NCBI RefSeq assembly: GCF_900104065.1
Contig: NZ_FNLC01000005.1
Location: forward strand, 62,001-126,000
From: Natronobacterium texcoconense
Lineage (GTDB): Archaea > Halobacteriota > Halobacteria > Halobacteriales > Natrialbaceae
Reading direction: 5' to 3'
Length of the DNA: 64,000 nt
Under the pieces are notes generated by a model, which was given only the letters and a program-made list of their open reading frames with translations, was not told the origin of the DNA and made no database searches. How positions within the stretch are numbered: position 1 is the first letter of the stretch; every line of letters begins with the position of its first letter. Both the position numbers and the translations under genes were made by a program. Shown one piece after another: positions 1 to 64,000 of this stretch.

Positions 1-1133
1 GTCTTCTTCCGCCGATTTCGGACCCTCTTCGTTCGGGTGCGCGGATCCGCCGGTCCGAGCAGTCGCCGTCCGAGCCAGTAGAACCCGCCCCCGAGCAGCG
101 AGACGATGGCCACGAACGGCGTCCAAGGGTGGAGGTCGTACAGTGCATCCAGCACCGGCAACGGCAGGAGATACAGGAATCGATACTCGGTGACGTAGGC
201 CGGATAGTAGCCGGTTTCTTCGGGTGCCGTGACGGTGAGCGTCACGTCTTCGGTCTCCCGTGGGCCGACGGTCACCGGCCCGACGCCCCCGTCGACGGTC
301 TCGCTTTCCGATTCGACGTAGGCGACGACCGGGACGACTCCACCGTTGGGTATCGGATGGGGCGTCTCGGCAGTCGTACCCTGCTCGATTATCAGCGACT
401 GATCGGAGTCGAACTCCGCGCTGACGACATCGTAGGAGTGAGTGCCGGCGGGCGCGAGCATCGCCGCCGACGCAGCGACGACCACGACCAGGGCGAACGT
501 TCCCGCGAGCACGCGCGGATCGATACCGTCGTCGCGGTCGTCTTCGATCGACGACCGTCGGGACGGCTGACGTCGCTCCCGAACCGTCTCGAGACCATAG
601 AGGAGAAGCGACACTGCAAGGAGCAGGTAGGCGACTCCCGACGTCCCGAGAAACACACGGAAACCGAGCGTGGCCGCGAGCCAGCGCTGGACGCCCTCGA
701 GTGTCTCGCCGACGGTCATCACCGCGGTTCCGAGACTCGGAATCGTGACGACCTCGTTGTTTACCTGCAGGGCAGTCGCGACGATCTGACCGTCCTGGAC
801 AGGTGGCTCGTCCCCGTCCTGGTCCGTGAACGGGTTCGCGTCACCCCGGGTCACGTACCCCTGTCCCGTCTCGTCGACGATCCGGTGGGTAGTCAACCCG
901 CCACCCTCGATCTCTTCGGCCTCGAAGACGACGACGTCGCCGCTCTCGGGCGGTCCAGTCAGTTCACTGGGGATTGCCACGAACCCGTCACCCGTCTCGA
1001 TCGTCGGCTCCATGCTGCCCGTCTCGACGAACCCGAGCAGAATCGGCTGTCCCAGAAGCTGGCCGGCGACCAGCGCGACGAGCACGACGAGGAGGAGTCC
1101 CTGGACCCCCTTCCCCACCCCCTGCCGGATCAT
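1..1133 (-). CDS. ER-type signal peptidase I with extracytoplasmic C-terminal extension (partial, runs off left edge)
   Basis: Membrane serine protease of family S26 that removes signal peptides on the outer membrane face. The start ATG follows an in-frame TAA by one codon. An N-terminal TM lies at about residues 11-33. The catalytic serine is Ser40 in GSMEPT and His83 sits in TTHR, so this is the Ser/His (Sec11/SipW) type rather than the bacterial Ser/Lys type. An RGDAN motif follows at 96-100. After the catalytic core come two more TM segments enclosing an arginine-rich linker, then an extracellular beta-rich stretch with GPRETEDVTLTV, and another TM near the left edge. About 377 codons are visible and no stop is reached. 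It lies in the same direction as three DUF1102 proteins with SipW-like signals (2420-4188), so a dedicated role in maturing them is a reasonable inference. The peptidase call is firm; the substrate link is inferred. Confidence 0.88.
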   Translation of the reverse strand, partial: MIRQGVGKGVQGLLLVVLVALVAGQLLGQPILLGFVETGSMEPTIETGDGFVAIPSELTGPPESGDVVVFEAEEIEGGGLTTHRIVDETGQGYVTRGDANPFTDQDGDEPPVQDGQIVATALQVNNEVVTIPSLGTAVMTVGETLEGVQRWLAATLGFRVFLGTSGVAYLLLAVSLLLYGLETVRERRQPSRRSSIEDDRDDGIDPRVLAGTFALVVVVAASAAMLAPAGTHSYDVVSAEFDSDQSLIIEQGTTAETPHPIPNGGVVPVVAYVESESETVDGGVGPVTVGPRETEDVTLTVTAPEETGYYPAYVTEYRFLYLLPLPVLDALYDLHPWTPFVAIVSLLGGGFYWLGRRLLGPADPRTRTKRVRNRRKK

Positions 1134-1407
1134 TCGTTACCACGTGGCCCAACCATGTTCCATTATTTGTAAGTTGTGGAGAGTGATCAGTCCGAGAATC
1201 GATCGAACGTGTTCGCCAAACGTCCCGATCGGTCATCGTAACGAGACCACGGAAAGCCGACTCTGTACTGGTCGCGGGAACGCAGGATCGTCCGGAGTGA
1301 ACCACCCGAACGAACCACTCCCTCGAGTTGGGATACCGGCCACGTTCGCTATCCTCGACGCGTTACCGTGGTCGGCCGCTCGAATCCACGTTCGGCCCCA
1401 GATCGCC

Positions 1408-1833
1408 TTACTCGGCGTGGTCCTCCCCGTCGACAGCCGTCACCCACACCCGCAGTTCGGAGACGAGATCGCGTTCCTGGTCCAGGCCGTCGACGTCGTA
1501 GTCGACGTAGAGGTAGGTGAGATCCCGACGCTCGACGACGTAGGTCCGGGACTCGTCTTGCTCGCGGTAGCTGATCGTGTCCGTCTCGAGGTCGCCGTCG
1601 GCACTGGCTCGCGTGATCGAGAGCCGATCACCGACGGCAGGAAGCGCGAGTCCATCAGCGTCGTAGACCGCATCGAGGAGTTCCTCCGATCCCGACTCGA
1701 AAATATACAGCGAAATGCGGTCGCTCGTCGGTTCGATAGCCGGCTCGAGCCGGCTGTCTTGCTGTTCGAAAGCTCGTTTGTGCGTCCATTTCCGTTCGTC
1801 CGATTCACGATCTCGGTCCTGTGTGGGTTCCAT
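1408..1833 (-). CDS. hypothetical acidic soluble protein, 141 aa
   Basis: No family recognised. The protein is acidic, with no signal peptide or TM segment. The first 35 residues are charged and probably disordered; the rest alternates hydrophobic and charged residues in a way that suggests a small beta domain (motifs VGDRLSI and TYVVERRDLTYLYVDYDVDG). Codon use and acidity fit a real haloarchaeal gene, and the opposite-strand frames are shadows. It lies between the signal peptidase and the DUF1102 operon in the same direction, behind a long upstream region carrying a copy of the island's promoter motif (2248-2288), so it may belong to the surface-protein regulon. Confidence 0.6.
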   Translation of the reverse strand: MEPTQDRDRESDERKWTHKRAFEQQDSRLEPAIEPTSDRISLYIFESGSEELLDAVYDADGLALPAVGDRLSITRASADGDLETDTISYREQDESRTYVVERRDLTYLYVDYDVDGLDQERDLVSELRVWVTAVDGEDHAE

Positions 1834-2419
1834 GACTGTCTCTCTCCGTGATTTGGCCGCGGTTCGCCGTCGTCTCGCCGATAGTTCCCCGACGAGTCAG
1901 ATCGATAGCTGTGGCGTCCAGTTCCAGCGCCGAATCAGGGGAGTGGAACCGGAGCCGATGCGAGTGCACTCCCTCACTTTCGCGCTGTCGCCGCCTCGTC
2001 TCTCCACCCCCTCCCCAGTTGGTGGTCGTCGCCCGAATCTTGCGGTCGACACTGAGACAGCGACGGGGGACAACGGGACGTCACCGAAGGCGGGTGATCG
2101 GGTGTGGTGTGGGGCAGATCCGGCAGCCGCGACGTTCCCGTCGCGACGTACCGTCTCTCGCACGACCACGCCGTCCCCCGACGACGAGGCGTGCGAGTTC
2201 GTCAGGCGACGTCACGTTCCCCGTCTGGACGCAGGCAAGCGGAGCCCATTGTAATACGGCTGTTGACCGGACTTCGACGGGAGTCAACGACGGATTCGGC
2301 ACTGGCTAGATAAGAGTTTGAGGAACGAGCAGGTGGCGGGAAGAAGAGTTCATAAACTCGCCAACCTGTTCAGAGAGCGTTAAACTGTGAGAAAACTACG
2401 ACGAACAAAGAACGAGTGA
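1834..2419. other. 586-base non-coding region with the 5' signals of the leftmost transcription unit
   Basis: No convincing gene. Short open frames on both strands lack haloarchaeal amino-acid character (they are Arg/Pro/Ser rich). A copy of the island promoter motif lies at 2248-2288. A small hairpin GAGTT-CATA-AACTC at 2346-2359 sits just after the last gene of the DUF1102 operon and may help end its transcripts. A decayed gene in 1900-2230 cannot be excluded. Confidence 0.5.
2248..2288 (-). promoter_or_regulatory. island promoter motif, copy A (shortened spacing)
   Basis: Plus-strand ATTGTAATAC at 2248-2257 followed by GGCTGTTGA matches copies B (4299) and C (8074). A GTCAAC half-site lies at 2283, 35 bases from the motif start, against 46 in copies B and C. 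Read on the minus strand it points towards the 1833 gene and the signal peptidase. Confidence 0.5.
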
Positions 2420-3097
2420 TTATTCTGGCTCGATCGGTTTCGGCCCGCGAACCGAGTCAGCACTATCTGATTCGGTAGAAAACCCGTCGAAATCGGTCTC
2501 TTCGGCCCGAACCGGGATTTCGACTGTTTCTCCGAACGGTTCGTCGACGTCGGTCGTATCGATGCGGATGCCGAGCCCGACTGCTTCGCCTTTGGGAACG
2601 AAGACCGACTGGTCCTCGACTAGATCGTTGATTTCACCAGTTGGTTCGAATGTATCGGGATCTAATTCTTCGACGATAACCCGTACTTCCGCGTCCGAAT
2701 CGACGTCGTCGGGCTGCTGAATGAGGACGTCACTCGTTCCCTGATTCTGGGCGACAAACATCGAGGTGTAGTTCCCCTCCGCATCCGATCCGGCTGGACG
2801 GCCGAGGAACTCGTACGTGCTCTCGATCGCGACGCCGTCGCCGTCGACGCCCTCGACTGCATCATCGAACGAGAATTCGATGGCTCCCGACGACGTATCC
2901 GTCGTGGCGTACGGCATCCAGTCCTGATCGAAGTAATCGTCCGTCGCCTCCAAACGGAGGTACGCTTCCGAATCATTCGTAACGCGTACGTCAGCGTCGC
3001 GGTCTGCGGTCAGCGATGTGAACGCGCCTGTCCCAACTGCAGCGATACCTCCGCTTACCAGTGCTCCAGTTCCGAGTACAAATGTTCGTCTATTCAT
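2420..3097 (-). CDS. DUF1102 / TasA-like secreted protein, 225 aa
   Basis: Probably exported to the cell surface. The N-terminus combines an RR motif (MNRRTFVLG) with a glycine/alanine hydrophobic stretch ending GTGAFTS, the layout of SipW-dependent signal peptides of the CalY/TasA group. Straight after the predicted cleavage comes the motif shared by four proteins here: ADRDADVRV then AYLRLE, likely the first beta-strand. The remainder is acidic and beta-rich with no C-terminal anchor; the last 25 residues are a D/S/P-rich tail. It is the third gene of a minus-strand operon of three paralogues (33-base gap to the previous gene). In bacteria and in Pyrobaculum such proteins form donor-strand-exchanged extracellular filaments; that role here is inferred. 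Confidence 0.8.
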   Translation of the reverse strand: MNRRTFVLGTGALVSGGIAAVGTGAFTSLTADRDADVRVTNDSEAYLRLEATDDYFDQDWMPYATTDTSSGAIEFSFDDAVEGVDGDGVAIESTYEFLGRPAGSDAEGNYTSMFVAQNQGTSDVLIQQPDDVDSDAEVRVIVEELDPDTFEPTGEINDLVEDQSVFVPKGEAVGLGIRIDTTDVDEPFGETVEIPVRAEETDFDGFSTESDSADSVRGPKPIEPE

Positions 3098-3129
3098 AAT
3101 TGTAAGTGTTCTCGAAAACAGCTGATGGA

Positions 3130-3687
3130 TCAGCTGTGATCCGCTGTCGGATCGGTCGCGGTTGCTTTTATCGTTACGTCGATCAATTCGTCGTCCCGCT
3201 CTTCGGCTATGCGGTCGCTGTCGATTTTAACGCCGACGAGAACTTGCTCTCCGACCGGGAGTGTCGCTGCTCCAGCATCACCGTCGAGGAGCGGTTCCGG
3301 GTTGTCGACGTAGAACCCCATCTCGTCGTACACCGGTGCTTCCGGGAACTCCGCCCAGAAGAACACGTCCTGTGACCCGGTGTTCTTGACGGCGAATACG
3401 TCGTCGAACGTCACTACTGCATCGACATTCGGGCCGTGTCCCTCGCCTTCCAGCACCTGGTTGAAGTCGAGTTCGAGGGTCGCGCCACCCCCCGTATTAT
3501 CGGCGATGTCCGCATTCGGGTAGTCGACGGAATCGAGCGCCTCGAGTTGGAGCAGGGCTTCATCCTCACGCTTGACGGCGATATCAGCGTTTCGCTCGCC
3601 GCTTACCTGGGTGAACGCACCGGTACCGATAACCACGCTACCAGTGGCGAATGCACCCAGTCCGACGAGGACGCTACGACGATCCAT
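3130..3687 (-). CDS. DUF1102 / TasA-like secreted protein, 185 aa
   Basis: Second of three tandem paralogues. The signal begins MDRRSVLVG, has a hydrophobic core, and ends GTGAFTQ; the mature chain starts with GERNADIAV and ALLQLEALD, the weakest match of the set to the shared ERDA-V-V-AYL motif. The body is a small acidic beta protein containing a VLVGVKIDSDR strand typical of the family. It starts 15 bases after the stop of the upstream paralogue and ends 33 bases before the next, so the three are almost certainly co-transcribed. It diverges clearly from its neighbours, so the three may be different subunits (for example major, minor and cap) rather than recent copies. That division of labour is inference. 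Confidence 0.8.
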   Translation of the reverse strand: MDRRSVLVGLGAFATGSVVIGTGAFTQVSGERNADIAVKREDEALLQLEALDSVDYPNADIADNTGGGATLELDFNQVLEGEGHGPNVDAVVTFDDVFAVKNTGSQDVFFWAEFPEAPVYDEMGFYVDNPEPLLDGDAGAATLPVGEQVLVGVKIDSDRIAEERDDELIDVTIKATATDPTADHS

Positions 3688-3702
3688 TATTCAGCCACCC
3701 CG

Positions 3703-4188
3703 TTACGCCTCGCTTGCGTCGGCTTCGAACGCGATCGTGTCGGCGACTTCGTCACCGTCACTGAGACCGCTAGTGTCGATCGTCAGTCCGACGGTGGTTG
3801 ACTCGCCGACACCGAGCGTCTCCCAGCCGTCTTCGAGATCGGGATCCAGGGTGACCGCGTCGGCGTTGTCGCCCTGTACGTCGGCCTGGACACCGACGGA
3901 CTGGCTACCCTGGTTTTCGACGACGAAGACGTCGTCGATCACCGTCTCTGCTTCGGGATTCAGTTCGTCGATCGTAATTTCGAACGTACCGTCGTCCGCT
4001 TCGCCGGCGTACTCGTCGCCGTTGTCGGTATCAGCGGCGCTGATCTGGAGGTACGCGCTCGAGTCACTCGTGACTTCGATGCTCGCGTCACGGTCGGCTT
4101 CGACCGACGTGAACGCGCCCGTTCCCACGGCCGCGGCTGTTCCCGATGCCAGTGCTCCCAGTCCGATGACGAATTTTCGTCGTTGCAT
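3703..4188 (-). CDS. DUF1102 / TasA-like secreted protein, 161 aa
   Basis: First gene of the three-gene operon. The start at 4188 (MQRRKFVIG) is preferred over the longer in-frame start at 4254 because it gives the compact RR-plus-hydrophobic signal seen in both neighbours. The signal ends GTGAFTS, and the mature N-terminus VEADRDASIEV with AYLQIS matches the shared motif. At 161 residues it is the shortest and most complete match to the DUF1102 core, ending in GESTTVGLTIDTSGL and a short strand. Its promoter region carries bipartite element B about 110 bases upstream, leaving an unusually long 5' region for a haloarchaeal gene. Confidence 0.82.
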   Translation of the reverse strand: MQRRKFVIGLGALASGTAAAVGTGAFTSVEADRDASIEVTSDSSAYLQISAADTDNGDEYAGEADDGTFEITIDELNPEAETVIDDVFVVENQGSQSVGVQADVQGDNADAVTLDPDLEDGWETLGVGESTTVGLTIDTSGLSDGDEVADTIAFEADASEA

Positions 4189-4693
4189 GGTTGATCTCTC
4201 CATCGTGATCGCAGGCGACAACACGCCCCCTCTGCGATGGCTGTCGTCGCCCAATCCCCGCTTCAGGGATTACAGGTCGAGCGTCTCCAACAAGGGATAT
4301 TGTAATACACCTGTGGAGTTAATTTCAGAATGCAATGATGGATAGTCAACCGCCTGCTGACTCCGTCGTCGAAATCCTCGGTGAACTGCCACCTCCCTGG
4401 AACGAACGCGAACTTCAACTTGGAACGCCGTCCGGGATGTAGTGTTCCCAAATTTCCTCTTTCAGATCCTCTTCTGGAAGGGTATCAGTGACGTTTACCT
4501 TCCTCAACGTTGGTCTGAATCTCCCTATAGCCGATCGAACGGCCCTCGCAGTCCTTTCGTACAGGACCTGGCTCCCAATCACTCTCCCGGGCGGTCAACG
4601 ATATTCCTGATTTGTTAAACCTTGAATTAGTTGGATTCAATTACTTATTGAGCACACAACCTTTTTTGCAAGAGGTGTGATACCGGCTACCCG
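4189..4693. other. 505-base divergent intergenic region between DUF1102 operon and regulator
   Basis: No gene seen; the 62-codon frame inside is not protein-like. It holds promoter element B (4299-4359) for the minus-strand operon. The final 100 bases before 4694 are AT-rich (TTGTTAAACC, TTGAATTAG, CTTATTGAG, CCTTTTTTGC) and presumably carry the regulator's promoter. A GGTCAACGATATTCC stretch near 4589 contains the same GTCAAC half-site as the bipartite elements. Confidence 0.6.
4299..4359 (-). promoter_or_regulatory. island bipartite promoter element, copy B
   Basis: On the minus strand: CAGCAGG, 2-base gap, GTTGAC, then the proximal block CTCCACAGGTGTATTACAATA. Plus coordinates: ATTGTAATAC 4299-4308, GTCAAC 4345-4350, CCTGCTG 4353-4359. 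All three blocks have the same spacing as in copy C. It precedes the DUF1102 operon that starts at 4188. Confidence 0.7.
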
Positions 4694-5344
4694 ATGGGGA
4701 CAACTCACGCAGCACAATCTGCCGATGCAGACGTACCGGGGACCGACGCCGACGGGGGTTCGCCCGATACCGAACCGACGGACGCCACTCTCACCGAAGA
4801 CGAACTCTTCGAAATGCTGTCGAACCGGCGTCGACGCCACATCCTCCACCAGCTCATGCGAGAGGGTGACCGAATCGACGTCGGAACGCTCTCCGAAGAA
4901 ATCGCCGCTTCCGAGGACGGCATCGATATCCACGAAGTCTCGAGTACCGACCGAAAGCGCGTCTATACGGCGCTTCACCAGTCTCACCTGCCGAAGATGG
5001 ACGAGGCGGGCGTCCTCGCGTTCAACAAGGACCGTGGGTTCGTCGAACCGATGCCCGCACTCGAGGACGTCGAGATATACATGGACATCGTTCACGGACG
5101 CGAGATCCCCTGGAGCGACTACTACATCGGCCTGACGGCGGTGTCCGCCCTGTTGCTCGCGGTGTCCGCGGCCAGCCTCGGACCGTTCGCGGCACTCTCT
5201 CCGTACGCCTGGGGCGTCTTCGTCGTCGTCTCGTTCGGCGTTTCGGCGATCGCACACCGATACTACGCTCGCCGGAATCGCCTGGGGATCACGGAGGATC
5301 CACCCGGTGTCGAACTCGAGTACTCGTCGGACAGCGACCGATAA
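4694..5344 (+). CDS. DUF7344-type winged-helix protein with two C-terminal TM segments, 216 aa
   Basis: Likely transcription regulator held at the membrane. The first 30 residues are acidic and disordered. Residues 33-115 form a winged helix (TEDELFEMLSNRRRRHILHQL, then STDRKRVYTALHQSHLPKMDEAGVL), the pattern of the haloarchaeal DUF7344 domain. Two hydrophobic helices at about 145-161 and 170-189 are followed by RYYARR, placing the DNA-binding part in the cytoplasm. It is divergent from the DUF1102 operon and 70 bases upstream of another TasA-like gene in its own direction, so it is the natural candidate regulator of the island. Specific binding to elements A-C is inference. Confidence 0.8.
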   Translation: MGTTHAAQSADADVPGTDADGGSPDTEPTDATLTEDELFEMLSNRRRRHILHQLMREGDRIDVGTLSEEIAASEDGIDIHEVSSTDRKRVYTALHQSHLPKMDEAGVLAFNKDRGFVEPMPALEDVEIYMDIVHGREIPWSDYYIGLTAVSALLLAVSAASLGPFAALSPYAWGVFVVVSFGVSAIAHRYYARRNRLGITEDPPGVELEYSSDSDR

Positions 5345-5414
5345 CCGTGGGTCGCCCTGTTCGATCCACCCCTCGTAGCGCGCCGAAACGCCGTTCCCGA
5401 CCGCCGACACTGAT

Positions 5415-6383
5415 ATGGACCGAACGAGACGCGCGACGCTCGTGATGATCGCGGGCTCGAGCGGATTGCTCGCCGTCGACACGCTCGGCCACTCGAGTGC
5501 GGAACTCGAGCGAGACGTATCGGTCGACGTAGTGAGCGACGCGAACGCGTATCTCGGGTTAGTCGACGACGACGTCGAAACAGGTGGCCTCCTCTTCGAG
5601 GATGGCGCGCGGTACCCGCTCGCGACGTTCGACGTCGTCAACCAGCTCACCGAACCGATCGACGTCTCGCTCGCCCTCGAGGACGAACGTGTCCGGTTCA
5701 CGTCGATCGAGACCGGCGACGAGCGACACCTCACCGAGCCTGATCTCGGTAGTGGAGAGAAAGTCGGCGTCACGATCGACCTCGATAGTCGCTCCTCGCT
5801 TCCGGTCGACGAGGAGACGATCACGACTGCACTCGAGATCGAAGCCGACGGAGAACGGACACACGTCGACGCCGAACGAACGCTCACGCTCCTTCCGGGA
5901 GTATTACTCGTCGTGGACCTGTGTTCGTTCCCGGGGTGGGACGGCACGCTCGTCCTCCGGAAGCGACGAACCGAAGACGGGGATCTTTCGCTCCACCTCG
6001 AGATCGTCGACTGTTCCGGCGACAGTCGTACGTCGGTCGACGAAATCGACGTCTCGAGTGGGCTGGTTCCCGAACTTCGACTGTCGTTTCCGGAGGAAGA
6101 TCATCTCTTCTCTCGCCACTCGAGTTCGCAGGCCGATTCCGGTTCCAGTGACGATCCGTCGCAAACGAACTCCGAACAGACGTTCGAGTCCGCTCTCACG
6201 ACGGCGGACAGCGTCGACGCCGAACTCGAACGAGAGTCGACAGCGGACGACGAGAGCGAACTGACTGCGAACGACGAGTCGGGCGTTCCTGTCCTCGAAG
6301 TCGATCCGGATACCTCGCTCGAGGACGTGGAGTCACGGCCGGTGGAATCGGTCGAGGTTCGGTTTTCAGAACTCGAGGAGTAG
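5415..6383 (+). CDS. TasA/DUF1102-related protein with long Ser/Asp/Glu-rich C-terminal tail, 322 aa
   Basis: Fourth member of the local family. It begins MDRTRRATLVMIAGS, a short RR-type signal, and then carries ELERDVSVDVVSDANAYLGL, matching the ERD-V-V-D-AYL motif of the DUF1102 proteins. Unlike them it lacks a GTGAFTS cleavage site. Residues 1-150 form the TasA-like beta domain and about 155-220 a second beta-rich segment (LVVDLCSFPGWDGTLVLRK). From about 230 to the end it is a low-complexity S/D/E tail. It is not anchored at its C-terminus. Position 70 bases after the regulator suggests co-transcription. It could be an anchor or accessory subunit; this is a guess from the architecture. 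Confidence 0.72.
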   Translation: MDRTRRATLVMIAGSSGLLAVDTLGHSSAELERDVSVDVVSDANAYLGLVDDDVETGGLLFEDGARYPLATFDVVNQLTEPIDVSLALEDERVRFTSIETGDERHLTEPDLGSGEKVGVTIDLDSRSSLPVDEETITTALEIEADGERTHVDAERTLTLLPGVLLVVDLCSFPGWDGTLVLRKRRTEDGDLSLHLEIVDCSGDSRTSVDEIDVSSGLVPELRLSFPEEDHLFSRHSSSQADSGSSDDPSQTNSEQTFESALTTADSVDAELERESTADDESELTANDESGVPVLEVDPDTSLEDVESRPVESVEVRFSELEE

Positions 6384-6527
6384 TTTCTCATCCTGATGGT
6401 AACTAGTTGCAAACGCCAGAGCAGCTGTTCTGGAGGGTGAGACTGAAGGGACACCGATTCTGGTATTAAAAGGAAGAGAGTCAATCGTCGTCAGTGACAG
6501 TCCTTACTGTCGTGTTTTCGCCGACGT
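6384..6527. other. short convergent intergenic region
   Basis: Between two convergent genes. AT-rich for this genome, containing AACTAGTT at 6401-6408 and an A/T run near 6465 that could terminate transcripts. No gene seen. Confidence 0.4.
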
Positions 6528-6890
6528 CTACCCGTCATCGGCGTCCGTCGCATTGAACGACCCCGTTCCACCCGCTGTTACTGACGGATCAGGGTCCGGA
6601 TCGGGCGACGGACCGGGAGACGGTCCCGGCGTCGGCGATGGCGTCACCTCATCGTCGTCCTCGTCATCATCGTTTTCGTCGTCCTCTTTTTCTTTGTCGT
6701 CTTTGGGGTCATCATCCGGTGGGCCGTCAGGTTCCTCCTCGTCCGGCGGCATTTCTTCGTCGTCTTCGTCCGAGTATGGTTCCGGGTCGGGTTCCTCCTC
6801 GTCTTCGTCGGAGTCGGGGGCGAGCGACGAACAGCCGGCGAGTACAGCGGCCCCGCCGACGACGATGACCTGACGGCGGGTGCGCGACAT
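6528..6890 (-). CDS. low-complexity acidic lipoprotein, 120 aa
   Basis: Predicted lipid-anchored surface protein. The N-terminus MSRTRRQVIVVGG followed by AVLAGCSS is a Tat-style RR signal with a lipobox; Cys20 would be lipidated. The mature chain is almost entirely Asp/Glu/Pro with some Lys, then a Pro-Ser/Pro-Asp repeat stretch (TPGPSPGPSPDPDPDP) and a short GGTGSFNATDADDG end. There is no folded domain, so it may be a wall-spanning or cation-binding spacer. It starts 3 bases after the stop of the upstream secreted protein (6894-7904) and must be co-transcribed with it. Composition makes homology searches uninformative, and function is unknown. Confidence 0.7.
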   Translation of the reverse strand: MSRTRRQVIVVGGAAVLAGCSSLAPDSDEDEEEPDPEPYSDEDDEEMPPDEEEPDGPPDDDPKDDKEKEDDENDDDEDDDEVTPSPTPGPSPGPSPDPDPDPSVTAGGTGSFNATDADDG

Positions 6891-6893
6891 CGG

Positions 6894-7904
6894 TTACTCG
6901 CCGTCCTCGGCGGTGAACTCGCCATCACCGCCCGCGGTAGTTCCGGGGCCGATGTTTTCGATGGTGAGCGACCCGTCGCCGTCGGCGTCATTGTCCGTGT
7001 GCTCGACGCCTTCGGTGTCGGTGACGGTGGCGTGGACGGTGAAGTCGAAGTCGAACGAGTCCGTGTGGTCGAGGTCGAACTCGACTGGCGTCTTGCCGAT
7101 ATACCAGTCTTGTTCGGCCCCGCGTTCGAGTTTCACCGCGAGCGACTCGGTCGGGAATACCGTCTCCGTCTCTTCGATGGTGCCGTCGGCGTCGCGGCCG
7201 TCAAGGGAGACCTCGTGGTACCGCTTCCCGAACTCGGTTCCGAGTCCGTCGTCGTCGTACCGCTCGCCGTGCTCCAGAAGGTCCTCACCAGTCCACTCGT
7301 CTGGTTCGCCTTCGGCGTCGTCGGCAATGATGTCGAACGAGAAGTAGTGGTTAGTCGGGTTGTAGAACGTGATGTCGATACCGTAGCCGCCGTCGCCCTC
7401 GGAGACCTCGAAGTATGGCCTGTCGTTACTCTCGTTCTCCATGTTGTGGTCGTAACCGGTCACGGTGTCGTCAAGCCCGACGTTGCTGACTTCCCACGGT
7501 ACATCGAAGGCGTCCTCGCCGAACAGGTCGAGGAGGTCGATGTCCGAAGCCTCCGTTGTCACAGGATCGTCGCCAGGACGGTGCGAGGTCTGCTGGTCAG
7601 AGTCGAGTTCCTCCTCGATCTCACCAGGGTCGTACGCCTGCTTCGTCTCGCCGTCGTGTTCGACTTCGACGTTCCACTCGATGTGTTCGGCGTCGTTGTC
7701 GAAGCCTTCCCACGCGGCGGCGAGGGTGACGTTCGAGACGGCCAGTTCCTCGAACTCGCCGTTATGGGTGTCGAACGATTCGTCGTCGATGGCGAACGTG
7801 CCGTCCGCTTTGACTTGGGCGGCTGCGCTGCCAGTGAAGGCCGCGAGTCCGATAGTTGCTGCCCCGATACCTCCCGCGCCTGCGATGAACTTGCGTCGGT
7901 TCAT
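6894..7904 (-). CDS. secreted Tat-type acidic beta protein, 336 aa
   Basis: Exported protein of unknown function. The signal MNRRKFIAG is followed by a Gly/Ala/Ile core ending GLAAFTGSAAAQV, a Tat motif with an Ala-x-Ala site and a reminder of the AFTS sites nearby. The mature protein is very acidic, rich in alternating hydrophobic/polar strands, with aromatic-rich segments (GYGIDITFYNP, FSFDIIADD, FDFDFTVHATVT) that suggest an immunoglobulin-like or camelysin-like beta fold. It lacks the ERDA-AYL motif, so membership of DUF1102 is not claimed. Downstream is the acidic lipoprotein at 6528-6890. Promoter element C lies about 170 bases upstream, tying it to the DUF1102 operon. Confidence 0.72.
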   Translation of the reverse strand: MNRRKFIAGAGGIGAATIGLAAFTGSAAAQVKADGTFAIDDESFDTHNGEFEELAVSNVTLAAAWEGFDNDAEHIEWNVEVEHDGETKQAYDPGEIEEELDSDQQTSHRPGDDPVTTEASDIDLLDLFGEDAFDVPWEVSNVGLDDTVTGYDHNMENESNDRPYFEVSEGDGGYGIDITFYNPTNHYFSFDIIADDAEGEPDEWTGEDLLEHGERYDDDGLGTEFGKRYHEVSLDGRDADGTIEETETVFPTESLAVKLERGAEQDWYIGKTPVEFDLDHTDSFDFDFTVHATVTDTEGVEHTDNDADGDGSLTIENIGPGTTAGGDGEFTAEDGE

Positions 7905-8073
7905 TATCGAAAGTGATCTTTTGCTTCCCGAGGGGACGATCAGGGCTCACACCGCTCTGGTCGATATCCGTTGATGGCTGGATCCCCCATTGCGGATGAG
8001 TAGCCGCCTGTCGACCGCCCCACTCGTCCGACCCCCTGTAGGGATCGCAAGAAATCGGTCATCCAGGAGAGTT

Positions 8074-8134
8074 ATTGTAATACGTCTGTGGAACTGAAGT
8101 CGGGTTTCGGTTGTATTCGGTCAACTACCTGCTG
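8074..8134 (-). promoter_or_regulatory. island bipartite promoter element, copy C
   Basis: Plus coordinates: ATTGTAATAC 8074-8083, GTCAAC 8120-8125, CCTGCTG 8128-8134. Offsets of 46 and 8 bases between blocks are identical to copy B. Minus-strand consensus of the proximal block is TCCACAGRYGTATTACAATA. Confidence 0.7.
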
Positions 8135-8162
8135 TCTATACTGGTGGGGAGTTCAGTAGACA

Positions 8163-8283
8163 TTGACCCCAGTCAAAATGAACCCAATCGTCGGTAGCGA
8201 CTCCCCCGAGTCCGATTGACTCCTGGTCAATCACTGCCGGGGAAGGAACGGATCGTGTATCGAAGCGTTTGACTGCCGGTCAA
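8163..8283. promoter_or_regulatory. three TTGAC/GTCAA inverted repeats
   Basis: TTGAC-CCCA-GTCAA at 8163-8176, GATTGAC-TCCTG-GTCAATC at 8214-8232 (7-base arms, perfect) and TTGAC-TGCCG-GTCAA at 8269-8283. The copies start about 52 and 54 bases apart. They resemble dimer operators and lie upstream of element C. Confidence 0.6.
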
Positions 8284-8313
8284 CGTTCACCTGCGTCGAC
8301 GCGACCTCCGAGT

Positions 8314-9231
8314 TCACACTTCGATAATCTCGTCTCCGAACCTCGAGAGCGCCTCTTCTGGATCCTCGCTCTCGAGGCCGACGATCACGTGGTCGACGCC
8401 GTACTCCTCGAGTCGCCGGAAGTAGTCCCGATACCACTCGACGCCGGCCCGATACCCCAGGTGCATCGGTTCCGGTTCAGCGGTGGGGTCGTCGGCCAGG
8501 TCGACCCGGATCGCCATCGCGTACGGCTTTTCGCCCGCGTCGTCGCGCCAGTCGGCCACGTAATCCTCGAGCGTGCGCTCCGGGAGGTGATAGAAGAGCC
8601 AGCCGTCGCCGTGCTCGGCGATCCACTCTCTGGACTGGCGGGCCTGCCCCGTCGGTAGCATGGGAATCGTCTCCGCGGTCGGTTTCGGGACGATGTCGAG
8701 GTCCCCCTCGAGTCGTCCCCACTCGCCCTCGAGTTCGGGGTACTCCTCGCGCCAGAGGGCTTGGATGGCCTCGAATCGCTCGCGGAACTGCTGGCCGCGC
8801 TCGTTGCGGTCGACGTCGAAGGCCGGAAACTCGGGGTCCCGGTCGCCGGAGGCGACGCCGAGGACGAGTCGTCCGTCCGAGAGCCGGTCGATCGAGGCGG
8901 CCGACTTCGCGACGTGGATTGGATGACGTAGCGTGAGGACGATGCTCGCGGTGCCGAGCGCGACCTCGTCGGTGTGGGCAGCGACCTGCGAGAGCCATAC
9001 CCAGGGGTCGAACGTCTGGCCCGCGTCGCCGAACTTCGGCCAGTAGGTGGGGACGTCTCGAGCCCAGAGGCCGTCGAAGCCGACCGATTCGGCGTGGCTC
9101 GCCAGCCGTAACTCTTCCTCGATGGGGGGCGTCGACCGATTCGTCCCCGTGAGCGGAAAGCCAGCACCGAACGTGAGTCCGTCGTCGTCGAACAGTCGCC
9201 GGTAGCCCGCGTTCGCGTCTTCCTCGAGCAT
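8314..9231 (-). CDS. LLM-class flavin-dependent oxidoreductase, 305 aa
   Basis: Luciferase-like TIM-barrel enzyme expected to use FMN (or F420) to oxidise a small substrate, which the sequence does not identify. Family marks: GAGFPLTG at the N-terminus, SVGFDGLWARDVP, a TASIVLTLRHPIHVAKSAASIDRLSDGRLVLGVASGD block with the usual Gly-rich phosphate-binding region, and a C-terminal YGVDHVIVGLES strand. The start at 9231 is chosen because the longer frame adds only a basic, non-conserved 21-residue leader. The gene stands alone, with an unrelated island on one side and divergent membrane genes on the other. Confidence 0.85.
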   Translation of the reverse strand: MLEEDANAGYRRLFDDDGLTFGAGFPLTGTNRSTPPIEEELRLASHAESVGFDGLWARDVPTYWPKFGDAGQTFDPWVWLSQVAAHTDEVALGTASIVLTLRHPIHVAKSAASIDRLSDGRLVLGVASGDRDPEFPAFDVDRNERGQQFRERFEAIQALWREEYPELEGEWGRLEGDLDIVPKPTAETIPMLPTGQARQSREWIAEHGDGWLFYHLPERTLEDYVADWRDDAGEKPYAMAIRVDLADDPTAEPEPMHLGYRAGVEWYRDYFRRLEEYGVDHVIVGLESEDPEEALSRFGDEIIEV

Positions 9232-9355
9232 TATTCGGTCGCGTGTTCTACTGGCCTGGTCCCCAAAGAGGTTGTCTCTCGTCCGTCTTTTCACACGCCC
9301 CGCTGACTGATGCGATCGGCGATACGTTTATTTCGTCCCGATCGGAGTCACAGCT

Positions 9356-10000
9356 ATGGCACCGACGCTCGTGAACGTGGCCGTCGGCGTGCTCGTCGGG
9401 CTTGCCCTGCTAGGTGTCGCGTTCGATCGGCGCTCTATCCTCCTCGTCGCGCTCGTGGCTGCGATTCCGGACCTCGACGCGGTCGTGAGTCTGGTCGTCC
9501 ACGGGGCGACAAACGCCGTCTTCCACACGCTGTTGCTCCCCGGCGTCGCGTTCGCGGCGCTGTACTGGGACACCTGCCGTCGTGAGTCGTCGTGGCTCCG
9601 CGACCGCTGGGGATGGTACGGGGTTCGTGTCGCCTGGGTCGCGCTCGCGGTCTACGTCGTCGCCGGAATCGGGGTCGACCTCTTCCGACCCGAGGGCGTA
9701 AACCTCCTCTATCCCTTCCACGATCGGTTCTACGCCGTCGTCGGCCGATTCCGGTTGTCGACCCACGAGGGACTGATCCTGACGTTCGTCGACCGCGGCG
9801 ACCATCTCCTGTGGTTTACGTCGCCCGGCACGACAGCCGACCATCACGTCGAATCCTGGATCAATCCGACGCCGGGGACGGGCCTCGAGACCGGCGTCGA
9901 ACGCCGATTCACGCTCGTCGAGTCGGGGTGGCAACTGGTCGTCGTCGCCGCGTCGATCGCAGCGCTCGCGGCACGGTTCCGCCTGGAGGGTGAGAACTGA
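9356..10000 (+). CDS. YdjM-like (DUF457) membrane protein, 214 aa
   Basis: Integral membrane protein of the group called LexA-binding, inner-membrane-associated putative hydrolases. Visible features are an N-terminal TM helix, a PDLDAVVSL strand-loop with acidic metal-ligand candidates, HxxFHTLLLP after it, YWDTCRRESSWLRDRW, and a C-terminal TM. His and Asp residues in PDLD and VFHT are the usual putative metal site. It overlaps the next gene, its close paralogue, by one base (TGATG), so the two are translationally coupled. The hydrolase function has not been shown for the family to my knowledge. Confidence 0.75.
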   Translation: MAPTLVNVAVGVLVGLALLGVAFDRRSILLVALVAAIPDLDAVVSLVVHGATNAVFHTLLLPGVAFAALYWDTCRRESSWLRDRWGWYGVRVAWVALAVYVVAGIGVDLFRPEGVNLLYPFHDRFYAVVGRFRLSTHEGLILTFVDRGDHLLWFTSPGTTADHHVESWINPTPGTGLETGVERRFTLVESGWQLVVVAASIAALAARFRLEGEN

Positions 10001-10671
10001 TGCCGTCGACGATCGTCCACGCCGGGTTCGCCCTGTTGCTCGCCGCGGGGCTGTGGAAGGGAACGCTCGACCGGCGCGCGCTCGCCGTCTTGCTCGTGAT
10101 CGTCGTCGTCCCCGAAGCGGATACGATCGCAGGCCTGTGGATGGACGGCGCACATCGAGCCCTGTTGCACAACCTGACCATCCCCATCGTCGCCGGTCTG
10201 CTCCTGTACTGGGATACCTGCCACCGCGAACGATCGTGGCTTCGCGATCGCTGGGGCGGGTGGGGCGTCCAGGTCGCCTGGGTCGGCCTGTTCGTCCACG
10301 TCTTCGCGCACATGCTGCTGGATTACGCCCATCTCGAGGGGATCAACGTCTTCTACCCCGTCGTCGATCAGTTCGTCCGACTCGAGGGCGAACTCTACTA
10401 CTCGACGACCGAGGGGTTCGTCCAGACGTTCGTCGAGTTCCCGACCGACGACGTCGAGGGGACAGCCATGGACGTCGGCGCGACGGGGACGACCGCGGAT
10501 ACGCACGTCGACAACCCCGTCGAACCCACCGCGGCGGTCGAGGGTGATCCGGACGAACCAGTCGAACGACTCTTCCCGGTCGCCGACAGCGGCTGGCAGT
10601 TCCATCTCGTGCTCTCGGGACTGTTCGTGCTGCTCGCACGACGGTTCCAGGACCGGCGGGACGAGCAATAA
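10000..10671 (+). CDS. YdjM-like (DUF457) membrane protein, paralogue, 223 aa
   Basis: Second of a tandem pair, sharing the order of motifs with the previous gene: N-terminal TM, PEADTIAGL with acidic residues, HRALLHNLTIP, LYWDTCHRERSWLRDRW, HVFAHMLLDYAHLEGINVFYP, and a C-terminal TM. The two chains differ over most positions, so the duplication is old; the retained HxxxH-N and WDTC motifs argue that both are active. Coupling by start-stop overlap suggests that they act as a heteromer. Unlike its partner this copy has PEAD in place of PDLD. Confidence 0.75.
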   Translation: MPSTIVHAGFALLLAAGLWKGTLDRRALAVLLVIVVVPEADTIAGLWMDGAHRALLHNLTIPIVAGLLLYWDTCHRERSWLRDRWGGWGVQVAWVGLFVHVFAHMLLDYAHLEGINVFYPVVDQFVRLEGELYYSTTEGFVQTFVEFPTDDVEGTAMDVGATGTTADTHVDNPVEPTAAVEGDPDEPVERLFPVADSGWQFHLVLSGLFVLLARRFQDRRDEQ

Positions 10672-10736
10672 ATCGGCGAATGGCGGTTCGATTCCTATCC
10701 TCAAGCTATTTGTTCGTCTAGTTAGCTATTCGACGC

Positions 10737-11033
10737 ATGATCGTTGCCCTCCTGATCGTCGTTACCTTCCTGTGGCTGTGTGTCGGCATCTGGGCCGGCT
10801 ACGATGCGAAGACGAACAGTTCCCATAACGCCCTGCTGTGGGGATTGACGGTCTTTTTCGGCGGAATCGTTGGTCTGCTCCTCTACGTCAATCTCGGCCG
10901 CGATCGAGTCGGCGACGCTAGCGCGGCTTCCGTCCAGCCGCCCGAACTGCTCGAGTGTCCCAACTGCCACGCCATGGAAGAGGCCGACAGGGACGTCTGC
11001 CGATTCTGTGAGACGCCGCTCGAGGGGACGTAG
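10737..11033 (+). CDS. two-TM protein with C-terminal zinc ribbon, 98 aa
   Basis: Small membrane protein. Two hydrophobic helices at about 1-21 and 34-51 are followed by a linker and a CPNCHAMEEADRDVCRFC zinc ribbon on the cytoplasmic side. This architecture is common in haloarchaea but without assigned function. The start ATG at 10737 has a CTAGTTAGCTATT AT-rich stretch just upstream. It is probably not part of the preceding operon, because 65 bases separate them. Confidence 0.7.
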   Translation: MIVALLIVVTFLWLCVGIWAGYDAKTNSSHNALLWGLTVFFGGIVGLLLYVNLGRDRVGDASAASVQPPELLECPNCHAMEEADRDVCRFCETPLEGT

Positions 11034-11126
11034 CGGTTCCGCTGAGCGTCGATCGGTTCGGTCGCTCGAGGACGGATAAACCGTGGAACCGGTACTACTC
11101 AGTGGCTGGCGACCAATTGTCTCGGT

Positions 11127-11543
11127 ATGGACGTCCGTACCGGAGTCGCTGCGTACTTCCCGGATCGGCCGCCGACGTGGACGGAAGTCGTGCTTGGCGT
11201 ACTCGTCCTCGTCGCGATCGCTCCCCGCATATACGTCGATTCGCCGTCAGCCCCCGCGCTGCTCGTCGGCTTTCTGGCGTTTGCCGTCGCACTCGGTCCG
11301 GCAGCCACGACGACAGCTGGACGACGCATCGAAGAGTGGTTCCGGCGTATCGGCGTCGTCGGTCGCGCGATCGTCCTCCTGACATTTCTCGCCTCGACGC
11401 TTCTCGCGTATCGCCTCGAGGCGATCCCGAGCACACTCGTCGGGGACGCTGCCGTCGGTGGATTGCTCGCCGTGATCCTGTATCTGGCCGCACACGTGCT
11501 TCTCACTCGAGAAATTTCGGGCTGGAGTACGGCCCGGCAGTAA
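11127..11543 (+). CDS. hypothetical four-TM membrane protein, 138 aa
   Basis: Hydrophobic protein with about four TM helices (around residues 20-36, 44-62, 76-95 and 104-125) and short charged loops. No motif recognised. It ends 121 bases before the convergent PIN-ATPase gene. Supported by codon use and the coherent membrane pattern; function unknown. Confidence 0.6.
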   Translation: MDVRTGVAAYFPDRPPTWTEVVLGVLVLVAIAPRIYVDSPSAPALLVGFLAFAVALGPAATTTAGRRIEEWFRRIGVVGRAIVLLTFLASTLLAYRLEAIPSTLVGDAAVGGLLAVILYLAAHVLLTREISGWSTARQ

Positions 11544-11664
11544 CCTCTTCTCGAGAGCGTTGTCTCGCTGGTTCTTCGGTCGGTTCGCTCGAGAAGATAC
11601 CAAAAAGCCGTTCGCGTTCGCGCCTCTCACTTCCTGTGATCTTCGAACCGTGCCGCTTGCTGTC

Positions 11665-13548
11665 CTACGAGGACGGCACGACCGTGATCGGATCTTTCCT
11701 GTCGACTGCTTGCTCGAGTTCGTCCGCGATCGCGCTCCCGCGTGACACCTGGATTTCCCCGCCACGACTCACGGTGGCGGTGAAGAGGTAGTCGCCGCCG
11801 GCCTGCACTTCGACGGTTTCGCCGTGGTTGCCGTCGACGGGGATGACGATGTGTCTCGAGGTGACTTCGGGGGCAACCATCTGGCCGCCCTGTCCGCTCG
11901 CGCCGCCGTCGCTGGTGGCACCACCGCTGCCGCCGGCAGCCGACCCGTAGTCGGGGTTCTCGTCGTGCGTGCGAACGTCGATGTTGATGCCAAGCCGGTT
12001 CTCGATGTCGGTGATCCGACCGCCACCTTTGCCGATGACGCTCGAGATGTCGCTTTCCTCGACGTAGACGATGGCCTTGTCTTGGCTCTTGAGCTGGACG
12101 TCGACGTAGCCGCGGGCGACCGAGCGGATCTCGCGTTCGATCTCCTGTTTGGCGATGCGGTCGACGCCGGACTCGTTGCCGGGGCCGCCTTCCTCTTCTT
12201 TGAGGGGGACGGTGACGACCTGGCGGTTGAAGGTGTAGATCTCGTACTCGGGTTCGCCGGTCTCGAAGTTGGTGACCTGAATGACCGGGCGAGCGAGGTC
12301 CTCTTCGGTGAGCCCGGCGGGGACCTTGACCTCGGTCCGGACGTCGTAGACGGTCTCGACGCGGCCGGCCTCGATGTAGACGACGGTGTCGACGACCTGC
12401 GGGATCATCCCGAGTTCGACGCGGCCGACGAGTCGCTGGAGGGCGTCGATCGGTCGGGTCGCGTGGACGACGCCGATCATGCCGACGCCCGCCAGTCGCA
12501 TGTCCGCGAAGACCTCGAAGTCGTCGGTCTTGCGGACCTCGTCGTAGATGGTGTAGTCGGGACGGACCATTAGCAGGGCGTCCGCCGTCTTTGCCATCTC
12601 GCCGCCGAGTTCGGTGTACTGGGTGATCTCGGGGCCGACCTGCAGGTCACGCGGTTTCTCCATCGTCTTGACCGCGTAGTCGTGATCCGAGATGAACCGG
12701 GCGACAGCCTGTGCGAAGGTCGACTTCCCTGCGCCGGGCGCACCCGAGATGAGGACGCCGCGCTGACGCTCGAGCAGCCGTTCTTTCAGTTCGTCGGCGT
12801 TCTCGTAGTCCTCGATGTCGGTCTGGGCGATCGGCCGGACGGCCGTGATCTCGATGCCGTCCGAGAACGGGGGTCGACCGATCGCGATCCGGTAGTCCCG
12901 GAACTGGACGATCTTCATTCCAGGTTCGGAGAGCTCGAGGAAGCCCTCGGGGGACTCCTTGGCGGCGTCGACGACCTCGCGGGCGTACTCGTCCATCGTC
13001 TCCTCGTCGAGTGGTTCGTCGGCGATCTCCTGGTAGTGCATGTCGCCGAGTTCGCCGCGCTTGGCCATCGGGACCATCCCCGTCTTGAGGTGGACGCTCA
13101 TCGTCGCGTCGTCGAAGTAGCTCTCGACGGTGAGCGTGCCGACGTCGACCTCGCGGGTCTCCGGGGCGACGTGCTCGACGTCGAGCCCTTTCGCCTCGGC
13201 GACCTCGGCCTGGACGACGTCGCTCGTGAGGAAGGTCGCCTCGAGTTCCTCCGCGAGGTCGCGAATGAGCGCGTCGATCTCGCCCTCGGAGGCGTGACCG
13301 CGCTCGATTGCGTTCGGTCGCTCGCCGACGTACTCGAGGTCGATCACGCCGTCGTCGGCGAGGTCGGCGAGTTGCTGGAGCTCTTCGAGACCGTCCCAGC
13401 CGGTCTCGATGCCGTCGTTGGCCTGCGCCTCGAGTTCTGCGACGACGGCTTCGGGTACCGAAATCGTCGCTCCCTCGAACTGCCCGTCTTCAATCGTCGC
13501 CGAAACGCGGCCGTCGATGACCACGCTCGTATCCGGCACGACGTTCAT
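11665..13548 (-). CDS. PIN domain - VirB11/PilT-like ATPase - KH domain protein, 627 aa
   Basis: Archaeal multidomain protein expected to combine nuclease, ATPase and RNA binding. PIN domain at residues 1-130 with the acidic set Asp6, Asp92 and Asp110 and the SVPEAVVAELE helix. Central secretion-type ATPase at about 200-440 with Walker A GAPGAGKST at 269-277 and an acidic RPDYTIYDEVR strand (329-339) plus a VHATRP block typical of the PilT/VirB11 fold. KH domain at about 490-528 with GKGGGRI at 506-512. C-terminal Gly/Ser linker at 535-555 and a short beta module. Homologues of this layout are conserved in many archaea as PINc/VapC-family ATPases; cellular role is not firmly known. Confidence 0.9.
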   Translation of the reverse strand: MNVVPDTSVVIDGRVSATIEDGQFEGATISVPEAVVAELEAQANDGIETGWDGLEELQQLADLADDGVIDLEYVGERPNAIERGHASEGEIDALIRDLAEELEATFLTSDVVQAEVAEAKGLDVEHVAPETREVDVGTLTVESYFDDATMSVHLKTGMVPMAKRGELGDMHYQEIADEPLDEETMDEYAREVVDAAKESPEGFLELSEPGMKIVQFRDYRIAIGRPPFSDGIEITAVRPIAQTDIEDYENADELKERLLERQRGVLISGAPGAGKSTFAQAVARFISDHDYAVKTMEKPRDLQVGPEITQYTELGGEMAKTADALLMVRPDYTIYDEVRKTDDFEVFADMRLAGVGMIGVVHATRPIDALQRLVGRVELGMIPQVVDTVVYIEAGRVETVYDVRTEVKVPAGLTEEDLARPVIQVTNFETGEPEYEIYTFNRQVVTVPLKEEEGGPGNESGVDRIAKQEIEREIRSVARGYVDVQLKSQDKAIVYVEESDISSVIGKGGGRITDIENRLGINIDVRTHDENPDYGSAAGGSGGATSDGGASGQGGQMVAPEVTSRHIVIPVDGNHGETVEVQAGGDYLFTATVSRGGEIQVSRGSAIADELEQAVDRKDPITVVPSS

Positions 13549-13788
13549 ACGATAACTGGTTCACGTACGCCTATAAGGGTGTTCCACCCGAGTGGAGTGG
13601 TTCGCCCTGCTCGCTCGGAGTGTGTGAACGGATCGCTGACGACTCGTCGAGCGGTCCAGTACTGACCGAAACTGTTCGCACACCGATCGACCGCTGTCGT
13701 GCGATCTGACGTGAACTGACGTTCAGTGGGCACTATCCCTCACCTCGATCACGACAAAACTTAACCTTCGAGAGCGGAAATTTCGGTC

Positions 13789-15375
13789 ATGAGTTCGGAA
13801 CAGTCGCTCGGGAGCGACGGACTAGATCTCGCCGTCGGTCTCGACGAGGACGACATCGAGCGACGAAAGCGGCTTCTCGGCTTCGACGCAGTCGACGAGC
13901 GACGGCTGGCCGACCTCGAGTCACTGCTGGAAGAGACTCACGAGGCGGTCGTCGAGGAGTTCTACGGCTCGCCGGAAGACGAACGATCCTGCGAGGACCT
14001 CGAGCAGTCGTCGGCGACCCGCTCGACGCTGAAACGAAGCCAGCGAATCGCTCCGTTCTCGACTGCGACGGGTGGGTACGGCCGCGAGTACTTCGAGAAA
14101 CGCGCCCGGGTCGGTAAACTGCATGCCGTCCACGACGTCTCGCTGCCGCGATACGTCGGTCAGTACGGCGTCTACTGCGATCGCGTCGTGAATCGAATCG
14201 GCGAACGCGTCAAACGGCAGGTCGTCGCCGAGATCGAGTCGTGGTTCGACCGCCGCACCGACGGCGGACTGGGACGACTCGCCGGCGCGGTCGGACTCGG
14301 CGACGACGGCACCGACGCGGACGGACTCGAGACGGCCGTCCGCGAGGCCGTCGACGAGGGACTGAACGACGTTCGCTCACTGCTGCGGGTCGTTACCCTG
14401 GACGTACAGGCCGCGACCGAGGCCTACGCCGACTCCTACGATCGAGACCTCGAGGCAGCGGTCGATCGCCACGAACGGCTCGCAAGGGACGTCGAGGCGG
14501 ACGTCGAACGACCGCTCGCGGAACTCGAGGAGGCGAGCGAAGGGATCGCCCGACGTGCAGAGGCTATCAGCCAGCACACGGAGCGCCAGGCGGACAGCGT
14601 CGAGGACGCCGCGACCGAAATCGACGAGATCAGCGCGGCCGCCGAGGAGGTCGCGACCGTCGCCGCCCGAACCCGCGAGGAGAGCGAACGGACGGAACGG
14701 CTCGCAGCCGACGGCGTCGACTCGGCGACCGGCGCGCTCGTGGAACTGGACGCGATCGAGGAGGCGACCGATCGCGTGACGGAAGCCGTCGAGGATCTCG
14801 AGTCCCGGACCGACGAGATCGACGAGACGCTCGAGCGTCTCGACACGCTCGCCCAGCGAACGGCGATGCTGGCCTCGACCGCGAAGATCGAGTCCTCGCG
14901 CTCGAGTGCGGACGACGACGCGCTCGCGATCATCGCCGACGAGGTACGGTCGTTCTCGGAGCAGACGAAGGCCGATCTGGAGGCCATCGAGGAGTCGCTC
15001 GAAGGGGTCACGGAGGGCACCGAGAAGGCGGTCGAGCGGGTCGCGGAGACGGACGAGCGGGTCGACGCCGGTGCGGAGCGCGTCAGGGAGACCGTCGAGT
15101 CGTTCGAGGAAATCCACGAGGCCGCCCGGTCGACGGCCGCGGGAATGGACGACCTCGCTGTGGCAGCCGACCAGCAGGCCCACAGCATCGAGGCGACCGC
15201 GGAGTCGGTCGACCGACTCGCGGAGAGTGCCGACCGGGTTGCGGCGGCAGCCGAGTCGGTCGCGGCGGCGAGCGAACAACAGACCGCGAGTCTTCGGACG
15301 GTGAGCGACGCCGTGTCGAACCTGACCGACTCCGATCCGGTCGAGACGTCGCTGGTGCCCGAACCGACGCGGTAA
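13789..15375 (+). CDS. globin-coupled (HemAT-like) soluble transducer with degenerate signalling tip, 528 aa
   Basis: Cytoplasmic sensor. Residues about 20-160 match the HemAT globin: ARRL-type helices, GGYGREYFEKRARVGKLHAVHDV aligns with the heme-pocket helix, and His112 (in RVGKLH) is the expected proximal heme ligand. From about 220 onward it is a long Glu/Ala-rich coiled coil like an MCP signalling domain, with no TM or HAMP segment. The hairpin tip at 351-393 is altered: the usual EQTN-LALNA-IEAARAGE-G-GFAVVA-EVR becomes RTAM-LASTA-IESSRSSADDDALAIIADEVR. Only EVR and a few others remain. It may therefore not engage CheA/CheW normally. A TATA-like AACTTAACC lies about 31 bases upstream. 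Confidence 0.85.
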   Translation: MSSEQSLGSDGLDLAVGLDEDDIERRKRLLGFDAVDERRLADLESLLEETHEAVVEEFYGSPEDERSCEDLEQSSATRSTLKRSQRIAPFSTATGGYGREYFEKRARVGKLHAVHDVSLPRYVGQYGVYCDRVVNRIGERVKRQVVAEIESWFDRRTDGGLGRLAGAVGLGDDGTDADGLETAVREAVDEGLNDVRSLLRVVTLDVQAATEAYADSYDRDLEAAVDRHERLARDVEADVERPLAELEEASEGIARRAEAISQHTERQADSVEDAATEIDEISAAAEEVATVAARTREESERTERLAADGVDSATGALVELDAIEEATDRVTEAVEDLESRTDEIDETLERLDTLAQRTAMLASTAKIESSRSSADDDALAIIADEVRSFSEQTKADLEAIEESLEGVTEGTEKAVERVAETDERVDAGAERVRETVESFEEIHEAARSTAAGMDDLAVAADQQAHSIEATAESVDRLAESADRVAAAAESVAAASEQQTASLRTVSDAVSNLTDSDPVETSLVPEPTR

Positions 15376-15423
15376 ACGACTGGCGGCGATGCAATCAACA
15401 CGCCGGCGACCGAACCTCGCTGC

Positions 15424-16500
15424 ATGAGCGTCGTCGAACTGACCCGCGACCTCGTTTCGATCCCGAGTTTCGAGGACGAGACGGCTGCGGGTGACTTCAT
15501 AGCGGAGTGGCTGCGCCGGGAGACCGACGCCGACGTCACGCGCGACGAGGTCGGTAACGTGATCGCTCGCAAGGGTGATTCGACGGCCGACTCGCTTGCA
15601 CTGGTCGGCCACCACGACGTCGTCGAACCAGCATCGTCTCAGGTGGCAGGTGAGGAGTACGTCGCCGAAGAACGCGACGGCCGTCTCTACGGTCGCGGTA
15701 CCGCCGACATGAAGGGTGCGGTCGCGGCGGCCATGCTCGCCTTCCGGGACAGCGACCCCGCCGGCGAACTCGTCTTCGCGAGTTTCGTCGGCGAGGAGGT
15801 CGGCGGCGTTGGCGCTCGTCACGCCATCGACGAGGGATTCGCTCCCGAGTACGCCGTCGTCGGCGAGGGGTCGACGGGCTACTCGAGTCCCGGCGTCACC
15901 GACGTCGCCGTGGCTCACAAGGGACGACGGGGGAGTACGATCACTGCTCACGGGGAGGCCGCCCACGCCAGCGAAGCCGACGCGGGCGAGAACGCGATCT
16001 ACCGGGCGACCGAGGCCGTTTCGCTCGTCCGGAACCTCGAGCCACCCGCAGTCGAGGTGACAGGCGAGACGCTCGAGGGCAGCGTCGTCGTCACCGAAAT
16101 CGACGGTGGGACGGCGATGAACGTCGTTCCCGATCGCTGTGAGATCACGGTCGACGAACGGACGGTTCCCGGAAAGCGAGCGCCGCTCGACCGCGTCGAG
16201 GACCTCGAGGGCGTCGAGTGGACGGTCGACCAGGATCTGCCGCCGATGCGGTGTGACGACGAGGACTTCGCTGCGGCGGTGCTCGAGGCCGCAGACGGCG
16301 CTCAATCGGCAACGCCGGAACTCGTCACGAAACCCCACGCGACCGATGCTGGCTGGCTCGCCGCCGCCGGCACGGAGTGTGTCGTCTGTGGGCCCGCCGA
16401 ACCCGGAGAGGCCCACACGGATACCGAGAGCGTTTCGATCAATGTCCTCGAGCGGTGTCGGGAGAGCTATCGGTCGATTGCGGAGACGTGGCCGCGGTGA
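15424..16500 (+). CDS. M20-family metallopeptidase (ArgE/DapE-like), 358 aa
   Basis: Zinc amidohydrolase that removes an acyl or aminoacyl group from a small amide. The canonical ligands are present: His63 and Asp65 in GHHDVV, Asp95 in GRGTADMKG, the Glu124-Glu125 pair in VGEEVGG, EGST near 150-155, and a late PHATDAG His. The dimerisation lobe (GRRGSTITAHGEAAHAS) is intact. Length is normal for the family. It is not beside lysW or arg genes, so the substrate (acetylornithine, LysW-lysine, a dipeptide) cannot be told from context. It follows the transducer gene by 48 bases. Confidence 0.85.
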   Translation: MSVVELTRDLVSIPSFEDETAAGDFIAEWLRRETDADVTRDEVGNVIARKGDSTADSLALVGHHDVVEPASSQVAGEEYVAEERDGRLYGRGTADMKGAVAAAMLAFRDSDPAGELVFASFVGEEVGGVGARHAIDEGFAPEYAVVGEGSTGYSSPGVTDVAVAHKGRRGSTITAHGEAAHASEADAGENAIYRATEAVSLVRNLEPPAVEVTGETLEGSVVVTEIDGGTAMNVVPDRCEITVDERTVPGKRAPLDRVEDLEGVEWTVDQDLPPMRCDDEDFAAAVLEAADGAQSATPELVTKPHATDAGWLAAAGTECVVCGPAEPGEAHTDTESVSINVLERCRESYRSIAETWPR

Positions 16501-16512
16501 CTGTCGAAGCGA

Positions 16513-16869
16513 TTAGAGCCCGGGGACACCGACCGCGTTGAACCCCGTAATTCCGACCGCGGCGAGGGCGTACAGGACGATCAGAACCGTCACCCACGCG
16601 AGCAGACCGACCATCGCTGCGGCGGTCCAGCCACCGGGATACCGGACCTGGATCACCGCGACGTACGCGAGCAGTGCCAGCAGCGGACCCAGTAGCGGGA
16701 TCCAGCCGACGAAGAAGCCGACGACTGCCCAGACGATCGCGCCGATCAACGCCGTGACGATGGCGTGGTCGTAGTCGCCCGCGCCGACGATGACGCGAGC
16801 GCCGACGTAAATCCCGAGCGCGCCGATCAGCAGGCTGGCGACGAAGACGATGGCTGACGCAAGGACCAT
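16513..16869 (-). CDS. hypothetical four-TM membrane protein, 118 aa
   Basis: Strongly hydrophobic protein with about four helices and Gly-rich loops (GARVIVGAGDYDH, FFVGWIPLLGPLLALLAYV). The pattern resembles the small YIP1/DUF4870-like haloarchaeal membrane proteins but I cannot assign it. It is convergent with the M20 gene (12-base gap) and divergent from the first M32 carboxypeptidase. Confidence 0.65.
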   Translation of the reverse strand: MVLASAIVFVASLLIGALGIYVGARVIVGAGDYDHAIVTALIGAIVWAVVGFFVGWIPLLGPLLALLAYVAVIQVRYPGGWTAAAMVGLLAWVTVLIVLYALAAVGITGFNAVGVPGL

Positions 16870-17014
16870 AGCGAATAACGGTCGGCCAGTACGAACAGGT
16901 CACGGCTTGCAGATTCCGCACAGTTTCACGACGACGTCGCTGCGGCTACGAGGTTTCTCTCGAAGAGTTCCGAAACCAAGACGTTGATGACAGCCCCTCC
17001 CATACCACCCGGGT

Positions 17015-18589
17015 ATGGCAACCGATCCGGCCCAGAGCGAACGGGCTGACGATACGTACGCCGAGTTCGAGTCGCGAATCGAGCGCATCTCCAACGTCGG
17101 CAACGCTGCCGGCATCCTGCGCTGGGACCAGGAAGTGGTGATGCCCGAGGAGGGGACGCCCGCCCGGGCACAGCAGCTCTCGACGCTGTCCTCGATCAGC
17201 CACGAACTGCTGACCGCCGACGAAACCGGCGAGTTGCTCGAGGAACTCGAGGACGCCGATCTCACCGACGAGCAAGAGGCGGTCGTCCGCGAGGTCCGCA
17301 GACGGTACGACCGCGAGACCAGCGTCCCGCAGGAACTCGTCGAGGAGATCTCGGAGACGACGGCCAACGCCCATCCGACGTGGAAGGAAGCGAAGGAGAA
17401 CGATGACTTCGAGACGTTCGCACCGACCCTCGAGAAACTCGTCGAACTCAAACGCGAGTACGCCCACCACGTCGATCCCGACGCGGATCCTTACGCCGTC
17501 CTCTTCGCGGAGTACGAACCGTATCTCGACCTCGAGACTGCAGAGCGCGTCCTCGAGCGACTGCGCGACGAACTCGTACCACTGATCGAGGAGATCGACG
17601 CGAGCGACGCCGACCTCGAGACCGACGCCTTCAGCGGCCAGTTCGACGACGACGATCAGGAGGCGCTGGCCCGCGACGTGCTCGACTCGCTGGGCTACGA
17701 CTGGTCTCGCGGCCGCCTCGACACTGCGCCACACCCGTTCTCCTCGGGGACGCAGTTCGACGCGCGCGTGACGACCCGGTTCGAAGAGGACGACCTGCTC
17801 GGGTCGATCACCTCGACGATCCACGAGTTCGGCCACGCCAACTACACGCTCGGCCTACCCGACGACGGCTACGGGACGCCGCTGGGTGAATCCCGCGACC
17901 TCTCGGTCCACGAGTCCCAGTCGCGGCTCTGGGAGAACCACGTCGGTCGCTCCCGGCCGTTCTGGGAGCACTTCCTGCCGATCGCCCGGGAACGCTTCCC
18001 CGAACTCGAGGACGTCAGTCCCGAAGAAGCGTACGAGGCGGCGAACCAGGTCTACGACGACAACCTCATCCGCGTCGAGGCGGACGAACTCACCTACCAC
18101 CTCCACATCGTCATCCGGTTCGAGATCGAACGCGAACTCATCTCGGGTGACCTCGAAGTCTCCGACGTACCGGAGGTCTGGAACGACAAGTACGAGGAGT
18201 ATCTGGGCGTCCGCCCCGAGACCGACGCGGAGGGCTGTCTGCAGGACATCCACTGGTCGCACGGCTCCTTTGGCTACTTCCCGACGTACTCGCTGGGATC
18301 GGTGCTCGCGGCCCAGCTGTACGCCGCTGCCGAAGAGGAACTGGGGAGCGAGGCGCCACGCGCCTCGGAAGAGCCGAGCGGCGACGAGCCGCGAGGCGAC
18401 CTCTCGGAGGACGTCCGCGAGGGCGAGTTCGACGAACTCAACGGCTGGCTCCGCGAGAACGTCCACCAGCACGGCAAGCAGTACACCACGCCCGAACTGA
18501 TCGAGCGGGCTACCGGCGAGGCGTTCACCGCCGACTACTTCCTCGAGTACGTCGACGAGAAGTACGGCGAACTGTACGACCTCGAGTAG
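17015..18589 (+). CDS. M32 metallocarboxypeptidase (Taq-type), 524 aa
   Basis: Cytosolic zinc carboxypeptidase releasing C-terminal residues with broad specificity. The HEFGH zinc motif is at 270-274, followed by the family blocks DLSVHESQSRLWENHVGRS and VEADELTYHLHIVIRFEIE, GVRPETDAEGCLQDIHW, and HGSFGYFPTYSLGSVLAAQLY. Length is normal (about 500). Compared with the adjacent paralogue it has an inserted acidic loop (about 448-472, GSEAPRASEEPSGDEPRG) near the C-terminus. It ends just before an oligo-T stretch near 18611 that could terminate transcription, so the two M32 genes are probably separate units. Confidence 0.93.
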   Translation: MATDPAQSERADDTYAEFESRIERISNVGNAAGILRWDQEVVMPEEGTPARAQQLSTLSSISHELLTADETGELLEELEDADLTDEQEAVVREVRRRYDRETSVPQELVEEISETTANAHPTWKEAKENDDFETFAPTLEKLVELKREYAHHVDPDADPYAVLFAEYEPYLDLETAERVLERLRDELVPLIEEIDASDADLETDAFSGQFDDDDQEALARDVLDSLGYDWSRGRLDTAPHPFSSGTQFDARVTTRFEEDDLLGSITSTIHEFGHANYTLGLPDDGYGTPLGESRDLSVHESQSRLWENHVGRSRPFWEHFLPIARERFPELEDVSPEEAYEAANQVYDDNLIRVEADELTYHLHIVIRFEIERELISGDLEVSDVPEVWNDKYEEYLGVRPETDAEGCLQDIHWSHGSFGYFPTYSLGSVLAAQLYAAAEEELGSEAPRASEEPSGDEPRGDLSEDVREGEFDELNGWLRENVHQHGKQYTTPELIERATGEAFTADYFLEYVDEKYGELYDLE

Positions 18590-18672
18590 TCTCGCTCGAA
18601 CGCGGCCCGTTTTTCGTCGTTCGCCCCTTCCCGAGGATTTAGTATCGATTGCCTGGTGTTTCGGGACGAAAT

Positions 18673-20208
18673 ATGGCAACTGCTGACGAGGCTCACGATG
18701 CGGAGAGTGCGCCCGACGCGTACCGCGACCTCCTCGAGCGATCCGAGAAACTGACGAACCTCCGGATGGCGTCGATGTCGCTGGGGTGGGACCAGCGCGT
18801 GATGATGCCCGAGGGTGGGACGCCCGCTCGAGCGGGCCAGCTCTCGACGATTTCGGGTGTGAGCCACGACCTCCTCGTCGACGACGAGGTCGGAGAGTGG
18901 CTCGCGGAACTGAGTTCAGCCGAGCTGTCCGACGAACAAGCCGCCGTCGTCCGGGAGATCCGACGCGAGTACGAGCGATCGGCGGACGTGCCCGCGGACC
19001 TGATCGAGCGGCTTGCGGCACACCAGGCCGAATCCCAGCAGGTCTGGCAGGAGGCGAAAGCCGACGACGACTTCGGGCACTTCGCGCCTGCACTCGAGGA
19101 ACTGGCGGACCTGCACCGACAGCGGGCGCGGGCTATCGACCCCGACACGAACCCCTATCGGGTGCTCTACCAGGACGCACAGCCGTACCTGCCGCTCGAG
19201 ACCGTCGAGGACATCTTCGACGAGCTTCGCGACGGACTCGTGCCGCTGATCGAGGCGATCGAGGAGGACGGCCGGGAACTGCCGTCGGTGTTCCGTGATC
19301 CGGAGTACACCTACGACGAGGACGACCAGATGGCACTCTCCCAGGAGGTCGTCGACCTGCTCGGCTACCCCGAGGAACACGGTCGACTCGACACTGCGCC
19401 ACACCCGTTCATGTCGGGCAACCAGTTCGACGCCCGGATCACCACCCGGTTCAAGGAGGACGATCCGATCGACGCGCTGACGGCGACGATCCACGAGTTC
19501 GGCCACGCGAGCTACCAGCTCGGGCTGCCAAAGGAGGAGTACGGAAACCCCCTCGGTGAATCCCGCTCCTCGGGCGTCCACGAGTCCCAGTCACGGTTCT
19601 GGGAGAACCACGTCGGCCGCACGAAGCCCTTCTGGGAGCTGTTCCTGCCGCGGGTGAAAGAGCAGTTCCCGCACCTGGAGGACGTCACCGTCGACGAGGC
19701 CTACGCTGCGGTCAACCGGATCTACCCCGAGAACGTCATCCGCGTCGAGGCGGACGAACTCACCTACCACCTCCACATCATCCTCCGATGTGAGATCGGT
19801 CGGGCGTTCGTCGAGGGCGACCTCGAGGTCTCGGAGATTCCCGAGGTCTGGAACGAGAAGATGGACGAGTACCTCGGCGTTCGCCCCGAGACCGACGCCG
19901 AAGGCTGCCTGCAGGACACCCACTGGTCCGCACGGTTCGCGGCTTTCCACGGCTACACCATCGGTAGCGTACTTGCCGCACAGATCGACGCTACGATCCG
20001 GGAGGACCTGGACGTCGACGGCCTCGTCCGCGAGGGCGAGTTCGAACCGATCTGGGAGTGGCTAACCGAGCACGTCCACCGATACGGGCAACGGTACCCC
20101 ACAGAAGAACTGATCGAGGTCGCGACCGGCGAGCCGCTCACCGCCGACTACTTCCTCGAATACGTCGAGTCGAAGTACGGCGAACTGTACGACCTCGACG
20201 ACTACTGA
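18673..20208 (+). CDS. M32 metallocarboxypeptidase, tandem paralogue, 511 aa
   Basis: Second zinc carboxypeptidase. The start at 18673 is chosen over one 24 bases earlier because a TTTAGTATC box lies about 30 bases before it, consistent with a leaderless message. HEFGH at 274-278; HESQSRFWENHVGRT, VEADELTYHLHIILRCEIG and GVRPETDAEGCLQDTHW are all conserved. It lacks the acidic C-terminal loop of the upstream copy. Both copies keep every recognisable catalytic block, so neither is a pseudogene; different substrate preference is possible. Confidence 0.93.
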   Translation: MATADEAHDAESAPDAYRDLLERSEKLTNLRMASMSLGWDQRVMMPEGGTPARAGQLSTISGVSHDLLVDDEVGEWLAELSSAELSDEQAAVVREIRREYERSADVPADLIERLAAHQAESQQVWQEAKADDDFGHFAPALEELADLHRQRARAIDPDTNPYRVLYQDAQPYLPLETVEDIFDELRDGLVPLIEAIEEDGRELPSVFRDPEYTYDEDDQMALSQEVVDLLGYPEEHGRLDTAPHPFMSGNQFDARITTRFKEDDPIDALTATIHEFGHASYQLGLPKEEYGNPLGESRSSGVHESQSRFWENHVGRTKPFWELFLPRVKEQFPHLEDVTVDEAYAAVNRIYPENVIRVEADELTYHLHIILRCEIGRAFVEGDLEVSEIPEVWNEKMDEYLGVRPETDAEGCLQDTHWSARFAAFHGYTIGSVLAAQIDATIREDLDVDGLVREGEFEPIWEWLTEHVHRYGQRYPTEELIEVATGEPLTADYFLEYVESKYGELYDLDDY

Positions 20209-20236
20209 CGCAGGCGGTCCACGCTCGAGCGCAAAC

Positions 20237-20244
20237 CCTTATGT
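20237..20244 (+). promoter_or_regulatory. TATA box of universal stress protein gene
   Basis: CCCTTATG centred 27 bases before the ATG at 20267, the spacing of a leaderless haloarchaeal gene. Confidence 0.5.
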
Positions 20245-20266
20245 CGCAGATTCGTCTTGTACCGAT

Positions 20267-20695
20267 ATGGCCCAGACTCAGGACCGCGACATACTCGAGC
20301 ACGTTCTCGTTCCGGTTGCACACCCGGACGACGCCCGAAAAACGGCCCGCGCGCTTGCTTCCTACGATCCGGAGCACGTTGCGGCGGTACACGTCGTCGA
20401 GAAGGGCGGCGGTGTCCCCGACAAGACGCCCGTCGAGCAGTCCGAAGAGATGGCTGCGGAATCGTACGCGGCCGTTCGCGAGGTCTTCCCGGACGCCGAC
20501 GAACATACGGCCTACGCCAGAAACGTCGTCGACGCGATCTTCGAGGTCGCAGACGACGTCGACGCCAGCGCAATCGCCTACCAGTCCCGCGGCGGCAACC
20601 GTCTCCTGCAGTTCCTCTCCGGCGACCTCTCGCTGAAACTCGTCACTCGATCGGAACGTCCCGTCATTGCCCTTCCTGCTAGCGACGACGAGTAA
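20267..20695 (+). CDS. universal stress protein (UspA family), 142 aa
   Basis: Small cytosolic alpha/beta protein. It shows the family start (DILEHVLVPVAHPDDARKTARAL), a VAAVHVVEKGGG strand, and a C-terminal region VDASAIAYQSRGGNRLLQFLSGDLSLKLVTRSERPVIALP that corresponds to the usual nucleotide-binding G-x2-G-x9-GS segment, here with Gly-Gly and a substituted middle (GGNRLLQF). ATP binding is thus uncertain. Monocistronic and leaderless by promoter spacing. Confidence 0.85.
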   Translation: MAQTQDRDILEHVLVPVAHPDDARKTARALASYDPEHVAAVHVVEKGGGVPDKTPVEQSEEMAAESYAAVREVFPDADEHTAYARNVVDAIFEVADDVDASAIAYQSRGGNRLLQFLSGDLSLKLVTRSERPVIALPASDDE

Positions 20696-20776
20696 GCGGC
20701 CGACGCGTCCATTTCGACGCGTTTCCATTGCCGTCGCCGAAACCGATTAGGACCGCGCAGTAGTCGCACGTATCCG

Positions 20777-21529
20777 ATGACTGTCACCGACGAGAACGCA
20801 CTCGAGAGCCAGGTTGCGATCGTCACCGGCGCGAGTACGGGCATCGGGGCGGCGACCTGTCGCCGATTCGCGGCCGCGGGAGCGACCGTCGTCCTCGCGT
20901 CCCGCAGCGAGGACCGACTGGCGGATCTGGCGGACGAACTCGAGGCCGACCACGGCGTCGAGACGCTCGTCGTGCCGACGAACGTCCGCGAGGAGGACGA
21001 CGTCGACGCACTGATCGACGAGACCGTCGACGCCTTCGGCGGGATCGACGTGCTGGTGAACAACGCCGGCCTCGCGAGGGGAAGCGACGTCGACGAGATG
21101 ACGACGGAGGAGTACGAGACGATCCAGGAGACCAACGTCGACGGCGTCTTCTACGCGACGCGGGCGGCGATCCCCCACGTTCGCGACCGTGACGGACACC
21201 TGATCTTCGTCGGGAGTTTCGCCGGCCAGTTCCCGCGGCCGTTCAACCCCGTCTACGCCGGCTCCAAGTGGTGGGTCCGCGGCTTCGCCAAGAGCGTCGC
21301 GGCACAGGTCGGCGACGACGGCGTCGGCGTCACGATCGTCAACCCCTCCGAAGTCCGTTCGGAGTTCGAGACGACCGACGGGACGACCTTCGCCGAAACC
21401 TTCGACGAAGGCGAGGTAACCGAACCCGAGGAGGTCGCCGACGCAATCGCCTTCGCCGCAACTCGAGAGGGCTCGAGCGTGACCGAACTCGATCTCTACC
21501 GCCGGGACAAGTTCGCGGACACCTTCTAG
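20777..21529 (+). CDS. short-chain dehydrogenase/reductase, 250 aa
   Basis: NAD(P)-dependent Rossmann-fold oxidoreductase. Cofactor motif TGASTGIG at 17-24, NNAG at 95-98, and the catalytic set Ser147, Tyr160, Lys164 (YAGSK). LASRSEDRL after the second strand, with Arg at 43, favours NADP. Classical SDR length. The C-terminus ends RRDKFADTF, which resembles haloarchaeal SDRs of unknown substrate. The start ATG is preceded by GATTAGGACC about 30 bases upstream. Confidence 0.9.
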   Translation: MTVTDENALESQVAIVTGASTGIGAATCRRFAAAGATVVLASRSEDRLADLADELEADHGVETLVVPTNVREEDDVDALIDETVDAFGGIDVLVNNAGLARGSDVDEMTTEEYETIQETNVDGVFYATRAAIPHVRDRDGHLIFVGSFAGQFPRPFNPVYAGSKWWVRGFAKSVAAQVGDDGVGVTIVNPSEVRSEFETTDGTTFAETFDEGEVTEPEEVADAIAFAATREGSSVTELDLYRRDKFADTF

Positions 21530-21551
21530 TCGGCACTCCCGACTGTCCCCG

Positions 21552-21770
21552 TCATCGATCCACCTCGAGTACCGTAACCTCGAGCGGCTCGGAGCCGATC
21601 ACGACCTCGTAGCCCGCATACTCGAACCGGACGGTGACGGCCGCGGGCGACTCGAGCAACGTCGCCAGCGCCTCGGGGTCGATGGCTTCGTACAGCGGCG
21701 GCAGGGCCGCCGGGTCGCAGTCCTCACAGTCCGCGATACGCTCGAGTGCCGTGGCGAGTGCTGGATGCAT
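21552..21770 (-). CDS. HalOD1 output-domain protein, 72 aa
   Basis: Single-domain protein matching the haloarchaeal output domain 1: ALERIADCEDCDPAALPPLYEAIDPEALATLL followed by VRFEYAGYEVVI. The start at 21770 (MHPALATAL) is chosen because the domain begins there; the longer frame adds a basic leader read through the upstream gene. The domain is thought to act in signalling or regulation in haloarchaea, with no reaction assigned. Its first 47 bases overlap the end of the zinc-ribbon gene in another frame, so the two are surely co-expressed. Confidence 0.82.
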   Translation of the reverse strand: MHPALATALERIADCEDCDPAALPPLYEAIDPEALATLLESPAAVTVRFEYAGYEVVIGSEPLEVTVLEVDR

Positions 21771-21900
21771 GATCTTCGGGGTGTTCGACGAGCGAGAGTT
21801 CGAATGCTGTTTCGCAGTCGGGACAGCTCGTTGAGTCAGTCGTCCTCGCGATTCGAACGGCTGTACCACAGTCGCAGTGGATGGTGATTCTCGAGACCAT
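21724..21900 (-). CDS. small zinc-ribbon protein, 58 aa
   Basis: CDCG and CPDC pairs separated by about 17 residues form a zinc ribbon (HCDCGTAVRI ... SCPDCETAFEL), followed by a histidine-containing tail. The start at 21900 (MVSRIT) is preferred, with an alternative at 21918. The 3' end overlaps the HalOD1 gene by 47 bases. Haloarchaea often place a small zinc ribbon beside HalOD1; a partnership is likely but its purpose is unknown. Confidence 0.65.
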   Translation of the reverse strand: MVSRITIHCDCGTAVRIARTTDSTSCPDCETAFELSLVEHPEDHASSTRHGTRAYRGL

Positions 21901-22019
21901 GTCTATCTCCGTGTTCATGCCCTGACACGGCGGAAAACAATCCCTCGAGTGCGCCAGACACGTTGTGGCTGGGTCGCAGGACGTCGGCAGGTCTTTATTT
22001 CGCCAACGTCAATGGTGGA

Positions 22020-22190
22020 TTGCTCCCGCTACGCGGGGGCTGTGTGTGAGCCGGAGCGTATGGCTCCAACCTTGCACTCCGGCTCGGCGCACTTTCGTGC
22101 GCGTCTGTATGTTACGGAATCTATCCTAAAGAACGTTAGGATGCTGACTGGTTGGTGCCGTGAATACCGCTTTGAGAGAGAAGACTAGGT
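22020..22190 (+). other. structured element with four stem-loops (possible ncRNA or IS-end relic)
   Basis: Stem-loops: CCCGC-TAC-GCGGG (22025-22037); a perfect 9-base pair GAGCCGGAG (22048-22056) with CTCCGGCTC (22077-22085); GCGCAC-TTTC-GTGCGC (22087-22102); TCCTAA/TTAGGA (22124-22129 with 22136-22141). Density of stems suggests a folded RNA or the structured end of an IS200/IS605-type element. Identity not established. Confidence 0.4.
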
Positions 22191-22199
22191 AGAAAGCCT

Positions 22200-22470
22200 T
22201 CGGACCGCTCGACCATCCGCGACTCGCTTACGGCTCACCCCGTTCGCCGTTCGCTTTCCCGCGGTTCTCACTGCGTTCGAACCGCATGCTCGCTGCGCGC
22301 CTCACTCGCACCGCTCGTTGCGGTGCTTGCGTCGTCGGGGATGGATCGACCGGCCCGACCCCTTTCAGTCCCACCCACAGGCCCTCACCCTCCCCAGCCG
22401 GCTCGCTCACTCCGTTCGCTCGCCCCTCGCGGATCAGTGAGCCGTCCTCGCATCCGCTCGAACGGCTCAC
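22200..22470 (-). repeat. haloarchaeal-type intergenic repeat, copy 1
   Basis: Read on the minus strand it contains TGGGACTGAAAGGGG (near 22360-22376), preceded by GAGGGTGAGGGCC and followed by palindromes GCACCGC/GCGGTGC (22308-22326) and GCGGTTC/GAACCGC (22261-22285). From memory this type of sequence recurs between genes in many haloarchaeal genomes; that should be confirmed by search. Confidence 0.5.
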
Positions 22471-22539
22471 CAGCGCGCCACGGCCGAGAGTTCGAGGCCG
22501 CGCACCACGCGCGGGCTCGAGCGACTCGGGGAAAGGCAG

Positions 22540-22660
22540 GCCTCTACCTGGTGGACTGAAAGGGCGAGCCGCTGTCGCGTTTAGTGAGTCGCCTCAGCGA
22601 CCCCTATCCGCGATTGAGCGGATATGCCGCTGAGCGACCGCGACAGCAGCGAGGGCTTTC
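22540..22660 (+). repeat. haloarchaeal-type intergenic repeat, copy 2 (opposite orientation)
   Basis: TGGACTGAAAGGGCGAGCCG on the plus strand shares GGACTGAAAGGG with copy 1. It is followed by nested complementary segments: GCTGTCGCG with CGCGACAGC, and TATCCGC with GCGGATA, so about 80 bases can fold into one long hairpin. Confidence 0.5.
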
Positions 22661-22825
22661 GAGGTATTCGCAGCGACGGACGCCTGTCACTCCGATCTGA
22701 CTCGAGAAAACGACACGAGACAACGACCGAACACGTCCTCGAGCGAAAAACCACAGACTGGGACGTAAAAGGACCGTGGCAGTGCCAGGTGTGTATTCAC
22801 CCGTGGCCAGTGACTCTGACCGGAT

Positions 22826-23329
22826 ATGCGAGTTTCAATCCCGGGAGTACCCGGCGTCTACTACGACACCGATGCGGGGACGACGGCGGTCGCGACCGTC
22901 TTCTCCCTGGCAGGCCGTCGAGCACCGAAACCGAAGGGGTACGCACTTCAGGCCCTGCCGTATCTCTGGTCGTTCGAGGTCGATCTACGGGAGGTCCCCA
23001 ACGACCACCCGGTACAGTATCTCCACCCCGAGGGTGCCCGCAGCCTCGGCACGCTCTCGCCCGAACGCGGGGTGCGACAGGCCGGTACCGAACTCGAGTC
23101 GGTACTGCGGTTCGCCTGGGCGGTCAACCGCGAGGTCGAGTCCTCGGCGAACCAGTTTCTCGGCCGGTCGCCGGAGCACGACGGCGTCGTGATCGAAATC
23201 GACGACGGAAGCGTCAGCGTCGACGGGGAAGAACTCGAGACCGACGCGTTCGACGTCGACGAACAGGCGGACGCACACCCCAACTCAGATCCGGACCCCG
23301 ACCAGTTCGATACCGGCGGCGAACGGTAA
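22826..23329 (+). CDS. hypothetical haloarchaeal protein, 167 aa
   Basis: Not recognised by function. A globular N-terminal part of about 115 residues (VPGVYYDTDAGTTAVATVF, GYALQALPYLWSFEVDLREVP) is followed by a disordered acidic tail. No signal or TM. Strongly haloarchaeal composition supports a real gene. It precedes the BtuF-like gene by 62 bases in the same direction, though the latter has its own TATA-like box. Confidence 0.65.
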   Translation: MRVSIPGVPGVYYDTDAGTTAVATVFSLAGRRAPKPKGYALQALPYLWSFEVDLREVPNDHPVQYLHPEGARSLGTLSPERGVRQAGTELESVLRFAWAVNREVESSANQFLGRSPEHDGVVIEIDDGSVSVDGEELETDAFDVDEQADAHPNSDPDPDQFDTGGER

Positions 23330-23391
23330 CTGACAACTGGATTTATTTCAGTATGGGAATACATTTACCCCTCGACGTGGAAGCGCCGAAT

Positions 23392-24363
23392 ATGCGCGTC
23401 GTTACCACGCTTCCGTCGGCGACCGAAATCGTCGCCGCGCTCGGGATCGAACCCGTCGGCGTCTCCCACGAGTGTGACTTCCCGCCGGAGGTCGAGTCGC
23501 TCCCGCCGGTCACGGAGTCACGAATCGAGACGAACACCACCAGCGAGGAGATCGACCGCCAGGTCCTCGAGTCGACGACCGACGACGACGGCGTCTACGA
23601 GGTCGACTGCGAGACGCTCGAGGCTCTCGAACCCGATCTGATCGTCACCCAGGGAATGTGCGACGTCTGTGCGGTCGACGAGGCGGTCGTCGCCGACGCC
23701 GTCGACGAAATCGACGCCGATCCCCAGGTGCTGACGACGGACCCACACAGCGTCGCGGACGTTCTCGCCGACGTCTCCCGGATCGGAGAAGCGACGGGAC
23801 GCGAGGAACGCGCCCGTGCGGTCCGAACGGAACTCGAGGAGCGGATCGATGCCGTCCAGAACCGGACGTCGGAACTCGGCCTCGAGGAAGAGGATCGTCC
23901 CCGCGTCGCCGTCTTCGACTGGACCGATCCCGCGATGATCGCGGGTCACTGGACGGCCGAACTCGTCGAGTGGGCCGGCGGGGAGTACGGACTGGCCGAT
24001 ACCGGAGAACGATCCCGGCCGCGCGAGTGGGAGGAGATTCGGGCGTACGATCCCGAACTGATCGTTGTCGCCCCCTGCGGGTTCGACCTTGCGCAGACGG
24101 CCGAAAACCGGTCCGACCTCACCGACCGCGAGGGGTGGGAGGAGTTGACTGCCGTCCAGGACGGTCGCGTCTGGGCGATGGACGGCGACCACTACCTCAA
24201 CCGACCGGGGCCACGGCTCGTGGACACGTTAGAGGCACTCGCGCCGATCGTCCAGCCGGGACCGAGCGACGTCGGCCCGCCGGCAGAGGTCGCGGTTCCG
24301 TTCGACGCGCTCGAAACCCAGGGCTCGCGGGTCCGGCCGCCGGCCGATTCGCGAGCGGACTGA
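23392..24363 (+). CDS. cobalamin-binding (BtuF-like) protein without signal peptide, 323 aa
   Basis: Helical-backbone substrate-binding fold of the BtuF/FecB type: RVVTTLPSATEIVAALGIEPVGVSHECDFP, then LEALEPDLIVTQGMCDVCAV, VLADVSRIGEATG, PRVAVFDWTDPAMIAGHW, and GGEYGLADTGERSRPREWEEIRAYDPELIVVAPCGF. The start at 23392 is preferred over 23353 because the TTTATT box at 23342-23347 would be too close to the latter. There is no signal peptide or lipobox, so the protein appears cytosolic, unlike a transporter-bound BtuF. It may scavenge or chaperone corrinoids inside the cell. No btuC/btuD genes adjoin. Confidence 0.8.
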   Translation: MRVVTTLPSATEIVAALGIEPVGVSHECDFPPEVESLPPVTESRIETNTTSEEIDRQVLESTTDDDGVYEVDCETLEALEPDLIVTQGMCDVCAVDEAVVADAVDEIDADPQVLTTDPHSVADVLADVSRIGEATGREERARAVRTELEERIDAVQNRTSELGLEEEDRPRVAVFDWTDPAMIAGHWTAELVEWAGGEYGLADTGERSRPREWEEIRAYDPELIVVAPCGFDLAQTAENRSDLTDREGWEELTAVQDGRVWAMDGDHYLNRPGPRLVDTLEALAPIVQPGPSDVGPPAEVAVPFDALETQGSRVRPPADSRAD

Positions 24364-24369
24364 CTCGGT

Positions 24370-24810
24370 CTACTCGTCTCCTTCCTCTCGCTCGTGGGCT
24401 TTCTGTCGAGCCTTCGCCGCCCGCTCGCGGTGTTCGTCGATCTCGTCCTCGAGTTTCGTCCCGACGAGGTACGCGAAGTCGTCGGGCATCAGTCCGCGCT
24501 GGACGTCGATCGTGACCATCGCGTCGCAGTCCTCGACGATCTCCGGTGCCCACTTTCCCTGTGCGAGTTTCGACTCGTCAGTGACGATCGCCTCACCGTC
24601 CTCGACGTCGATAAAGGCCGTCACGATGTTCCAGATCCCGGGGTTGCTCGTCGTCGCCTCGTCGAACAGCCCCTCGAGTCGCGTCTCTCTGACCGGTTCG
24701 TCCCGCAGTTCCACGACGAGGTCCTCGAGCGCGACGGCGATCTCCTCGGACTCTTCGGCTATCGCCCGAAGTTCGTCTGGATCGAGGTCGTCGCCTGCAA
24801 TATCTGTCAT
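24370..24810 (-). CDS. hypothetical protein, 146 aa
   Basis: Soluble acidic protein of unknown function. N-terminal helical segment (DELRAIAEESEEIAVALEDLVVELRD), a central alpha/beta part (IVTAFIDVEDGEAIVTDESKLAQGKWAPEIVEDCDAMVTIDVQRG), and a charged C-terminal helix. It is convergent with the BtuF-like gene (6-base gap) and 84 bases downstream of the sulfatase gene in the same direction, so it could be the last gene of that operon. Confidence 0.65.
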   Translation of the reverse strand: MTDIAGDDLDPDELRAIAEESEEIAVALEDLVVELRDEPVRETRLEGLFDEATTSNPGIWNIVTAFIDVEDGEAIVTDESKLAQGKWAPEIVEDCDAMVTIDVQRGLMPDDFAYLVGTKLEDEIDEHRERAAKARQKAHEREEGDE

Positions 24811-24894
24811 CGGTCACCCTCCGGTTCGATAGCGTCGACGGTCATGAATGAGAGTACCCGCCGGGACACTGTAAGGGTACAGTTCTTCCTCGAC

Positions 24895-26367
24895 TCACGA
24901 ATCGGCGAGGACGTCGGGCACCCACTCGCGGTTAGGATCGTCAGTTCGGTCCATCCAGTCGACGAGTCGCTCCCGCATCTCCCTGCGAACGCCCGCGTAG
25001 TCGGGGTGGTCGATCAGGTTCTGTAGCTCCGCGGGATCGGCCGCGAGGTCGTACAGTTCGTCGATACCGGGGCTGTTGTAGACGTACTTGTACCGATCCG
25101 TCCGGACCATCCGCTGGCTGTAGAGACCGAACTCGTCGCCGTGGTACTGGGCGAAGATCGAGTCGGGCCACTCGAGGCCGTCGGGAACGTCGCCACCGTT
25201 CTCGATAACGGGAACGAGACTGCGCGCGTCGAACGTTTCGGGAATCTCGGCGTCTGCCATCTCGAGGAACGTCGGTGCGAGGTCGTGCAGGTGGACGGGC
25301 TGTTCGCAGACCGATCCCGGTTCGGTCACGCCGGGCCAGCGAACCTGCATGGGAATGTGGTAGGTGTCGTCGTACGCTAGTGGTCCCTTGTTGAACTGGC
25401 GGTGAGCACCGACGAAGTCGCCGTGATCGGAGGCGTGAACGACGGCCGTCTCGTCGTCGAAACCGTGTTCCTCGAGGGCCTCGAGTACGCGCTCGAACTG
25501 GTCGTCGATCAGCGTCACGAACCCCCAGTACTTCGCGATCGCCTCGGCCCACAGGTCCCAGTCGAAGCCGTCGACGCCGCGGTAGTGAAGGTAGTTCTCG
25601 TGGACCTGCGGTTTCCCGTCGTAGGTCTCGGCGTAGCTGTCCGGCGGTTCGATCTCGTCGGGATCGTACATCGAGGCGTACGGTTCGGGGACGACGTAGG
25701 GATGGTGGGGACCGTAGAAGTCGGCCCGGTGGAAGAACGGGCTGCCATCGCCGTCGGCGTGACGGTCGATGGCCTCGATCGTCCGTTCGGCCAGGAACCA
25801 GGCGCGGGTCTCCTCGACGTCGATCGATGTCGTCGCCGAGACGAACGTCCCCTCGCTCGAATCGCGGGGGTCGTCGCCCGTGTACAGTTCCTCCTCGAGG
25901 TCGACCTCTCCGAGGGGAACGCCGCGTTCCTCGCGGTACTCGCGGAACGCGTCGTCGATGTCGTCGTGGTGCTTGTCGCTGCCGCCGAGATAGGCGAAGC
26001 CGAACGTCTCCGGCGTCTGGTCGCGGCCGACGTGCCACTTCCCGGTGTAGGTGCAGTCGTAGCCGTTCGCGTCGAGAATCTCCGAGAAGGTCGGAATCCC
26101 GGTCGGCAGATTCGGCTGGATCGCGTCGTCCTCGTGGCAGTTGTTCAGCATGCCGTGCCCGTGGGGAAACTGCCCGGTCAAAAGCGACGCGCGCGCACTC
26201 GAGCAGATACTGATCGGCGTGAACGCGCGGGAAAAGCGCAGTCCCTCGCTCGAGAGCCGATCCATCGTCGGTGTCTCGACTGGCGGGCCGTCGGGCGCAG
26301 TACAGTCGTACCGTTCCTGATCGGTGAGTACGAGCAGAACGTTCGGGCGGGTGTCGGCGTCGGCCAT
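24895..26367 (-). CDS. type I sulfatase with CxSxR motif, 490 aa
   Basis: Alkaline-phosphatase-superfamily hydrolase of sulfate esters. RPNVLLVLTDQE at the N-terminus provides the paired Asp metal ligands. The active-site residue is Cys55 in CSSAR followed by ASLLTGQ; the family consensus C-x-P-x-R has Ser in place of Pro here. YTGKWHVG, SDHGDFVGAHRQFNKG and YKYVYN are conserved blocks. Activity needs conversion of Cys55 to formylglycine; no maturase gene lies in the window. No signal peptide. Third gene of a minus-strand cluster with a desuccinylase-like enzyme and another sulfatase, so a shared sulfated, acylated substrate is plausible. Confidence 0.87.
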   Translation of the reverse strand: MADADTRPNVLLVLTDQERYDCTAPDGPPVETPTMDRLSSEGLRFSRAFTPISICSSARASLLTGQFPHGHGMLNNCHEDDAIQPNLPTGIPTFSEILDANGYDCTYTGKWHVGRDQTPETFGFAYLGGSDKHHDDIDDAFREYREERGVPLGEVDLEEELYTGDDPRDSSEGTFVSATTSIDVEETRAWFLAERTIEAIDRHADGDGSPFFHRADFYGPHHPYVVPEPYASMYDPDEIEPPDSYAETYDGKPQVHENYLHYRGVDGFDWDLWAEAIAKYWGFVTLIDDQFERVLEALEEHGFDDETAVVHASDHGDFVGAHRQFNKGPLAYDDTYHIPMQVRWPGVTEPGSVCEQPVHLHDLAPTFLEMADAEIPETFDARSLVPVIENGGDVPDGLEWPDSIFAQYHGDEFGLYSQRMVRTDRYKYVYNSPGIDELYDLAADPAELQNLIDHPDYAGVRREMRERLVDWMDRTDDPNREWVPDVLADS

Positions 26368-26470
26368 CGGGGAGCGTACACCGGGCCGGCAGTTAATGGT
26401 CGGCCCTGTAGGTGGGTGATGGGGGAGGACTGCTCTTGCGGTCTCACGACGCTGCTTCGTCTCCCGGCCG

Positions 26471-27625
26471 TCACTCCCGCTTCGCTTCCCCGCCGTCTTC
26501 GGAATCGTCGTCGGTATCGAGCGTCGATTCGACGATATCGTCGCTCAACTCACCCATCCAGTGGAACGTTCGCTGGGCTCGAAAGCCGACCTCTTCGAAC
26601 GCCGACTCGGCCGCGTCGCGTTCGTCGTCGGACAGTTCGATCAGGTGGATCAGCGGCCGACCGGGAAGGACCCGAGGGTTCGCCGAAATGCCGATCAGAA
26701 GGCCCGTGAACGGCGCTTCCACGACGTGGTTCTCCGCTCCGAAGTAATCCGAGATCACGCACACCCGTTCGCCCTCGTCGACGACCGGATGTGGCCCCCA
26801 CGCCATCTCCACCAGTCCACCCGTCTCCGCACGCAGCCACGTCTTCTCGCTCTCGCTCTCGAGGACTTTCCCGAACGTCGGTGGCTGCGGATCGGTCTCC
26901 GGCAACAGGTCGTAGGCCGCCATAACGTTCTCGACGCCGGTCACTCCCCGCTCGATCAGCACGGGCTGGAACCGATCGGCTTCCCCCATCTCGATCGTCG
27001 CGGTCGGAACGCCGTCCTCGGTGGCTTCCCGCCGTAACGAGCCCTCGCTCCCGTCACCGGAAAGTACCAGTTCGGCGCCGAACGCCTCGGCGAGACGAGC
27101 CACGTCGTCGTCGTCCGTGTCGGCCCGTGCGTGCATGAGCGTCAGCTTGTTCCGCGTCGACGTGTGAAAGTCGAGGCCGACGTCGCACTGGCCGACGAAC
27201 TGGTCGTAAATCGTCTTCGCCATCCGTGACGCCTCCGAACCGTCGGCCAGACCCGGAAACGAGCGGTTCAGGTCTCGATCGTAGATCGGCAGGTACCGCT
27301 GTTCGGCCCGGTACCCCGGTACGTTGACCACGTGGACACAGACGAGCGTTCCGTGGAGGTCGGTCGGCTCGTACTCGTTTGCCACCCGCTGGAGTACCTT
27401 CACCCCGTTTATCTCGTCGCCGTGGACCGCGGCAGTCAGGAACAGACGAGGTCCGGGGTGGTCGCCGTTGACGATCGTTACCGGCAGTTCGATGGGCTGG
27501 TCCAGATAGCTCTCGCCGACCGGATACTCGAAGTGCCGTTTCTCTCCCGCCTCGACTCGCCGTTTCCCGTCCGATTCGCCCGGTGCATCGAAGACGTACG
27601 CTCCTTGATTGGTATTTGGTGGCAC
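26471..27625 (-). CDS. succinylglutamate desuccinylase/aspartoacylase family protein, 384 aa
   Basis: M14-like zinc amidohydrolase. AAVHGDEINGVKVL supplies the His-x-x-Glu zinc pair, NVPGYRAEQRY and DLNRSFPG the Arg/Asn substrate contacts, and GLDFHTST the third His. The following IEMGEA contains the expected catalytic Glu. The C-terminal half is a beta domain with a barrel-like GLVEMAWGPHPVVDEGERVCVISD segment. It sits between two sulfatase genes (70 and 103 base gaps), an unusual setting that suggests removal of an N- or O-acyl group from the same substrate. Acyl specificity cannot be read from the sequence. Confidence 0.85.
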   Translation of the reverse strand: MPPNTNQGAYVFDAPGESDGKRRVEAGEKRHFEYPVGESYLDQPIELPVTIVNGDHPGPRLFLTAAVHGDEINGVKVLQRVANEYEPTDLHGTLVCVHVVNVPGYRAEQRYLPIYDRDLNRSFPGLADGSEASRMAKTIYDQFVGQCDVGLDFHTSTRNKLTLMHARADTDDDDVARLAEAFGAELVLSGDGSEGSLRREATEDGVPTATIEMGEADRFQPVLIERGVTGVENVMAAYDLLPETDPQPPTFGKVLESESEKTWLRAETGGLVEMAWGPHPVVDEGERVCVISDYFGAENHVVEAPFTGLLIGISANPRVLPGRPLIHLIELSDDERDAAESAFEEVGFRAQRTFHWMGELSDDIVESTLDTDDDSEDGGEAKRE

Positions 27626-27695
27626 GGTATCTGTCGTAGCCGAGCAGGGATGGCTGGAAGTAGCTTTAGCCTGCGATTCGAACGAGGCGTGCGAG

Positions 27696-29084
27696 TCAGC
27701 TCCAGATGTCGTCGCGGCTGTCTTCCAGTCTCGGGTGGACCGTCTCCCAGTCGTTCGGCAGGACCGGCCCCTCGAGCAGCGGATCGATCGTCGTCTCCAT
27801 CCACTCGAGCAACTCCTCGCGAAGGCGGTCTCGAACGGCCACGGTCGCCGGATCGTCCGGCTGGTCCGACGCCGCGAGGTTCTCTTGCTCGCGCGGGTCG
27901 GCCTCGAGGTCGTACAGTTCTTCGTAGGGACGTTGCTCGCCGTAGTACTCCTCGCTGACTTCGCGTCCGGCCCGGGTGCAGTAGATATCGGTCGTCATGT
28001 AGACCGCCGGCAGGTGCCAGAAGTTCCGGATGTACTTCCAGCGTTCCGTTCGAATCGCCCGGATCGGATTGTACCGATCGTGCCAGGTCATCCCGGAGAA
28101 GACGCGGTCGCGCGAGTCGTACGAGTCGGTATCGCCGTCCAGCAGTGGAGCGAAGCTCTGCCCGGCAATGGAGTCCGTCTCGACGTCCGAGACCGACGTC
28201 CCCGCTATCTCGAGTAGCGTCGCGAAGACGTCGACGTTGCTCACGAGGTCGTCGACGACACGGCCCGCCTCGAGGGTACCGGGCTGGCGCATCAGCAGGG
28301 TGGCCTCTATCCCGGGGTCGAAACAGGTGCCTTTCGCCCGCGGCATCGCCAGCCCGTGTTCGGTGGTGAACACGACGAGGGTCTCCTCGGTGAGGCCGGC
28401 CTCCTCTATGGAATCGAGGATCGTCCCGACGCCGTCGTCGATCGCGTCGAGCATCCCGTGCATCTCCGCGATATCCGACCGGATTCCGGGACGGTCGGGG
28501 AGGAACTCGAGCGGTTCGACGTCGTCGGGGTCGGGTGCGCCGTACCGGTCGGCCTCGAAGCCGAAGCGGTCGTCTTCCTCGACGCGGTGGAGTTCGAAGA
28601 AGCCGACGGAGGCGAAGAACGGAGAGTCGTGATCGCCGTCCTCGAGCATGGTCGCGAAGTCGTCGGCGACGTCTCGAGCGCGGGCGGTCTCGTGGACCGC
28701 CGGCGGCACGTCCGTCGTCAGGCTCTCGTCGCTGTGGATTCGATCGTACCCGAGACGGTCGGGGCGCTCGGTGACGTGTTGCAACCCGAAGAGGTGGGTC
28801 TCGTAGCCGGCGTCGGCCAGCAACTCGGGGAGCACTCGTTCGTCCGGTCCGAGTTCCCAGTTCCCGTGAGCGAGTCCGAGCATGCCGTTCTGGTGGGGGT
28901 GTCGTCCAGTCATCAGGCTCGCACGACTGGGCGAACACTGGGGTGCCGTCACGAAGTGGCGGTCGAAGCGCATCCCTTCGTCCGCGAGGGCGTCGATCCG
29001 AGGCGTGTCGACGGCTGCACCGTAACAACCGACGTACTTCCCCAGGTCGTGGCAGTGGACGAGGACGATGTGTGGCGGACCCAT
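27696..29084 (-). CDS. type I sulfatase, 462 aa
   Basis: Sulfuric ester hydrolase. The start at 29084 (MGPPHIVLVHCHD) is chosen because the family N-terminus begins there; the upstream open frame is not conserved in character. Active-site Cys50 in CSPSRASLMTG matches the canonical C-x-P-x-R motif. VFTTEHGLAMPRAKGTCFDPG and FSGMTWHDRYNPIRAIRTERWKYI are further sulfatase blocks. First gene of the sulfatase-deacylase-sulfatase run. No signal peptide, so substrates would be hydrolysed inside the cell. Confidence 0.9.
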   Translation of the reverse strand: MGPPHIVLVHCHDLGKYVGCYGAAVDTPRIDALADEGMRFDRHFVTAPQCSPSRASLMTGRHPHQNGMLGLAHGNWELGPDERVLPELLADAGYETHLFGLQHVTERPDRLGYDRIHSDESLTTDVPPAVHETARARDVADDFATMLEDGDHDSPFFASVGFFELHRVEEDDRFGFEADRYGAPDPDDVEPLEFLPDRPGIRSDIAEMHGMLDAIDDGVGTILDSIEEAGLTEETLVVFTTEHGLAMPRAKGTCFDPGIEATLLMRQPGTLEAGRVVDDLVSNVDVFATLLEIAGTSVSDVETDSIAGQSFAPLLDGDTDSYDSRDRVFSGMTWHDRYNPIRAIRTERWKYIRNFWHLPAVYMTTDIYCTRAGREVSEEYYGEQRPYEELYDLEADPREQENLAASDQPDDPATVAVRDRLREELLEWMETTIDPLLEGPVLPNDWETVHPRLEDSRDDIWS

Positions 29085-29323
29085 GCCCACACCGTATGGG
29101 AAGGGAGGGAGTAAGCCTTCGGACGAATTCGGCAGGTAAATGGTGTACTTACGCTGACTGTCGGCTATCTCTTCCAGTACAGTAGGCCTGCAGACGCTCT
29201 GGCAGTGACCTGCTCTCGGAGAGCGGATTCCAGTTCGCCACAGCCTCGACACTGGCCCGGGACAGACAACTATCCGGAACGTCGTTCGCGGTCCGACTCG
29301 AGGACGGCCTTCGACTGCCGGTT

Positions 29324-30622
29324 TCAGGCCAGGTCGTCGTACGTCGGCCGCTCGAGATCACCGGGGAACTCCGCAACCGGAACCTGTGTCTGGTCGCCCG
29401 ATTCCATGTCCTTGATCGTCACTTCGTCGTTTTCGAGGTCCTGTTCGCCGACGATGACGACCGTCTCGGCGTTGATCGAGTCGGCGTAGTCCAGTTGCGC
29501 GCCGAAGGAACGCCCGGCGACGTCGGTCTCGACGATGTGACCGCGCTCGCGAAGTTCGCGGGAGATGCGGGCGGCCTCCGTGCGAGTGTCGCCGACCTGG
29601 AGCACGTAGTAGTCGGTGGTCACTTCCTCTTCGGGCCAGACGCCAGCGCGCTGGCAGAGCAGGGAGAGGGTGGCGTGCCCGGGTGCGACGCCGACCGCTG
29701 GCGTCGGCTGACCGCCGAAACTCTCGATGAGGCCGTCGTACCGGCCGCCGCCGAAGATCGACCGCGAGACCTCGCCCGTCGAGTCGAAACACTCGAAGAC
29801 GACGCCCGTATAGTAATCGAGGCCGCGAGCCGTCTCGAGCGAGATCGTACAGTACTCTCGAGCGCCGAAGTCCTCGGCGGCCTCGAGTACGTTCTGGAGG
29901 TTGGAGACGGCGTCGGTGACGCGCTCGGTGTCGGCGAACTCCTCGACCGCCTCGAGGTCACCGCCGGCGATCAGGTCGTCGAACTCGGCGGCCTGGTCGT
30001 AGTCGAGACCGGCGTCGACCAGCAGGTCGTGGTACTCCGCGGTCGATATCTTGTCGGACTTGTCGACCGCGCGGATGGCGTCGTCGACGTCGACAGCTTC
30101 CTCGTAGGTCTCGAGGACGCCACCGAGGATGTCGCGGTGGGAGACCCGGAACTCGAACTGTTCGCCGGTGAGTCCGAGGTCGGTCAGCGCGTCGGCGGCC
30201 CACGCCAGAATCTCGGCGTCGGCTTCTGGCTCCGAAGAGCCGAAGATGTCGACGTTAGTCTGGTAGAACTCGCGCTGGCGACCCTGCTGGACCTGTTCGT
30301 AGCGCCAGAACGGTCGCGTCGAGAACCACTTGATCGGCTTCGAGAGTTCTTGCTGTTTCGCGACGACCATCCGCGCGACGGTCGGCGTGAGTTCGGGGGT
30401 CAGCGTGACGTGGCGACCACCCTGGTCCTCGAACGAGTAGAGTTCCTCGACGATCTCGTCGCCGCTCTTGTCTGTCCACATCTCCGCGCGCTCCAGGGCG
30501 GGCGTTCCGATCTCGCGGAATCCGTACCGGCGGGCGGTATCCTCGATGGTATCGATGGTCTCCCGCCGGGCGGTCATCTCCCCGGGATAGAAGTCACGGA
30601 AGCCCTTGATTCGGTCGTACAT
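29324..30622 (-). CDS. hisS: histidyl-tRNA synthetase, 432 aa
   Basis: Class II synthetase that charges tRNA-His. Motif 1 around RETIDTIEDTARRYGFREIGTPALE, motif 2 in FRYEQ-type region (FSTRPFWRYEQVQQGRQREFYQTNVDIFG), the HisA block LETARGLDYYTGVVFECF and motif 3 GGGRYDGLIESFGG with VGVAPGH. The anticodon-binding domain lies in the last 100 residues. An AAAGGATAGAAG box on the minus strand centred about 30 bases before the ATG suggests a near-leaderless transcript. Length is normal. Confidence 0.95.
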   Translation of the reverse strand: MYDRIKGFRDFYPGEMTARRETIDTIEDTARRYGFREIGTPALERAEMWTDKSGDEIVEELYSFEDQGGRHVTLTPELTPTVARMVVAKQQELSKPIKWFSTRPFWRYEQVQQGRQREFYQTNVDIFGSSEPEADAEILAWAADALTDLGLTGEQFEFRVSHRDILGGVLETYEEAVDVDDAIRAVDKSDKISTAEYHDLLVDAGLDYDQAAEFDDLIAGGDLEAVEEFADTERVTDAVSNLQNVLEAAEDFGAREYCTISLETARGLDYYTGVVFECFDSTGEVSRSIFGGGRYDGLIESFGGQPTPAVGVAPGHATLSLLCQRAGVWPEEEVTTDYYVLQVGDTRTEAARISRELRERGHIVETDVAGRSFGAQLDYADSINAETVVIVGEQDLENDEVTIKDMESGDQTQVPVAEFPGDLERPTYDDLA

Positions 30623-30690
30623 GGGAATGGGTTGGCCGACCGCGGACTTCTATCCTTTCCTCTGGACCGGCCGATACGAAACGGACGAGA

Positions 30691-30708
30691 TCTATAGTAG
30701 CTACTGCA
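30691..30708 (+). repeat. left inverted repeat of AT-rich insertion
   Basis: TCTATAGTAGCTACTGCA, which includes the 10-base palindrome AGTAGCTACT (30696-30705). It matches the reverse complement of 31560-31577 at 15 of 18 positions. Confidence 0.6.
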
Positions 30709-30798
30709 AGAGGATGTCACAGAACGCACCTCATGGCGTTTCTTCCGTTCCATTTAGACTGCACTATCCGTTCACTATACCTGCGTAATAACGACCAA

Positions 30799-31404
30799 TT
30801 ATCCCCAATCAAGTTCAGCAGGAATCTCACTAAACCCAGATCCAGAATGCCGATATGCAGTCCACCCAGCGTTTTTAGCTCCAAGAATATCCGCGTCTGA
30901 ATCTCCTATCATCGCATAAGTCTCCGCTGGAAGCCGTTTTTCGGCGATTCTGTACGGAGCCTCGTCTGGCTTGTGAGCCCCCGCCTCGTAGGAGGTGACA
31001 ATTGTATCGAAGTACTGATCGAGATTATATTTGCGGAGTTTCCCTCTTTGCCACTCTGGAAAGCCGTTTGTGAGAACACCGAGTGCATAGTTCTCTGTTA
31101 ACCGCTCAAGGTCGTCATGAACTCCGTTCTGAGGCCGACATGAAGCTGTCTCTCGCTTTCGGAGCTCTTCAGCGAGCGACTCTGGCTCTGAACAGGGTTC
31201 TATACTGGCAAACGCTTGTTTAGCTGGATCTGGTTCACAAGTCTTGAATAATTTAAAAAATTCCTCATTATACTGCGTTATCCAATTATCCTGCACCTCA
31301 CCTTCTATTGCGTTGAACGTCTCAGCTATGATATTTTGATACTCATGACGAAGCTCAAGCAGTGTTCCGTCCAGATCAAAAAATATCGCTCTTGTAGAAG
31401 TCAT
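30799..31404 (-). CDS. HAD-superfamily hydrolase (subfamily IA), AT-rich, 201 aa
   Basis: Phosphatase-like enzyme. Nucleophile Asp10 and Asp12 in FFDLDGTLLE, motif II Thr in GVLTNGFPEWQ, Lys in AHKPDEAPYRIAEKR, and motif III acid pair in MIGDSDADILGAKNAGW. The helical cap (residues 20-90) fits the IA group. Base composition is strikingly low in G+C: two sampled 60-base lines count 33 and 47 percent, against about two thirds in neighbours, and the protein is less acidic with more Lys, Asn and Ile. This points to recent acquisition. It may act on a small phosphate ester; the substrate is unknown. Confidence 0.85.
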   Translation of the reverse strand: MTSTRAIFFDLDGTLLELRHEYQNIIAETFNAIEGEVQDNWITQYNEEFFKLFKTCEPDPAKQAFASIEPCSEPESLAEELRKRETASCRPQNGVHDDLERLTENYALGVLTNGFPEWQRGKLRKYNLDQYFDTIVTSYEAGAHKPDEAPYRIAEKRLPAETYAMIGDSDADILGAKNAGWTAYRHSGSGFSEIPAELDWG

Positions 31405-31559
31405 ATTTCCAATATATGATTTCGTGGTTGGTATCTCTTCCCCTGTATCCCCCGTTCGGCGAGCAACCGGTGGGTGAGTATGCGAACTGTTCTATGGCTC
31501 CCTCACTGTAAGTCGATGCGCACCTGATCGCACGACAGCCGTGTGCCCAGTGAAAACAG

Positions 31560-31577
31560 TTCAGTTGTTACTATAGA
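31560..31577 (-). repeat. right inverted repeat of AT-rich insertion
   Basis: Reverse complement reads TCTATAGTAACAACTGAA, the partner of 30691-30708. Confidence 0.6.
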
Positions 31578-31673
31578 GGCGAGCCTTCGGAAAGGCCGAG
31601 GAATCGGAACTCAACCGACAGTGGCCGGTATGGCCCTGCCGTCTCGAAGCGCGTCAACGGGGACGGGACCTCG

Positions 31674-32354
31674 TTATGCCTCGACGCTGCCGCTGTAGAA
31701 CACCGTATCGGTGTTCTCGGCGGGGTTACCGATCATAACTGTCCACTCGTCGCTGTCTTCGGGGACCGTCAATTCGGCCGTGTCGGCTCCATTGCTGACG
31801 ACTTCACCGGGGCCTTCGCCTCGATCGAGGTCGACAATTCCGACGACGATGTCTTGGTCAGCTGGCGTCCACTGGATTGGGATTTCGACGCTTTCCCCTT
31901 CACTCCACGTGAACGAACCGTGAAGGTTTGCTTCGTCCGGTTCGGCTTCGTCCGAGAAGCTGAACGAGTCGGGACCGATCGCCTCGATCGGTTTCTCCGC
32001 AGTATCCCACTCGTCCAGGTCGATCGTCGTGGGTTCGGCCGGCTCGGAGGAGTCTTCGTCTGCCTCGACCAGATCGAGGTCGAACTCGCCGATCGAGACC
32101 GTCTGTGACTCGTTCGTGCTTGCATCGGACGAGTGCGCGTCGTCACTATCGACGTTCCACTCGTCCAGATCGATCGTCGTCGTCTCGCCCGACTCCGTCT
32201 CGCTCGAGTCTACGTCCGGTTCCACGATCTCGATTTCGATGTCATCGAAATCGGTTGTCTGTGATTCGTCTGCCTGTTCTGCTGCCATTACACCGCCCAC
32301 AGCGACTGCGAGCAGCGTCATAAGCGCCAATGTGAGCGTCGTTGCGTTTCTCAT
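31674..32354 (-). CDS. secreted acidic protein with internal repeat, 226 aa
   Basis: Sec-type signal peptide (MRNATTLTLALMTLLAVAVGGVMA, cleavage near residue 25). The mature N-terminal half is nearly all Asp/Glu/Ser/Thr and contains the repeated phrase TTIDLDEW (before NVDSDD and again before DTAEKP), spaced about 50 residues apart. The C-terminal 90 residues form a beta domain (LHGSFTWSEGESVEIPIQWTPADQDIVVGIVDLDRG and DEWTVMIGNP) resembling pre-peptidase or collagen-binding-like sandwich modules. No membrane anchor. An AACTAGTT site lies upstream, also present before the neighbouring regulator. Function unknown. Confidence 0.72.
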   Translation of the reverse strand: MRNATTLTLALMTLLAVAVGGVMAAEQADESQTTDFDDIEIEIVEPDVDSSETESGETTTIDLDEWNVDSDDAHSSDASTNESQTVSIGEFDLDLVEADEDSSEPAEPTTIDLDEWDTAEKPIEAIGPDSFSFSDEAEPDEANLHGSFTWSEGESVEIPIQWTPADQDIVVGIVDLDRGEGPGEVVSNGADTAELTVPEDSDEWTVMIGNPAENTDTVFYSGSVEA

Positions 32355-32689
32355 ATTATCTCTAGTGTGTCGCGAGAGCGATCCGTGGAGGGCCTACTGT
32401 GTCGTCACCCGGTTTGCTGTCACCGTTTACCCCGATCGTCCGATGGGATCGCCGACCGGCGGTACGTAACGCCAGCAGACCGTATCAGCCGAAGTCACTG
32501 TGCGGGGACTCTACCGAATCGCTCTCGAGAGGTTGTTGACTGAAAGATATGATAAGTATTGATTGGTAACAAGAACGAACTAGTTAGAAAACAGTTTCAC
32601 GCCCGTATATACGACGTTTTGGATCGGTATACGGTAGAAATGTGATGGTCTCGGTGAGAGGACGCTCCGATCCAGATGTACGACGACGC
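32355..32689. other. 335-base upstream region of the secreted-protein gene
   Basis: No gene. Minus-strand TATA-like ATACTTATC near 32548-32556 with AACTAGTT about 25 bases further upstream (32579-32586). The remaining sequence between that promoter and the gene start shows nothing recognisable. Confidence 0.5.
32579..32586 (-). promoter_or_regulatory. AACTAGTT site upstream of secreted-protein gene
   Basis: Perfect 8-base palindrome about 25 bases upstream of an ATACTTATC box, the same arrangement as before the regulator at 33283. The position fits an activator site. Confidence 0.5.
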
Positions 32690-33283
32690 TTACGGCGAGG
32701 CGGACTCCTGGAGGACGACGACGTTCCCGACACCCTGTCGTTTCCGTTCGAGCAACCCCTTCGTCTCGAGCGAGTCGAGCGTCCGCGTGACCGTCGCTTT
32801 CGAGAAATCGGTGTCAGCGACGATCTCTCGCTGTTGGATTTTGCCGTCGGCATCGAGAACCATGGAATAAATCTCCCGTTCAGTATCGTCGAGTCGATCG
32901 GTCGTTTCGTCGAACTGGGTTCGATGTCTCTCGACTAGCGAGTTCACGTCGTCCGTAAACTCGAGGTGGACGGGGCGCTCTGTGCCGTCGGTCTGTACGG
33001 ACGACTCCGCCGATGAGGTGGTGGTCGACGGTTCCGTCAGTACCGATCCGCGTTCCACACTGACGACGAGATACAGCATACTCGCTCCCATCACCCATGC
33101 AGCGACCGTGATGATTCCGACTTCGGTGTAGCGAAACTGCTCACCTGCTTCGACGACGTCAGATCCGTTGTCGCCGACCGAGACGACGACGGGTGTCGGA
33201 TTGATGAGTTGCACCGTGAGAACGAGCGTCGCCGCTAGAAATATGACAGCAGCAAGTAGTTGCCGACCAGAGATATTCCTCAT
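32690..33283 (-). CDS. membrane-anchored winged-helix (MarR-like) regulator, 197 aa
   Basis: Transcription regulator with two N-terminal TM helices (about residues 9-28 and 55-73) around an external loop, a linker rich in Ser/Thr, and a cytoplasmic C-terminal helix-turn-helix (DDTEREIYSMVLDADGKIQQREIVADTDFSKATVTRTLDSLETKGLLERKRQGVGNVVVL), the pattern of the haloarchaeal DUF7343 type. It is divergent from the 33406 gene; tandem AACTAGTT palindromes lie in the shared promoter and one more before the secreted-protein gene downstream. Autoregulation and control of that gene are inferred. Confidence 0.8.
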   Translation of the reverse strand: MRNISGRQLLAAVIFLAATLVLTVQLINPTPVVVSVGDNGSDVVEAGEQFRYTEVGIITVAAWVMGASMLYLVVSVERGSVLTEPSTTTSSAESSVQTDGTERPVHLEFTDDVNSLVERHRTQFDETTDRLDDTEREIYSMVLDADGKIQQREIVADTDFSKATVTRTLDSLETKGLLERKRQGVGNVVVLQESASP

Positions 33284-33305
33284 AGACTTTCGTATCGATC
33301 AAGTC

Positions 33306-33317
33306 CCTCTAATAGTC
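33306..33317 (-). promoter_or_regulatory. TATA-like box of the membrane-anchored regulator
   Basis: Minus-strand GACTATTAGAGG centred about 28 bases before the start codon at 33283, the spacing of a leaderless gene. Confidence 0.45.
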
Positions 33318-33335
33318 TTCGTGAAACGATTCTAC

Positions 33336-33375
33336 AACTAGTTTCCAACTAGTTCCATACTCGTTTCTCGAAACG
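33336..33375. promoter_or_regulatory. tandem AACTAGTT palindromes and a CGTTTC/GAAACG inverted repeat
   Basis: AACTAGTT at 33336-33343 and 33347-33354, 11 bases apart (one helical turn, same DNA face), followed by CGTTTC-TC-GAAACG at 33362-33375. All lie between two divergent genes. Confidence 0.6.
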
Positions 33376-33405
33376 TTCATTGACTTTTCCGGTCGACACG
33401 TCGGT

Positions 33406-33981
33406 ATGATCGAGCCCACTCGCGCTACCGTCCTCGGAGTGGCGATTCTAGTAGTGACACTCGTCGGGACGGGGACGGCACTTACAATCGCCAGTTCGAG
33501 TGGGGATAGCACCGAGATTTCGGTCACGAATGAGAACGTGTCGCTGTCCCAGGACGGAGAATCGTACACCGTCAGTGACGATTTGTCGAACGTAACGACC
33601 GTAGAAATCGCCGAGACCGATGGCGAGTATACGATCACGACCGAAAAGCGAGAACCGATACGCGACGACGACCGCGACCGAGCAATCGAAACCGCAACGA
33701 GCAACGATACTGTCCAACAGTATCTTCACGAACGCGACGACTACGAGATTTCCGTCTCACCGGTCGAACGGGTACAGCTCTCCCTGAACGAGACCGGCGA
33801 CGCCGAGAGGATCGATTTCGAGGTGACAGAATCCAACGATTCGATCGTCGTCACTCGAGACGGTTCGTATCGGACCGACAGAGCAATCGTCGAAATCCGT
33901 GACGCCGACGAAGGGACTCCCGTGTACGCCGTCCGAGTCGACCTCGAAGACGGGACGATCGTTTCGATTCACGACGTGTAG
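33406..33981 (+). CDS. membrane-anchored extracellular protein, 191 aa
   Basis: A single N-terminal TM (residues 9-30) anchors an acidic extracellular domain of about 160 residues with several YTVS/YTITTEKRE strands and a C-terminal block AIVEIRDADEGTPVYAVRVDLEDGTIVSIHDV. This end resembles the PepSY-like fold by pattern only. It is divergent from the membrane-anchored regulator and may be controlled by it. Function unknown. Confidence 0.68.
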   Translation: MIEPTRATVLGVAILVVTLVGTGTALTIASSSGDSTEISVTNENVSLSQDGESYTVSDDLSNVTTVEIAETDGEYTITTEKREPIRDDDRDRAIETATSNDTVQQYLHERDDYEISVSPVERVQLSLNETGDAERIDFEVTESNDSIVVTRDGSYRTDRAIVEIRDADEGTPVYAVRVDLEDGTIVSIHDV

Positions 33982-34080
33982 CCGGAACATGAACCGGCTG
34001 GAAACCGGGCATAACTCCAATATTGGCCTCGTCCCGAGTTTCCGGGAGGCTCGCGAAGTGACCTCAGTACAACGGACTCG

Positions 34081-34671
34081 TTATCGAATCCCGGTCACGT
34101 ACGTCTGCTCGTGATCGGGGAAGAAGTCCCGAACTGCCTCGCGGCCCTCCTCTTCGACGATAATTGCGCGCAGTTCGGCCTCGTAGTCGGCCCGCTCGAT
34201 CTCCTCGCTGGGACCGACAGTCACCTCGAGGTTGGCGTCGACCAGCCGATCGACCGCGTTCCGGCCGAATCCAGAGAGCGGAGCGATGTAGTCGACCCCG
34301 TGTCGGTCCTCGAGGCTCTGGGCCTGTGCCCTCGAGACCGTCGGGACGCGGTCGTCGCGTCGGGTGCCATCCGCGATGGCGTCGAAACCGGCGGCCGCGA
34401 GTTCCTCGAGGGCGTGCTGGTGGACGTGCTGGATGCCGTTTCTCGGGAAGCCGTCCTCCCGGATGCGGTCGGCTGCTTCGTAGGCGACGTCAGGGTCGAG
34501 TTCCAGGCGCTCGAACTCGAACCCGAGGTCGCCGGCCGTCTCGCGGGCGTGCTTCCAGTCGTCGCTGAGTCCGAAGTGTGCGGTGGTCAGCGTCACGTCG
34601 TAGAACTCGTCGAGGAGAAGCGCCGCGAGCGTCGAATCTTTCCCGCCGCTGTAGAGTAGTCCCAGTTCCAT
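34081..34671 (-). CDS. DUF71/diphthine-ammonia-ligase-like N-type ATP pyrophosphatase, 196 aa
   Basis: PP-loop ATPase with SGGKDS at residues 8-13 that binds ATP pyrophosphate. GIQHVHQHALEELA and AIADGTRRDDRVPTVSRAQAQSLEDRHGVDYIAPLSGFGRNAVDRLVDA are typical of the haloarchaeal short family, which lacks the second domain of true Dph6. It may activate an acid by adenylation for an amide or thiolation reaction, substrate unknown. The start codon immediately follows the stop of the PDCD5 gene, so the two are coupled. Confidence 0.82.
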   Translation of the reverse strand: MELGLLYSGGKDSTLAALLLDEFYDVTLTTAHFGLSDDWKHARETAGDLGFEFERLELDPDVAYEAADRIREDGFPRNGIQHVHQHALEELAAAGFDAIADGTRRDDRVPTVSRAQAQSLEDRHGVDYIAPLSGFGRNAVDRLVDANLEVTVGPSEEIERADYEAELRAIIVEEEGREAVRDFFPDHEQTYVTGIR

Positions 34672-35019
34672 TTACCGTCGCTGGATGTCGAAGCTCTTCG
34701 AATCCGGCTTCAGCTCCTTGAGGAGCTGTTTCATCTTGTCGTCGTCGATCTTGCCCTGGATGCGCCCGCTGCGGGCCAGCGAGATGACCTGCCGTTCGAC
34801 CTGTTCGCCGAACTGGGGCTTGCTCATCTTGACCGTGTTGAGTCGCTTGCGGGCGTCGTCGGTCAGGTGCTGTCGGAGGACAGCCTTCTTCTGGGCTTCG
34901 GCCTGTTGCTGGGCGGCTTCCTGAGCCTCCGCATCCTGGCCGTCGGCGCGTTCCTGCAACTGTTCCATTTTCTTCTGTCGCAACTCCTCGAGTTTCTCCT
35001 CGTCCGGGCGTTCACTCAT
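34672..35019 (-). CDS. PDCD5-family DNA-binding protein, 115 aa
   Basis: Small helical-bundle protein conserved in archaea and eukaryotes: an N-terminal disordered Glu/Gln-rich helix, then [57 protein letters not shown]. The family binds DNA and has been linked to chromatin or translation, with no settled role. Normal length. It follows the S19e gene by 105 bases, the common S19e-PDCD5 order in euryarchaea. Confidence 0.93.
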
Positions 35020-35124
35020 GAGTACTCGTGTATACTTTTGCAGCCGGGAAAATGATTACGGAGACGGCCGACAGACGCCACGCTCTCGGGGTCACGGGAG
35101 ACTGCCGGAAGCAAAACCCGCTCT

Positions 35125-35580
35125 CTACGCGTAGCGTTCGAGTTCCGGTCGGTCGAGTTCCTCGAGCACGTTCCCGGCGGTGTCGTCCAGCAGACTCTGA
35201 CCGTCGGCGGTGATGCGTCGTCCTTCACCTTCTGCGGTCTCGACGAGGTCTTCTTCCTCGAGCTGCTGGAGGATGGTCCGGATCATGTTCTTGGAGCCGT
35301 CCGTCCGGTGGGCGGGCGCGACACGGTAGCGGGTGGAGCCGCCCTTTGCGCCGCCGTACTCGGTCGACAGTCGTTCGACGCCGATGGGACCGCGGTCGGC
35401 GACCTTGCGCAGGAGACTCGCGGCACGGACTGCCCAGAAGTCCTCCTGTTCGGGTGGGAGTTCGCGGTCGGGGCCGGTCTTGGCGAACTGCGCCCAGTCG
35501 GGTTCGTCGAGCCGTTCCTCGAGGTCCTCGGCGAGCGCCTCGATGAGGTCGTCCGCCGGAACGTCGTACATCGTAGCCAT
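35125..35580 (-). CDS. rps19e: 30S ribosomal protein S19e, 151 aa
   Basis: Archaeal/eukaryotic small-subunit protein with an internal winged-helix fold. The start at 35580 (MATMYDVPAD) is chosen; the longer open frame upstream is arginine/serine-rich and overlaps the divergent thiL promoter. Signature regions: DWAQFAKTGPDRELPPEQEDFWAVRAASLLRKVA, GPIGVERLSTEYGGAKGGSTRYRVAPAH, and GSKNMIRTILQQLEEEDLVE. Leads the S19e-PDCD5-PP-loop transcription unit. Confidence 0.95.
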   Translation of the reverse strand: MATMYDVPADDLIEALAEDLEERLDEPDWAQFAKTGPDRELPPEQEDFWAVRAASLLRKVADRGPIGVERLSTEYGGAKGGSTRYRVAPAHRTDGSKNMIRTILQQLEEEDLVETAEGEGRRITADGQSLLDDTAGNVLEELDRPELERYA

Positions 35581-35680
35581 TGGCGTTGGGTTCCCTTCGG
35601 CGGCATTTAAGACCATCGTATCCGATCCGCGTCTCGGCACGTCCCGGACCGTTTTTCGCGCTCGAGTCGAAACGAGGGGT

Positions 35681-36589
35681 ATGGACGAACGCGGGGCACT
35701 GGCGCTTCTGGATAGCGAACTCGAGGCCGTCGGTGACGACGCCGCCGTAATAGACGGCCTCGTCGTGACGACCGACATGCTCCACGACCGGACGGACTTT
35801 CCCGACGGGACGACCCGGTACACGGCGGGCTGGCGATCGGTCGGGGCGTCGCTGTCGGACGTCGCGGCGATGGGTGCCGAGGCGACGGCCGCGGTCGCCG
35901 CCTACGCCGCTCCTGCGTTCGACGAGGCGGAACTGCTCGCGTTCGTTCGTGGCGCGAGCGATGTCTGTGCGGCCGTCGATGCTCAGTACGTCGGCGGCGA
36001 TCTGGACGAACACCAGGAGTTTACCGTCGCGACGACGGCGATCGGTCGTACGGACGCTCCGGTCCCGCGCAGCGGCGCACGCCCCGGTGATCGGGTTTGC
36101 GTGACGGGGACCCTCGGTCGAACTGCGGCGGCACTCGAGTTGTTCGAACGCGCTGCTTCGGCGGACGGACAGGAGGCGACCCAACTCCAAGAACGCGCCA
36201 ACGACCTCTTCCAGTTTTCTCCACGCGTCGCGGCCGGCCGTGCGCTCGCTCCCCACGCGACCGCGATGATGGACTCGAGTGACGGGCTCGCCCGGTCGCT
36301 CCACCAGCTTGCAGAATCGAGCGACTGCGGGTTCGCGCTCGACTCCGAGCGGGTTCCGATCGACGACGCCGTCCTCGAGGTCGCAGCCGACGACGCGGAG
36401 GCGCTCGAACTCGCGACGACGTTCGGCGAGGACTTCGAACTCGTCGCGACCGTCCCCGAGGAATCGATCGAGGCCGTTCGCGACGCGACGAACGTCTCGA
36501 TTTCGGTGATCGGTACCGTTCTCGAGCGCGACGACGGAATTACGCTCGATGGCGAGTCGCTCGCCGATAGCGGCTACACCCACGGCTGA
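35681..36589 (+). CDS. thiL: thiamine-monophosphate kinase, 302 aa
   Basis: Phosphorylates thiamine phosphate to thiamine diphosphate in the cytosol. PurM-like fold with the metal/ATP motifs GDDAAVID, DMLHDRTDF, RSVGASLSDVAAMGAEATAAV, VGGDL and the C-terminal MMDSSDGLARSLHQLAE and FGEDFELVATV blocks. The start at 35681 places the family N-terminus correctly (ERGALALLDSEL). Slightly short for the family. Divergent from S19e; convergent with an M50 protease gene at zero distance (stop codons abut). Confidence 0.9.
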   Translation: MDERGALALLDSELEAVGDDAAVIDGLVVTTDMLHDRTDFPDGTTRYTAGWRSVGASLSDVAAMGAEATAAVAAYAAPAFDEAELLAFVRGASDVCAAVDAQYVGGDLDEHQEFTVATTAIGRTDAPVPRSGARPGDRVCVTGTLGRTAAALELFERAASADGQEATQLQERANDLFQFSPRVAAGRALAPHATAMMDSSDGLARSLHQLAESSDCGFALDSERVPIDDAVLEVAADDAEALELATTFGEDFELVATVPEESIEAVRDATNVSISVIGTVLERDDGITLDGESLADSGYTHG

Positions 36590-37744
36590 CTACTGGATGA
36601 CCACGATCGGGACCTGCATGAAACAGAGCATCCCGAGTCCGAAGGTGACGATTCCGAGGACGAATCGACCCCAGTCGAGCGACTCGTCCTCGATCGGCCG
36701 TGCCGGGCCGACGGATGCGAGTACCGCGGTGAACAGTCCCCAGATACCCCAGATGAGCACGGAGTTGATCCCGTAACCGGCCACGTAGTAGAGGTAGGCG
36801 GCGAGACCGAACAGGGCACCGGGGACGAGCGCGGCGATCGTCTCCTGGGTGTTGCCGGCCATCGCCCGCAGGATGTGACCACCGTCGAGCTGGCCGACCG
36901 GAATCAGGTTGAGGAAGGTGACGAACATGCCGACCCAGCCGCCGATGACTACCGGGTTCACCGCAGTTGCCGGATCGTCACGGTACAGCGGCTGATCGAA
37001 CGCCGACGCGAGCATCTCGAGCAGCGGCGGATACCCCAGTTGAATCTGGGCTTCGGCGTTCTGGACGATCGTTTCCGGTGCAGTGACCGGTGGGAGGTGG
37101 AGGCCGACGACCGTAACGACGACCGTGGCGGCGAGGCCCGCGAGCGGGCCGGCGACGCCGATGTCGAAGAGCGCCTTGCGGTTGGGCATGTGGCCTTTCA
37201 TCTTGATCACCGCACCCATCGTCCCGATCAGCGTCGGGATCGGAATGAAGTACGGGAGTGAGGCGTCGACCTGGTGGTACCGACTCATGACGTAGTGTCC
37301 CATCTCGTGGACGCCGAGAACGCCCAGGATAGCCACCGTGAACGGCCAGGCACGCCAGATCTCTTCCGGATTCGAAAACGGGTCGATGTAGTACCACATC
37401 GATCCGGCAAACAGCGTCGAAACGACCGTCAGCCCGAGCAACAGGATGTTCGTCCACGGGATTCCGTCGATGCCGACGCTCGTGGGTTCGGCGACGAGGA
37501 CGTACTCCCCGTGGCGCGTCCCGACCTCGAGGTCGTACCCGTCCTCGCGGAAGACGGGCCACAGTTCCCGGAGTATCTGTTCGGGCTGGACGAGCGGATC
37601 GCCGTAGTAGACGAGCGTCTCACCTTCGACCTGGCGCTCGTAGACGGCAAACACCGACTCGATCCGCTCGAGGGATGGCCCTGCTTCGAGATCGGAATCC
37701 GTTATAGAAGACGTTTCGAACCCGGGCCGGTCGACGTCGTCCAT
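36590..37744 (-). CDS. site-2-protease-like M50 membrane metalloprotease, 384 aa
   Basis: Intramembrane zinc protease. The first 95 residues are soluble (LVYYGDPLVQPEQILRELWPVFREDGYDLEV), then about seven TM helices. HEMGH at 146-150 supplies the zinc ligands, and NLIPVGQLDGGHIL the second motif Asp. No PDZ domain, in contrast to the M50 protein at 43004. Homologues in archaea and plants (EGY-like) share the N-terminal domain. Substrates unknown, perhaps membrane-tethered regulators such as those at 4694 and 32690, which is speculation. Confidence 0.9.
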   Translation of the reverse strand: MDDVDRPGFETSSITDSDLEAGPSLERIESVFAVYERQVEGETLVYYGDPLVQPEQILRELWPVFREDGYDLEVGTRHGEYVLVAEPTSVGIDGIPWTNILLLGLTVVSTLFAGSMWYYIDPFSNPEEIWRAWPFTVAILGVLGVHEMGHYVMSRYHQVDASLPYFIPIPTLIGTMGAVIKMKGHMPNRKALFDIGVAGPLAGLAATVVVTVVGLHLPPVTAPETIVQNAEAQIQLGYPPLLEMLASAFDQPLYRDDPATAVNPVVIGGWVGMFVTFLNLIPVGQLDGGHILRAMAGNTQETIAALVPGALFGLAAYLYYVAGYGINSVLIWGIWGLFTAVLASVGPARPIEDESLDWGRFVLGIVTFGLGMLCFMQVPIVVIQ

Positions 37745-37930
37745 CGTCCGTGATTACCGACGGCCGGGTATAAATCGACTGCTGTCGGTGTTGCTGGCTG
37801 CAAAAAGGCACGAGTGAGCAGGAATTTCGTACCGGTAGCGTCAGCATACACCGGTAGGAAGCCCCTGTCGGAGTTCGGGCGGCAGTTGGGGACTGTGTGG
37901 GTCGTTCAGGGCGTTCGGGGACGGACGCTA

Positions 37931-38176
37931 TCAGGCGGGTTCGACGCGCCACGTCGTGGCGCTCGTGTACGACCACTTCTCGATCTCGAGGTCGGTCGCC
38001 GAGTCGGAGAGTTTGACCATCAGCGCACCGATCTCCTTGGGGGAGAGATCGACGTCGTCGGCGATAAACTTCCCTTTGAAGTACATCTCTCCGTCCTCGG
38101 CGCGTTCGCGAAGGTAGCGTTTCAGGCGGCGTTCCTTGGTTTCCGTGGAGGGTTGTGATGTCGTGCTCATCGACAT
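37931..38176 (-). CDS. DUF7123-type small protein, 81 aa
   Basis: Small conserved haloarchaeal protein: KERRLKRYLRERAEDGEMYFKGKFIADDVDLSPKEIGALMVKLSD, a winged-helix-like pattern. The start at 38176 is supported by a TTTATAAC box centred 27 bases upstream; a second ATG lies two codons on. The longer open frame is AT-rich intergenic sequence. DNA binding is suggested by the helix pattern but not shown. Confidence 0.78.
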   Translation of the reverse strand: MSMSTTSQPSTETKERRLKRYLRERAEDGEMYFKGKFIADDVDLSPKEIGALMVKLSDSATDLEIEKWSYTSATTWRVEPA

Positions 38177-38198
38177 CAGCGGCTTGTGGTGGGGATAT

Positions 38199-38206
38199 GT
38201 TATAAA
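38199..38206 (-). promoter_or_regulatory. TATA box of DUF7123 gene
   Basis: TTTATAAC on the minus strand centred 27 bases before the start codon. Confidence 0.6.
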
Positions 38207-38296
38207 GGCAGGACGATTAGTAGCATTTCGCCCGTGTTCAGCGATTTCGGCGATAATGGAGCTTTTATTCGGGTTTACGAAATGTTTTATTCGCCC

Positions 38297-38333
38297 TTTA
38301 GATCCTTCGAGACGTTTTAAAACCAGATCTAAA
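38297..38333. promoter_or_regulatory. nested palindromes upstream of DUF7123 gene
   Basis: TTTAGATC (38297-38304) pairs with GATCTAAA (38326-38333) around a 10-base palindrome GTTTTAAAAC (38314-38323). Lies after the MoaE fusion gene and before the TATA box, in AT-rich DNA. Could be an operator or a terminator. Confidence 0.45.
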
Positions 38334-38427
38334 TCATTATCTCGGGAGAAATAGCCACGACTAATTAATTGTTCTATTCTCACTACTATAAGATAATTCT
38401 ATGAGAAAGCTCTCGGACGAAACTCGG

Positions 38428-39285
38428 TCAGGGCCGGTCGTGGACCCAGAACTCGTCTTCGACCGTCACTTCCTTCTTGAACAGCGGCACCTCGTCTTTT
38501 AGCCGGTTGATACCGTCTTCGACCGTCCGAAACGCCTCTTCTCGGTGTCCAGCGAGGACGACGACGAAGACGATGTCCTCACCGTCCTCGACGACGCCCG
38601 TGCGGTGGTAGAGTTCGACCTCGAGAACACCCTCACGGTCCTCGAGTTCTGTCTCGATGGTCGCCATCCGCTCGTCGGCGACGCCCTCGTACTTTTCGAA
38701 CTCGAGGTACTCCGTGCGGGCGTCGTCCTCGCCGTCTTTCGCCCGGACGCGGCCGGTAAAGGTCGCAATCGCGCCCGACCGGTCGGCCTTCGGCGAGCGT
38801 TTGACGCGGTCGACGAGCGACTCGAGCGTTTCGTAGGGTTCGGTCGCCTCGAGGGTGTCGACGAGATCTCGTTCGGTCTCGTCGACGGCGAGTTCGCCGG
38901 GCGATTCGACGGCCGCGAGCAGCGAGTCGTCGTCTGGGAGGTCTGCAGCCTTCGAGCCGACGGCGATCGAGGGATAGCGCAGTTCCGAGACGCCGACGAC
39001 GACGGCGTACTCACAGGTGACCGCGAGCCGGTCGAGCGCGTCCCCGACGTTCATCCCCGTCCCCGTCGCCGTCCAGTCGCCGTCGGCCCCGAGGTCGTAG
39101 GTGACGTCGCCGCCGAGTGCGATCGACTCGCGAGGATAGGGAGCGTGAGTTCCGTCGGCGATCGTCGCGTCGTATCTGACGACCCCGACGCGTCCCGCTC
39201 GAGAGAGGCGGTCGACGACCCGATCGACGACCCGCTCGACGGCGTCGTCGCTCGCGTCGTGGTCGGTAACACCGAGTACGTGCAT
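38428..39285 (-). CDS. moaE: MoaE fused to degenerate MobB-like domain, 285 aa
   Basis: Large subunit of molybdopterin synthase, which transfers sulfur to the pterin in molybdenum cofactor synthesis. The C-terminal MoaE domain (about 140-285) keeps GAIATFTGRVR, LEFEKYEGVADERM, YHRTGVVEDGEDIVFVVVLAGHREEAF and the two catalytic lysine regions in LKDEVPLFKKE. The N-terminal 130 residues align with MobB, but the P-loop is replaced: residues 4-14 read LGVTDHDASDD with no G-K-T. The start at 39285 fits. Haloarchaea commonly fuse these two domains. Confidence 0.85.
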   Translation of the reverse strand: MHVLGVTDHDASDDAVERVVDRVVDRLSRAGRVGVVRYDATIADGTHAPYPRESIALGGDVTYDLGADGDWTATGTGMNVGDALDRLAVTCEYAVVVGVSELRYPSIAVGSKAADLPDDDSLLAAVESPGELAVDETERDLVDTLEATEPYETLESLVDRVKRSPKADRSGAIATFTGRVRAKDGEDDARTEYLEFEKYEGVADERMATIETELEDREGVLEVELYHRTGVVEDGEDIVFVVVLAGHREEAFRTVEDGINRLKDEVPLFKKEVTVEDEFWVHDRP

Positions 39286-39461
39286 GCTGCCTGAACAATG
39301 GTGAGGACGGGGTTTGTAGCTATCGCCGCCGGGACGAGACGGCCTACTGCAAGCCGCTGTCGGCACGGCCGTCGATCGTCTCGACCGTGCCGACGAATCG
39401 TACAGCAACCTTTCCGAAACGATCCTCGACCGTTTTGTCGTTCGTCGTCGGACGTTCACAT

Positions 39462-40466
39462 ATGGCACGCGAGTTCCGGATCGGTTTCACCGGTGACGTC
39501 ATGCTCGGTCGGCTGGTCGACGAGCGACACCAGGGTCGATCGCCCGACGCGGTGTGGGGAACCGTCCTCGAGCGCCTTCAGGACCTCGACGCGCTCGTGA
39601 TCAACCTCGAGTGCTGTCTCTCGACGCGCGGACGGAAGTGGCGACGGACGAATCGTCCCTTCCACTTCCGTGCCGACCCCGACTGGGCGATTCCGGCGCT
39701 CGAGGAGGCCGGCGTCGACGTCTGCGCGCTGGCGAACAACCACGTGCTGGACTACGAGGAGGTCGCGCTGCGGGACACGCTCGAGCATCTCGACGGGGCG
39801 GGGATCGAACACACGGGTGCTGGCGAGACGGTCGACGAGGCGCTCGAGCCAGCGGTTCGTTCGGTCGACGGGCTCGAGGTTGCGGTCGTCTCGCTGACGG
39901 ACAATACGCGGGAGTACGCGGCCGACGAGGAGTCGCCGGGGACCGCCTGGATCAAGATAGACGTAGAGGATGACCGGACGATCGAACGAACGCGCGAGGC
40001 CCTCGAGCGCGCCCAGGCGACCGATCCCGACCTGCTCGTCGCTTCGTTACACTGGGGGCCGAACATGGTCGAGGAGCCGCCCGACTCGTTCCGCGAGTTC
40101 GGTCGCTGGCTGGTCGAGGAGGGGGTCGACGTCGTTCACGGCCACAGCGCCCACGTCTTCCAGGGGATCGAAGTCCACGAGGGGCGTTCGATACTCTACG
40201 ACGCGGGCGACTTCGTCGACGACTACCGGGTCGATCCGGAGCTACGAAACGACCGGAGTTTCCTGTTCGTCCTGACGGTCTCGCCGGACGGAACGCCTCG
40301 AGAGCTACGACTCCACCCGACCGAAATCGAGAACTGTGTCGTCCACGAGGCAGGTTCCGACGCCGCCGAGTGGTCCCGCGAGCGGATGCGAGAGCTATCC
40401 GAACCGTTCGGAACCGAGTTCAACCGTGAAAAAGAGACGCTGGTGCTGTCGCTCGAGCGAGCGTAA
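39462..40466 (+). CDS. CapA-family (poly-gamma-glutamate synthesis-like) protein, 334 aa
   Basis: Metallophosphatase-fold protein: RIGFTGDVMLGRLVD (metal ligand Asp), LVINLECCLS, FHFRADPDWAIPALEEAGVDVCALANNHVLDY, LLVASLHWG, and VDVVHGHSAHVFQGIEVHEGRSILYDAGDFVDDY. The Asp/Asn/His ligand pattern is intact. Start at 39462 puts the family N-terminus at the first residues. No signal peptide. Bacterial relatives help make or anchor poly-gamma-glutamate; no capBC partners are present here, so a phosphatase role on another substrate is equally likely. Confidence 0.85.
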   Translation: MAREFRIGFTGDVMLGRLVDERHQGRSPDAVWGTVLERLQDLDALVINLECCLSTRGRKWRRTNRPFHFRADPDWAIPALEEAGVDVCALANNHVLDYEEVALRDTLEHLDGAGIEHTGAGETVDEALEPAVRSVDGLEVAVVSLTDNTREYAADEESPGTAWIKIDVEDDRTIERTREALERAQATDPDLLVASLHWGPNMVEEPPDSFREFGRWLVEEGVDVVHGHSAHVFQGIEVHEGRSILYDAGDFVDDYRVDPELRNDRSFLFVLTVSPDGTPRELRLHPTEIENCVVHEAGSDAAEWSRERMRELSEPFGTEFNREKETLVLSLERA

Positions 40467-40506
40467 CATCGTGTGGATCCGACACGCTCGCCCGTCAGTT
40501 GGCAAC

Positions 40507-40535
40507 CCTTAAGATTGCAACCCGGCTACACCGGG
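40507..40535 (+). promoter_or_regulatory. pyrH promoter box and small hairpin
   Basis: CCCTTAAG at 40507-40514, about 30 bases before the ATG at 40541, followed by a CCCGG-CTACA-CCGGG hairpin at 40521-40535, six bases before the start codon. Confidence 0.45.
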
Positions 40536-40540
40536 ATAGT

Positions 40541-41278
40541 ATGAAAGTGGTCGTTTCTATCGGCGGGAGCGTACTCGTGCCCGAACCGGGCGCGGATCGG
40601 GTGGCCGAACACGCTGCCGTCATCGAGGACCTCGTAGAGGACGGCTGTCGGGTCGGCGCCGTCGTCGGCGGGGGTGGCGTCGCACGCGAGTACATCGGAG
40701 CAGCCCGTGATCTCGGGGCAAACGAGATCGAACTCGATCAGTTGGGGATCGACGTCACGCGGCTCAACGCTCGCCTGCTCATCGCGGCACTAGGCGAGGA
40801 CGCCGTCACCGCGCCCGCGGAGGACTACGACGAGGCCGGCGAGTCGCTTCGCCGCGGCGACGTCTCGGTCATGGGTGGGGTCGCACCGGCCCAGACGACC
40901 GACGCCGTCGGCGCCGCGCTCGCGGAGTACATCGACGCCGACCTGCTCGTCTACGCGACGAGCGTCCCCGGCGTCTACAGCGACGACCCCAACGAGTCCG
41001 ACGACGCCACGAAGTACGAAGAACTCTCGGCGAGCGACCTCGTCGACGCCATCGCCGGCCTCGAGATGAACGCTGGCGCGTCCGCACCCGTCGACCTGCT
41101 CGCCGCGAAGATCATCGAGCGCTCGGGGATGCGAACGATCGTCCTCGACGGTACCGACCCCGACCGGATCGCCCGCGCAGTTCGCCACGGCGATCACGAG
41201 GGAACCGACGTGATTCCGGACGGCGTCGGCGAGGAGCCGACTTACTGGGCCGGAGACGAAGACGATCTCGAGGAATGA
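40541..41278 (+). CDS. pyrH: uridylate kinase, 245 aa
   Basis: Phosphorylates UMP to UDP. Archaeal amino-acid-kinase-fold type: VVVSIGGSVLVP at the N-terminus, AVVGGGGVAREYI, LGIDVTRLNARLL, SVMGGVAPAQTTDAVGAALAEYIDADLLVYATSVPGVYSDDPN, and GASAPVDLLAAKIIERSGMRTIVLDG. Start chosen by the kinase N-terminus. Its stop overlaps the lysS start (ATGA), giving translational coupling. Confidence 0.93.
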   Translation: MKVVVSIGGSVLVPEPGADRVAEHAAVIEDLVEDGCRVGAVVGGGGVAREYIGAARDLGANEIELDQLGIDVTRLNARLLIAALGEDAVTAPAEDYDEAGESLRRGDVSVMGGVAPAQTTDAVGAALAEYIDADLLVYATSVPGVYSDDPNESDDATKYEELSASDLVDAIAGLEMNAGASAPVDLLAAKIIERSGMRTIVLDGTDPDRIARAVRHGDHEGTDVIPDGVGEEPTYWAGDEDDLEE

Positions 41279-42960
41279 CCGACGACGACCACGCCACGGA
41301 CGCGGCGATCAGCCCGTACACTCTCCAGCGCGACGACCTCGAGACACGACACGCGTTCTGGGCGGATACGGTCGCAGACCACATCGAATCCCGCGACCCC
41401 GAGGAGCCGATCGTCATCAAGGGCGGCATCTCTCCCTCCGGCGTTCCCCACCTCGGCAACGTCAACGAAATCATGCGCGGTTACTTCGTCGCCGAGGTCC
41501 TTCGAGAACGCGGCCACGAGGTCCGCCAGGTGTTCACCGCAGACGACCGCGACCCGCTTCGCGGGCTTCCACGGACCCTCTGTGACCTCGAAGGGAACCT
41601 CGTCGACCTGGGCGAAGTCGACGCTGGTGCGCTCGGCCGGAATCTCGGCGCGCCGTACACCGACATTCCGGATCCCTTCGGCTGCTGTAACTCCTACGGC
41701 GACCACTTCTCGCAGATCATCGCCGACAGCGCCGACGCCGTCGACGTCCCGATCGACCTGCTCTCGAACACCGAACTGTACGAAAACGGCGACCTGGAGG
41801 ACGTTACCCGGTTCGTCCTCGAGCACCGGGATCGAGCACGCGAGGTCCTCTCGAAGTACCAGGACAAGGTGGACGCGAACGGGGACTACGTCCCCTTCAA
41901 CCCGATCTGCGAGGAGTGTGGGAAGGTTACGGAGACGGTCACGAGCGTGGACCTCAAGGGCGACGAGCCCACAGTCGACTACGAGTGCACCGACATGGAC
42001 GCCGGCGATCAGACGATCGACGGCTGCGGCCACGAGGGGACCGCCACGCTCCGCGAGGGCAAGATGCCCTGGCGGTTCGAGTGGCCCGCCCAGTGGAAAG
42101 AACTCGGCGTCGACTTCGAGCCGTTCGGGAAGGACCACGCCGAAGGATCGTGGCCCAGCGGCGAGGACGTCTCGCGCAACGTCTTCGAGACTGAGCCACC
42201 CGTCCCGATGGTCTACGAGTGGTTCACGCTCGAGGGCGAGCCGTTCTCCTCTTCGAAGGGCAACGTCATCCTCGTCTCGGACGTCCTCGAGTTGCTCGAG
42301 CCCGAGGTCCTGCGGTACTTCTTCGCGAAAGACCCCTCGAAGGCTCGTGACTTCAGCATCGAACGCCTCGACCAGCTAGTCGACGAGTTCGACCGCCTCG
42401 AGCGGATCTACTTCGGCGAGGTCGAAGCCGACGAGGACGAGCAGGCGTTTGCCGAACGCGTCATCCCGCTCGTAGTGGAGGAACCGCGAGAGGAGCGCGT
42501 TCGCCTCCCCTACACCTTCGCTGCGGTACTCGGAATGTTCGACGACCCCGACCTGCGCGAGGACGTCGCTCGCAAGGAAGGTCACATCCCCGACGATGCG
42601 CCCGAGTGGGCCGTCGAGGGCGCGCTTGCCCGCGTCGAACGCGCACGCAACTGGGCGCGACGCACGGGCAACGAGTTCGACTACGAACTCAAGCGCAGCG
42701 AGATTCCCGACCACGAGTTCGACACAGCGACGGAGGACGCACTCGAGGAACTGGCTGACTTCGTCGAGGCGGGCCACGGCCCCGAGGAGATCCAGGGCGA
42801 GATCTACGAGACGGCAAAGCGCCACGACGTCGACGTCGGCGAGTTCTTCTCGGCGGGCTACCGCCTGTTCTTCGACGAGGACCAGGGGCCGAAACTCGGT
42901 CCGTTCCTCGCGAAGGTCGACCGGGAGTTCGTCGTCGCCCGACTGCGCCGCGAACGGTAG
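41275..42960 (+). CDS. lysS: lysyl-tRNA synthetase, class I, 561 aa
   Basis: Archaeal class I LysRS. The Rossmann signature is SPSGVPHLGNVNE (HIGH-like HLGN), and the KMSKS-like loop is EPFSSSKGN. CEECGKVTETV with a later CGHEGT looks like a zinc-knuckle insertion. The C-terminal helical anticodon-binding region is complete. Normal length. It overlaps the end of pyrH by four bases. Confidence 0.94.
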   Translation: MTDDDHATDAAISPYTLQRDDLETRHAFWADTVADHIESRDPEEPIVIKGGISPSGVPHLGNVNEIMRGYFVAEVLRERGHEVRQVFTADDRDPLRGLPRTLCDLEGNLVDLGEVDAGALGRNLGAPYTDIPDPFGCCNSYGDHFSQIIADSADAVDVPIDLLSNTELYENGDLEDVTRFVLEHRDRAREVLSKYQDKVDANGDYVPFNPICEECGKVTETVTSVDLKGDEPTVDYECTDMDAGDQTIDGCGHEGTATLREGKMPWRFEWPAQWKELGVDFEPFGKDHAEGSWPSGEDVSRNVFETEPPVPMVYEWFTLEGEPFSSSKGNVILVSDVLELLEPEVLRYFFAKDPSKARDFSIERLDQLVDEFDRLERIYFGEVEADEDEQAFAERVIPLVVEEPREERVRLPYTFAAVLGMFDDPDLREDVARKEGHIPDDAPEWAVEGALARVERARNWARRTGNEFDYELKRSEIPDHEFDTATEDALEELADFVEAGHGPEEIQGEIYETAKRHDVDVGEFFSAGYRLFFDEDQGPKLGPFLAKVDREFVVARLRRER

Positions 42961-43003
42961 CCCAACAAAAGCCATTTGAGAACGCCCCCCTTCAGGTAGC
43001 ATA

Positions 43004-44842
43004 ATGGATTACGGTCTCGTTGCTGCCATCTCACCGCCCGAACTCTTCGGTTCGGAACTCCTGACGTGGGTCGTCGTCGGCCTGGCTCTCTACTGGGGCG
43101 CGATCATCGCGCTCAAGCAGGCCGATCTGCTCCCCGACTTCGTCGGCACGCAAGGGCCCATTCTGACCTTCCACACCACGCGCGGCCGCGAGTTTCTCGA
43201 CTGGCTCTCTGGGCCGAAACGATTCTGGCGAGCCTGGGCCAATATCGGCATCGGCATCTCGCTGGTCGTGATGGTCGCGATGTTCGGCTTCCTCCTACTT
43301 GCGGCCATCAGCGCACTCTCTGCACCACAGCCGACGTCAGTCCAGCAACCGCGAAACGTCCTCGTCATTCCCGGCGTCAACGACTTCCTGCCGCTGTCGG
43401 CCACGCCCGGCATCGTCTTCGGCCTCCTCGTCGGACTGGTCGTCCACGAAGGTGGCCACGGCCTGCTCTGTCGGGTCGAAGATATCAACATCGAGTCGAT
43501 GGGGATCGCGATGCTCGCGATCATCCCGTTCGGCGCGTTCGTCGAACCCGACCAGAAAAGCAGCAAGGACGCCTCGAGAGGCGGACAAACGCGGATGTTC
43601 GCCGCTGGCGTCACGAACAACTTCGCGATCACGCTCGTGGCCTTCGCCCTGCTCTTCGGCCCGATTGCGGGTTCGATCGCCGTCGCACCCGGTGCCGCCG
43701 TCGGCGGCGTCGAGCCAGGGACACCTGCAGCGGAGGCGGGCATCGAACCCGGCGACCGCATCACCGCGGTCGAAGGAGTCGCCGTCGAGAACAACGAGGA
43801 ACTCGCCGAACGGATCGAGGCGACCGATAGTGACCGCGTCTCGGTCGAGTTAAACGGCGAACGAACGGTCGACGCCGAACGATCCTTGCTCGTCAGCACA
43901 GCCATCGAGACCGACGCGATCGACCTCGAGGCCGGCGATGCGATCGCCGCCGTCGAAGGGCAAGAGGTCGCGACCGAAGGCGAGTTGATCGAAGCGGTCG
44001 GCGACGAGGAAATCGCAACGCTCGAGGTCGATACAGGCAACGACGGCGAGACCGACGAACGCGAGATACCGATCGGTGTGCTCGTCGGAATCGCCGACGA
44101 CGGACCGCTCGCCAACGCCGGTGCGCCGGGCGGCGAGCAGTTCATCATCACCGAGTTCGACGGGGAGCGAGTCCACTCACAGGAGATCCTGAACGAGCGA
44201 CTCGCAACGACCCATCCCGGCGACGAGGCCACCGTCGCGGGATATCTCGACGGCGACCGCGTCGAGTACGAGGTGACCCTCGGCGATCGGAGCCAGGTGA
44301 CCGGCGGCGGAACCGTCGGCTTCCACGCCCTACAGGGCGTCTCCGGCTTCTCGGCCGAACCGCTCGGCGTCCAGCTCTATCCGGCCGAAGAGTACCTGGC
44401 AGTCCTCGGCGGGGACGGCGAGAGTAGCTTCGGTGCGTTCGCCGACAGCTTCCTCGGCAAAATCGGTATCGCGATTCTGTTACCGATCATCGGCGTCATC
44501 GGCCAGCTTCCGTTCAACTTCGCCGGCTTCACGGGTGGTATCGAGAACTTCTATCAGGTCCAGGGAGCACTCGCTTCCGTCGGCGACTCGACGGTGTTTA
44601 TCCTGGCGAACCTGCTGTTCTGGACCGGCTGGATCAACGTCCAGCTCGGCTTCTTCAACTGCATCCCGGCGTTCCCACTCGACGGTGGACACATTCTCCG
44701 GACCAGTACGGAAGCGGTCGTCTCCCGACTGCCAATCGAGAGCACTCGTCGGATGGTCCGAATGGTGACGACTTCCGTCGGGCTGACCATGCTGTTTAGC
44801 TTCCTCGTGATGCTGTTCGCACCGGGACTGCTCGCTGGGTAG
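43004..44842 (+). CDS. M50 site-2 protease with two PDZ-like domains, 612 aa
   Basis: Multi-spanning membrane zinc protease. N-terminal TMs, zinc motif HEGGH at 148-152, further TMs, then a PDZ domain (GAAVGGVEPGTPAAEAGIEPGDRITAVEGVAVEN), a second PDZ-like segment (TDAIDLEAGDAIAAVEGQEVATEGELIEAV), and a third shorter repeat (ANAGAPGGEQFIITEFDGERVHSQEILNERL). The C-terminus has the second active motif, FNCIPAFPLDGGHILR. Larger than bacterial RseP. Likely cleaves membrane-tethered substrates after a first cut; none is identifiable here. Probably in one unit with lysS (43-base gap). Confidence 0.9.
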   Translation: MDYGLVAAISPPELFGSELLTWVVVGLALYWGAIIALKQADLLPDFVGTQGPILTFHTTRGREFLDWLSGPKRFWRAWANIGIGISLVVMVAMFGFLLLAAISALSAPQPTSVQQPRNVLVIPGVNDFLPLSATPGIVFGLLVGLVVHEGGHGLLCRVEDINIESMGIAMLAIIPFGAFVEPDQKSSKDASRGGQTRMFAAGVTNNFAITLVAFALLFGPIAGSIAVAPGAAVGGVEPGTPAAEAGIEPGDRITAVEGVAVENNEELAERIEATDSDRVSVELNGERTVDAERSLLVSTAIETDAIDLEAGDAIAAVEGQEVATEGELIEAVGDEEIATLEVDTGNDGETDEREIPIGVLVGIADDGPLANAGAPGGEQFIITEFDGERVHSQEILNERLATTHPGDEATVAGYLDGDRVEYEVTLGDRSQVTGGGTVGFHALQGVSGFSAEPLGVQLYPAEEYLAVLGGDGESSFGAFADSFLGKIGIAILLPIIGVIGQLPFNFAGFTGGIENFYQVQGALASVGDSTVFILANLLFWTGWINVQLGFFNCIPAFPLDGGHILRTSTEAVVSRLPIESTRRMVRMVTTSVGLTMLFSFLVMLFAPGLLAG

Positions 44843-45047
44843 GACTCCGCTCGTTCGAAATCGGTCCGAACGAAATCTGTACGGGATTATTACCGGTGGT
44901 TTCTCGTCGCCACCGAACGAATCGTGATCCACGACGCTCCAACGGGACCCCGGTCGGGCGGACGACTGTAACTGCTCGATACCGGGGCTGTGGAAACGAA
45001 GGTGGCTGGCTAACTAAGGAACGAGAGATACGTAGCTAGACGACCGG
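44843..45047. other. intergenic region
   Basis: 205 bases, no gene, tRNA or clear hairpin. An AT-rich CTGTACGGGATTATTACC lies near 44880. Confidence 0.4.
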
Positions 45048-45989
45048 ATGTCCGCTGCCAATCCAACGACGGTCGGGATCCTGACGGAGTCGTTTCTCTA
45101 CGAGTGGCAAGTCCGTGCGATAGAACGATTGCGTGACGAACCGGGGGTCGAACTCTCGCTCGTCGTCCAGAACGCCGGGAACGAAGACCACGAAGCCGAG
45201 TCGTGGAACTCGAAGGACCGAATTACACTCGAGGACGTCCTCGAGTTTTTCGACGTGTTCCGGCAGGAACGAGCCTGGACGTTCGTTCTCGCCGAACGAA
45301 CCATCGGTAGACTGCTCGGAGACGAACAACCGCTCTGGCACCGTCACTCGACCGAGAACGTCGATGCGCTGGCCAACGTCGACCACCTCGAGTGTGAACC
45401 ACGGACGGAAGACGGCTGGAACGAACTTCCCGACGACGTCGTCGACGAACTCGCCGACCGCTGTGACGTCGTCGTCCGATTCGGCTTCGGTCTCGTTCGC
45501 GGTGACGTCCTGACGGCACCGAAACACGGCGTCATTAGCTTCCATCCCGCGGACATCCGCAAGTATCGAGGGATGGGGCCGCCGGCGATCTTCCACGACG
45601 GGCAGGATCGGGCTGGCTCGACGCTCCAGCGGTTAGACGAATCGATCGATGGCGGCGAAATCGTTACTTACGACGAGGTGTCACTCGAGGGGTGTTACAC
45701 GCTCTGGGACGTGTTCGATCGGCTCGCAACGGTACAGATTCGGCTCCTGACCGAGGGAGTCACCAGACTGGGGGATCCGACGTTCGAACCCGAGTCCGTC
45801 CCCGACGAACGACTCGGTGACTTCTACTACCGGGACCAGCGTCGATCGGTGCCGTTCGCGGCGCGAGTCCTCTCGAAAAATCTCACGGGGCGTGTCCGGA
45901 AGCGACTCGAGCGCCAGGAGGCGACCGACGAGCGAGTCAGTCCCGACGGACAGATAGAGCGGGAGAAGACGGTCGAGTCCGGGGACTGA
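45048..45989 (+). CDS. formyltransferase-family protein, 313 aa
   Basis: Formyl-transferase fold similar to methionyl-tRNA formyltransferase and PurN. The core is CDVVVRFGFGLVRGDVLTAPKHGVISFHPADIRKYRGMGPPAIFHDGQDRAGSTLQRLDESIDGGEIVTYDEV, with the catalytic His in SFHPADIRKYRG and an Asp in the SIDGGEI loop; the usual catalytic Asn before it is replaced (SFHP for NxHxS). The N-terminus is Rossmann-like (VGILTESFLYEWQVRAIERL). Archaea do not formylate Met-tRNA, so it likely formylates a sugar nucleotide or other amine. Confidence 0.78.
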   Translation: MSAANPTTVGILTESFLYEWQVRAIERLRDEPGVELSLVVQNAGNEDHEAESWNSKDRITLEDVLEFFDVFRQERAWTFVLAERTIGRLLGDEQPLWHRHSTENVDALANVDHLECEPRTEDGWNELPDDVVDELADRCDVVVRFGFGLVRGDVLTAPKHGVISFHPADIRKYRGMGPPAIFHDGQDRAGSTLQRLDESIDGGEIVTYDEVSLEGCYTLWDVFDRLATVQIRLLTEGVTRLGDPTFEPESVPDERLGDFYYRDQRRSVPFAARVLSKNLTGRVRKRLERQEATDERVSPDGQIEREKTVESGD

Positions 45990-46051
45990 CGTCGGCGTAT
46001 CGGGTCACCCGGTTTACTGTAAGTCATTCGGCACAGCCGCGACTCGAGCGA

Positions 46052-46088
46052 CGGTTGCGCCGAGACATCGGTACAGCAATCCGATTAG
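46052..46088. repeat. 37-base dispersed repeat, copy 1
   Basis: Begins CGGTTGCGCCGA and, after a variable 8 bases, continues TACAGCAATCCG. It overlaps the stop codon of the PadR gene. The same pattern with identical spacing occurs at 50532-50568. Confidence 0.55.
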
Positions 46089-46609
46089 TCCTCGCGGTCG
46101 ATCCCGTGTCGCTCGTAGAACTCCTCGGGTCTGTCCTCGATCCGTTCGAACTCCGTATCGAAGTAGTGTTCGTGGTGACGGACGACCTGTTCGACGACCC
46201 AGCTACTGAACTCCTCGTCGAACCGCCACTCGCCCTCGAGTTCGGGAATCTCGAACCGCTCGTCGGTCGAGAACGCCGCGTACACGTGGAAGAATCCAAG
46301 GATGACGTCGGCGAAGTCCCGTCCTTTCTCCGCGCTCTCTTCCCTGCGCTCCTCGAGTTCTTCGCGGCCGTCGTCGGTGAGTTCGAAGTACTTCCGATCG
46401 GGTTCGTCCTCCCGCTCGATCCGTTCGGCCCACCCTTTCTCCTCGAACTTGTAGAGGATCGGGTACACCGAACCGTAGGACGGTTCCCAGTGACCGCCGC
46501 TGATCTCCTTGATCTCCTTGAGTATCTCGTACCCGTACCTGGGTTTCTCCTCGAGTAACTCGAGCACGAGGTAGGCGATGAGTCCTTTCGGCGGCCCACT
46601 TTTCCGCAT
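46085..46609 (-). CDS. PadR-family transcription regulator, 174 aa
   Basis: Winged-helix DNA-binding protein: GLIAYLVLELLEEKPRYGYEILKEIKEISGGHWEPSYGSVYPILYKFEEKGWAERI is the classic PadR domain, followed by a long C-terminal helical dimerisation part rich in acidic residues. Divergent from the PitA/HemQ-like gene with 117 bases between starts, so it is a good candidate regulator of that gene. The stop codon lies inside a dispersed repeat. Confidence 0.9.
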   Translation of the reverse strand: MRKSGPPKGLIAYLVLELLEEKPRYGYEILKEIKEISGGHWEPSYGSVYPILYKFEEKGWAERIEREDEPDRKYFELTDDGREELEERREESAEKGRDFADVILGFFHVYAAFSTDERFEIPELEGEWRFDEEFSSWVVEQVVRHHEHYFDTEFERIEDRPEEFYERHGIDRED

Positions 46610-46697
46610 ATAACCCGTGATTCAAACGGACGTACGTAAAGGGTTTCGGTCACCAGCAACCCGTCCAGTTGATCGAAACTGGGAACGAAGCAGTCCC

Positions 46698-46705
46698 TTC
46701 TTATC
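46698..46705 (+). promoter_or_regulatory. TATA-like box of the PitA-like gene
   Basis: TTCTTATCGG around 46698-46705, about 25 bases before the ATG at 46727; a leaderless layout. Confidence 0.5.
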
Positions 46706-46726
46706 GGTCGCTTCCCAACTCCCGCT

Positions 46727-48211
46727 ATGGAACGACGGACACCACCGCGTACCAAGGAGGGCTGGTACATCCTGCACGACTTCCGGACCGTCGACTGGGA
46801 CGCGTGGCGAGACGCTCCCGATCACGTCCGCGAGCGCGCACTCGAGGAGGGCAAAGAGTTCCTCGCCGACTGCGAGCACGTCGCCGACGCCGAGGAGGGT
46901 GACTCCGCGACGTTCGCCATGCTCGGTCACGAGACGGATCTGCTCTTCATGCACATTCGACCGACGATGGCCGACGTCGAACAGCTCGGCCGCCAGTTCG
47001 ATCAGACGGCGTTCGCCGAGTTCACCGAACGCGCCGACTCGTACGTCTCGGTCGCCGAGGTGTCGGACTACGTGACCGACGCCTACTTCGAGGAAGACGA
47101 GGAGGTCGAGAGCACGGGTCTCTCGCGCTATCTCGAGCAGAAACTCTACCCGCAGATTCCGGACGCCGAGTACGTCAACTTCTACCCGATGGAGAAACGG
47201 CGCGATCCGGAGTACAACTGGTACGACCTGCCGTTCGAGGACCGATCGGAGCACATGAGCTCTCACGGCGACATCGGCCGCAGCTACGGCGGCAAGGTCA
47301 GCCAGATCACCGCCGGCAGCATCGGGTTCGACGACTCCGAGTGGAGCGTCTCGCTGTTCGCCGACGACCCCGCGAACATCAAGAACCTGCTCGCCGAGAT
47401 GCGCTTCGACCCCTCGACGTCGAAGTACGCCGAGTTCGGCCGGTTCTACGTCGGCCGCCGGTTCGAACCCCACGACCTGGACGCCTACATGGCCGGCGAG
47501 ACCGTCCCGGCGGAAGACGACGCGAGCGGTCACCCACACGGCGAGGCTCACTCCGGAAGCGAAGGTGGCCACCCACACGGCGGCGACGCCGGCAGCCCGC
47601 CGGGTAGCGACGAGGACGACGTCCGCGACGAACTCGAGGAAATCGGCGTCTACGCCGGCCAGCCCCACGGCGAGGACGTCTACGCGGTCGTGCTCTACTC
47701 CGAAGCCGACGCCGACGAACTGTTCGAGGAGGTCGACGGCCTCCGGACGAACTTCGACCACTACGACACCCACGTGAAGACGGCGGTGTACGAATCCGAA
47801 TCCGGTGACGAGGACGCCGAGTCGGCCGTCGTCAGCCTCTGGGAGACCGAAAGCGCCGCGGACACGGCCGCCGGCTTCCTCGCGGACCTCCCCGAAGTCG
47901 TGCGGCAGGCAGGCGATGACGAGGACGACTCCTGGGGGACGATGGGGATGTTCTACACCGTCGAACCCGAACACCGCGAAGACTTCGTCGGGACGTTCGG
48001 CGACGTCGCCGGGATTCTCGCCGATATGGACGGCCACCGCAAGACCGACCTGCTGGCCAACCGCGAAGACGAGAACGACATGTTCATCGCCAGCCGCTGG
48101 GACTCCCGCGAAGACGCCATGCAGTTCTTCCGCAGCGACGAGTTCTCCGAGACGGTCGACTACGGCCGCGACATCCTCGCCGACCGGCCACGACACGTCT
48201 TCCTGGCCTGA
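46727..48211 (+). CDS. pitA: PitA/HemQ-like chlorite-dismutase-family heme protein fused to ABM domain, 494 aa
   Basis: N-terminal chlorite-dismutase/coproheme decarboxylase fold (about 1-250) with the ChdC-type set NWYDLP (Tyr166), SSHGDIGRSY (proximal His180) and KVSQITAGSIG (Gln193), followed by a histidine-rich linker at 265-290 (HPHGEAH ... GHPHGG) and a C-terminal antibiotic-biosynthesis-monooxygenase-like part (YAVVLYSEADADELFEEV and MFYTVEPEHREDFVGTFGDVAGIL). This architecture is known in haloarchaea as PitA. It likely makes heme from coproheme, with the second domain of unknown role. The His linker may bind metal. Confidence 0.88.
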   Translation: MERRTPPRTKEGWYILHDFRTVDWDAWRDAPDHVRERALEEGKEFLADCEHVADAEEGDSATFAMLGHETDLLFMHIRPTMADVEQLGRQFDQTAFAEFTERADSYVSVAEVSDYVTDAYFEEDEEVESTGLSRYLEQKLYPQIPDAEYVNFYPMEKRRDPEYNWYDLPFEDRSEHMSSHGDIGRSYGGKVSQITAGSIGFDDSEWSVSLFADDPANIKNLLAEMRFDPSTSKYAEFGRFYVGRRFEPHDLDAYMAGETVPAEDDASGHPHGEAHSGSEGGHPHGGDAGSPPGSDEDDVRDELEEIGVYAGQPHGEDVYAVVLYSEADADELFEEVDGLRTNFDHYDTHVKTAVYESESGDEDAESAVVSLWETESAADTAAGFLADLPEVVRQAGDDEDDSWGTMGMFYTVEPEHREDFVGTFGDVAGILADMDGHRKTDLLANREDENDMFIASRWDSREDAMQFFRSDEFSETVDYGRDILADRPRHVFLA

Positions 48212-48233
48212 ACAGCCGATCTATTTTCTCGAG

Positions 48234-48422
48234 TCAGATTCTGCCGGACTCCGACAGTTCGTCGTAGAAGAAGTACCCCGCAACGCCCGCGAGTCCGAGT
48301 GCGAGCGTGATGTAGGGCCAGTTGCCGGCGTCTTCGTCCGTCAGGAACGCGTGAGCGGTGACGAAGATGGCGAACCCGACGTGCGCTACCAGCGTCGCGA
48401 GGAAGAACGCAGCGAGATCCAT
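48234..48422 (-). CDS. small two-TM membrane protein, 62 aa
   Basis: Two hydrophobic helices (about 2-25 and 36-55) joined by TDEDAGNWPY, ending DELSESGRI. Haloarchaeal proteins of this size and pattern are frequent but uncharacterised. Convergent with the PitA-like gene. Confidence 0.6.
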   Translation of the reverse strand: MDLAAFFLATLVAHVGFAIFVTAHAFLTDEDAGNWPYITLALGLAGVAGYFFYDELSESGRI

Positions 48423-48555
48423 AATCGGACGATCTCACGTCGCGATAATAGCGGTTTCGAAGCGACAGTGGCCCCCGGTTCGGCCGTAGCGAGTGACGGA
48501 CGCTCGGCTACGGCGTCACGTACTGCAATGCCCCGAACGAGGGAGAGAACGGCGA

Positions 48556-48945
48556 TTACGTCTCGACGTCGTGGTCCGGATCGTCCTCGACCGATCGCTT
48601 CATCGAGTCCCGACGGGCCTTGGCGTCCCGGCCGGTTGCCTCGAGCAGGAAGTCGTTTTTCGCGTCGACGGCTTCTTCGGCAGCCTCGAGTTCGTCGGGG
48701 CCGAGTTCGGTGGGGTCGCGTTCGTGGAACTCGACGCCGAGTTTGTCCTTCTTGCCGGAGTATTCGACGGCGCCGACGACGATTTTCTCGAAGACGGGGT
48801 TGGCGGGTTCCTCGATGAGGTAGAGGTCGCTTCCCTTGTACTCCTGGGTGCCAGTGATGGAACCGAAGTAGTCCTCGACTGTCGACTCCATGTCTGGGAT
48901 TCGCTCCTCGAGATATTCACCGCGACGCATCTTGTACTCCTTCAT
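48556..48945 (-). CDS. DUF5611-type protein, 129 aa
   Basis: Conserved haloarchaeal protein: MKEYKMRRGEYLEERIPDMES, VEDYFGSITGT, LYLIEEPANPVFEKIVVGAVEYSGKKDKLGVEFHERDP. The start at 48945 is preferred because the family begins MKEYKMRRG; an ATG at 48984 is possible. Soluble, charged, alpha/beta pattern. No known function. Confidence 0.8.
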   Translation of the reverse strand: MKEYKMRRGEYLEERIPDMESTVEDYFGSITGTQEYKGSDLYLIEEPANPVFEKIVVGAVEYSGKKDKLGVEFHERDPTELGPDELEAAEEAVDAKNDFLLEATGRDAKARRDSMKRSVEDDPDHDVET

Positions 48946-49048
48946 GGTCTGGAGATACACGGCGGGGTGTTTACCTCTTTTCATACCCGACGTTTCGCTC
49001 TGGCGACAATCGGCCGAAGTAGCGGTGTAAGAACGAGAGAGACGAGCG

Positions 49049-50032
49049 TCAGTGCTGTGGCCGCTCGTCCAGGTAGCCTTTCCGACAGTCCGGACAGATG
49101 TCGCCGGCACGCAGCGAGCCACGGTCGTCGGTCACGACGTACTCACAGCGAGGACAGTAAAACTCCGAGGGGCCGTCGTCGATGGTCGTGACCGTGCTCT
49201 CGGTGGGGTCTGGAGCCGAGTCTCCCCGCTCGATCCCGGAACCGCTGTCGAGTTCCGTGGCCGATTCGTCCTCGGCGTCTGCACTCGAGTCGGCGGTGAC
49301 GGTCTCTTCCGCTCCGACCTGGACTTCACTCGGCGTGTCGGTGACGTACTCCGCGTCGTGCTCGAGGACGACGCTGTCGTCGGCAGACTCGTGTTCCGTT
49401 CCGGCGTCCGGCCACTCGGTCAGTTCGTCGCCGGTATCGGCCGCCCCACCGACGTCCGGCGAGTCGGGCCACTCGCCGTGGTCGCGATTGCCGTCCCGGG
49501 TCGGGCTACTCGAGTCGTCGTCCAGGATTTCGCCGTCGTCGTCGGGGAACTCGGTCCCGTCGCTTTCGCTCGCGGGTTCCGTCTCGTCTGTGGTGGCGTC
49601 CGTACTCGCCGTCGTGGACTCCGGTTCGGTGTCGATCGGGTCGACGGATTCGGCGTCGATAGGGCCGCCGGTGTCGGGCTCTTCGGCGTCGATTATTTCG
49701 ACGTCTTCGGCCTCGACGGGTTCGGGCTCGGTGTCGTCGGTTTCGACGGGCTCGGTCTCCACGTCGGTCGGTTCGGCAGGCTCGAAATCCGGCTCCGAGT
49801 TGACCTCAGGTTTGGATTTGAACTCGTGATCGTCGGGCAGCGCGCCGACGTCGGCTCCGTCCGGAAGGCTCGTTACTTCGGTGTTTTCGCTGATGACGGT
49901 GCGCTCGCCACAGCGGGTACACTCCTCGAACTCCTGGACGGTGACGACGACCTCACTGCCCCGTTCTTCGCGCTCGCGTTCGACCTCCGGATCACCGAAG
50001 TCGTGACCGAGCAGCGAACATCGCAGGACCAT
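49049..50032 (-). CDS. DUF7093-type protein: two zinc ribbons joined by a long acidic linker, 327 aa
   Basis: N-terminal small domain (MVLRCSLLGHDFGDPEVER ... FEECTRCGERTVISENTEVTSL) with one CxxC pair, a roughly 200-residue Asp/Glu/Ser/Thr/Pro linker, and a C-terminal ribbon FYCPRCEYVVTD ... AGDICPDCRKGYLDERP. Start at 50032 fits the family N-terminus. The length of the disordered linker is unusual for zinc ribbons. Function unknown. Confidence 0.78.
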   Translation of the reverse strand: MVLRCSLLGHDFGDPEVEREREERGSEVVVTVQEFEECTRCGERTVISENTEVTSLPDGADVGALPDDHEFKSKPEVNSEPDFEPAEPTDVETEPVETDDTEPEPVEAEDVEIIDAEEPDTGGPIDAESVDPIDTEPESTTASTDATTDETEPASESDGTEFPDDDGEILDDDSSSPTRDGNRDHGEWPDSPDVGGAADTGDELTEWPDAGTEHESADDSVVLEHDAEYVTDTPSEVQVGAEETVTADSSADAEDESATELDSGSGIERGDSAPDPTESTVTTIDDGPSEFYCPRCEYVVTDDRGSLRAGDICPDCRKGYLDERPQH

Positions 50033-50188
50033 TGTCCCACCGTTCCCACCCGGGCCATAAAAAACGTACCGCCTGACCCCGAATTCTAGGTGATCGCTTG
50101 CTGTCAGTTGCACTGTCGGCGTCGCTCGAGACGACTCTGGAGCGAGAACGACAAACGTCAAATCCCGGGTCGTCGAATACGTAGACGG

Positions 50189-50485
50189 ATGAGAGCAAAG
50201 CGGGAGTACCGGGATCGCGGCCGGACGGAGGTAGCGGTACTCGACGCCCTCGTCGATCAGGCCGACGAGGGGATGACTGTCTTCGAACTCCGCGCGGCCG
50301 CGGAAGCCGAAATCGACGACCTGGAAGACGCCCTCGCGACCCTCAAGGAGGACGATCTGATCGTCGTCGAGGCAGACGGCGACCAGACCCTGATCAAACC
50401 CGACGAGCGAGTGGTCCCAGACGTCACCGAGGAAGAACCCGAGGAGTCGATCGGTGACTGGCTGCGGGATCGGCTGCCCTTTTGA
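50189..50485 (+). CDS. DUF6432-type winged-helix protein, 98 aa
   Basis: Small HTH-like protein: MRAKREYRDRGRTEVAVLDALVDQADEGMTVFELRAAAEAEIDDLEDALATLKEDDLIVVEADGDQTLIKPDERV. The helix-loop-helix-wing order suggests DNA binding. Start at 50189 preferred over an ATG-less upstream leader. Ends GDWLRDRLPF. Confidence 0.78.
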   Translation: MRAKREYRDRGRTEVAVLDALVDQADEGMTVFELRAAAEAEIDDLEDALATLKEDDLIVVEADGDQTLIKPDERVVPDVTEEEPEESIGDWLRDRLPF

Positions 50486-50531
50486 CACGACCTACTGGAA
50501 CGACTTCCCGGCGAAACCGCGAATCGGGTTG

Positions 50532-50568
50532 CGGTTGCGCCGATAAACCGTTACAGCAATCCGTATCA
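50532..50568. repeat. 37-base dispersed repeat, copy 2
   Basis: Begins CGGTTGCGCCGA and continues TACAGCAATCCG, as at 46052-46088. Lies 18 bases before the GcvT-like start codon; the arms CGGTTGC and GCAATCCG can pair. Confidence 0.55.
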
Positions 50569-50585
50569 GGCCCCAGAACGTAGCT

Positions 50586-51698
50586 ATGAGCGTCATCGAG
50601 TCGATTCACGAGGATCACGGTGCCACGTTCGGCGAGCGGGGCGGCCGCACCGTCGTCGAGCACTTCGGCCGACCACAGCGCACGCATCGAGCGGTTCGCA
50701 ACGGCGTCGGCCTGCTCGAGATGATCTACGGCGTCGTCGTCGTGGAGGGCGACGACCGCCTCGAGTACGTCGACAACGTCGTCTCGAACCGCGTCCCCAG
50801 CGAGGACGGCCGGGGCTGTTACGCGCTCGTGCTCGAGCCCCAGGGCGGCATCGACGTGGAACTCTACGTCTACAACGCCGGCGAGCGTCTCCTGCTGTTC
50901 GTTCCACCCGAGAAGGCCGAACCGCTGGCCGAGGAGTGGTCCGAGAAGGTGTTCATTCAGGACGTCGACATCCGCGTCGCGACCGACGACTACGCCATCT
51001 TCGGCATCCACGGTCCGCACGCGACCGAGAAGATCGCGAGCGTCCTCAACGGCGCGGCCTCGCCCGACGAACGGCTGTCGTTCGTCCGCGGCTCGATGGG
51101 CGACTCCGGCGTCACCGTCGTCCGCACCGACGCGCTGACCGGCGAGGAGAGCTACGAGGTGATCTGTGCCGCCGCCGACGCCGAGGCCGTCTACGACGTA
51201 CTCTTGAACCAGGGACTGAACGCTGCCCCCTTCGGCTACCGGGCCTTCGAGAGCCTCACGCTCGAGGCCGGGTCGCCGCTGTTCGAGACCGAACTCGAGG
51301 GGACGGTGCCGAACGTACTCGGTCTGCGAAACGGCTTAGACTTCGACAAGGGCTGTTACGTCGGCCAGGAGGTCGTCTCCCGCGTCGAGAACCGCGGACA
51401 GCCGAGCAGACGGCTCGTAGGACTGACGCTCTCGAGCGAGGGGGACGGTGACGACGAACTCCGAGTCCCGGACGCCGGCGCAGCCGTCTTCGACGGCGAC
51501 GCGTCCGTCGGCGAGGTCACTCGAGCGGGTGAGAGCCCGATGCTCGAGGCGGGCATCGCGCTCGCGCTGGTCGACTACGACCTCGAGAGCGACGACCTGA
51601 CGGTTCGGATCGGCGGCGAGGAGGTGCCGGCGACTCTGACCGAACTCCCGTTCTACGATGGATCGGATCGGTCGGCTCGACTCCCGGCCTACGAGTGA
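50586..51698 (+). CDS. GcvT/YgfZ-family folate-binding protein, 370 aa
   Basis: Aminomethyltransferase-fold protein. The YgfZ signature K-G-C-Y-x-G-Q-E is at 255-262 (KGCYVGQEVVSRVENRG), which marks the iron-sulfur repair/assembly branch rather than glycine-cleavage GcvT. N-terminal folate-binding domain YGVVVVEGDDRLEYVDNVVSNRVP, and the C-terminal beta barrel are complete. It is not near gcvH or gcvP. Likely helps assemble or maintain Fe-S proteins using tetrahydrofolate. Confidence 0.87.
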   Translation: MSVIESIHEDHGATFGERGGRTVVEHFGRPQRTHRAVRNGVGLLEMIYGVVVVEGDDRLEYVDNVVSNRVPSEDGRGCYALVLEPQGGIDVELYVYNAGERLLLFVPPEKAEPLAEEWSEKVFIQDVDIRVATDDYAIFGIHGPHATEKIASVLNGAASPDERLSFVRGSMGDSGVTVVRTDALTGEESYEVICAAADAEAVYDVLLNQGLNAAPFGYRAFESLTLEAGSPLFETELEGTVPNVLGLRNGLDFDKGCYVGQEVVSRVENRGQPSRRLVGLTLSSEGDGDDELRVPDAGAAVFDGDASVGEVTRAGESPMLEAGIALALVDYDLESDDLTVRIGGEEVPATLTELPFYDGSDRSARLPAYE

Positions 51699-51731
51699 AC
51701 TGATCGCTCGAGTTCTCGAAGTAACAATCTT

Positions 51732-51740
51732 CATATTTGA
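51732..51740 (+). promoter_or_regulatory. TATA-like box before GTG-started membrane gene
   Basis: CATATTTGA about 25 bases before the GTG at 51760; supports a leaderless GTG start over the ATG inside the previous gene. Confidence 0.55.
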
Positions 51741-51759
51741 TAGGTCCGTCGTTCGGACC

Positions 51760-52338
51760 GTGCGAATTCGGTCAACTCGGTCTCGACACACAGTTCCGGT
51801 GTCTGCCGGTCTCGCCGTCTTCGTTCTCGCTGTCGTCCTCTCGAGCGCGAGCGTCGCCGGACTCGACACCACGAACGTCGTCTCGGGCCCGTGGTATCTC
51901 GAGTCGATTACGGCTGCAGGGTGGACGGCTGCGATCTGTGGCTTCCTGCTGATCGTCGCCGAACCGGAGACGCGGACCGTCACCAACCGCGTGCTCGTCG
52001 ACCCCGTCGTCTCGCTTCTGTGCGGTCTGAGTATCTTGATCGCCGTCGTCGGGGTCGAACTCTTTCAGTTGATTCCGGTCGTGGGAAGCGCGTTCGTCGC
52101 CCTGCTCCAGTTCGGGTACGTGGCTGCCGTGTTGCTCACCGCCGGATTTGGGTTTCTCGCGATCGGTCGACTCGCGGGTGACGACTGGCGCGTCGCGTTC
52201 CCGGTCGCGGTCGTCGTCGCCGCGGTTCTCGCCGCTGTTCCCTGGGGTGAACTGGTCGCGCTCGCGCTCGCTGTTCTCGGCATGGGTGCCTTCGTCGTCC
52301 AGATCGGCCGCGCCGGACGACCTCGCTCGAGTCGGTAG
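51760..52338 (+). CDS. four-TM membrane protein (GTG start), 192 aa
   Basis: Four hydrophobic helices with a DPVVSLLCGLSILIAVVGVELFQLIPVVGSAFVALLQFGYV core and a GDDWRVAFPVAVVVAAVLAAVPWGELVALALAVLGMG end. The GTG at 51760 is chosen from the promoter box; the earlier ATG at 51658 lies within the GcvT-like gene. Homologous over its whole length to the next gene. No function known. Confidence 0.72.
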   Translation: MRIRSTRSRHTVPVSAGLAVFVLAVVLSSASVAGLDTTNVVSGPWYLESITAAGWTAAICGFLLIVAEPETRTVTNRVLVDPVVSLLCGLSILIAVVGVELFQLIPVVGSAFVALLQFGYVAAVLLTAGFGFLAIGRLAGDDWRVAFPVAVVVAAVLAAVPWGELVALALAVLGMGAFVVQIGRAGRPRSSR

Positions 52339-52426
52339 TCCCCGGCCGTCGGCAACCGGACCGACCTACCGTTCTACGGGAGATCGACTGCCGAGCTACG
52401 AGTAGGTACCAGATCGAAACATCAGT

Positions 52427-52437
52427 CCTTATATCGG
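52427..52437 (+). promoter_or_regulatory. TATA-like box before second GTG-started membrane gene
   Basis: CCTTATATCGG centred about 27 bases before the GTG at 52458. Confidence 0.55.
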
Positions 52438-52457
52438 ACACGTTCGCAAGTCGATAC

Positions 52458-53045
52458 GTGAAACTGCCCTCCACTTCCACGGATCGACTGGCGGAACGAT
52501 CGCTCTCGGCCGCTGCCAGCCTGTTCGGGCTCGCCGCCGTCGCGCTCGTCTGCTCGAGTACGACGGTCGCTGCACAGACCGGTGGACCGGAGCCGACGGA
52601 TACCGTCCCGGAACTCCCGTGGTTCGTCGAGGGGATTACCGCTGGAGTGATGACGCTCGTCATCGGCGGGCTCCTGATCATGATCGCGGAGTCTACGACG
52701 CGACGGGTTACGGACCGGGCACTAGACGAGCCGGGAATCGCTTTCCTGTACGGAGTCGGTAGTCTGATCGCCGTTATCGGCTCTGCCTTCCTTCTCGCGA
52801 TCACGGGAATCGGCATCGTGATCGCGGTCCCACTCCTTCTGGGCTACGCGATTGTCGCCCTGATCACCCTCGAGTTCGGCTACCTCGCGACCGGTCGCCT
52901 GGTCGACGACGACTGGCCGGTCGCCCTCGCGGTCGCGGTCGTCGTCTCGGCGGTCTCCGGCGCCGTTCCAGTACTCGGCGGGATCGTCGCGTTCGTGATC
53001 GGATCGATCGGCATCGGTGCCGCCATCCGCCAGTTCCTGAGTTAG
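52458..53045 (+). CDS. four-TM membrane protein, paralogue (GTG start), 195 aa
   Basis: Paralogue of the preceding gene: shared ESTTRRVTDRALDEPGIAFLYGVGSLIAVIGSAFLL segment aligning with EPETRTVTNRVLVDPVVSLLCGLSILIAVVG, then GYLATGRLVDDDWPVALAVAVVVSAVSGAVPVLGG. The N-terminus has a signal-like helix ending TTVAAQTGG. Own promoter with leaderless spacing, so not an operon despite duplication. The C-terminus resembles bactofilin-free DUF8173-like haloarchaeal membrane proteins, but I do not assign a family. Confidence 0.72.
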   Translation: MKLPSTSTDRLAERSLSAAASLFGLAAVALVCSSTTVAAQTGGPEPTDTVPELPWFVEGITAGVMTLVIGGLLIMIAESTTRRVTDRALDEPGIAFLYGVGSLIAVIGSAFLLAITGIGIVIAVPLLLGYAIVALITLEFGYLATGRLVDDDWPVALAVAVVVSAVSGAVPVLGGIVAFVIGSIGIGAAIRQFLS

Positions 53046-53129
53046 TCGATCGATTCCGCTTCTTCTCGAGCCCTCAGTGCCGGAACTGGCTGGCCCCATC
53101 CTGACGGCCCTGCCCATCGGAACAACGGT

Positions 53130-53534
53130 ATGGCCACGAGCATCGACGACACCGACCTCGAGGCACTCACAGACGAAGTCCGCACGCAGTCCGAGGAGGC
53201 ACCCGGCTCCGACACCGAACGGGTGACGATCCGGTCGCTCGGCTCCGTCGACCTCGAGTCGCTGACGACGCTGGTCGAGGCCTTCGAGGGCGACGTGGCG
53301 AGCGGGACGACGGACGAACCCGTGTTCGTCCTCTCGGAGGCGAACGCCGATAGGCTCCTCGAGAAGAGCGAGGAGGGCCTCGAGGCGCTCGAGGAACGAC
53401 TCGGTCACCCGATCCAGGTCGACGGGGAGATGCCGAACGACACCGTCCTGTTGCTCGCACCCGACGCCGTCGACGGCTCGGAGATCGCCGAACCGGAGGG
53501 GATCGCCTGCGGAATCGTCGGTTCCGGGAGTTAG
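53130..53534 (+). CDS. hypothetical acidic protein, 134 aa
   Basis: Soluble alpha/beta protein with no recognised family. RVTIRSLGSVDLESLTTLVEAFEGDVASG, FVLSEANADRLLEKSEEGLEALEERLGHPIQVDGEMPNDTVLLLAPDAV. The last part is reminiscent of KH-like or RNA-binding hypothetical proteins only by strand order. Supported as real by composition. Confidence 0.62.
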   Translation: MATSIDDTDLEALTDEVRTQSEEAPGSDTERVTIRSLGSVDLESLTTLVEAFEGDVASGTTDEPVFVLSEANADRLLEKSEEGLEALEERLGHPIQVDGEMPNDTVLLLAPDAVDGSEIAEPEGIACGIVGSGS

Positions 53535-53594
53535 CCACTTCCCCCGTCCACTGCTGCCCAGGGTACTATCCACCGTCCGGTGGTCCCCGGCCGT

Positions 53595-54983
53595 ATGCGC
53601 TACCTCGAAATCACGGTCCCCGAAGGGCGGCGACGGGCCGTTCTGGACATCCTCGAGGCGGAAGGAGTCGACTACGTCGTCAGTGACGAGACCAGCGGCC
53701 GCGGCTATACCGCTGTCGTCCGGTTCCCGCTCCCGACGCGGGCCGTCGAACCGATTCTCGATCGGCTCCGGCAAGCCGGCGTCAGCGACGATGCAAGCGT
53801 CGTCGTGATCGACGCCGAGACGGTCATCTCCGAAGAGTTCTCGACGCTACGGGAACAGTACGGCCACGGCGGGCCGAGCGGGACTCGAACCTCGAGACAG
53901 GTCCTGCGGACGAAAGCTCGAGAGCTCACGCCGCCGTTTTCCATCTACGCCGTCATGTTGCTCATCAGTGCCGTCGTCGCCACCGCCGGCCTGCTCGCGG
54001 ACTCGCCGGCGGTCGTCATCGGAGCGATGGTAATCGCGCCGCTTCTAGGTCCCGCGCTGGCAGCCAATGTCGGCATCGTTACCGGCGACGACCGGCTCAA
54101 ATGGAAGGGGTTTGCCTACCAGTTCGTCGGCGTCGCGCTGGTCGTCGTCGCTTCGATCGGTCTCGCCGTCCTCGCGCGTCTTGCTGGCCTCGAGCCCGCT
54201 GGCGTCGACGTCGTCGTCGCGACCGAACTCGAGGAACGCGTGTCGCCGAACCTGTTCTCGCTGGCGGTGGCACTCGGTGCCGGTATCGCCGGCATCCTGA
54301 GTCTCACGCGAGGGTTTTCGGAAGCGATCGTCGGCGTCATGATCGCGGCGGCGCTTATCCCGCCCTCGGCTGCGGTCGGCATCACGGCCGCCTGGGGGAT
54401 GTACGGCGCTGCGGTCGGCGCTGGTGCGCTCGTGGTCGTCAACGTCTTGTCGATCAACCTCGCGGCACTGGCGACGCTGTGGATCGCCGGCTACCGCCCG
54501 CAGGGGCTGTTCGAGGTGTCGTCGACCCGGCGGCCGACCTACACCTACGCAGCTATCTTCGGGATCGGTCTGCTCGTGCTCGCCGCGCCGCTGGCCGGCG
54601 TCACGTTGCTCGACTTTCAGACGACGGAACTCGAGTCGGCCGCCGAAGACGAAGCCGAGACGGTGCTCGCCGAACCCGAGTACGAGGGACTCGAGGCCGA
54701 CGACGTCACGGTCGAACTCGACGGCAACTATCCGATCCAGTCGGTCGACCGGGTCGTCGTCACGGTCGCCAATGACGAACCCGGGCCGGAACCGGGGCTG
54801 GCCGACCGACTTCACGAGGAAATCAGCGCCCACGGCGACGAGTCGCTGGTCGTCGAGGTGGAGTACGTCGTCTCCGAACGACGTGGTGGCGAGAACGACG
54901 GTCAACTCAGCCGGACTCCGCAGACGGCCGATACTTCCGACTCACTGCCTTCCATCGTCCCCGCCGGAACAGCCAGTAGTTGA
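53595..54983 (+). CDS. DUF389 / TIGR00341-type membrane protein, 462 aa
   Basis: Integral membrane protein of unknown transport role. The first 90 residues are an ACT-like cytosolic domain (MRYLEITVPEGRRRAVLDILEAEGVDYVVSD). Then about eight TMs with PAVVIGAMVIAPLLGPALAANVGIVTGDD and SEAIVGVMIAAALIPPSAAVGITAAWG, the DUF389 repeats. A soluble C-terminal domain follows (from about 365). Start at 53595 fits the domain. Its 3' end overlaps the convergent MATE gene by 77 bases. Confidence 0.85.
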   Translation: MRYLEITVPEGRRRAVLDILEAEGVDYVVSDETSGRGYTAVVRFPLPTRAVEPILDRLRQAGVSDDASVVVIDAETVISEEFSTLREQYGHGGPSGTRTSRQVLRTKARELTPPFSIYAVMLLISAVVATAGLLADSPAVVIGAMVIAPLLGPALAANVGIVTGDDRLKWKGFAYQFVGVALVVVASIGLAVLARLAGLEPAGVDVVVATELEERVSPNLFSLAVALGAGIAGILSLTRGFSEAIVGVMIAAALIPPSAAVGITAAWGMYGAAVGAGALVVVNVLSINLAALATLWIAGYRPQGLFEVSSTRRPTYTYAAIFGIGLLVLAAPLAGVTLLDFQTTELESAAEDEAETVLAEPEYEGLEADDVTVELDGNYPIQSVDRVVVTVANDEPGPEPGLADRLHEEISAHGDESLVVEVEYVVSERRGGENDGQLSRTPQTADTSDSLPSIVPAGTASS

Positions 54984-56334
54984 TCCCGCCGGGAACGTAC
55001 GTCTCGAGCAGGAACGCGAGGTAGAGCCCACCGATTCCCAGCGGCGTAACCAGCCCGAGTGCCGCTGCGGGAAGTGCGAAGACGTACCGGCCGATCAGCG
55101 AGGCGGCGAACGGTAGCCGCGTGTCGCCGGCACCGAGCAGCGCGCCCGCGGCGGCGCCGTCGATCCCGAACCCGACCGCACTGATCGCGCCGACGGCGAC
55201 GAAGACGGCAGCCTGCGAGACTTCCCCTGGATCGGTGACGAAAAGCCCCGCGATCGGTTCCGCGAAGACGACGACCACGGCTGCGGCGGCCACGTAGATC
55301 ACGACCGAGAGTCGGACGATCGCCGCGCCGTACGCACCGGCCTCACCCTCTTCGCCGGCTCCGAGGTGCTGGCCGACCAGCGAACTCGAGGCCATCGACA
55401 TCCCCCAGTTGATGCTGTTTATGAGCCCGCGGATGCGGCGACCGACCTCGACTGCGGTGACGATCACCGGGCCGAACGAGGCCGCGATCCACACGAGCGG
55501 GAAGACGACCATCCCCTCGGCGAGTCGCCGCCCGATCTCGGGTGCGGAAATCTCGAGCAACTGGCGGGCGAGCGATGGCTCGAGCCACGTGCCGGCACGC
55601 GTGATCGGTACCGGACTGGGTTCCATTCCGAGTTGGCCGTACGACCGGCCGACCATTCCCCACGCCAGAACGACGGTCACGAACCCCGTCGAGAGGCTGG
55701 TCCCGATCGCTGCGCCGGCGACGCCGAGCCCGAACCCGAAGATGAGAACGCCGCTGAGGACGATGTTGAGCGCCGCGCCGCCAGCGCGGGCGACCATCTC
55801 GGTAAAGGTGTCGCCGACGCCGGTGTAGGTCCGGCTGGCGATGAGGTTCAGCAGTTCGAAGAGGACCGCGGGCGCGACGAACACGAGGTAGGTAGTGCCG
55901 TAATCGATCGCCGTCGGATCCGAACCGAGCAACGAGATCAGCGGCTCAGCGAGCGCGAAGAAGCCGACGGCGAGCGGAATGCCAACGGCGACGGCGAGCA
56001 GGACGCTCTGTTTTACGACCAGCGACGCGCGCTCGGTCGCCTCCCCGCCGTAGTTCTGGGAGACGAGACTGACGGTTCCGCCAGCGAGCCCAAGCCCGAG
56101 CATCACCACGATTTGCCAGTACGCGAAGGCGAAGGCCATGCCAGCGGTACCGAGCGTTCCGACGGCGATGCCGACCATCGCGAGGTCGGCCGTCTGCTTC
56201 GACATGATCGCAAACCCGGTGACGATTCTGGGCCAGGCCAGATCCATCGTCGGGCGAAACCGTTCGGCGGAGATGATCCCCAGTCGCTCGAGAAGAGTCG
56301 CGACCCGGTCGACTACCGCTGCCCAATCGCTCAT
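54907..56334 (-). CDS. MATE-family multidrug/Na+ antiporter, 475 aa
   Basis: Twelve-TM exporter. Two homologous halves: first half with PRIVTGFAIMSKQTADLAMVGIAVGTLGTAGMAFAFAYWQ and ASLVVKQSVLLAVAVGIPLAVGFFALAEPLISLLGSD, second half with SAPEIGRRLAEGMVVFPLVWIA and QHLGAGEEGEAGAYGAAIVRLS. Start at 56334 (MSDWAAVVDRV) is preferred, giving normal family length. Overlaps the DUF389 gene end. Drives drug or metabolite efflux by proton or sodium gradient. Confidence 0.9.
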   Translation of the reverse strand: MSDWAAVVDRVATLLERLGIISAERFRPTMDLAWPRIVTGFAIMSKQTADLAMVGIAVGTLGTAGMAFAFAYWQIVVMLGLGLAGGTVSLVSQNYGGEATERASLVVKQSVLLAVAVGIPLAVGFFALAEPLISLLGSDPTAIDYGTTYLVFVAPAVLFELLNLIASRTYTGVGDTFTEMVARAGGAALNIVLSGVLIFGFGLGVAGAAIGTSLSTGFVTVVLAWGMVGRSYGQLGMEPSPVPITRAGTWLEPSLARQLLEISAPEIGRRLAEGMVVFPLVWIAASFGPVIVTAVEVGRRIRGLINSINWGMSMASSSLVGQHLGAGEEGEAGAYGAAIVRLSVVIYVAAAAVVVVFAEPIAGLFVTDPGEVSQAAVFVAVGAISAVGFGIDGAAAGALLGAGDTRLPFAASLIGRYVFALPAAALGLVTPLGIGGLYLAFLLETYVPGGINYWLFRRGRWKAVSRKYRPSAESG

Positions 56335-56393
56335 CGGACGTTGCTTTCCGGAGGGTCCTTTTCGATCTGTCGCCTGCTGACTCTCTCGAACCG

Positions 56394-57485
56394 CTATCGA
56401 AACAGCCGCGAGACCATCGTCCGGAGGTGTGCTGGCGAGACGAGTGACGTCGGTCGATCCATGTGGACGCCGATCTCGCCCGAGAGCGCACCCAGCCCGA
56501 TCCGCTGGACTGGTTCGGGTAGCGAGTACGCCCGCCGGATACAGTGGCCCAGGAACTGGTCGCGCTCGAGGTCGCCACGCCACGCGCGGTCGTACGCCTC
56601 GAGCGTCGCCGGCCGATCGGGATCGATCTCGCGGGCGGCGTGGTCGGCGCTCGTCATGCCGTAGAGAATCCCCCCACCGGTGAACGGCTTCGTCTGGCCA
56701 GCCGCGTCGCCGATCAGGAAGCCCCGGCGAGTCGTCACGCGCTCTGGGGGTCCGATCGGGATCGCACCGGAACAGCGATGGGAGACGTCGATCTCGTAGC
56801 CGTCGATCAGTTCCTCGAAGTGCTTGGTCACCTGGACGCCCGGCGGTGCGGCGAGTCCGTACTCGACGCCGGCGTCGCCGCGGGGAATGCGCCACGCGAA
56901 GAACGTCGGCGCGGTGAGGTGGACGTCGACGAAGTCCTGATGGTCCTCCTCGTCGGAGAACGCGAGCACGCCGTGAAGCAGTTCGTCGGGATCGGGGAGG
57001 CCGAGTTCTGATCGGACCCTCGAGCGTGGGCCGTCACAGCCGGCGACCATCTTCGCCTCGAACGTGTGGGTCTCGTCGGGACCGCTGGCGACGACCTCGA
57101 CGCGGTCGCGGCGTTCGCGAACCTCGGTGACGGTGTGTTCCTCGCGAACGTCCGCGCCGGCCTCGCGTGCGCGGTCGGCGAGGTGCCGATCCAGCCCGAC
57201 CCGATCGATGACGTTCGAGGCGACCTCGTCCTTGTAGAAGGGGTAGGCGTCGCTGTTCGGCCCGCCGACGTGGAACCGGGCACCGTAGATCTCGTTCTGG
57301 AAAAGTTCGTCACGTGCGCCGTCGCCTGTGAACTCCCAGATGTCGGTGCTCACGTGGCCAGAACAGGCAAGCGGCGTCCCGACCGTCCCCTTCTCGAGAG
57401 CGAGGACGTCGTAGCCTCGCCGGGCGGCCTGGCGAGCGAACCGCGCACCAGCAGGGCCGACGCCCACGACGACGAAATCGTACAT
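56394..57485 (-). CDS. geranylgeranyl reductase-family flavoprotein, 363 aa
   Basis: FAD-dependent reductase that saturates isoprenoid chains, here probably of archaeal membrane lipids. FAD motif VVVGVGPAGARFARQAARRGYDVLALEK, the CSGHVS region, GCDGPRSRVRSELGL and the second flavin motif RGFLIGDAAGQTKPFTGGGILYGMTSA. Start at 57485 (MYDFVVVG) puts the Rossmann fold at the N-terminus. It sits 59 bases downstream of the MATE gene's start region and is divergent from the DPCK operon's end. Exact substrate (phospholipid, menaquinone tail) not determined. Confidence 0.88.
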   Translation of the reverse strand: MYDFVVVGVGPAGARFARQAARRGYDVLALEKGTVGTPLACSGHVSTDIWEFTGDGARDELFQNEIYGARFHVGGPNSDAYPFYKDEVASNVIDRVGLDRHLADRAREAGADVREEHTVTEVRERRDRVEVVASGPDETHTFEAKMVAGCDGPRSRVRSELGLPDPDELLHGVLAFSDEEDHQDFVDVHLTAPTFFAWRIPRGDAGVEYGLAAPPGVQVTKHFEELIDGYEIDVSHRCSGAIPIGPPERVTTRRGFLIGDAAGQTKPFTGGGILYGMTSADHAAREIDPDRPATLEAYDRAWRGDLERDQFLGHCIRRAYSLPEPVQRIGLGALSGEIGVHMDRPTSLVSPAHLRTMVSRLFR

Positions 57486-57535
57486 GTCACTCACGTTCAC
57501 GTCGGCCGGTAAATATCCTGTCGAACGTCGCAGGC

Positions 57536-58117
57536 TTACTCGAGCAGCCGGAAGAATCGGTCGGTGTCGCCCTCGAAGCCCTCGAGTAGCTCTCGAACTC
57601 GCGTCTGAATCTCGTCGGTGACGCGGACGTGGACCATCCCTTCACCGGGCTGGCCGTAGACGACGCTCGCTCCCTCGGGCGCGACGACGATCGCGGGGAG
57701 GGCAACGAGGTCTTCCTCGCCGTCGACCAGGATCGTCGCCGGCTCGAGACGCTCGAGCCCTTCACAGAGCGCCCAGACGACGTCTTCGGTGATCTCGCCG
57801 GGCGGGTTGACCGCCTCGAGGTTCGTCCGCTCGGCGACGGTTTCGCGGATCTCCTCGTCGACGGCCTCCCGTTCGGTTCGCTCGTCGACGAGCGCGAGGT
57901 CGGGTTCGTGGCCGGCTTCCAGAAGGTGGTAGGTGACGACGTCGCCGACCGCGATCAGGGGCTCGCCGGCGGCCTCGAGCAATGACTCGGTGTCGGTCTC
58001 GATCGGTCCCATCGGCTCTTTGAGTTCGCTTCGAAGCTCCGCTGGCAGGACGAGTAGCTGGTCGGCTGGATCGGAGACCGCGGCGTCTGCGTCGGAATCG
58101 TTGTCGTCGCTCGTCAC
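57536..58117 (-). CDS. GTP-dependent dephospho-CoA kinase (DUF359), 193 aa
   Basis: Final step of archaeal CoA biosynthesis: phosphorylates dephospho-CoA with GTP. Core: PAELRSELKEPMGPIETDTESLLEAAGEPLIAVGDVVTYHLLEAGHEPDLALVDERTER, VNPPGEITEDVVWALCEGLERLEPATILVDGEEDLVALPAIVVAPEGASVVYGQPGEGMVHVRV. Six bases after spt4 in the same operon, the standard euryarchaeal location. Confidence 0.92.
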   Translation of the reverse strand: MTSDDNDSDADAAVSDPADQLLVLPAELRSELKEPMGPIETDTESLLEAAGEPLIAVGDVVTYHLLEAGHEPDLALVDERTEREAVDEEIRETVAERTNLEAVNPPGEITEDVVWALCEGLERLEPATILVDGEEDLVALPAIVVAPEGASVVYGQPGEGMVHVRVTDEIQTRVRELLEGFEGDTDRFFRLLE

Positions 58118-58123
58118 GGATGC

Positions 58124-58321
58124 TTAACGGACTTTCAGCGCGTACGCGCCGGGCTCGGTGATCTGCATCTCCGATGCGATCTGGCTGTCTTCGGGGTGAG
58201 CGATGACGACGTAGCCCGCCCAGTCCTCGGTCAGCGACGAGGAGTTACAGGCGTCGCAGGTCTCGTTGTCCGGTTCGTTGACGCGGTGACACTCGCGACA
58301 GACGAGACGATCGGATGCCAT
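58124..58321 (-). CDS. spt4: transcription elongation factor Spt4 (RNAP subunit E''), 65 aa
   Basis: Partner of Spt5 in elongation. One zinc site from Cys8, Cys11, Cys22 and Cys25, then GYVVIAHPEDSQIASEMQITEPGAYALKVR. Normal length. Two bases after the Rpo7 gene, tightly coupled in the conserved rpoE-spt4 pair. Confidence 0.95.
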   Translation of the reverse strand: MASDRLVCRECHRVNEPDNETCDACNSSSLTEDWAGYVVIAHPEDSQIASEMQITEPGAYALKVR

Positions 58322-58323
58322 CG

Positions 58324-58899
58324 TTATTCACCTTCGGTCGCGGTTGCTTCGCGCTTTTCGTGTTCGTCCTCGAGCCAGCCGTGTTTGCCGAGACCGGGCT
58401 GTTTCGCGGTCAGCCCGATCTTGGAGTCACGCGGGTTGCGCTCGTCGATGCTCTTGGTGACGATGCGAGCGCGGACGGCGTCGTCGACCGCGAGGGTTCG
58501 GCTGGACTCGTTGGACGCTAGTTGCTGGTTCTCGCCGTCGAACGCGAGGTACTCGTCGCTGATCTGGGAGACGTGGAGCAGTCCGTCGACCGGACCGATA
58601 CCGACGAAGGCCCCGAATTCGACGACCTCGACGACGGTCCCGTCGACGACCTCCTGCATCTGTGGGTCGAAGGTGACCGCGTCGAAGTCGGCCTCGTAGT
58701 AGACGCCGGGCTCGTTGGGCAGCACCGTCCCCTCGCCGATGTCGTGAACTTTGGTGATGGAGACGACGCTTCCCACCTCCTCGTCCATCTGTCCCTCGAG
58801 TTTGTCCTGCAGCAGTCGCTTCACGAGGTCCGGCGAGACGTCGCCGAGCTCCTCCGGCGGTACTTCCACCGTGTCTTTCAATCTGACCCGTTTGTACAT
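58324..58899 (-). CDS. rpoE: RNA polymerase subunit Rpo7 (E'), 191 aa
   Basis: Stalk subunit of archaeal RNA polymerase. N-terminal tip domain (MYKRVRLKDTVEVPPEELG ... KRLLQDKLEGQMDEEVGSVVSIT) and a C-terminal S1/OB domain (VVEVVEFGAFVGIGPVDGLLHVSQISDEYLAFD) that binds RNA. The start codon abuts the stop of the upstream PIN gene. Normal length. Confidence 0.95.
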   Translation of the reverse strand: MYKRVRLKDTVEVPPEELGDVSPDLVKRLLQDKLEGQMDEEVGSVVSITKVHDIGEGTVLPNEPGVYYEADFDAVTFDPQMQEVVDGTVVEVVEFGAFVGIGPVDGLLHVSQISDEYLAFDGENQQLASNESSRTLAVDDAVRARIVTKSIDERNPRDSKIGLTAKQPGLGKHGWLEDEHEKREATATEGE

Positions 58900-59349
58900 C
58901 TATGGTTGAGTGATCGCTAACTTGTTTCTCCCGCGTAATGCAATTACCGGTATGCTCGCTTCGAGCACCCGGTCGCGCAGCGGGCGATCGCTCGTGACGA
59001 CGTAGTCGACTGCACCCTCGCGGGCGAGTTCAACCAGTGCGTCGTCGGCGTACGATGCCTCCGTGTCGACGACCAGACAGCGTTCGGTCGCCAGGTCGTG
59101 ACCGACGTTCGCGGCCGTTCCCTCCGTGCCGCCCTTCTCGGAGAGCCGTCGCAACTCTTCGATGACGGCCTGGGGCGCCGTCGGCTCGTAGCCGCCTGCT
59201 CGCGGCTGATCGCCGCTCGCCTGTTCCGGTGCGCGACGCGCACCGCCCAACAACCGCTCGAGTTCGTCGAACAGCCGTACGTCGAGTTCGACCGGCATCA
59301 TGAGTGCGCTCGTATCGAGTGCGACTCGCGTCCGGTCCTGGGAAGTCAT
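58900..59349 (-). CDS. PIN-domain nuclease-like protein (eIF2 operon type), 149 aa
   Basis: PIN-fold protein, Fcf1/Utp23-like archaeal group: VALDTSALMMPVELDVRLFDELERLL with Asp12, a QAVIEELRRLSEKGG helix, DTEASYADDALVELAREGAVDYVVTSDRPLRDRVL with the acidic ligands. Inserted low-complexity loop (about 37-52) is longer than usual. Between eif2g and rpoE, the conserved position. Likely an RNA nuclease in rRNA processing, not demonstrated. Confidence 0.88.
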   Translation of the reverse strand: MTSQDRTRVALDTSALMMPVELDVRLFDELERLLGGARRAPEQASGDQPRAGGYEPTAPQAVIEELRRLSEKGGTEGTAANVGHDLATERCLVVDTEASYADDALVELAREGAVDYVVTSDRPLRDRVLEASIPVIALRGRNKLAITQP

Positions 59350-59370
59350 TCGTCGTTGCCCGCCGTAGGT

Positions 59371-60606
59371 TTACTCCTTGAGTGTCCCGAGGCCGATCAG
59401 TCGCCAGCGTGCACCGATCCGGCGGTTGATCGCGATCTTCGCGCCGGGTGCGGCTGCGACGGGCCGCTTGAGGTTGACCTCGCATTCTCCTTCTCGGGCG
59501 CTCGTGACCGCGCCGACGGTCGTCGCCGTGCCGACAGTCATCATCAGGGGTTCGCCCGTGCTGATCTCCTCGACCTCGCCTTCTTCGCCGTCGGTGCCGA
59601 CGACGCGCTCGAGCAGGTCGACCTCCATCGTGAAGCCGTCCCAGGTCGGTGGGAGCGATCCCGAGGGGCCGGCGAGTCGACCGGCGAGGGCATCGCCTTT
59701 CGTCAGCGACGGGTCGAGTCCGGTTCCGACGCCCAGCAGACCACCGGGCGTCGCGGCGTCGACGTCCTCGCCGCCTGCCTGCAGCGAGCGTATCGTCGTC
59801 TTGATCGGGACGTACTCGCTCTGGCCGCCCTCCTCGACCTCGCGGCCGGGGCGGATCTCGATCTCGTCGCCGACCTCGAGTTCGCCCTGGACGAGGCTGC
59901 CGCCGAGGACGCCGCCGGCGAGGTTGTCGGCGGTCGTGCCCGGCTTGTTGATGTCGAAACTGCGGGCGACGTGCATCAGCGGATCGTCGTCAGGATCCTG
60001 TTCGGGCGTGGGGATCTCTTCTTCGATCGCCTGCATCAGCAGATCCATGTTGACCTCCTGGCCCGCGGAGACGGGGACGACGGGTGCGTCTTCGGCGACG
60101 GTCCCCTCGACGAACTCCTGGATCTCCTCGTAGTTGTCCCGTGCCTGCTGGGAGTCGACGAGGTCGACCTTGTTCTGGGCGATGACGATGTTGTCGATTC
60201 CGATGATGTCGAGTGCCATCAGGTGCTCTTCGGTCTGTGGCTGTGGCACGGGCTCGTTGGCGCTGACGACCAGCACGGCGCCGTCCATCAGCGACGCTCC
60301 CGACAGCATCGTCGCCATCAGGGTCTCGTGCCCTGGGGCGTCGACGAACGAGACGGTCCGAAGCGGCTCGCTTTCCGAGCCGTCCGGACACTCCTCGGCG
60401 ACGGTGTAACACTCGGGTTCCTCGACTCCCTCGCAGTGACGGAACGTCGCGTCCGCGTAGCCGAGCCTGATGGAGATGCCGCGTTTCATCTCCTCACTGT
60501 GCTGGTCGGTCCACGACCCACTCAGGGCTTGGACCAGCGTGGTCTTGCCGTGGTCGACGTGACCGACGAGCCCGATGTTCACCTCCGGTTGTTGATTTCC
60601 TGCCAT
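59371..60606 (-). CDS. eif2g: translation initiation factor aIF2 gamma, 411 aa
   Basis: GTPase subunit that binds initiator tRNA. P-loop GHVDHGKTT at 15-23, switch region with [24 protein letters not shown] for G3, NKVD for G4 (AQNKVDLV), and zinc-type Cys positions ([12 protein letters not shown]). Beta-barrel domains II and III complete to the C-terminus ([19 protein letters not shown]). First gene of the operon with PIN, rpoE, spt4 and DPCK. Confidence 0.96.
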
Positions 60607-60870
60607 AAGACGATGAGTAATCTTGGGAATAGCTTCCCTCGTGCGCTTGATAAACCTACTGTTCTGAAGGCGGCCTCGGCGGGGGGTGATGCGTCGGTGT
60701 GACAGGGTTCGACCGTGCTCGTGCGTCCGTGTTCGCTATATAATACCTATACTGGCCTCGAGCGCCGATCGACCGCACACGATCCGGTGCTCGTGGCTCG
60801 GAAAAGTCAATGAAGTTACAAAAATGCGTTTCAGCCAATAGTTTTGATAACGCGTATCATAGGTGCCGAT
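60607..60870. other. intergenic region with regulator promoter
   Basis: 264 bases between divergent genes, no gene seen. AT-rich TATATAATACC near 60736-60746 on the plus strand and, close to the 60871 start, an operator-like inverted repeat (60845-60859). Confidence 0.5.
60845..60859 (+). promoter_or_regulatory. TGATA/TATCA inverted repeat over the regulator's promoter
   Basis: TGATA-ACGCG-TATCA ends 11 bases before the ATG at 60871 and covers the expected TATA position; a candidate autoregulatory operator. Confidence 0.5.
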
Positions 60871-61788
60871 ATGAGCGGATCAAACGTTTCGAGCGAGCGG
60901 GAACCCGACACCGAACCCGTCCTCGAGTGTGTGGACTGTCTCGACCCGGCCGACGCCTTCGCGCTGGTCGGCAACGAGACGCGGCTGTCGATTCTCCGTG
61001 CGCTGTGGGCCGCCGACGAGCGACCCGTGTCGTTCTCGGAACTGCGCCGTGAGGTCGGGATGACCGACTCCGCGCAGTTCAACTACCACCTCCAGGAGTT
61101 GACGGGCCACTTCGTCACGCAGGGAGAGGACGGCTACACGTTCAAACACGCCGGCGAGAAGGTCGTCCGGTCGGTGATCGCGGGCTCGTTCAACGAACAG
61201 CCGACGCTCGAGCCGTTCCCCGTCGAGGGGGCCTGTATCGACTGTGACGGCCCGCTACAGGCGGTCTACGAGGACGAACGGCTCGGCATCGAGTGTCGCG
61301 ACTGTGGGCAGTGTCACGGCGAGTACGCCTTCCCGCCGGGTGGGTTGAACGACCGCACTCACGGGGAGATCGCCGACGCGTTCGACCAGCGCGTCCGTCA
61401 TCTCCACTGTCTGGCGGCCGACGGCGTCTGTCCGGAGTGTAGCGGCCGAATGGAGAGCCGGATCGTCGAACACGGCGACTGCTGTCTCGGCGTCGAACTG
61501 CGCGTCGACCACGAGTGCGCCCAGTGTGGTCACACGCTCTGTTCTGCGGCCGGCCTCCGCCTGCTCGACCACTCTGCGGTCGTCAGCTTCCACCGCGACC
61601 GCGGCGTCGCCCTGGACGAGCGACCGTACTGGACGCTCCCCTGGTGCGTCGCCGACGAACACACTCGTATCGTCGAGCGCGATCCCTACCGCCTCGAGGT
61701 GCGGATTCCGCTCGAGGGGGACCTGCTGCGCGTTCGGCTCGACGAGGGGCTGAACGTGCTCGAGACGAGCGTCGAACTCGCGGAGTAA
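60871..61788 (+). CDS. ArsR-like winged-helix regulator with zinc ribbons, 305 aa
   Basis: Transcription regulator. wHTH at about 25-100 (ADAFALVGNETRLSILRALWAADERPVSFSELRREVGMTDSAQFNYHLQELTGHFV), then two zinc-binding blocks: CIDCDGPL ... IECRDCGQCHGEYAFPPGG and CPECSGRM ... HECAQCGHTLCSAAG. A C-terminal beta domain RIVERDPYRLEVRIPLEGDLLRVRLDEGLNVLE follows. Start at 60871 from family N-terminus. This wHTH-zinc layout (DUF7351-like) is typical of haloarchaea; signal unknown. Confidence 0.85.
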   Translation: MSGSNVSSEREPDTEPVLECVDCLDPADAFALVGNETRLSILRALWAADERPVSFSELRREVGMTDSAQFNYHLQELTGHFVTQGEDGYTFKHAGEKVVRSVIAGSFNEQPTLEPFPVEGACIDCDGPLQAVYEDERLGIECRDCGQCHGEYAFPPGGLNDRTHGEIADAFDQRVRHLHCLAADGVCPECSGRMESRIVEHGDCCLGVELRVDHECAQCGHTLCSAAGLRLLDHSAVVSFHRDRGVALDERPYWTLPWCVADEHTRIVERDPYRLEVRIPLEGDLLRVRLDEGLNVLETSVELAE

Positions 61789-61926
61789 ACCGCTGCTCTC
61801 GTTCTGATCGGTTCGATGCGGTCCGGCCACCGCCACTACTGAAGACGATTTCAGTAACGAACGCTACAGAAATATAATTCAGATTATACTTATCGGGTGT
61901 CGGGTTCTTCCACTACGTGTAGGACA

Positions 61927-62280
61927 ATGCGATCTCAGGATCCGATTCGACCGCCCTATACGCGTACCGCCGATCCCAACCATCCGCCGTCGCTCGGGAC
62001 GACGATCGTGACGACCGCAGCGTTCGTCATCAGCTTCGGCGTTACAGCACTCACCATCGATCTACTCGGTGGCACGTCGACTGCCGCCGCAACCGGCATC
62101 GCCGTCGGATTCGTGACGCTGGTCGCGGTCGCCGGAACGCTGACAGCCGCCAGTCGACGACTCCGAACCCGTCTCGAGCGTTCCGACCGAGAATCCGAAC
62201 GCGACGCGCGCTGTGAGTTCCCCGACGCCGAGTCGCCCGATACCGAGCGGTGTCACGCGACGCGAGCGAGCGTCGACTGA
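61927..62280 (+). CDS. two-TM small membrane protein, 117 aa
   Basis: N-terminal PPYTRTADPNHPPSLGT segment, two helices at about 23-44 and 52-72, then a basic/acidic cytosolic tail RRLRTRLERSDRESERD. A CTACGTGTAG repeat lies 5 bases before the ATG and an ATTATACTT box about 38 bases upstream. No function known. Confidence 0.62.
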   Translation: MRSQDPIRPPYTRTADPNHPPSLGTTIVTTAAFVISFGVTALTIDLLGGTSTAAATGIAVGFVTLVAVAGTLTAASRRLRTRLERSDRESERDARCEFPDAESPDTERCHATRASVD

Positions 62281-62353
62281 TACTGCCGAACAGCGACGAC
62301 GGCGACGTCACCGACCTTCGAACAGGACAACACCGAGTCAGCAGGACAGTTCG

Positions 62354-62360
62354 TTTTTAT
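62354..62360 (+). promoter_or_regulatory. TATA-like box before GTG-started DUF5787 gene
   Basis: TTTTTAT centred 27 bases before the GTG at 62384. Confidence 0.55.
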
Positions 62361-62383
62361 CCGCTCGCCGCCACCGATCGGTC

Positions 62384-63361
62384 GTGAGCGAGTTCGCGTT
62401 CGAACTCGAGCTGTGTGCCCATCTCGAGCGCCGCGGCGAAGAAATTCTCGCGCGGCAGCTCGGTGCGAGCGTCGCCGCTCCCGGCGGCCGAATCCTCGAC
62501 GTCGTCCGGGTCGAGCCCGGACCGGAGTTCGACGACCGAACCGAGATCACGGGCGAGACGATCCCCGATGCCGCCATCGCAGCCGACGTTGGCCCCGGTC
62601 GGGCGCGATACTGGAAGGACGCTTTCGACGGCTTTCACCCCGATCACGCGCGCCGCGCGATGGAACGAGCCTGCGAGATCGGCTTTCTCGAACGCGAACG
62701 CCGCAAGGGTCGTGAGTACGTCCGTCAGGTCACGCGGTACCCGGACTGGTACGGCCGCATCGTCGGCATCGAGAACAAACCCGATCTCGGGCGGCCGGGC
62801 GACCTCGAGTCACAGCTTCGAACCGACGTCAGTCTCGGACTCGTCGACGAGGTCGTGCTCGCGACCGAGAGCTACGTCACGCGCGCACATCTGAATCGCA
62901 TCCCCGAGGAAGTCGGCGTCTGGCGCGTCCACCGAAACGAGACGGGAATCGACCTCGAGGTGATCCGCGAACCGACCTCGCTCGCGGTCGACGAACCCGG
63001 GATCGAACTGCTCGAGTCCCACCCCGGCCGGACGGACGTCGACGTCGTCTCTCGCGAAGAGAAAGCGCGCGCTCGCCGTCGCATCGCCGAGCGAGCGTAC
63101 GGCAAGGGGTGGCGGACGTACGAGTTCCCGGGCTGTACCGCCTGCAGCGCGAAGCAAACTCAGAACGCGACCCTGCCTCACTGCGAGTGGCACGGCCGGA
63201 TCGTCGACGCCAACGCCGAGTGTGGACCGTCGTGTCCGGGATACGAGCCCGGTTCGGCTCCGGACGTCGACCTCGAGGCCGAACGCGACCGGGAGACGGC
63301 GTGGCGGGCGGAGCCGGACGGCAGGCGGCGACGACAATCGGGATTAGACCAGTTTCGATAA
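62384..63361 (+). CDS. DUF5787-type protein (GTG start), 325 aa
   Basis: Conserved haloarchaeal protein with a nuclease-like core: SEFAFELELCAHLE, RYPDWYGRIVGIENKPDLGRPGDLESQLRTDVSLGLVDEVVLATESYVTRAHLNRIP, the latter with the E-x-K pattern (IENKPDL) of PD-(D/E)xK enzymes. The C-terminus has cysteines in GCTACSAKQ ... HCEWHG ... CGPSCPGY that suggest a metal site. GTG at 62384 is supported by the promoter box. A DNA or RNA nuclease role is inference. Confidence 0.75.
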   Translation: MSEFAFELELCAHLERRGEEILARQLGASVAAPGGRILDVVRVEPGPEFDDRTEITGETIPDAAIAADVGPGRARYWKDAFDGFHPDHARRAMERACEIGFLERERRKGREYVRQVTRYPDWYGRIVGIENKPDLGRPGDLESQLRTDVSLGLVDEVVLATESYVTRAHLNRIPEEVGVWRVHRNETGIDLEVIREPTSLAVDEPGIELLESHPGRTDVDVVSREEKARARRRIAERAYGKGWRTYEFPGCTACSAKQTQNATLPHCEWHGRIVDANAECGPSCPGYEPGSAPDVDLEAERDRETAWRAEPDGRRRRQSGLDQFR

Positions 63362-63392
63362 TCGCAATCGAGGTTCAGGGATTCGATGGCCG

Positions 63393-63590
63393 TTACTCGC
63401 TCGAGTCGAGTCGCGTCGGGACGAAAGAATGGACCACGAGAACGACGGTTCCGAGGAAGAGCCACAGTCCGAGCACGTCGTTTCCGCCGTGAAGAAACCC
63501 GACGGCCAGTGCTGCAAGGGCCAGGGCAGCTATCGCGGTCCGAATCGCATGGAGGGCGGTGACTATCTCCGAGTCGCTGGTTTCCGGCAT
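63393..63590 (-). CDS. two-TM small membrane protein, 65 aa
   Basis: Short protein with two helices (about 15-33 and 38-54) and charged ends. Convergent with the DUF5787 gene. Supported only by hydrophobicity and composition. Confidence 0.55.
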   Translation of the reverse strand: MPETSDSEIVTALHAIRTAIAALALAALAVGFLHGGNDVLGLWLFLGTVVLVVHSFVPTRLDSSE

Positions 63591-63635
63591 GATCGAATAC
63601 TGTAACCGTAATTAAATAAGTCCAAATGGTCGACC

Positions 63636-64000
63636 TTACAGCACGTACTCCTCGCCGTCGACCGCAAGCGGCTCCTCGAACGCCTCGTCGACCGGATAGT
63701 AGTGAGCGGCGTGGACCAGCCGCGTCCGATCGGCGTTCAAGTCCTCCGCGAGCGCGAGCGCGCCCTCTCGAGTCATGTGTTTCGTTCCGAACGTCCGGGG
63801 CACACCATCTGGCCCCTCGTGACGGCCGCCGACGGGGTGGTACTCGCAGAAGTCGGCGGGAACGATCGCGTCGGCCAACAGGAGGTCGGGATCGGCGAGC
63901 ACCGCCCGCGATTCGGCGGGCACGTCGTAGCTCGTATCACCCGAGAGGGACAGCTTCGCGCCCGTCTCGGGATCTTCGATCGCGAGGCCGTAACAGAGCA
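63636..64000 (-). CDS. MBL-fold metallo-hydrolase, C-terminal part (partial, runs off right edge)
   Basis: C-terminal about 121 residues of a metallo-beta-lactamase-fold protein. The frame stays open to the edge of the window (LCYGLAIEDPETGAKLSLSGDTSYD), with the Asp metal ligand in SGDTSYD and His in FGTKHMT and HAAHYYP. Downstream end is complete at 63636. Family members include RNase Z-like and glyoxalase-like hydrolases; which cannot be told from this part. Confidence 0.82.
   Translation of the reverse strand, partial: LCYGLAIEDPETGAKLSLSGDTSYDVPAESRAVLADPDLLLADAIVPADFCEYHPVGGRHEGPDGVPRTFGTKHMTREGALALAEDLNADRTRLVHAAHYYPVDEAFEEPLAVDGEEYVL

Follow-up and report, generated by a model that had tools for sequence, protein, structure and literature searches.

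What is the mobile unit that brought a hydrolase gene to the region upstream of hisS in Natronobacterium texcoconense, and where does that unit begin and end? The window, as we call the whole stretch of 64,000 nucleotides that was analysed, contains at this place a gene of the HAD family in a short insertion of low G+C content. A first-pass annotation of the same DNA had placed the boundaries at a pair of 18-base inverted repeats. We conclude, with high but not complete confidence, that the insertion is a nested one, in which a passenger cassette lies within a MITE of about 84 bp and belongs to a haloarchaeal family of cassettes with exchangeable cargo.

An interrupted MITE upstream of hisS

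The outer repeats, TCTATAGTAGCTACTGCA (30691–30708) and TCTATAGTAACAACTGAA (reverse complement of 31560–31577), are identical at 15 of 18 positions, as first described, and exceed chance, since their pattern with up to three mismatches has 55 and 57 matches in the genome against 13 and 12 for the reversed control. Most of these matches occur as inverted pairs with a spacing of 70 bp, and the pairs are the termini of an 84-bp MITE, TATAGTAGCCACTGCAAGTCAATGCACACCTGATCGCACGACAGCTGTGCGATCAGTGTGTAAATAGTTGCAGTTGTTACTATA, which BLAST located at about 40 places of the same genome in two subfamilies. It is short and non-coding, has inverted ends and occurs in many copies. The 84-bp element contains a strong internal hairpin (CTGATCGCAC...GTGCGATCAG), for example in the copy at G000:C5:166034-166117. 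The annotation had proposed a genome search for the repeats and for an insertion sequence with matching ends; the repeats were found in abundance, but an autonomous element sharing the ends of the MITE was not identified among the loci examined.

At the hisS locus the MITE is present in two parts, both on the plus strand. The left part (30693–30710) corresponds to MITE positions 1–18 and agrees with the consensus at 17 of 18 bases, and the right part (31505–31575) corresponds to positions 10/11–84 and aligns locally to the consensus far above shuffled sequences. Past MITE position 18 the similarity on the left side is no better than that of shuffles. A full but diverged MITE in the left 90 bp (with ACTATA near 30780) was considered and rejected for this reason, and also because the stretch falls in the left end module of the cassette described below.

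Eight bases are shared by the two MITE parts, and the inverted ends AGGATGTCACAGAAC and AGGGAGCCATAGAAC lie directly inside the two copies of this overlap, ACTGCAAG (30703–30710, plus strand) and ACTGTAAG (31505–31512, plus strand). The copies differ by one base (7/8 identical). Such an overlap is expected if an inserting element duplicates 8 bp of its target and one of the two copies mutates later, and joining the flanks with a single 8-bp copy restores a full-length MITE of 81 bp. The segment between the copies is a passenger cassette of 794 bp (30711–31504). Its left terminal inverted repeat, AGGATGTCACAGAAC (30711–30725, plus strand), and its right one, AGGGAGCCATAGAAC (31489–31503, minus-strand reading), each differ from the ISH11-type consensus AGGGTGTCATAGAAC at 2 of 15 bases. 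The G+C content is 47% in the insertion and in the cassette itself, as compared to 61–65% in the 5-kb flanks, which bears out the low value noted earlier.

The composite insertion, a MITE of about 84 bp interrupted by the cassette (30693–31575, plus strand), is absent from the congener G004, where hisS and an acidic secreted-protein gene are found in the same order without the MITE and without the HAD gene. The empty site hoped for in a relative thus exists, and it closes at the outer ends: GACGAGATC-TA-GAGGCGAG in the window aligns with GACGAGGTC-TG-CGGTCGAC in G004. A TA duplication by the MITE is compatible with this comparison, but it is indistinguishable from the ends of the MITE itself. 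The secreted-type acidic protein encoded next to the insertion (31674–32354, minus strand) has 226 amino acids and no Pfam match, and it was seen in one of the four congeners (G004, 71%).

The matching outer repeats, and an empty site that closes at them, would also be explained if the MITE ends bounded the mobile unit, that is, an 883-bp HAD-carrying element with TATAGTAG ends of which the 84-bp MITEs are deletion derivatives. Such an element would not be expected to have nearly a whole MITE on its right side, rather than merely an end, or MITE parts with exactly 8 bp in common at the inner ends. Moreover, no second long element bounded by MITE ends was found among the loci examined. The elements described below, in which these inner ends and modules enclose other genes and have different flanking DNA, make this explanation very improbable.

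Under the nested insertion, the order of events has its whole basis in the nesting, from which we infer that the MITE is the older element and the cassette the younger. No strain with the MITE and without the cassette was found.

The HAD gene and its origin

The only open reading frame that fills the cassette (30799–31404, minus strand) encodes a HAD-family hydrolase of 201 amino acids (Pfam HAD_2, E=1.3e-23; NCBIfam HAD-IA), in which the motifs DLDGT, LTNG, HKPD and GDSDADILGA are intact by eye. The protein is unrelated to transposition, and a tblastn search of the window with the ISH11-type transposase gave no match. As had been remarked, it is somewhat less acidic than its neighbor, with 17.9% Asp plus Glu as compared to 21.1% in HisS.

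No orthologue of this protein is present in the four congeners, where the best match has 33% identity; vertical conservation of the gene together with hisS, which would have argued against a transferred element, was accordingly not seen. Orthologues were detected in 38 of 125 genomes of the family, the host genome included, and the remaining copies are 40–63% identical to the window protein. Those that were inspected have a G+C content of 62–71%, as opposed to 47% for the window gene. They look like ordinary chromosomal copies, because cassette ends are missing near all that were inspected. In a tree, the copies that cluster with the window protein come from other genera (7 rows, support 95/95). 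A scan of genome contigs with the HAD protein returned distant matches only. The lack of a congeneric orthologue, the gap in G+C content and the placement with other genera together support horizontal acquisition, in agreement with the initial view of a transferred gene. Two congeners (L085, G002:C16, and L086, G001:C1) have another HAD paralogue, about 33% identical, at a distance of roughly 3 kb from hisS, which is probably a coincidence.

Since relatives of the HAD gene are common in the family, one might suppose that it is an old resident near hisS that was lost in the congeners, with the repeats landing alongside by chance. We regard this as extremely improbable, because none of the congeners has an orthologue, the alignment gap in G004 is bounded by the repeat ends, and both the base composition and the tree set the gene apart as described above. 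A neighborhood of hisS and HAD without cassette ends was not seen in the compared loci of the genus, and both end modules of the cassette are recognized by profiles made without it, as follows.

Shared end modules and varied cargo in a cassette family

Alignments show that a left module of about 80 bp and a right module of about 65 bp are conserved across cassettes with unrelated cargo. Profiles of these modules that were built without both copies of the host genome recover the left end (30711–30791, minus strand; E=2.7e-12) and the right end (31437–31503, minus strand; E=5.6e-9) of the window cassette.

A second cassette of the host genome (G000:C2:996153-997117) has both ends similar to those of the window element, an exact duplication, GTTAGCGC, and a different gene, which encodes a protein with a Bles03 domain. 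It is missing from three congeners and has no MITE around it, which contradicts a mobile unit bounded by MITE ends. The 95-bp right end of this cassette was matched in 70 of 125 genomes of the family, from 22 of 29 genera; ISH11 ends may account for some of the shorter hits. A left end module (E=7e-8) with no detected right end was also observed in the host genome at L204 1501–1584 (G000:C3, ~13834), which is probably a decayed third cassette.

At least 11 elements without transposase have an exact 8-bp duplication, the Bles03-like cassette of the host genome among them. One of these, an element of 1702 bp (L296, G006:C8; duplication GAACACAC), carries a complete-looking tRNA synthetase of class Ib (PF00579) that is probably TrpRS. 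The others carry a response regulator with BAT/HTH_10 and DUF7344 (G072), a cupin (G058), a protein with DUF7344 and HalOD1 (G119), a lipoprotein-like protein (G089), a cysteine-rich protein of 73 amino acids (G012), small membrane-type proteins (G012, G009, and G082), and, in an element of 502 bp, an annotated hypothetical protein of 85 amino acids (G111). Elements with both ends whose duplication has a single mismatch, is 7 bp long or is missing carry, among others, an FKBP-type isomerase with PadR, SnoaL-like, PAS and HTH_63 proteins, a second cupin, and an alpha/beta-hydrolase-like protein. Near-empty cassettes of 369–515 bp with both modules were found as well. Two cassettes, at L302 5446–7047 (G104) and L304 5153–6958 (G001), seemingly enclose a transposase of another insertion-sequence family, i.e., a further nesting. 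The right-end repeat of the cassette had no exact match in viral contigs.

The proposal of a cargo-carrying element without its own transposase was therefore right as to kind, given the inverted ends of its own, the 8-bp duplication, the empty site, the lack of a HAD orthologue in the congeners and the look-alike family, and wrong as to the ends, for the repeats that were named belong to the older MITE that served as the landing site. The other suggestion, the remains of an insertion sequence, fits less well, because cassettes share both end modules (~80 and ~65 bp), whose sequence past the terminal repeat is not that of ISH11.

Mobilisation and comparison with known elements

The inner end sequence of the cassette type is frequent in relatives, where it often forms pairs spaced about 1067 bp, with a DDE_Tnp_1 protein of 330 aa encoded between them. 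This protein shares 94.5% identity with the 'IS5-like element ISH11 family transposase' of Halobacterium salinarum plasmids. Of 31 distinct end pairs, 10 have a perfect direct repeat of 8 bp or more (0.004 expected). Copies of ISH11 with duplications of 6, 8 and 9 bp have been listed (PMC10264941). The cassettes are like ISH11 in the terminal repeat AGGGTGTCATAGAAC and in duplications of about 8 bp (PMC10264941). They are unlike it in that ISH11 encodes a 330-aa transposase and the cassette encodes none, and the alignments show that the similarity ends after the terminal repeat, the modules beyond it not being ISH11 sequence. With no DDE transposase, the window element is not a full member of ISH11. 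At a threshold of E<=1e-60 the ISH11-type transposase is present in 46 of 125 family genomes, on a plasmid in the congener G001, and in none of the contigs of the host assembly. An ISH11-like element of 4.1 kb (L181 2837–6941, G003:C1) has kept the transposase gene, next to genes for an ABC exporter (ATPase and permease) and an HTH_10 regulator; its duplication is 8 bp, AACGAATA.

We propose that the MITE of about 84 bp inserted upstream of hisS, probably at a TA dinucleotide, and that the 794-bp cassette with its ISH11-type terminal repeats then entered the MITE with duplication of 8 bp. An ISH11-type transposase from elsewhere, i.e., from another replicon or a past resident, would most likely have recognized the ends and mobilized the cassette in trans. 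The near-empty cassettes of 369–515 bp could, as a speculation on how cargo is captured, serve as acceptors for genes. Because the host has no ISH11-type transposase at E<=1e-60, the window cassette is probably stranded at present, and its current mobility is doubtful.

Since the end modules resemble ISH11 in the terminal repeat only, the partner could also be a different transposase, whose own element has the full modules and with which ISH11 shares just the short terminal repeat. The conservation of the modules well past that repeat and the occurrence of the right end in 70 of the 125 genomes, as compared to 46 with an ISH11-type transposase, would fit this possibility. We consider it unlikely, if far from negligible, as both the terminal repeat and the length of the duplication fit ISH11-type elements and no autonomous element with full modules was present among 40 extended loci. 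Decayed pieces of ISH11-like transposase were observed near a right module in L287 and L291.

Whichever transposase acted, the window element would function like a mobile insertion cassette, as judged by its sequence: it has the paired inverted repeats of an insertion sequence, no transposase, a passenger gene and a target duplication as long as those of the parent, and all the sequence features of this class that we examined are present. In MIC231 from Bacillus cereus and the mic element of qnrD (PMC3913671) a passenger gene likewise replaces the transposase between insertion-sequence ends with a target duplication, and MIC231 is reported to be moved in trans by the transposase of its parent, IS231A (PMC3913671). 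Those elements are bacterial, and MIC231 is of the IS231 type (IS4 family), whereas the present ones are archaeal and of the ISH11 type (IS5-like), with many unrelated cargoes sharing two end modules. Its archaeal host, its ISH11-type ends and the modules common to the family set the element apart from known cassettes.

Among haloarchaeal elements without transposase, ISH2 and HqIRS32 (an ISH2-type MITE) are about 520 bp long, have an ORF that is probably expressed and are mobilized in trans by ISH8 (PMC3119063, PMC10264941). They differ in having one type of small ORF, ISH8-related ends and 10-bp duplications, and swapping of unrelated full-length genes is not described there. MITEHsal2 of Halobacterium salinarum (411–413 bp, with duplications of 8 or 6 bp; PMC10264941) has the size of the near-empty cassettes, which makes a possible relation to them a lead. 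Modular passenger elements have been described for IS231 of the IS4 family and, according to a 2008 review, were not seen in other insertion-sequence families (PMC2266710). We found no description of ISH11-type passenger cassettes in the literature searched, which was that outside subscription papers and ISfinder, and a claim of priority is not supported.

A wider reading, which we offer tentatively and hold somewhat short of an even chance, is that the cassettes form a dedicated gene-shuffling system of haloarchaea, in which the conserved end modules would be a portable frame that captures unrelated genes repeatedly and spreads in trans across genera. Its role would resemble that of bacterial integron cassettes, but with ends recognized by a transposase.

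Haloarchaea swap genes freely across genera, but descriptions of small vehicles for single genes in archaea are scarce. A family that keeps its ends while the cargo varies provides a testable route for such cross-genus transfer, and its signature, i.e., the terminal repeat, the two end modules and the 8-bp duplication, can reveal genes that have moved recently, many of them of unknown function.
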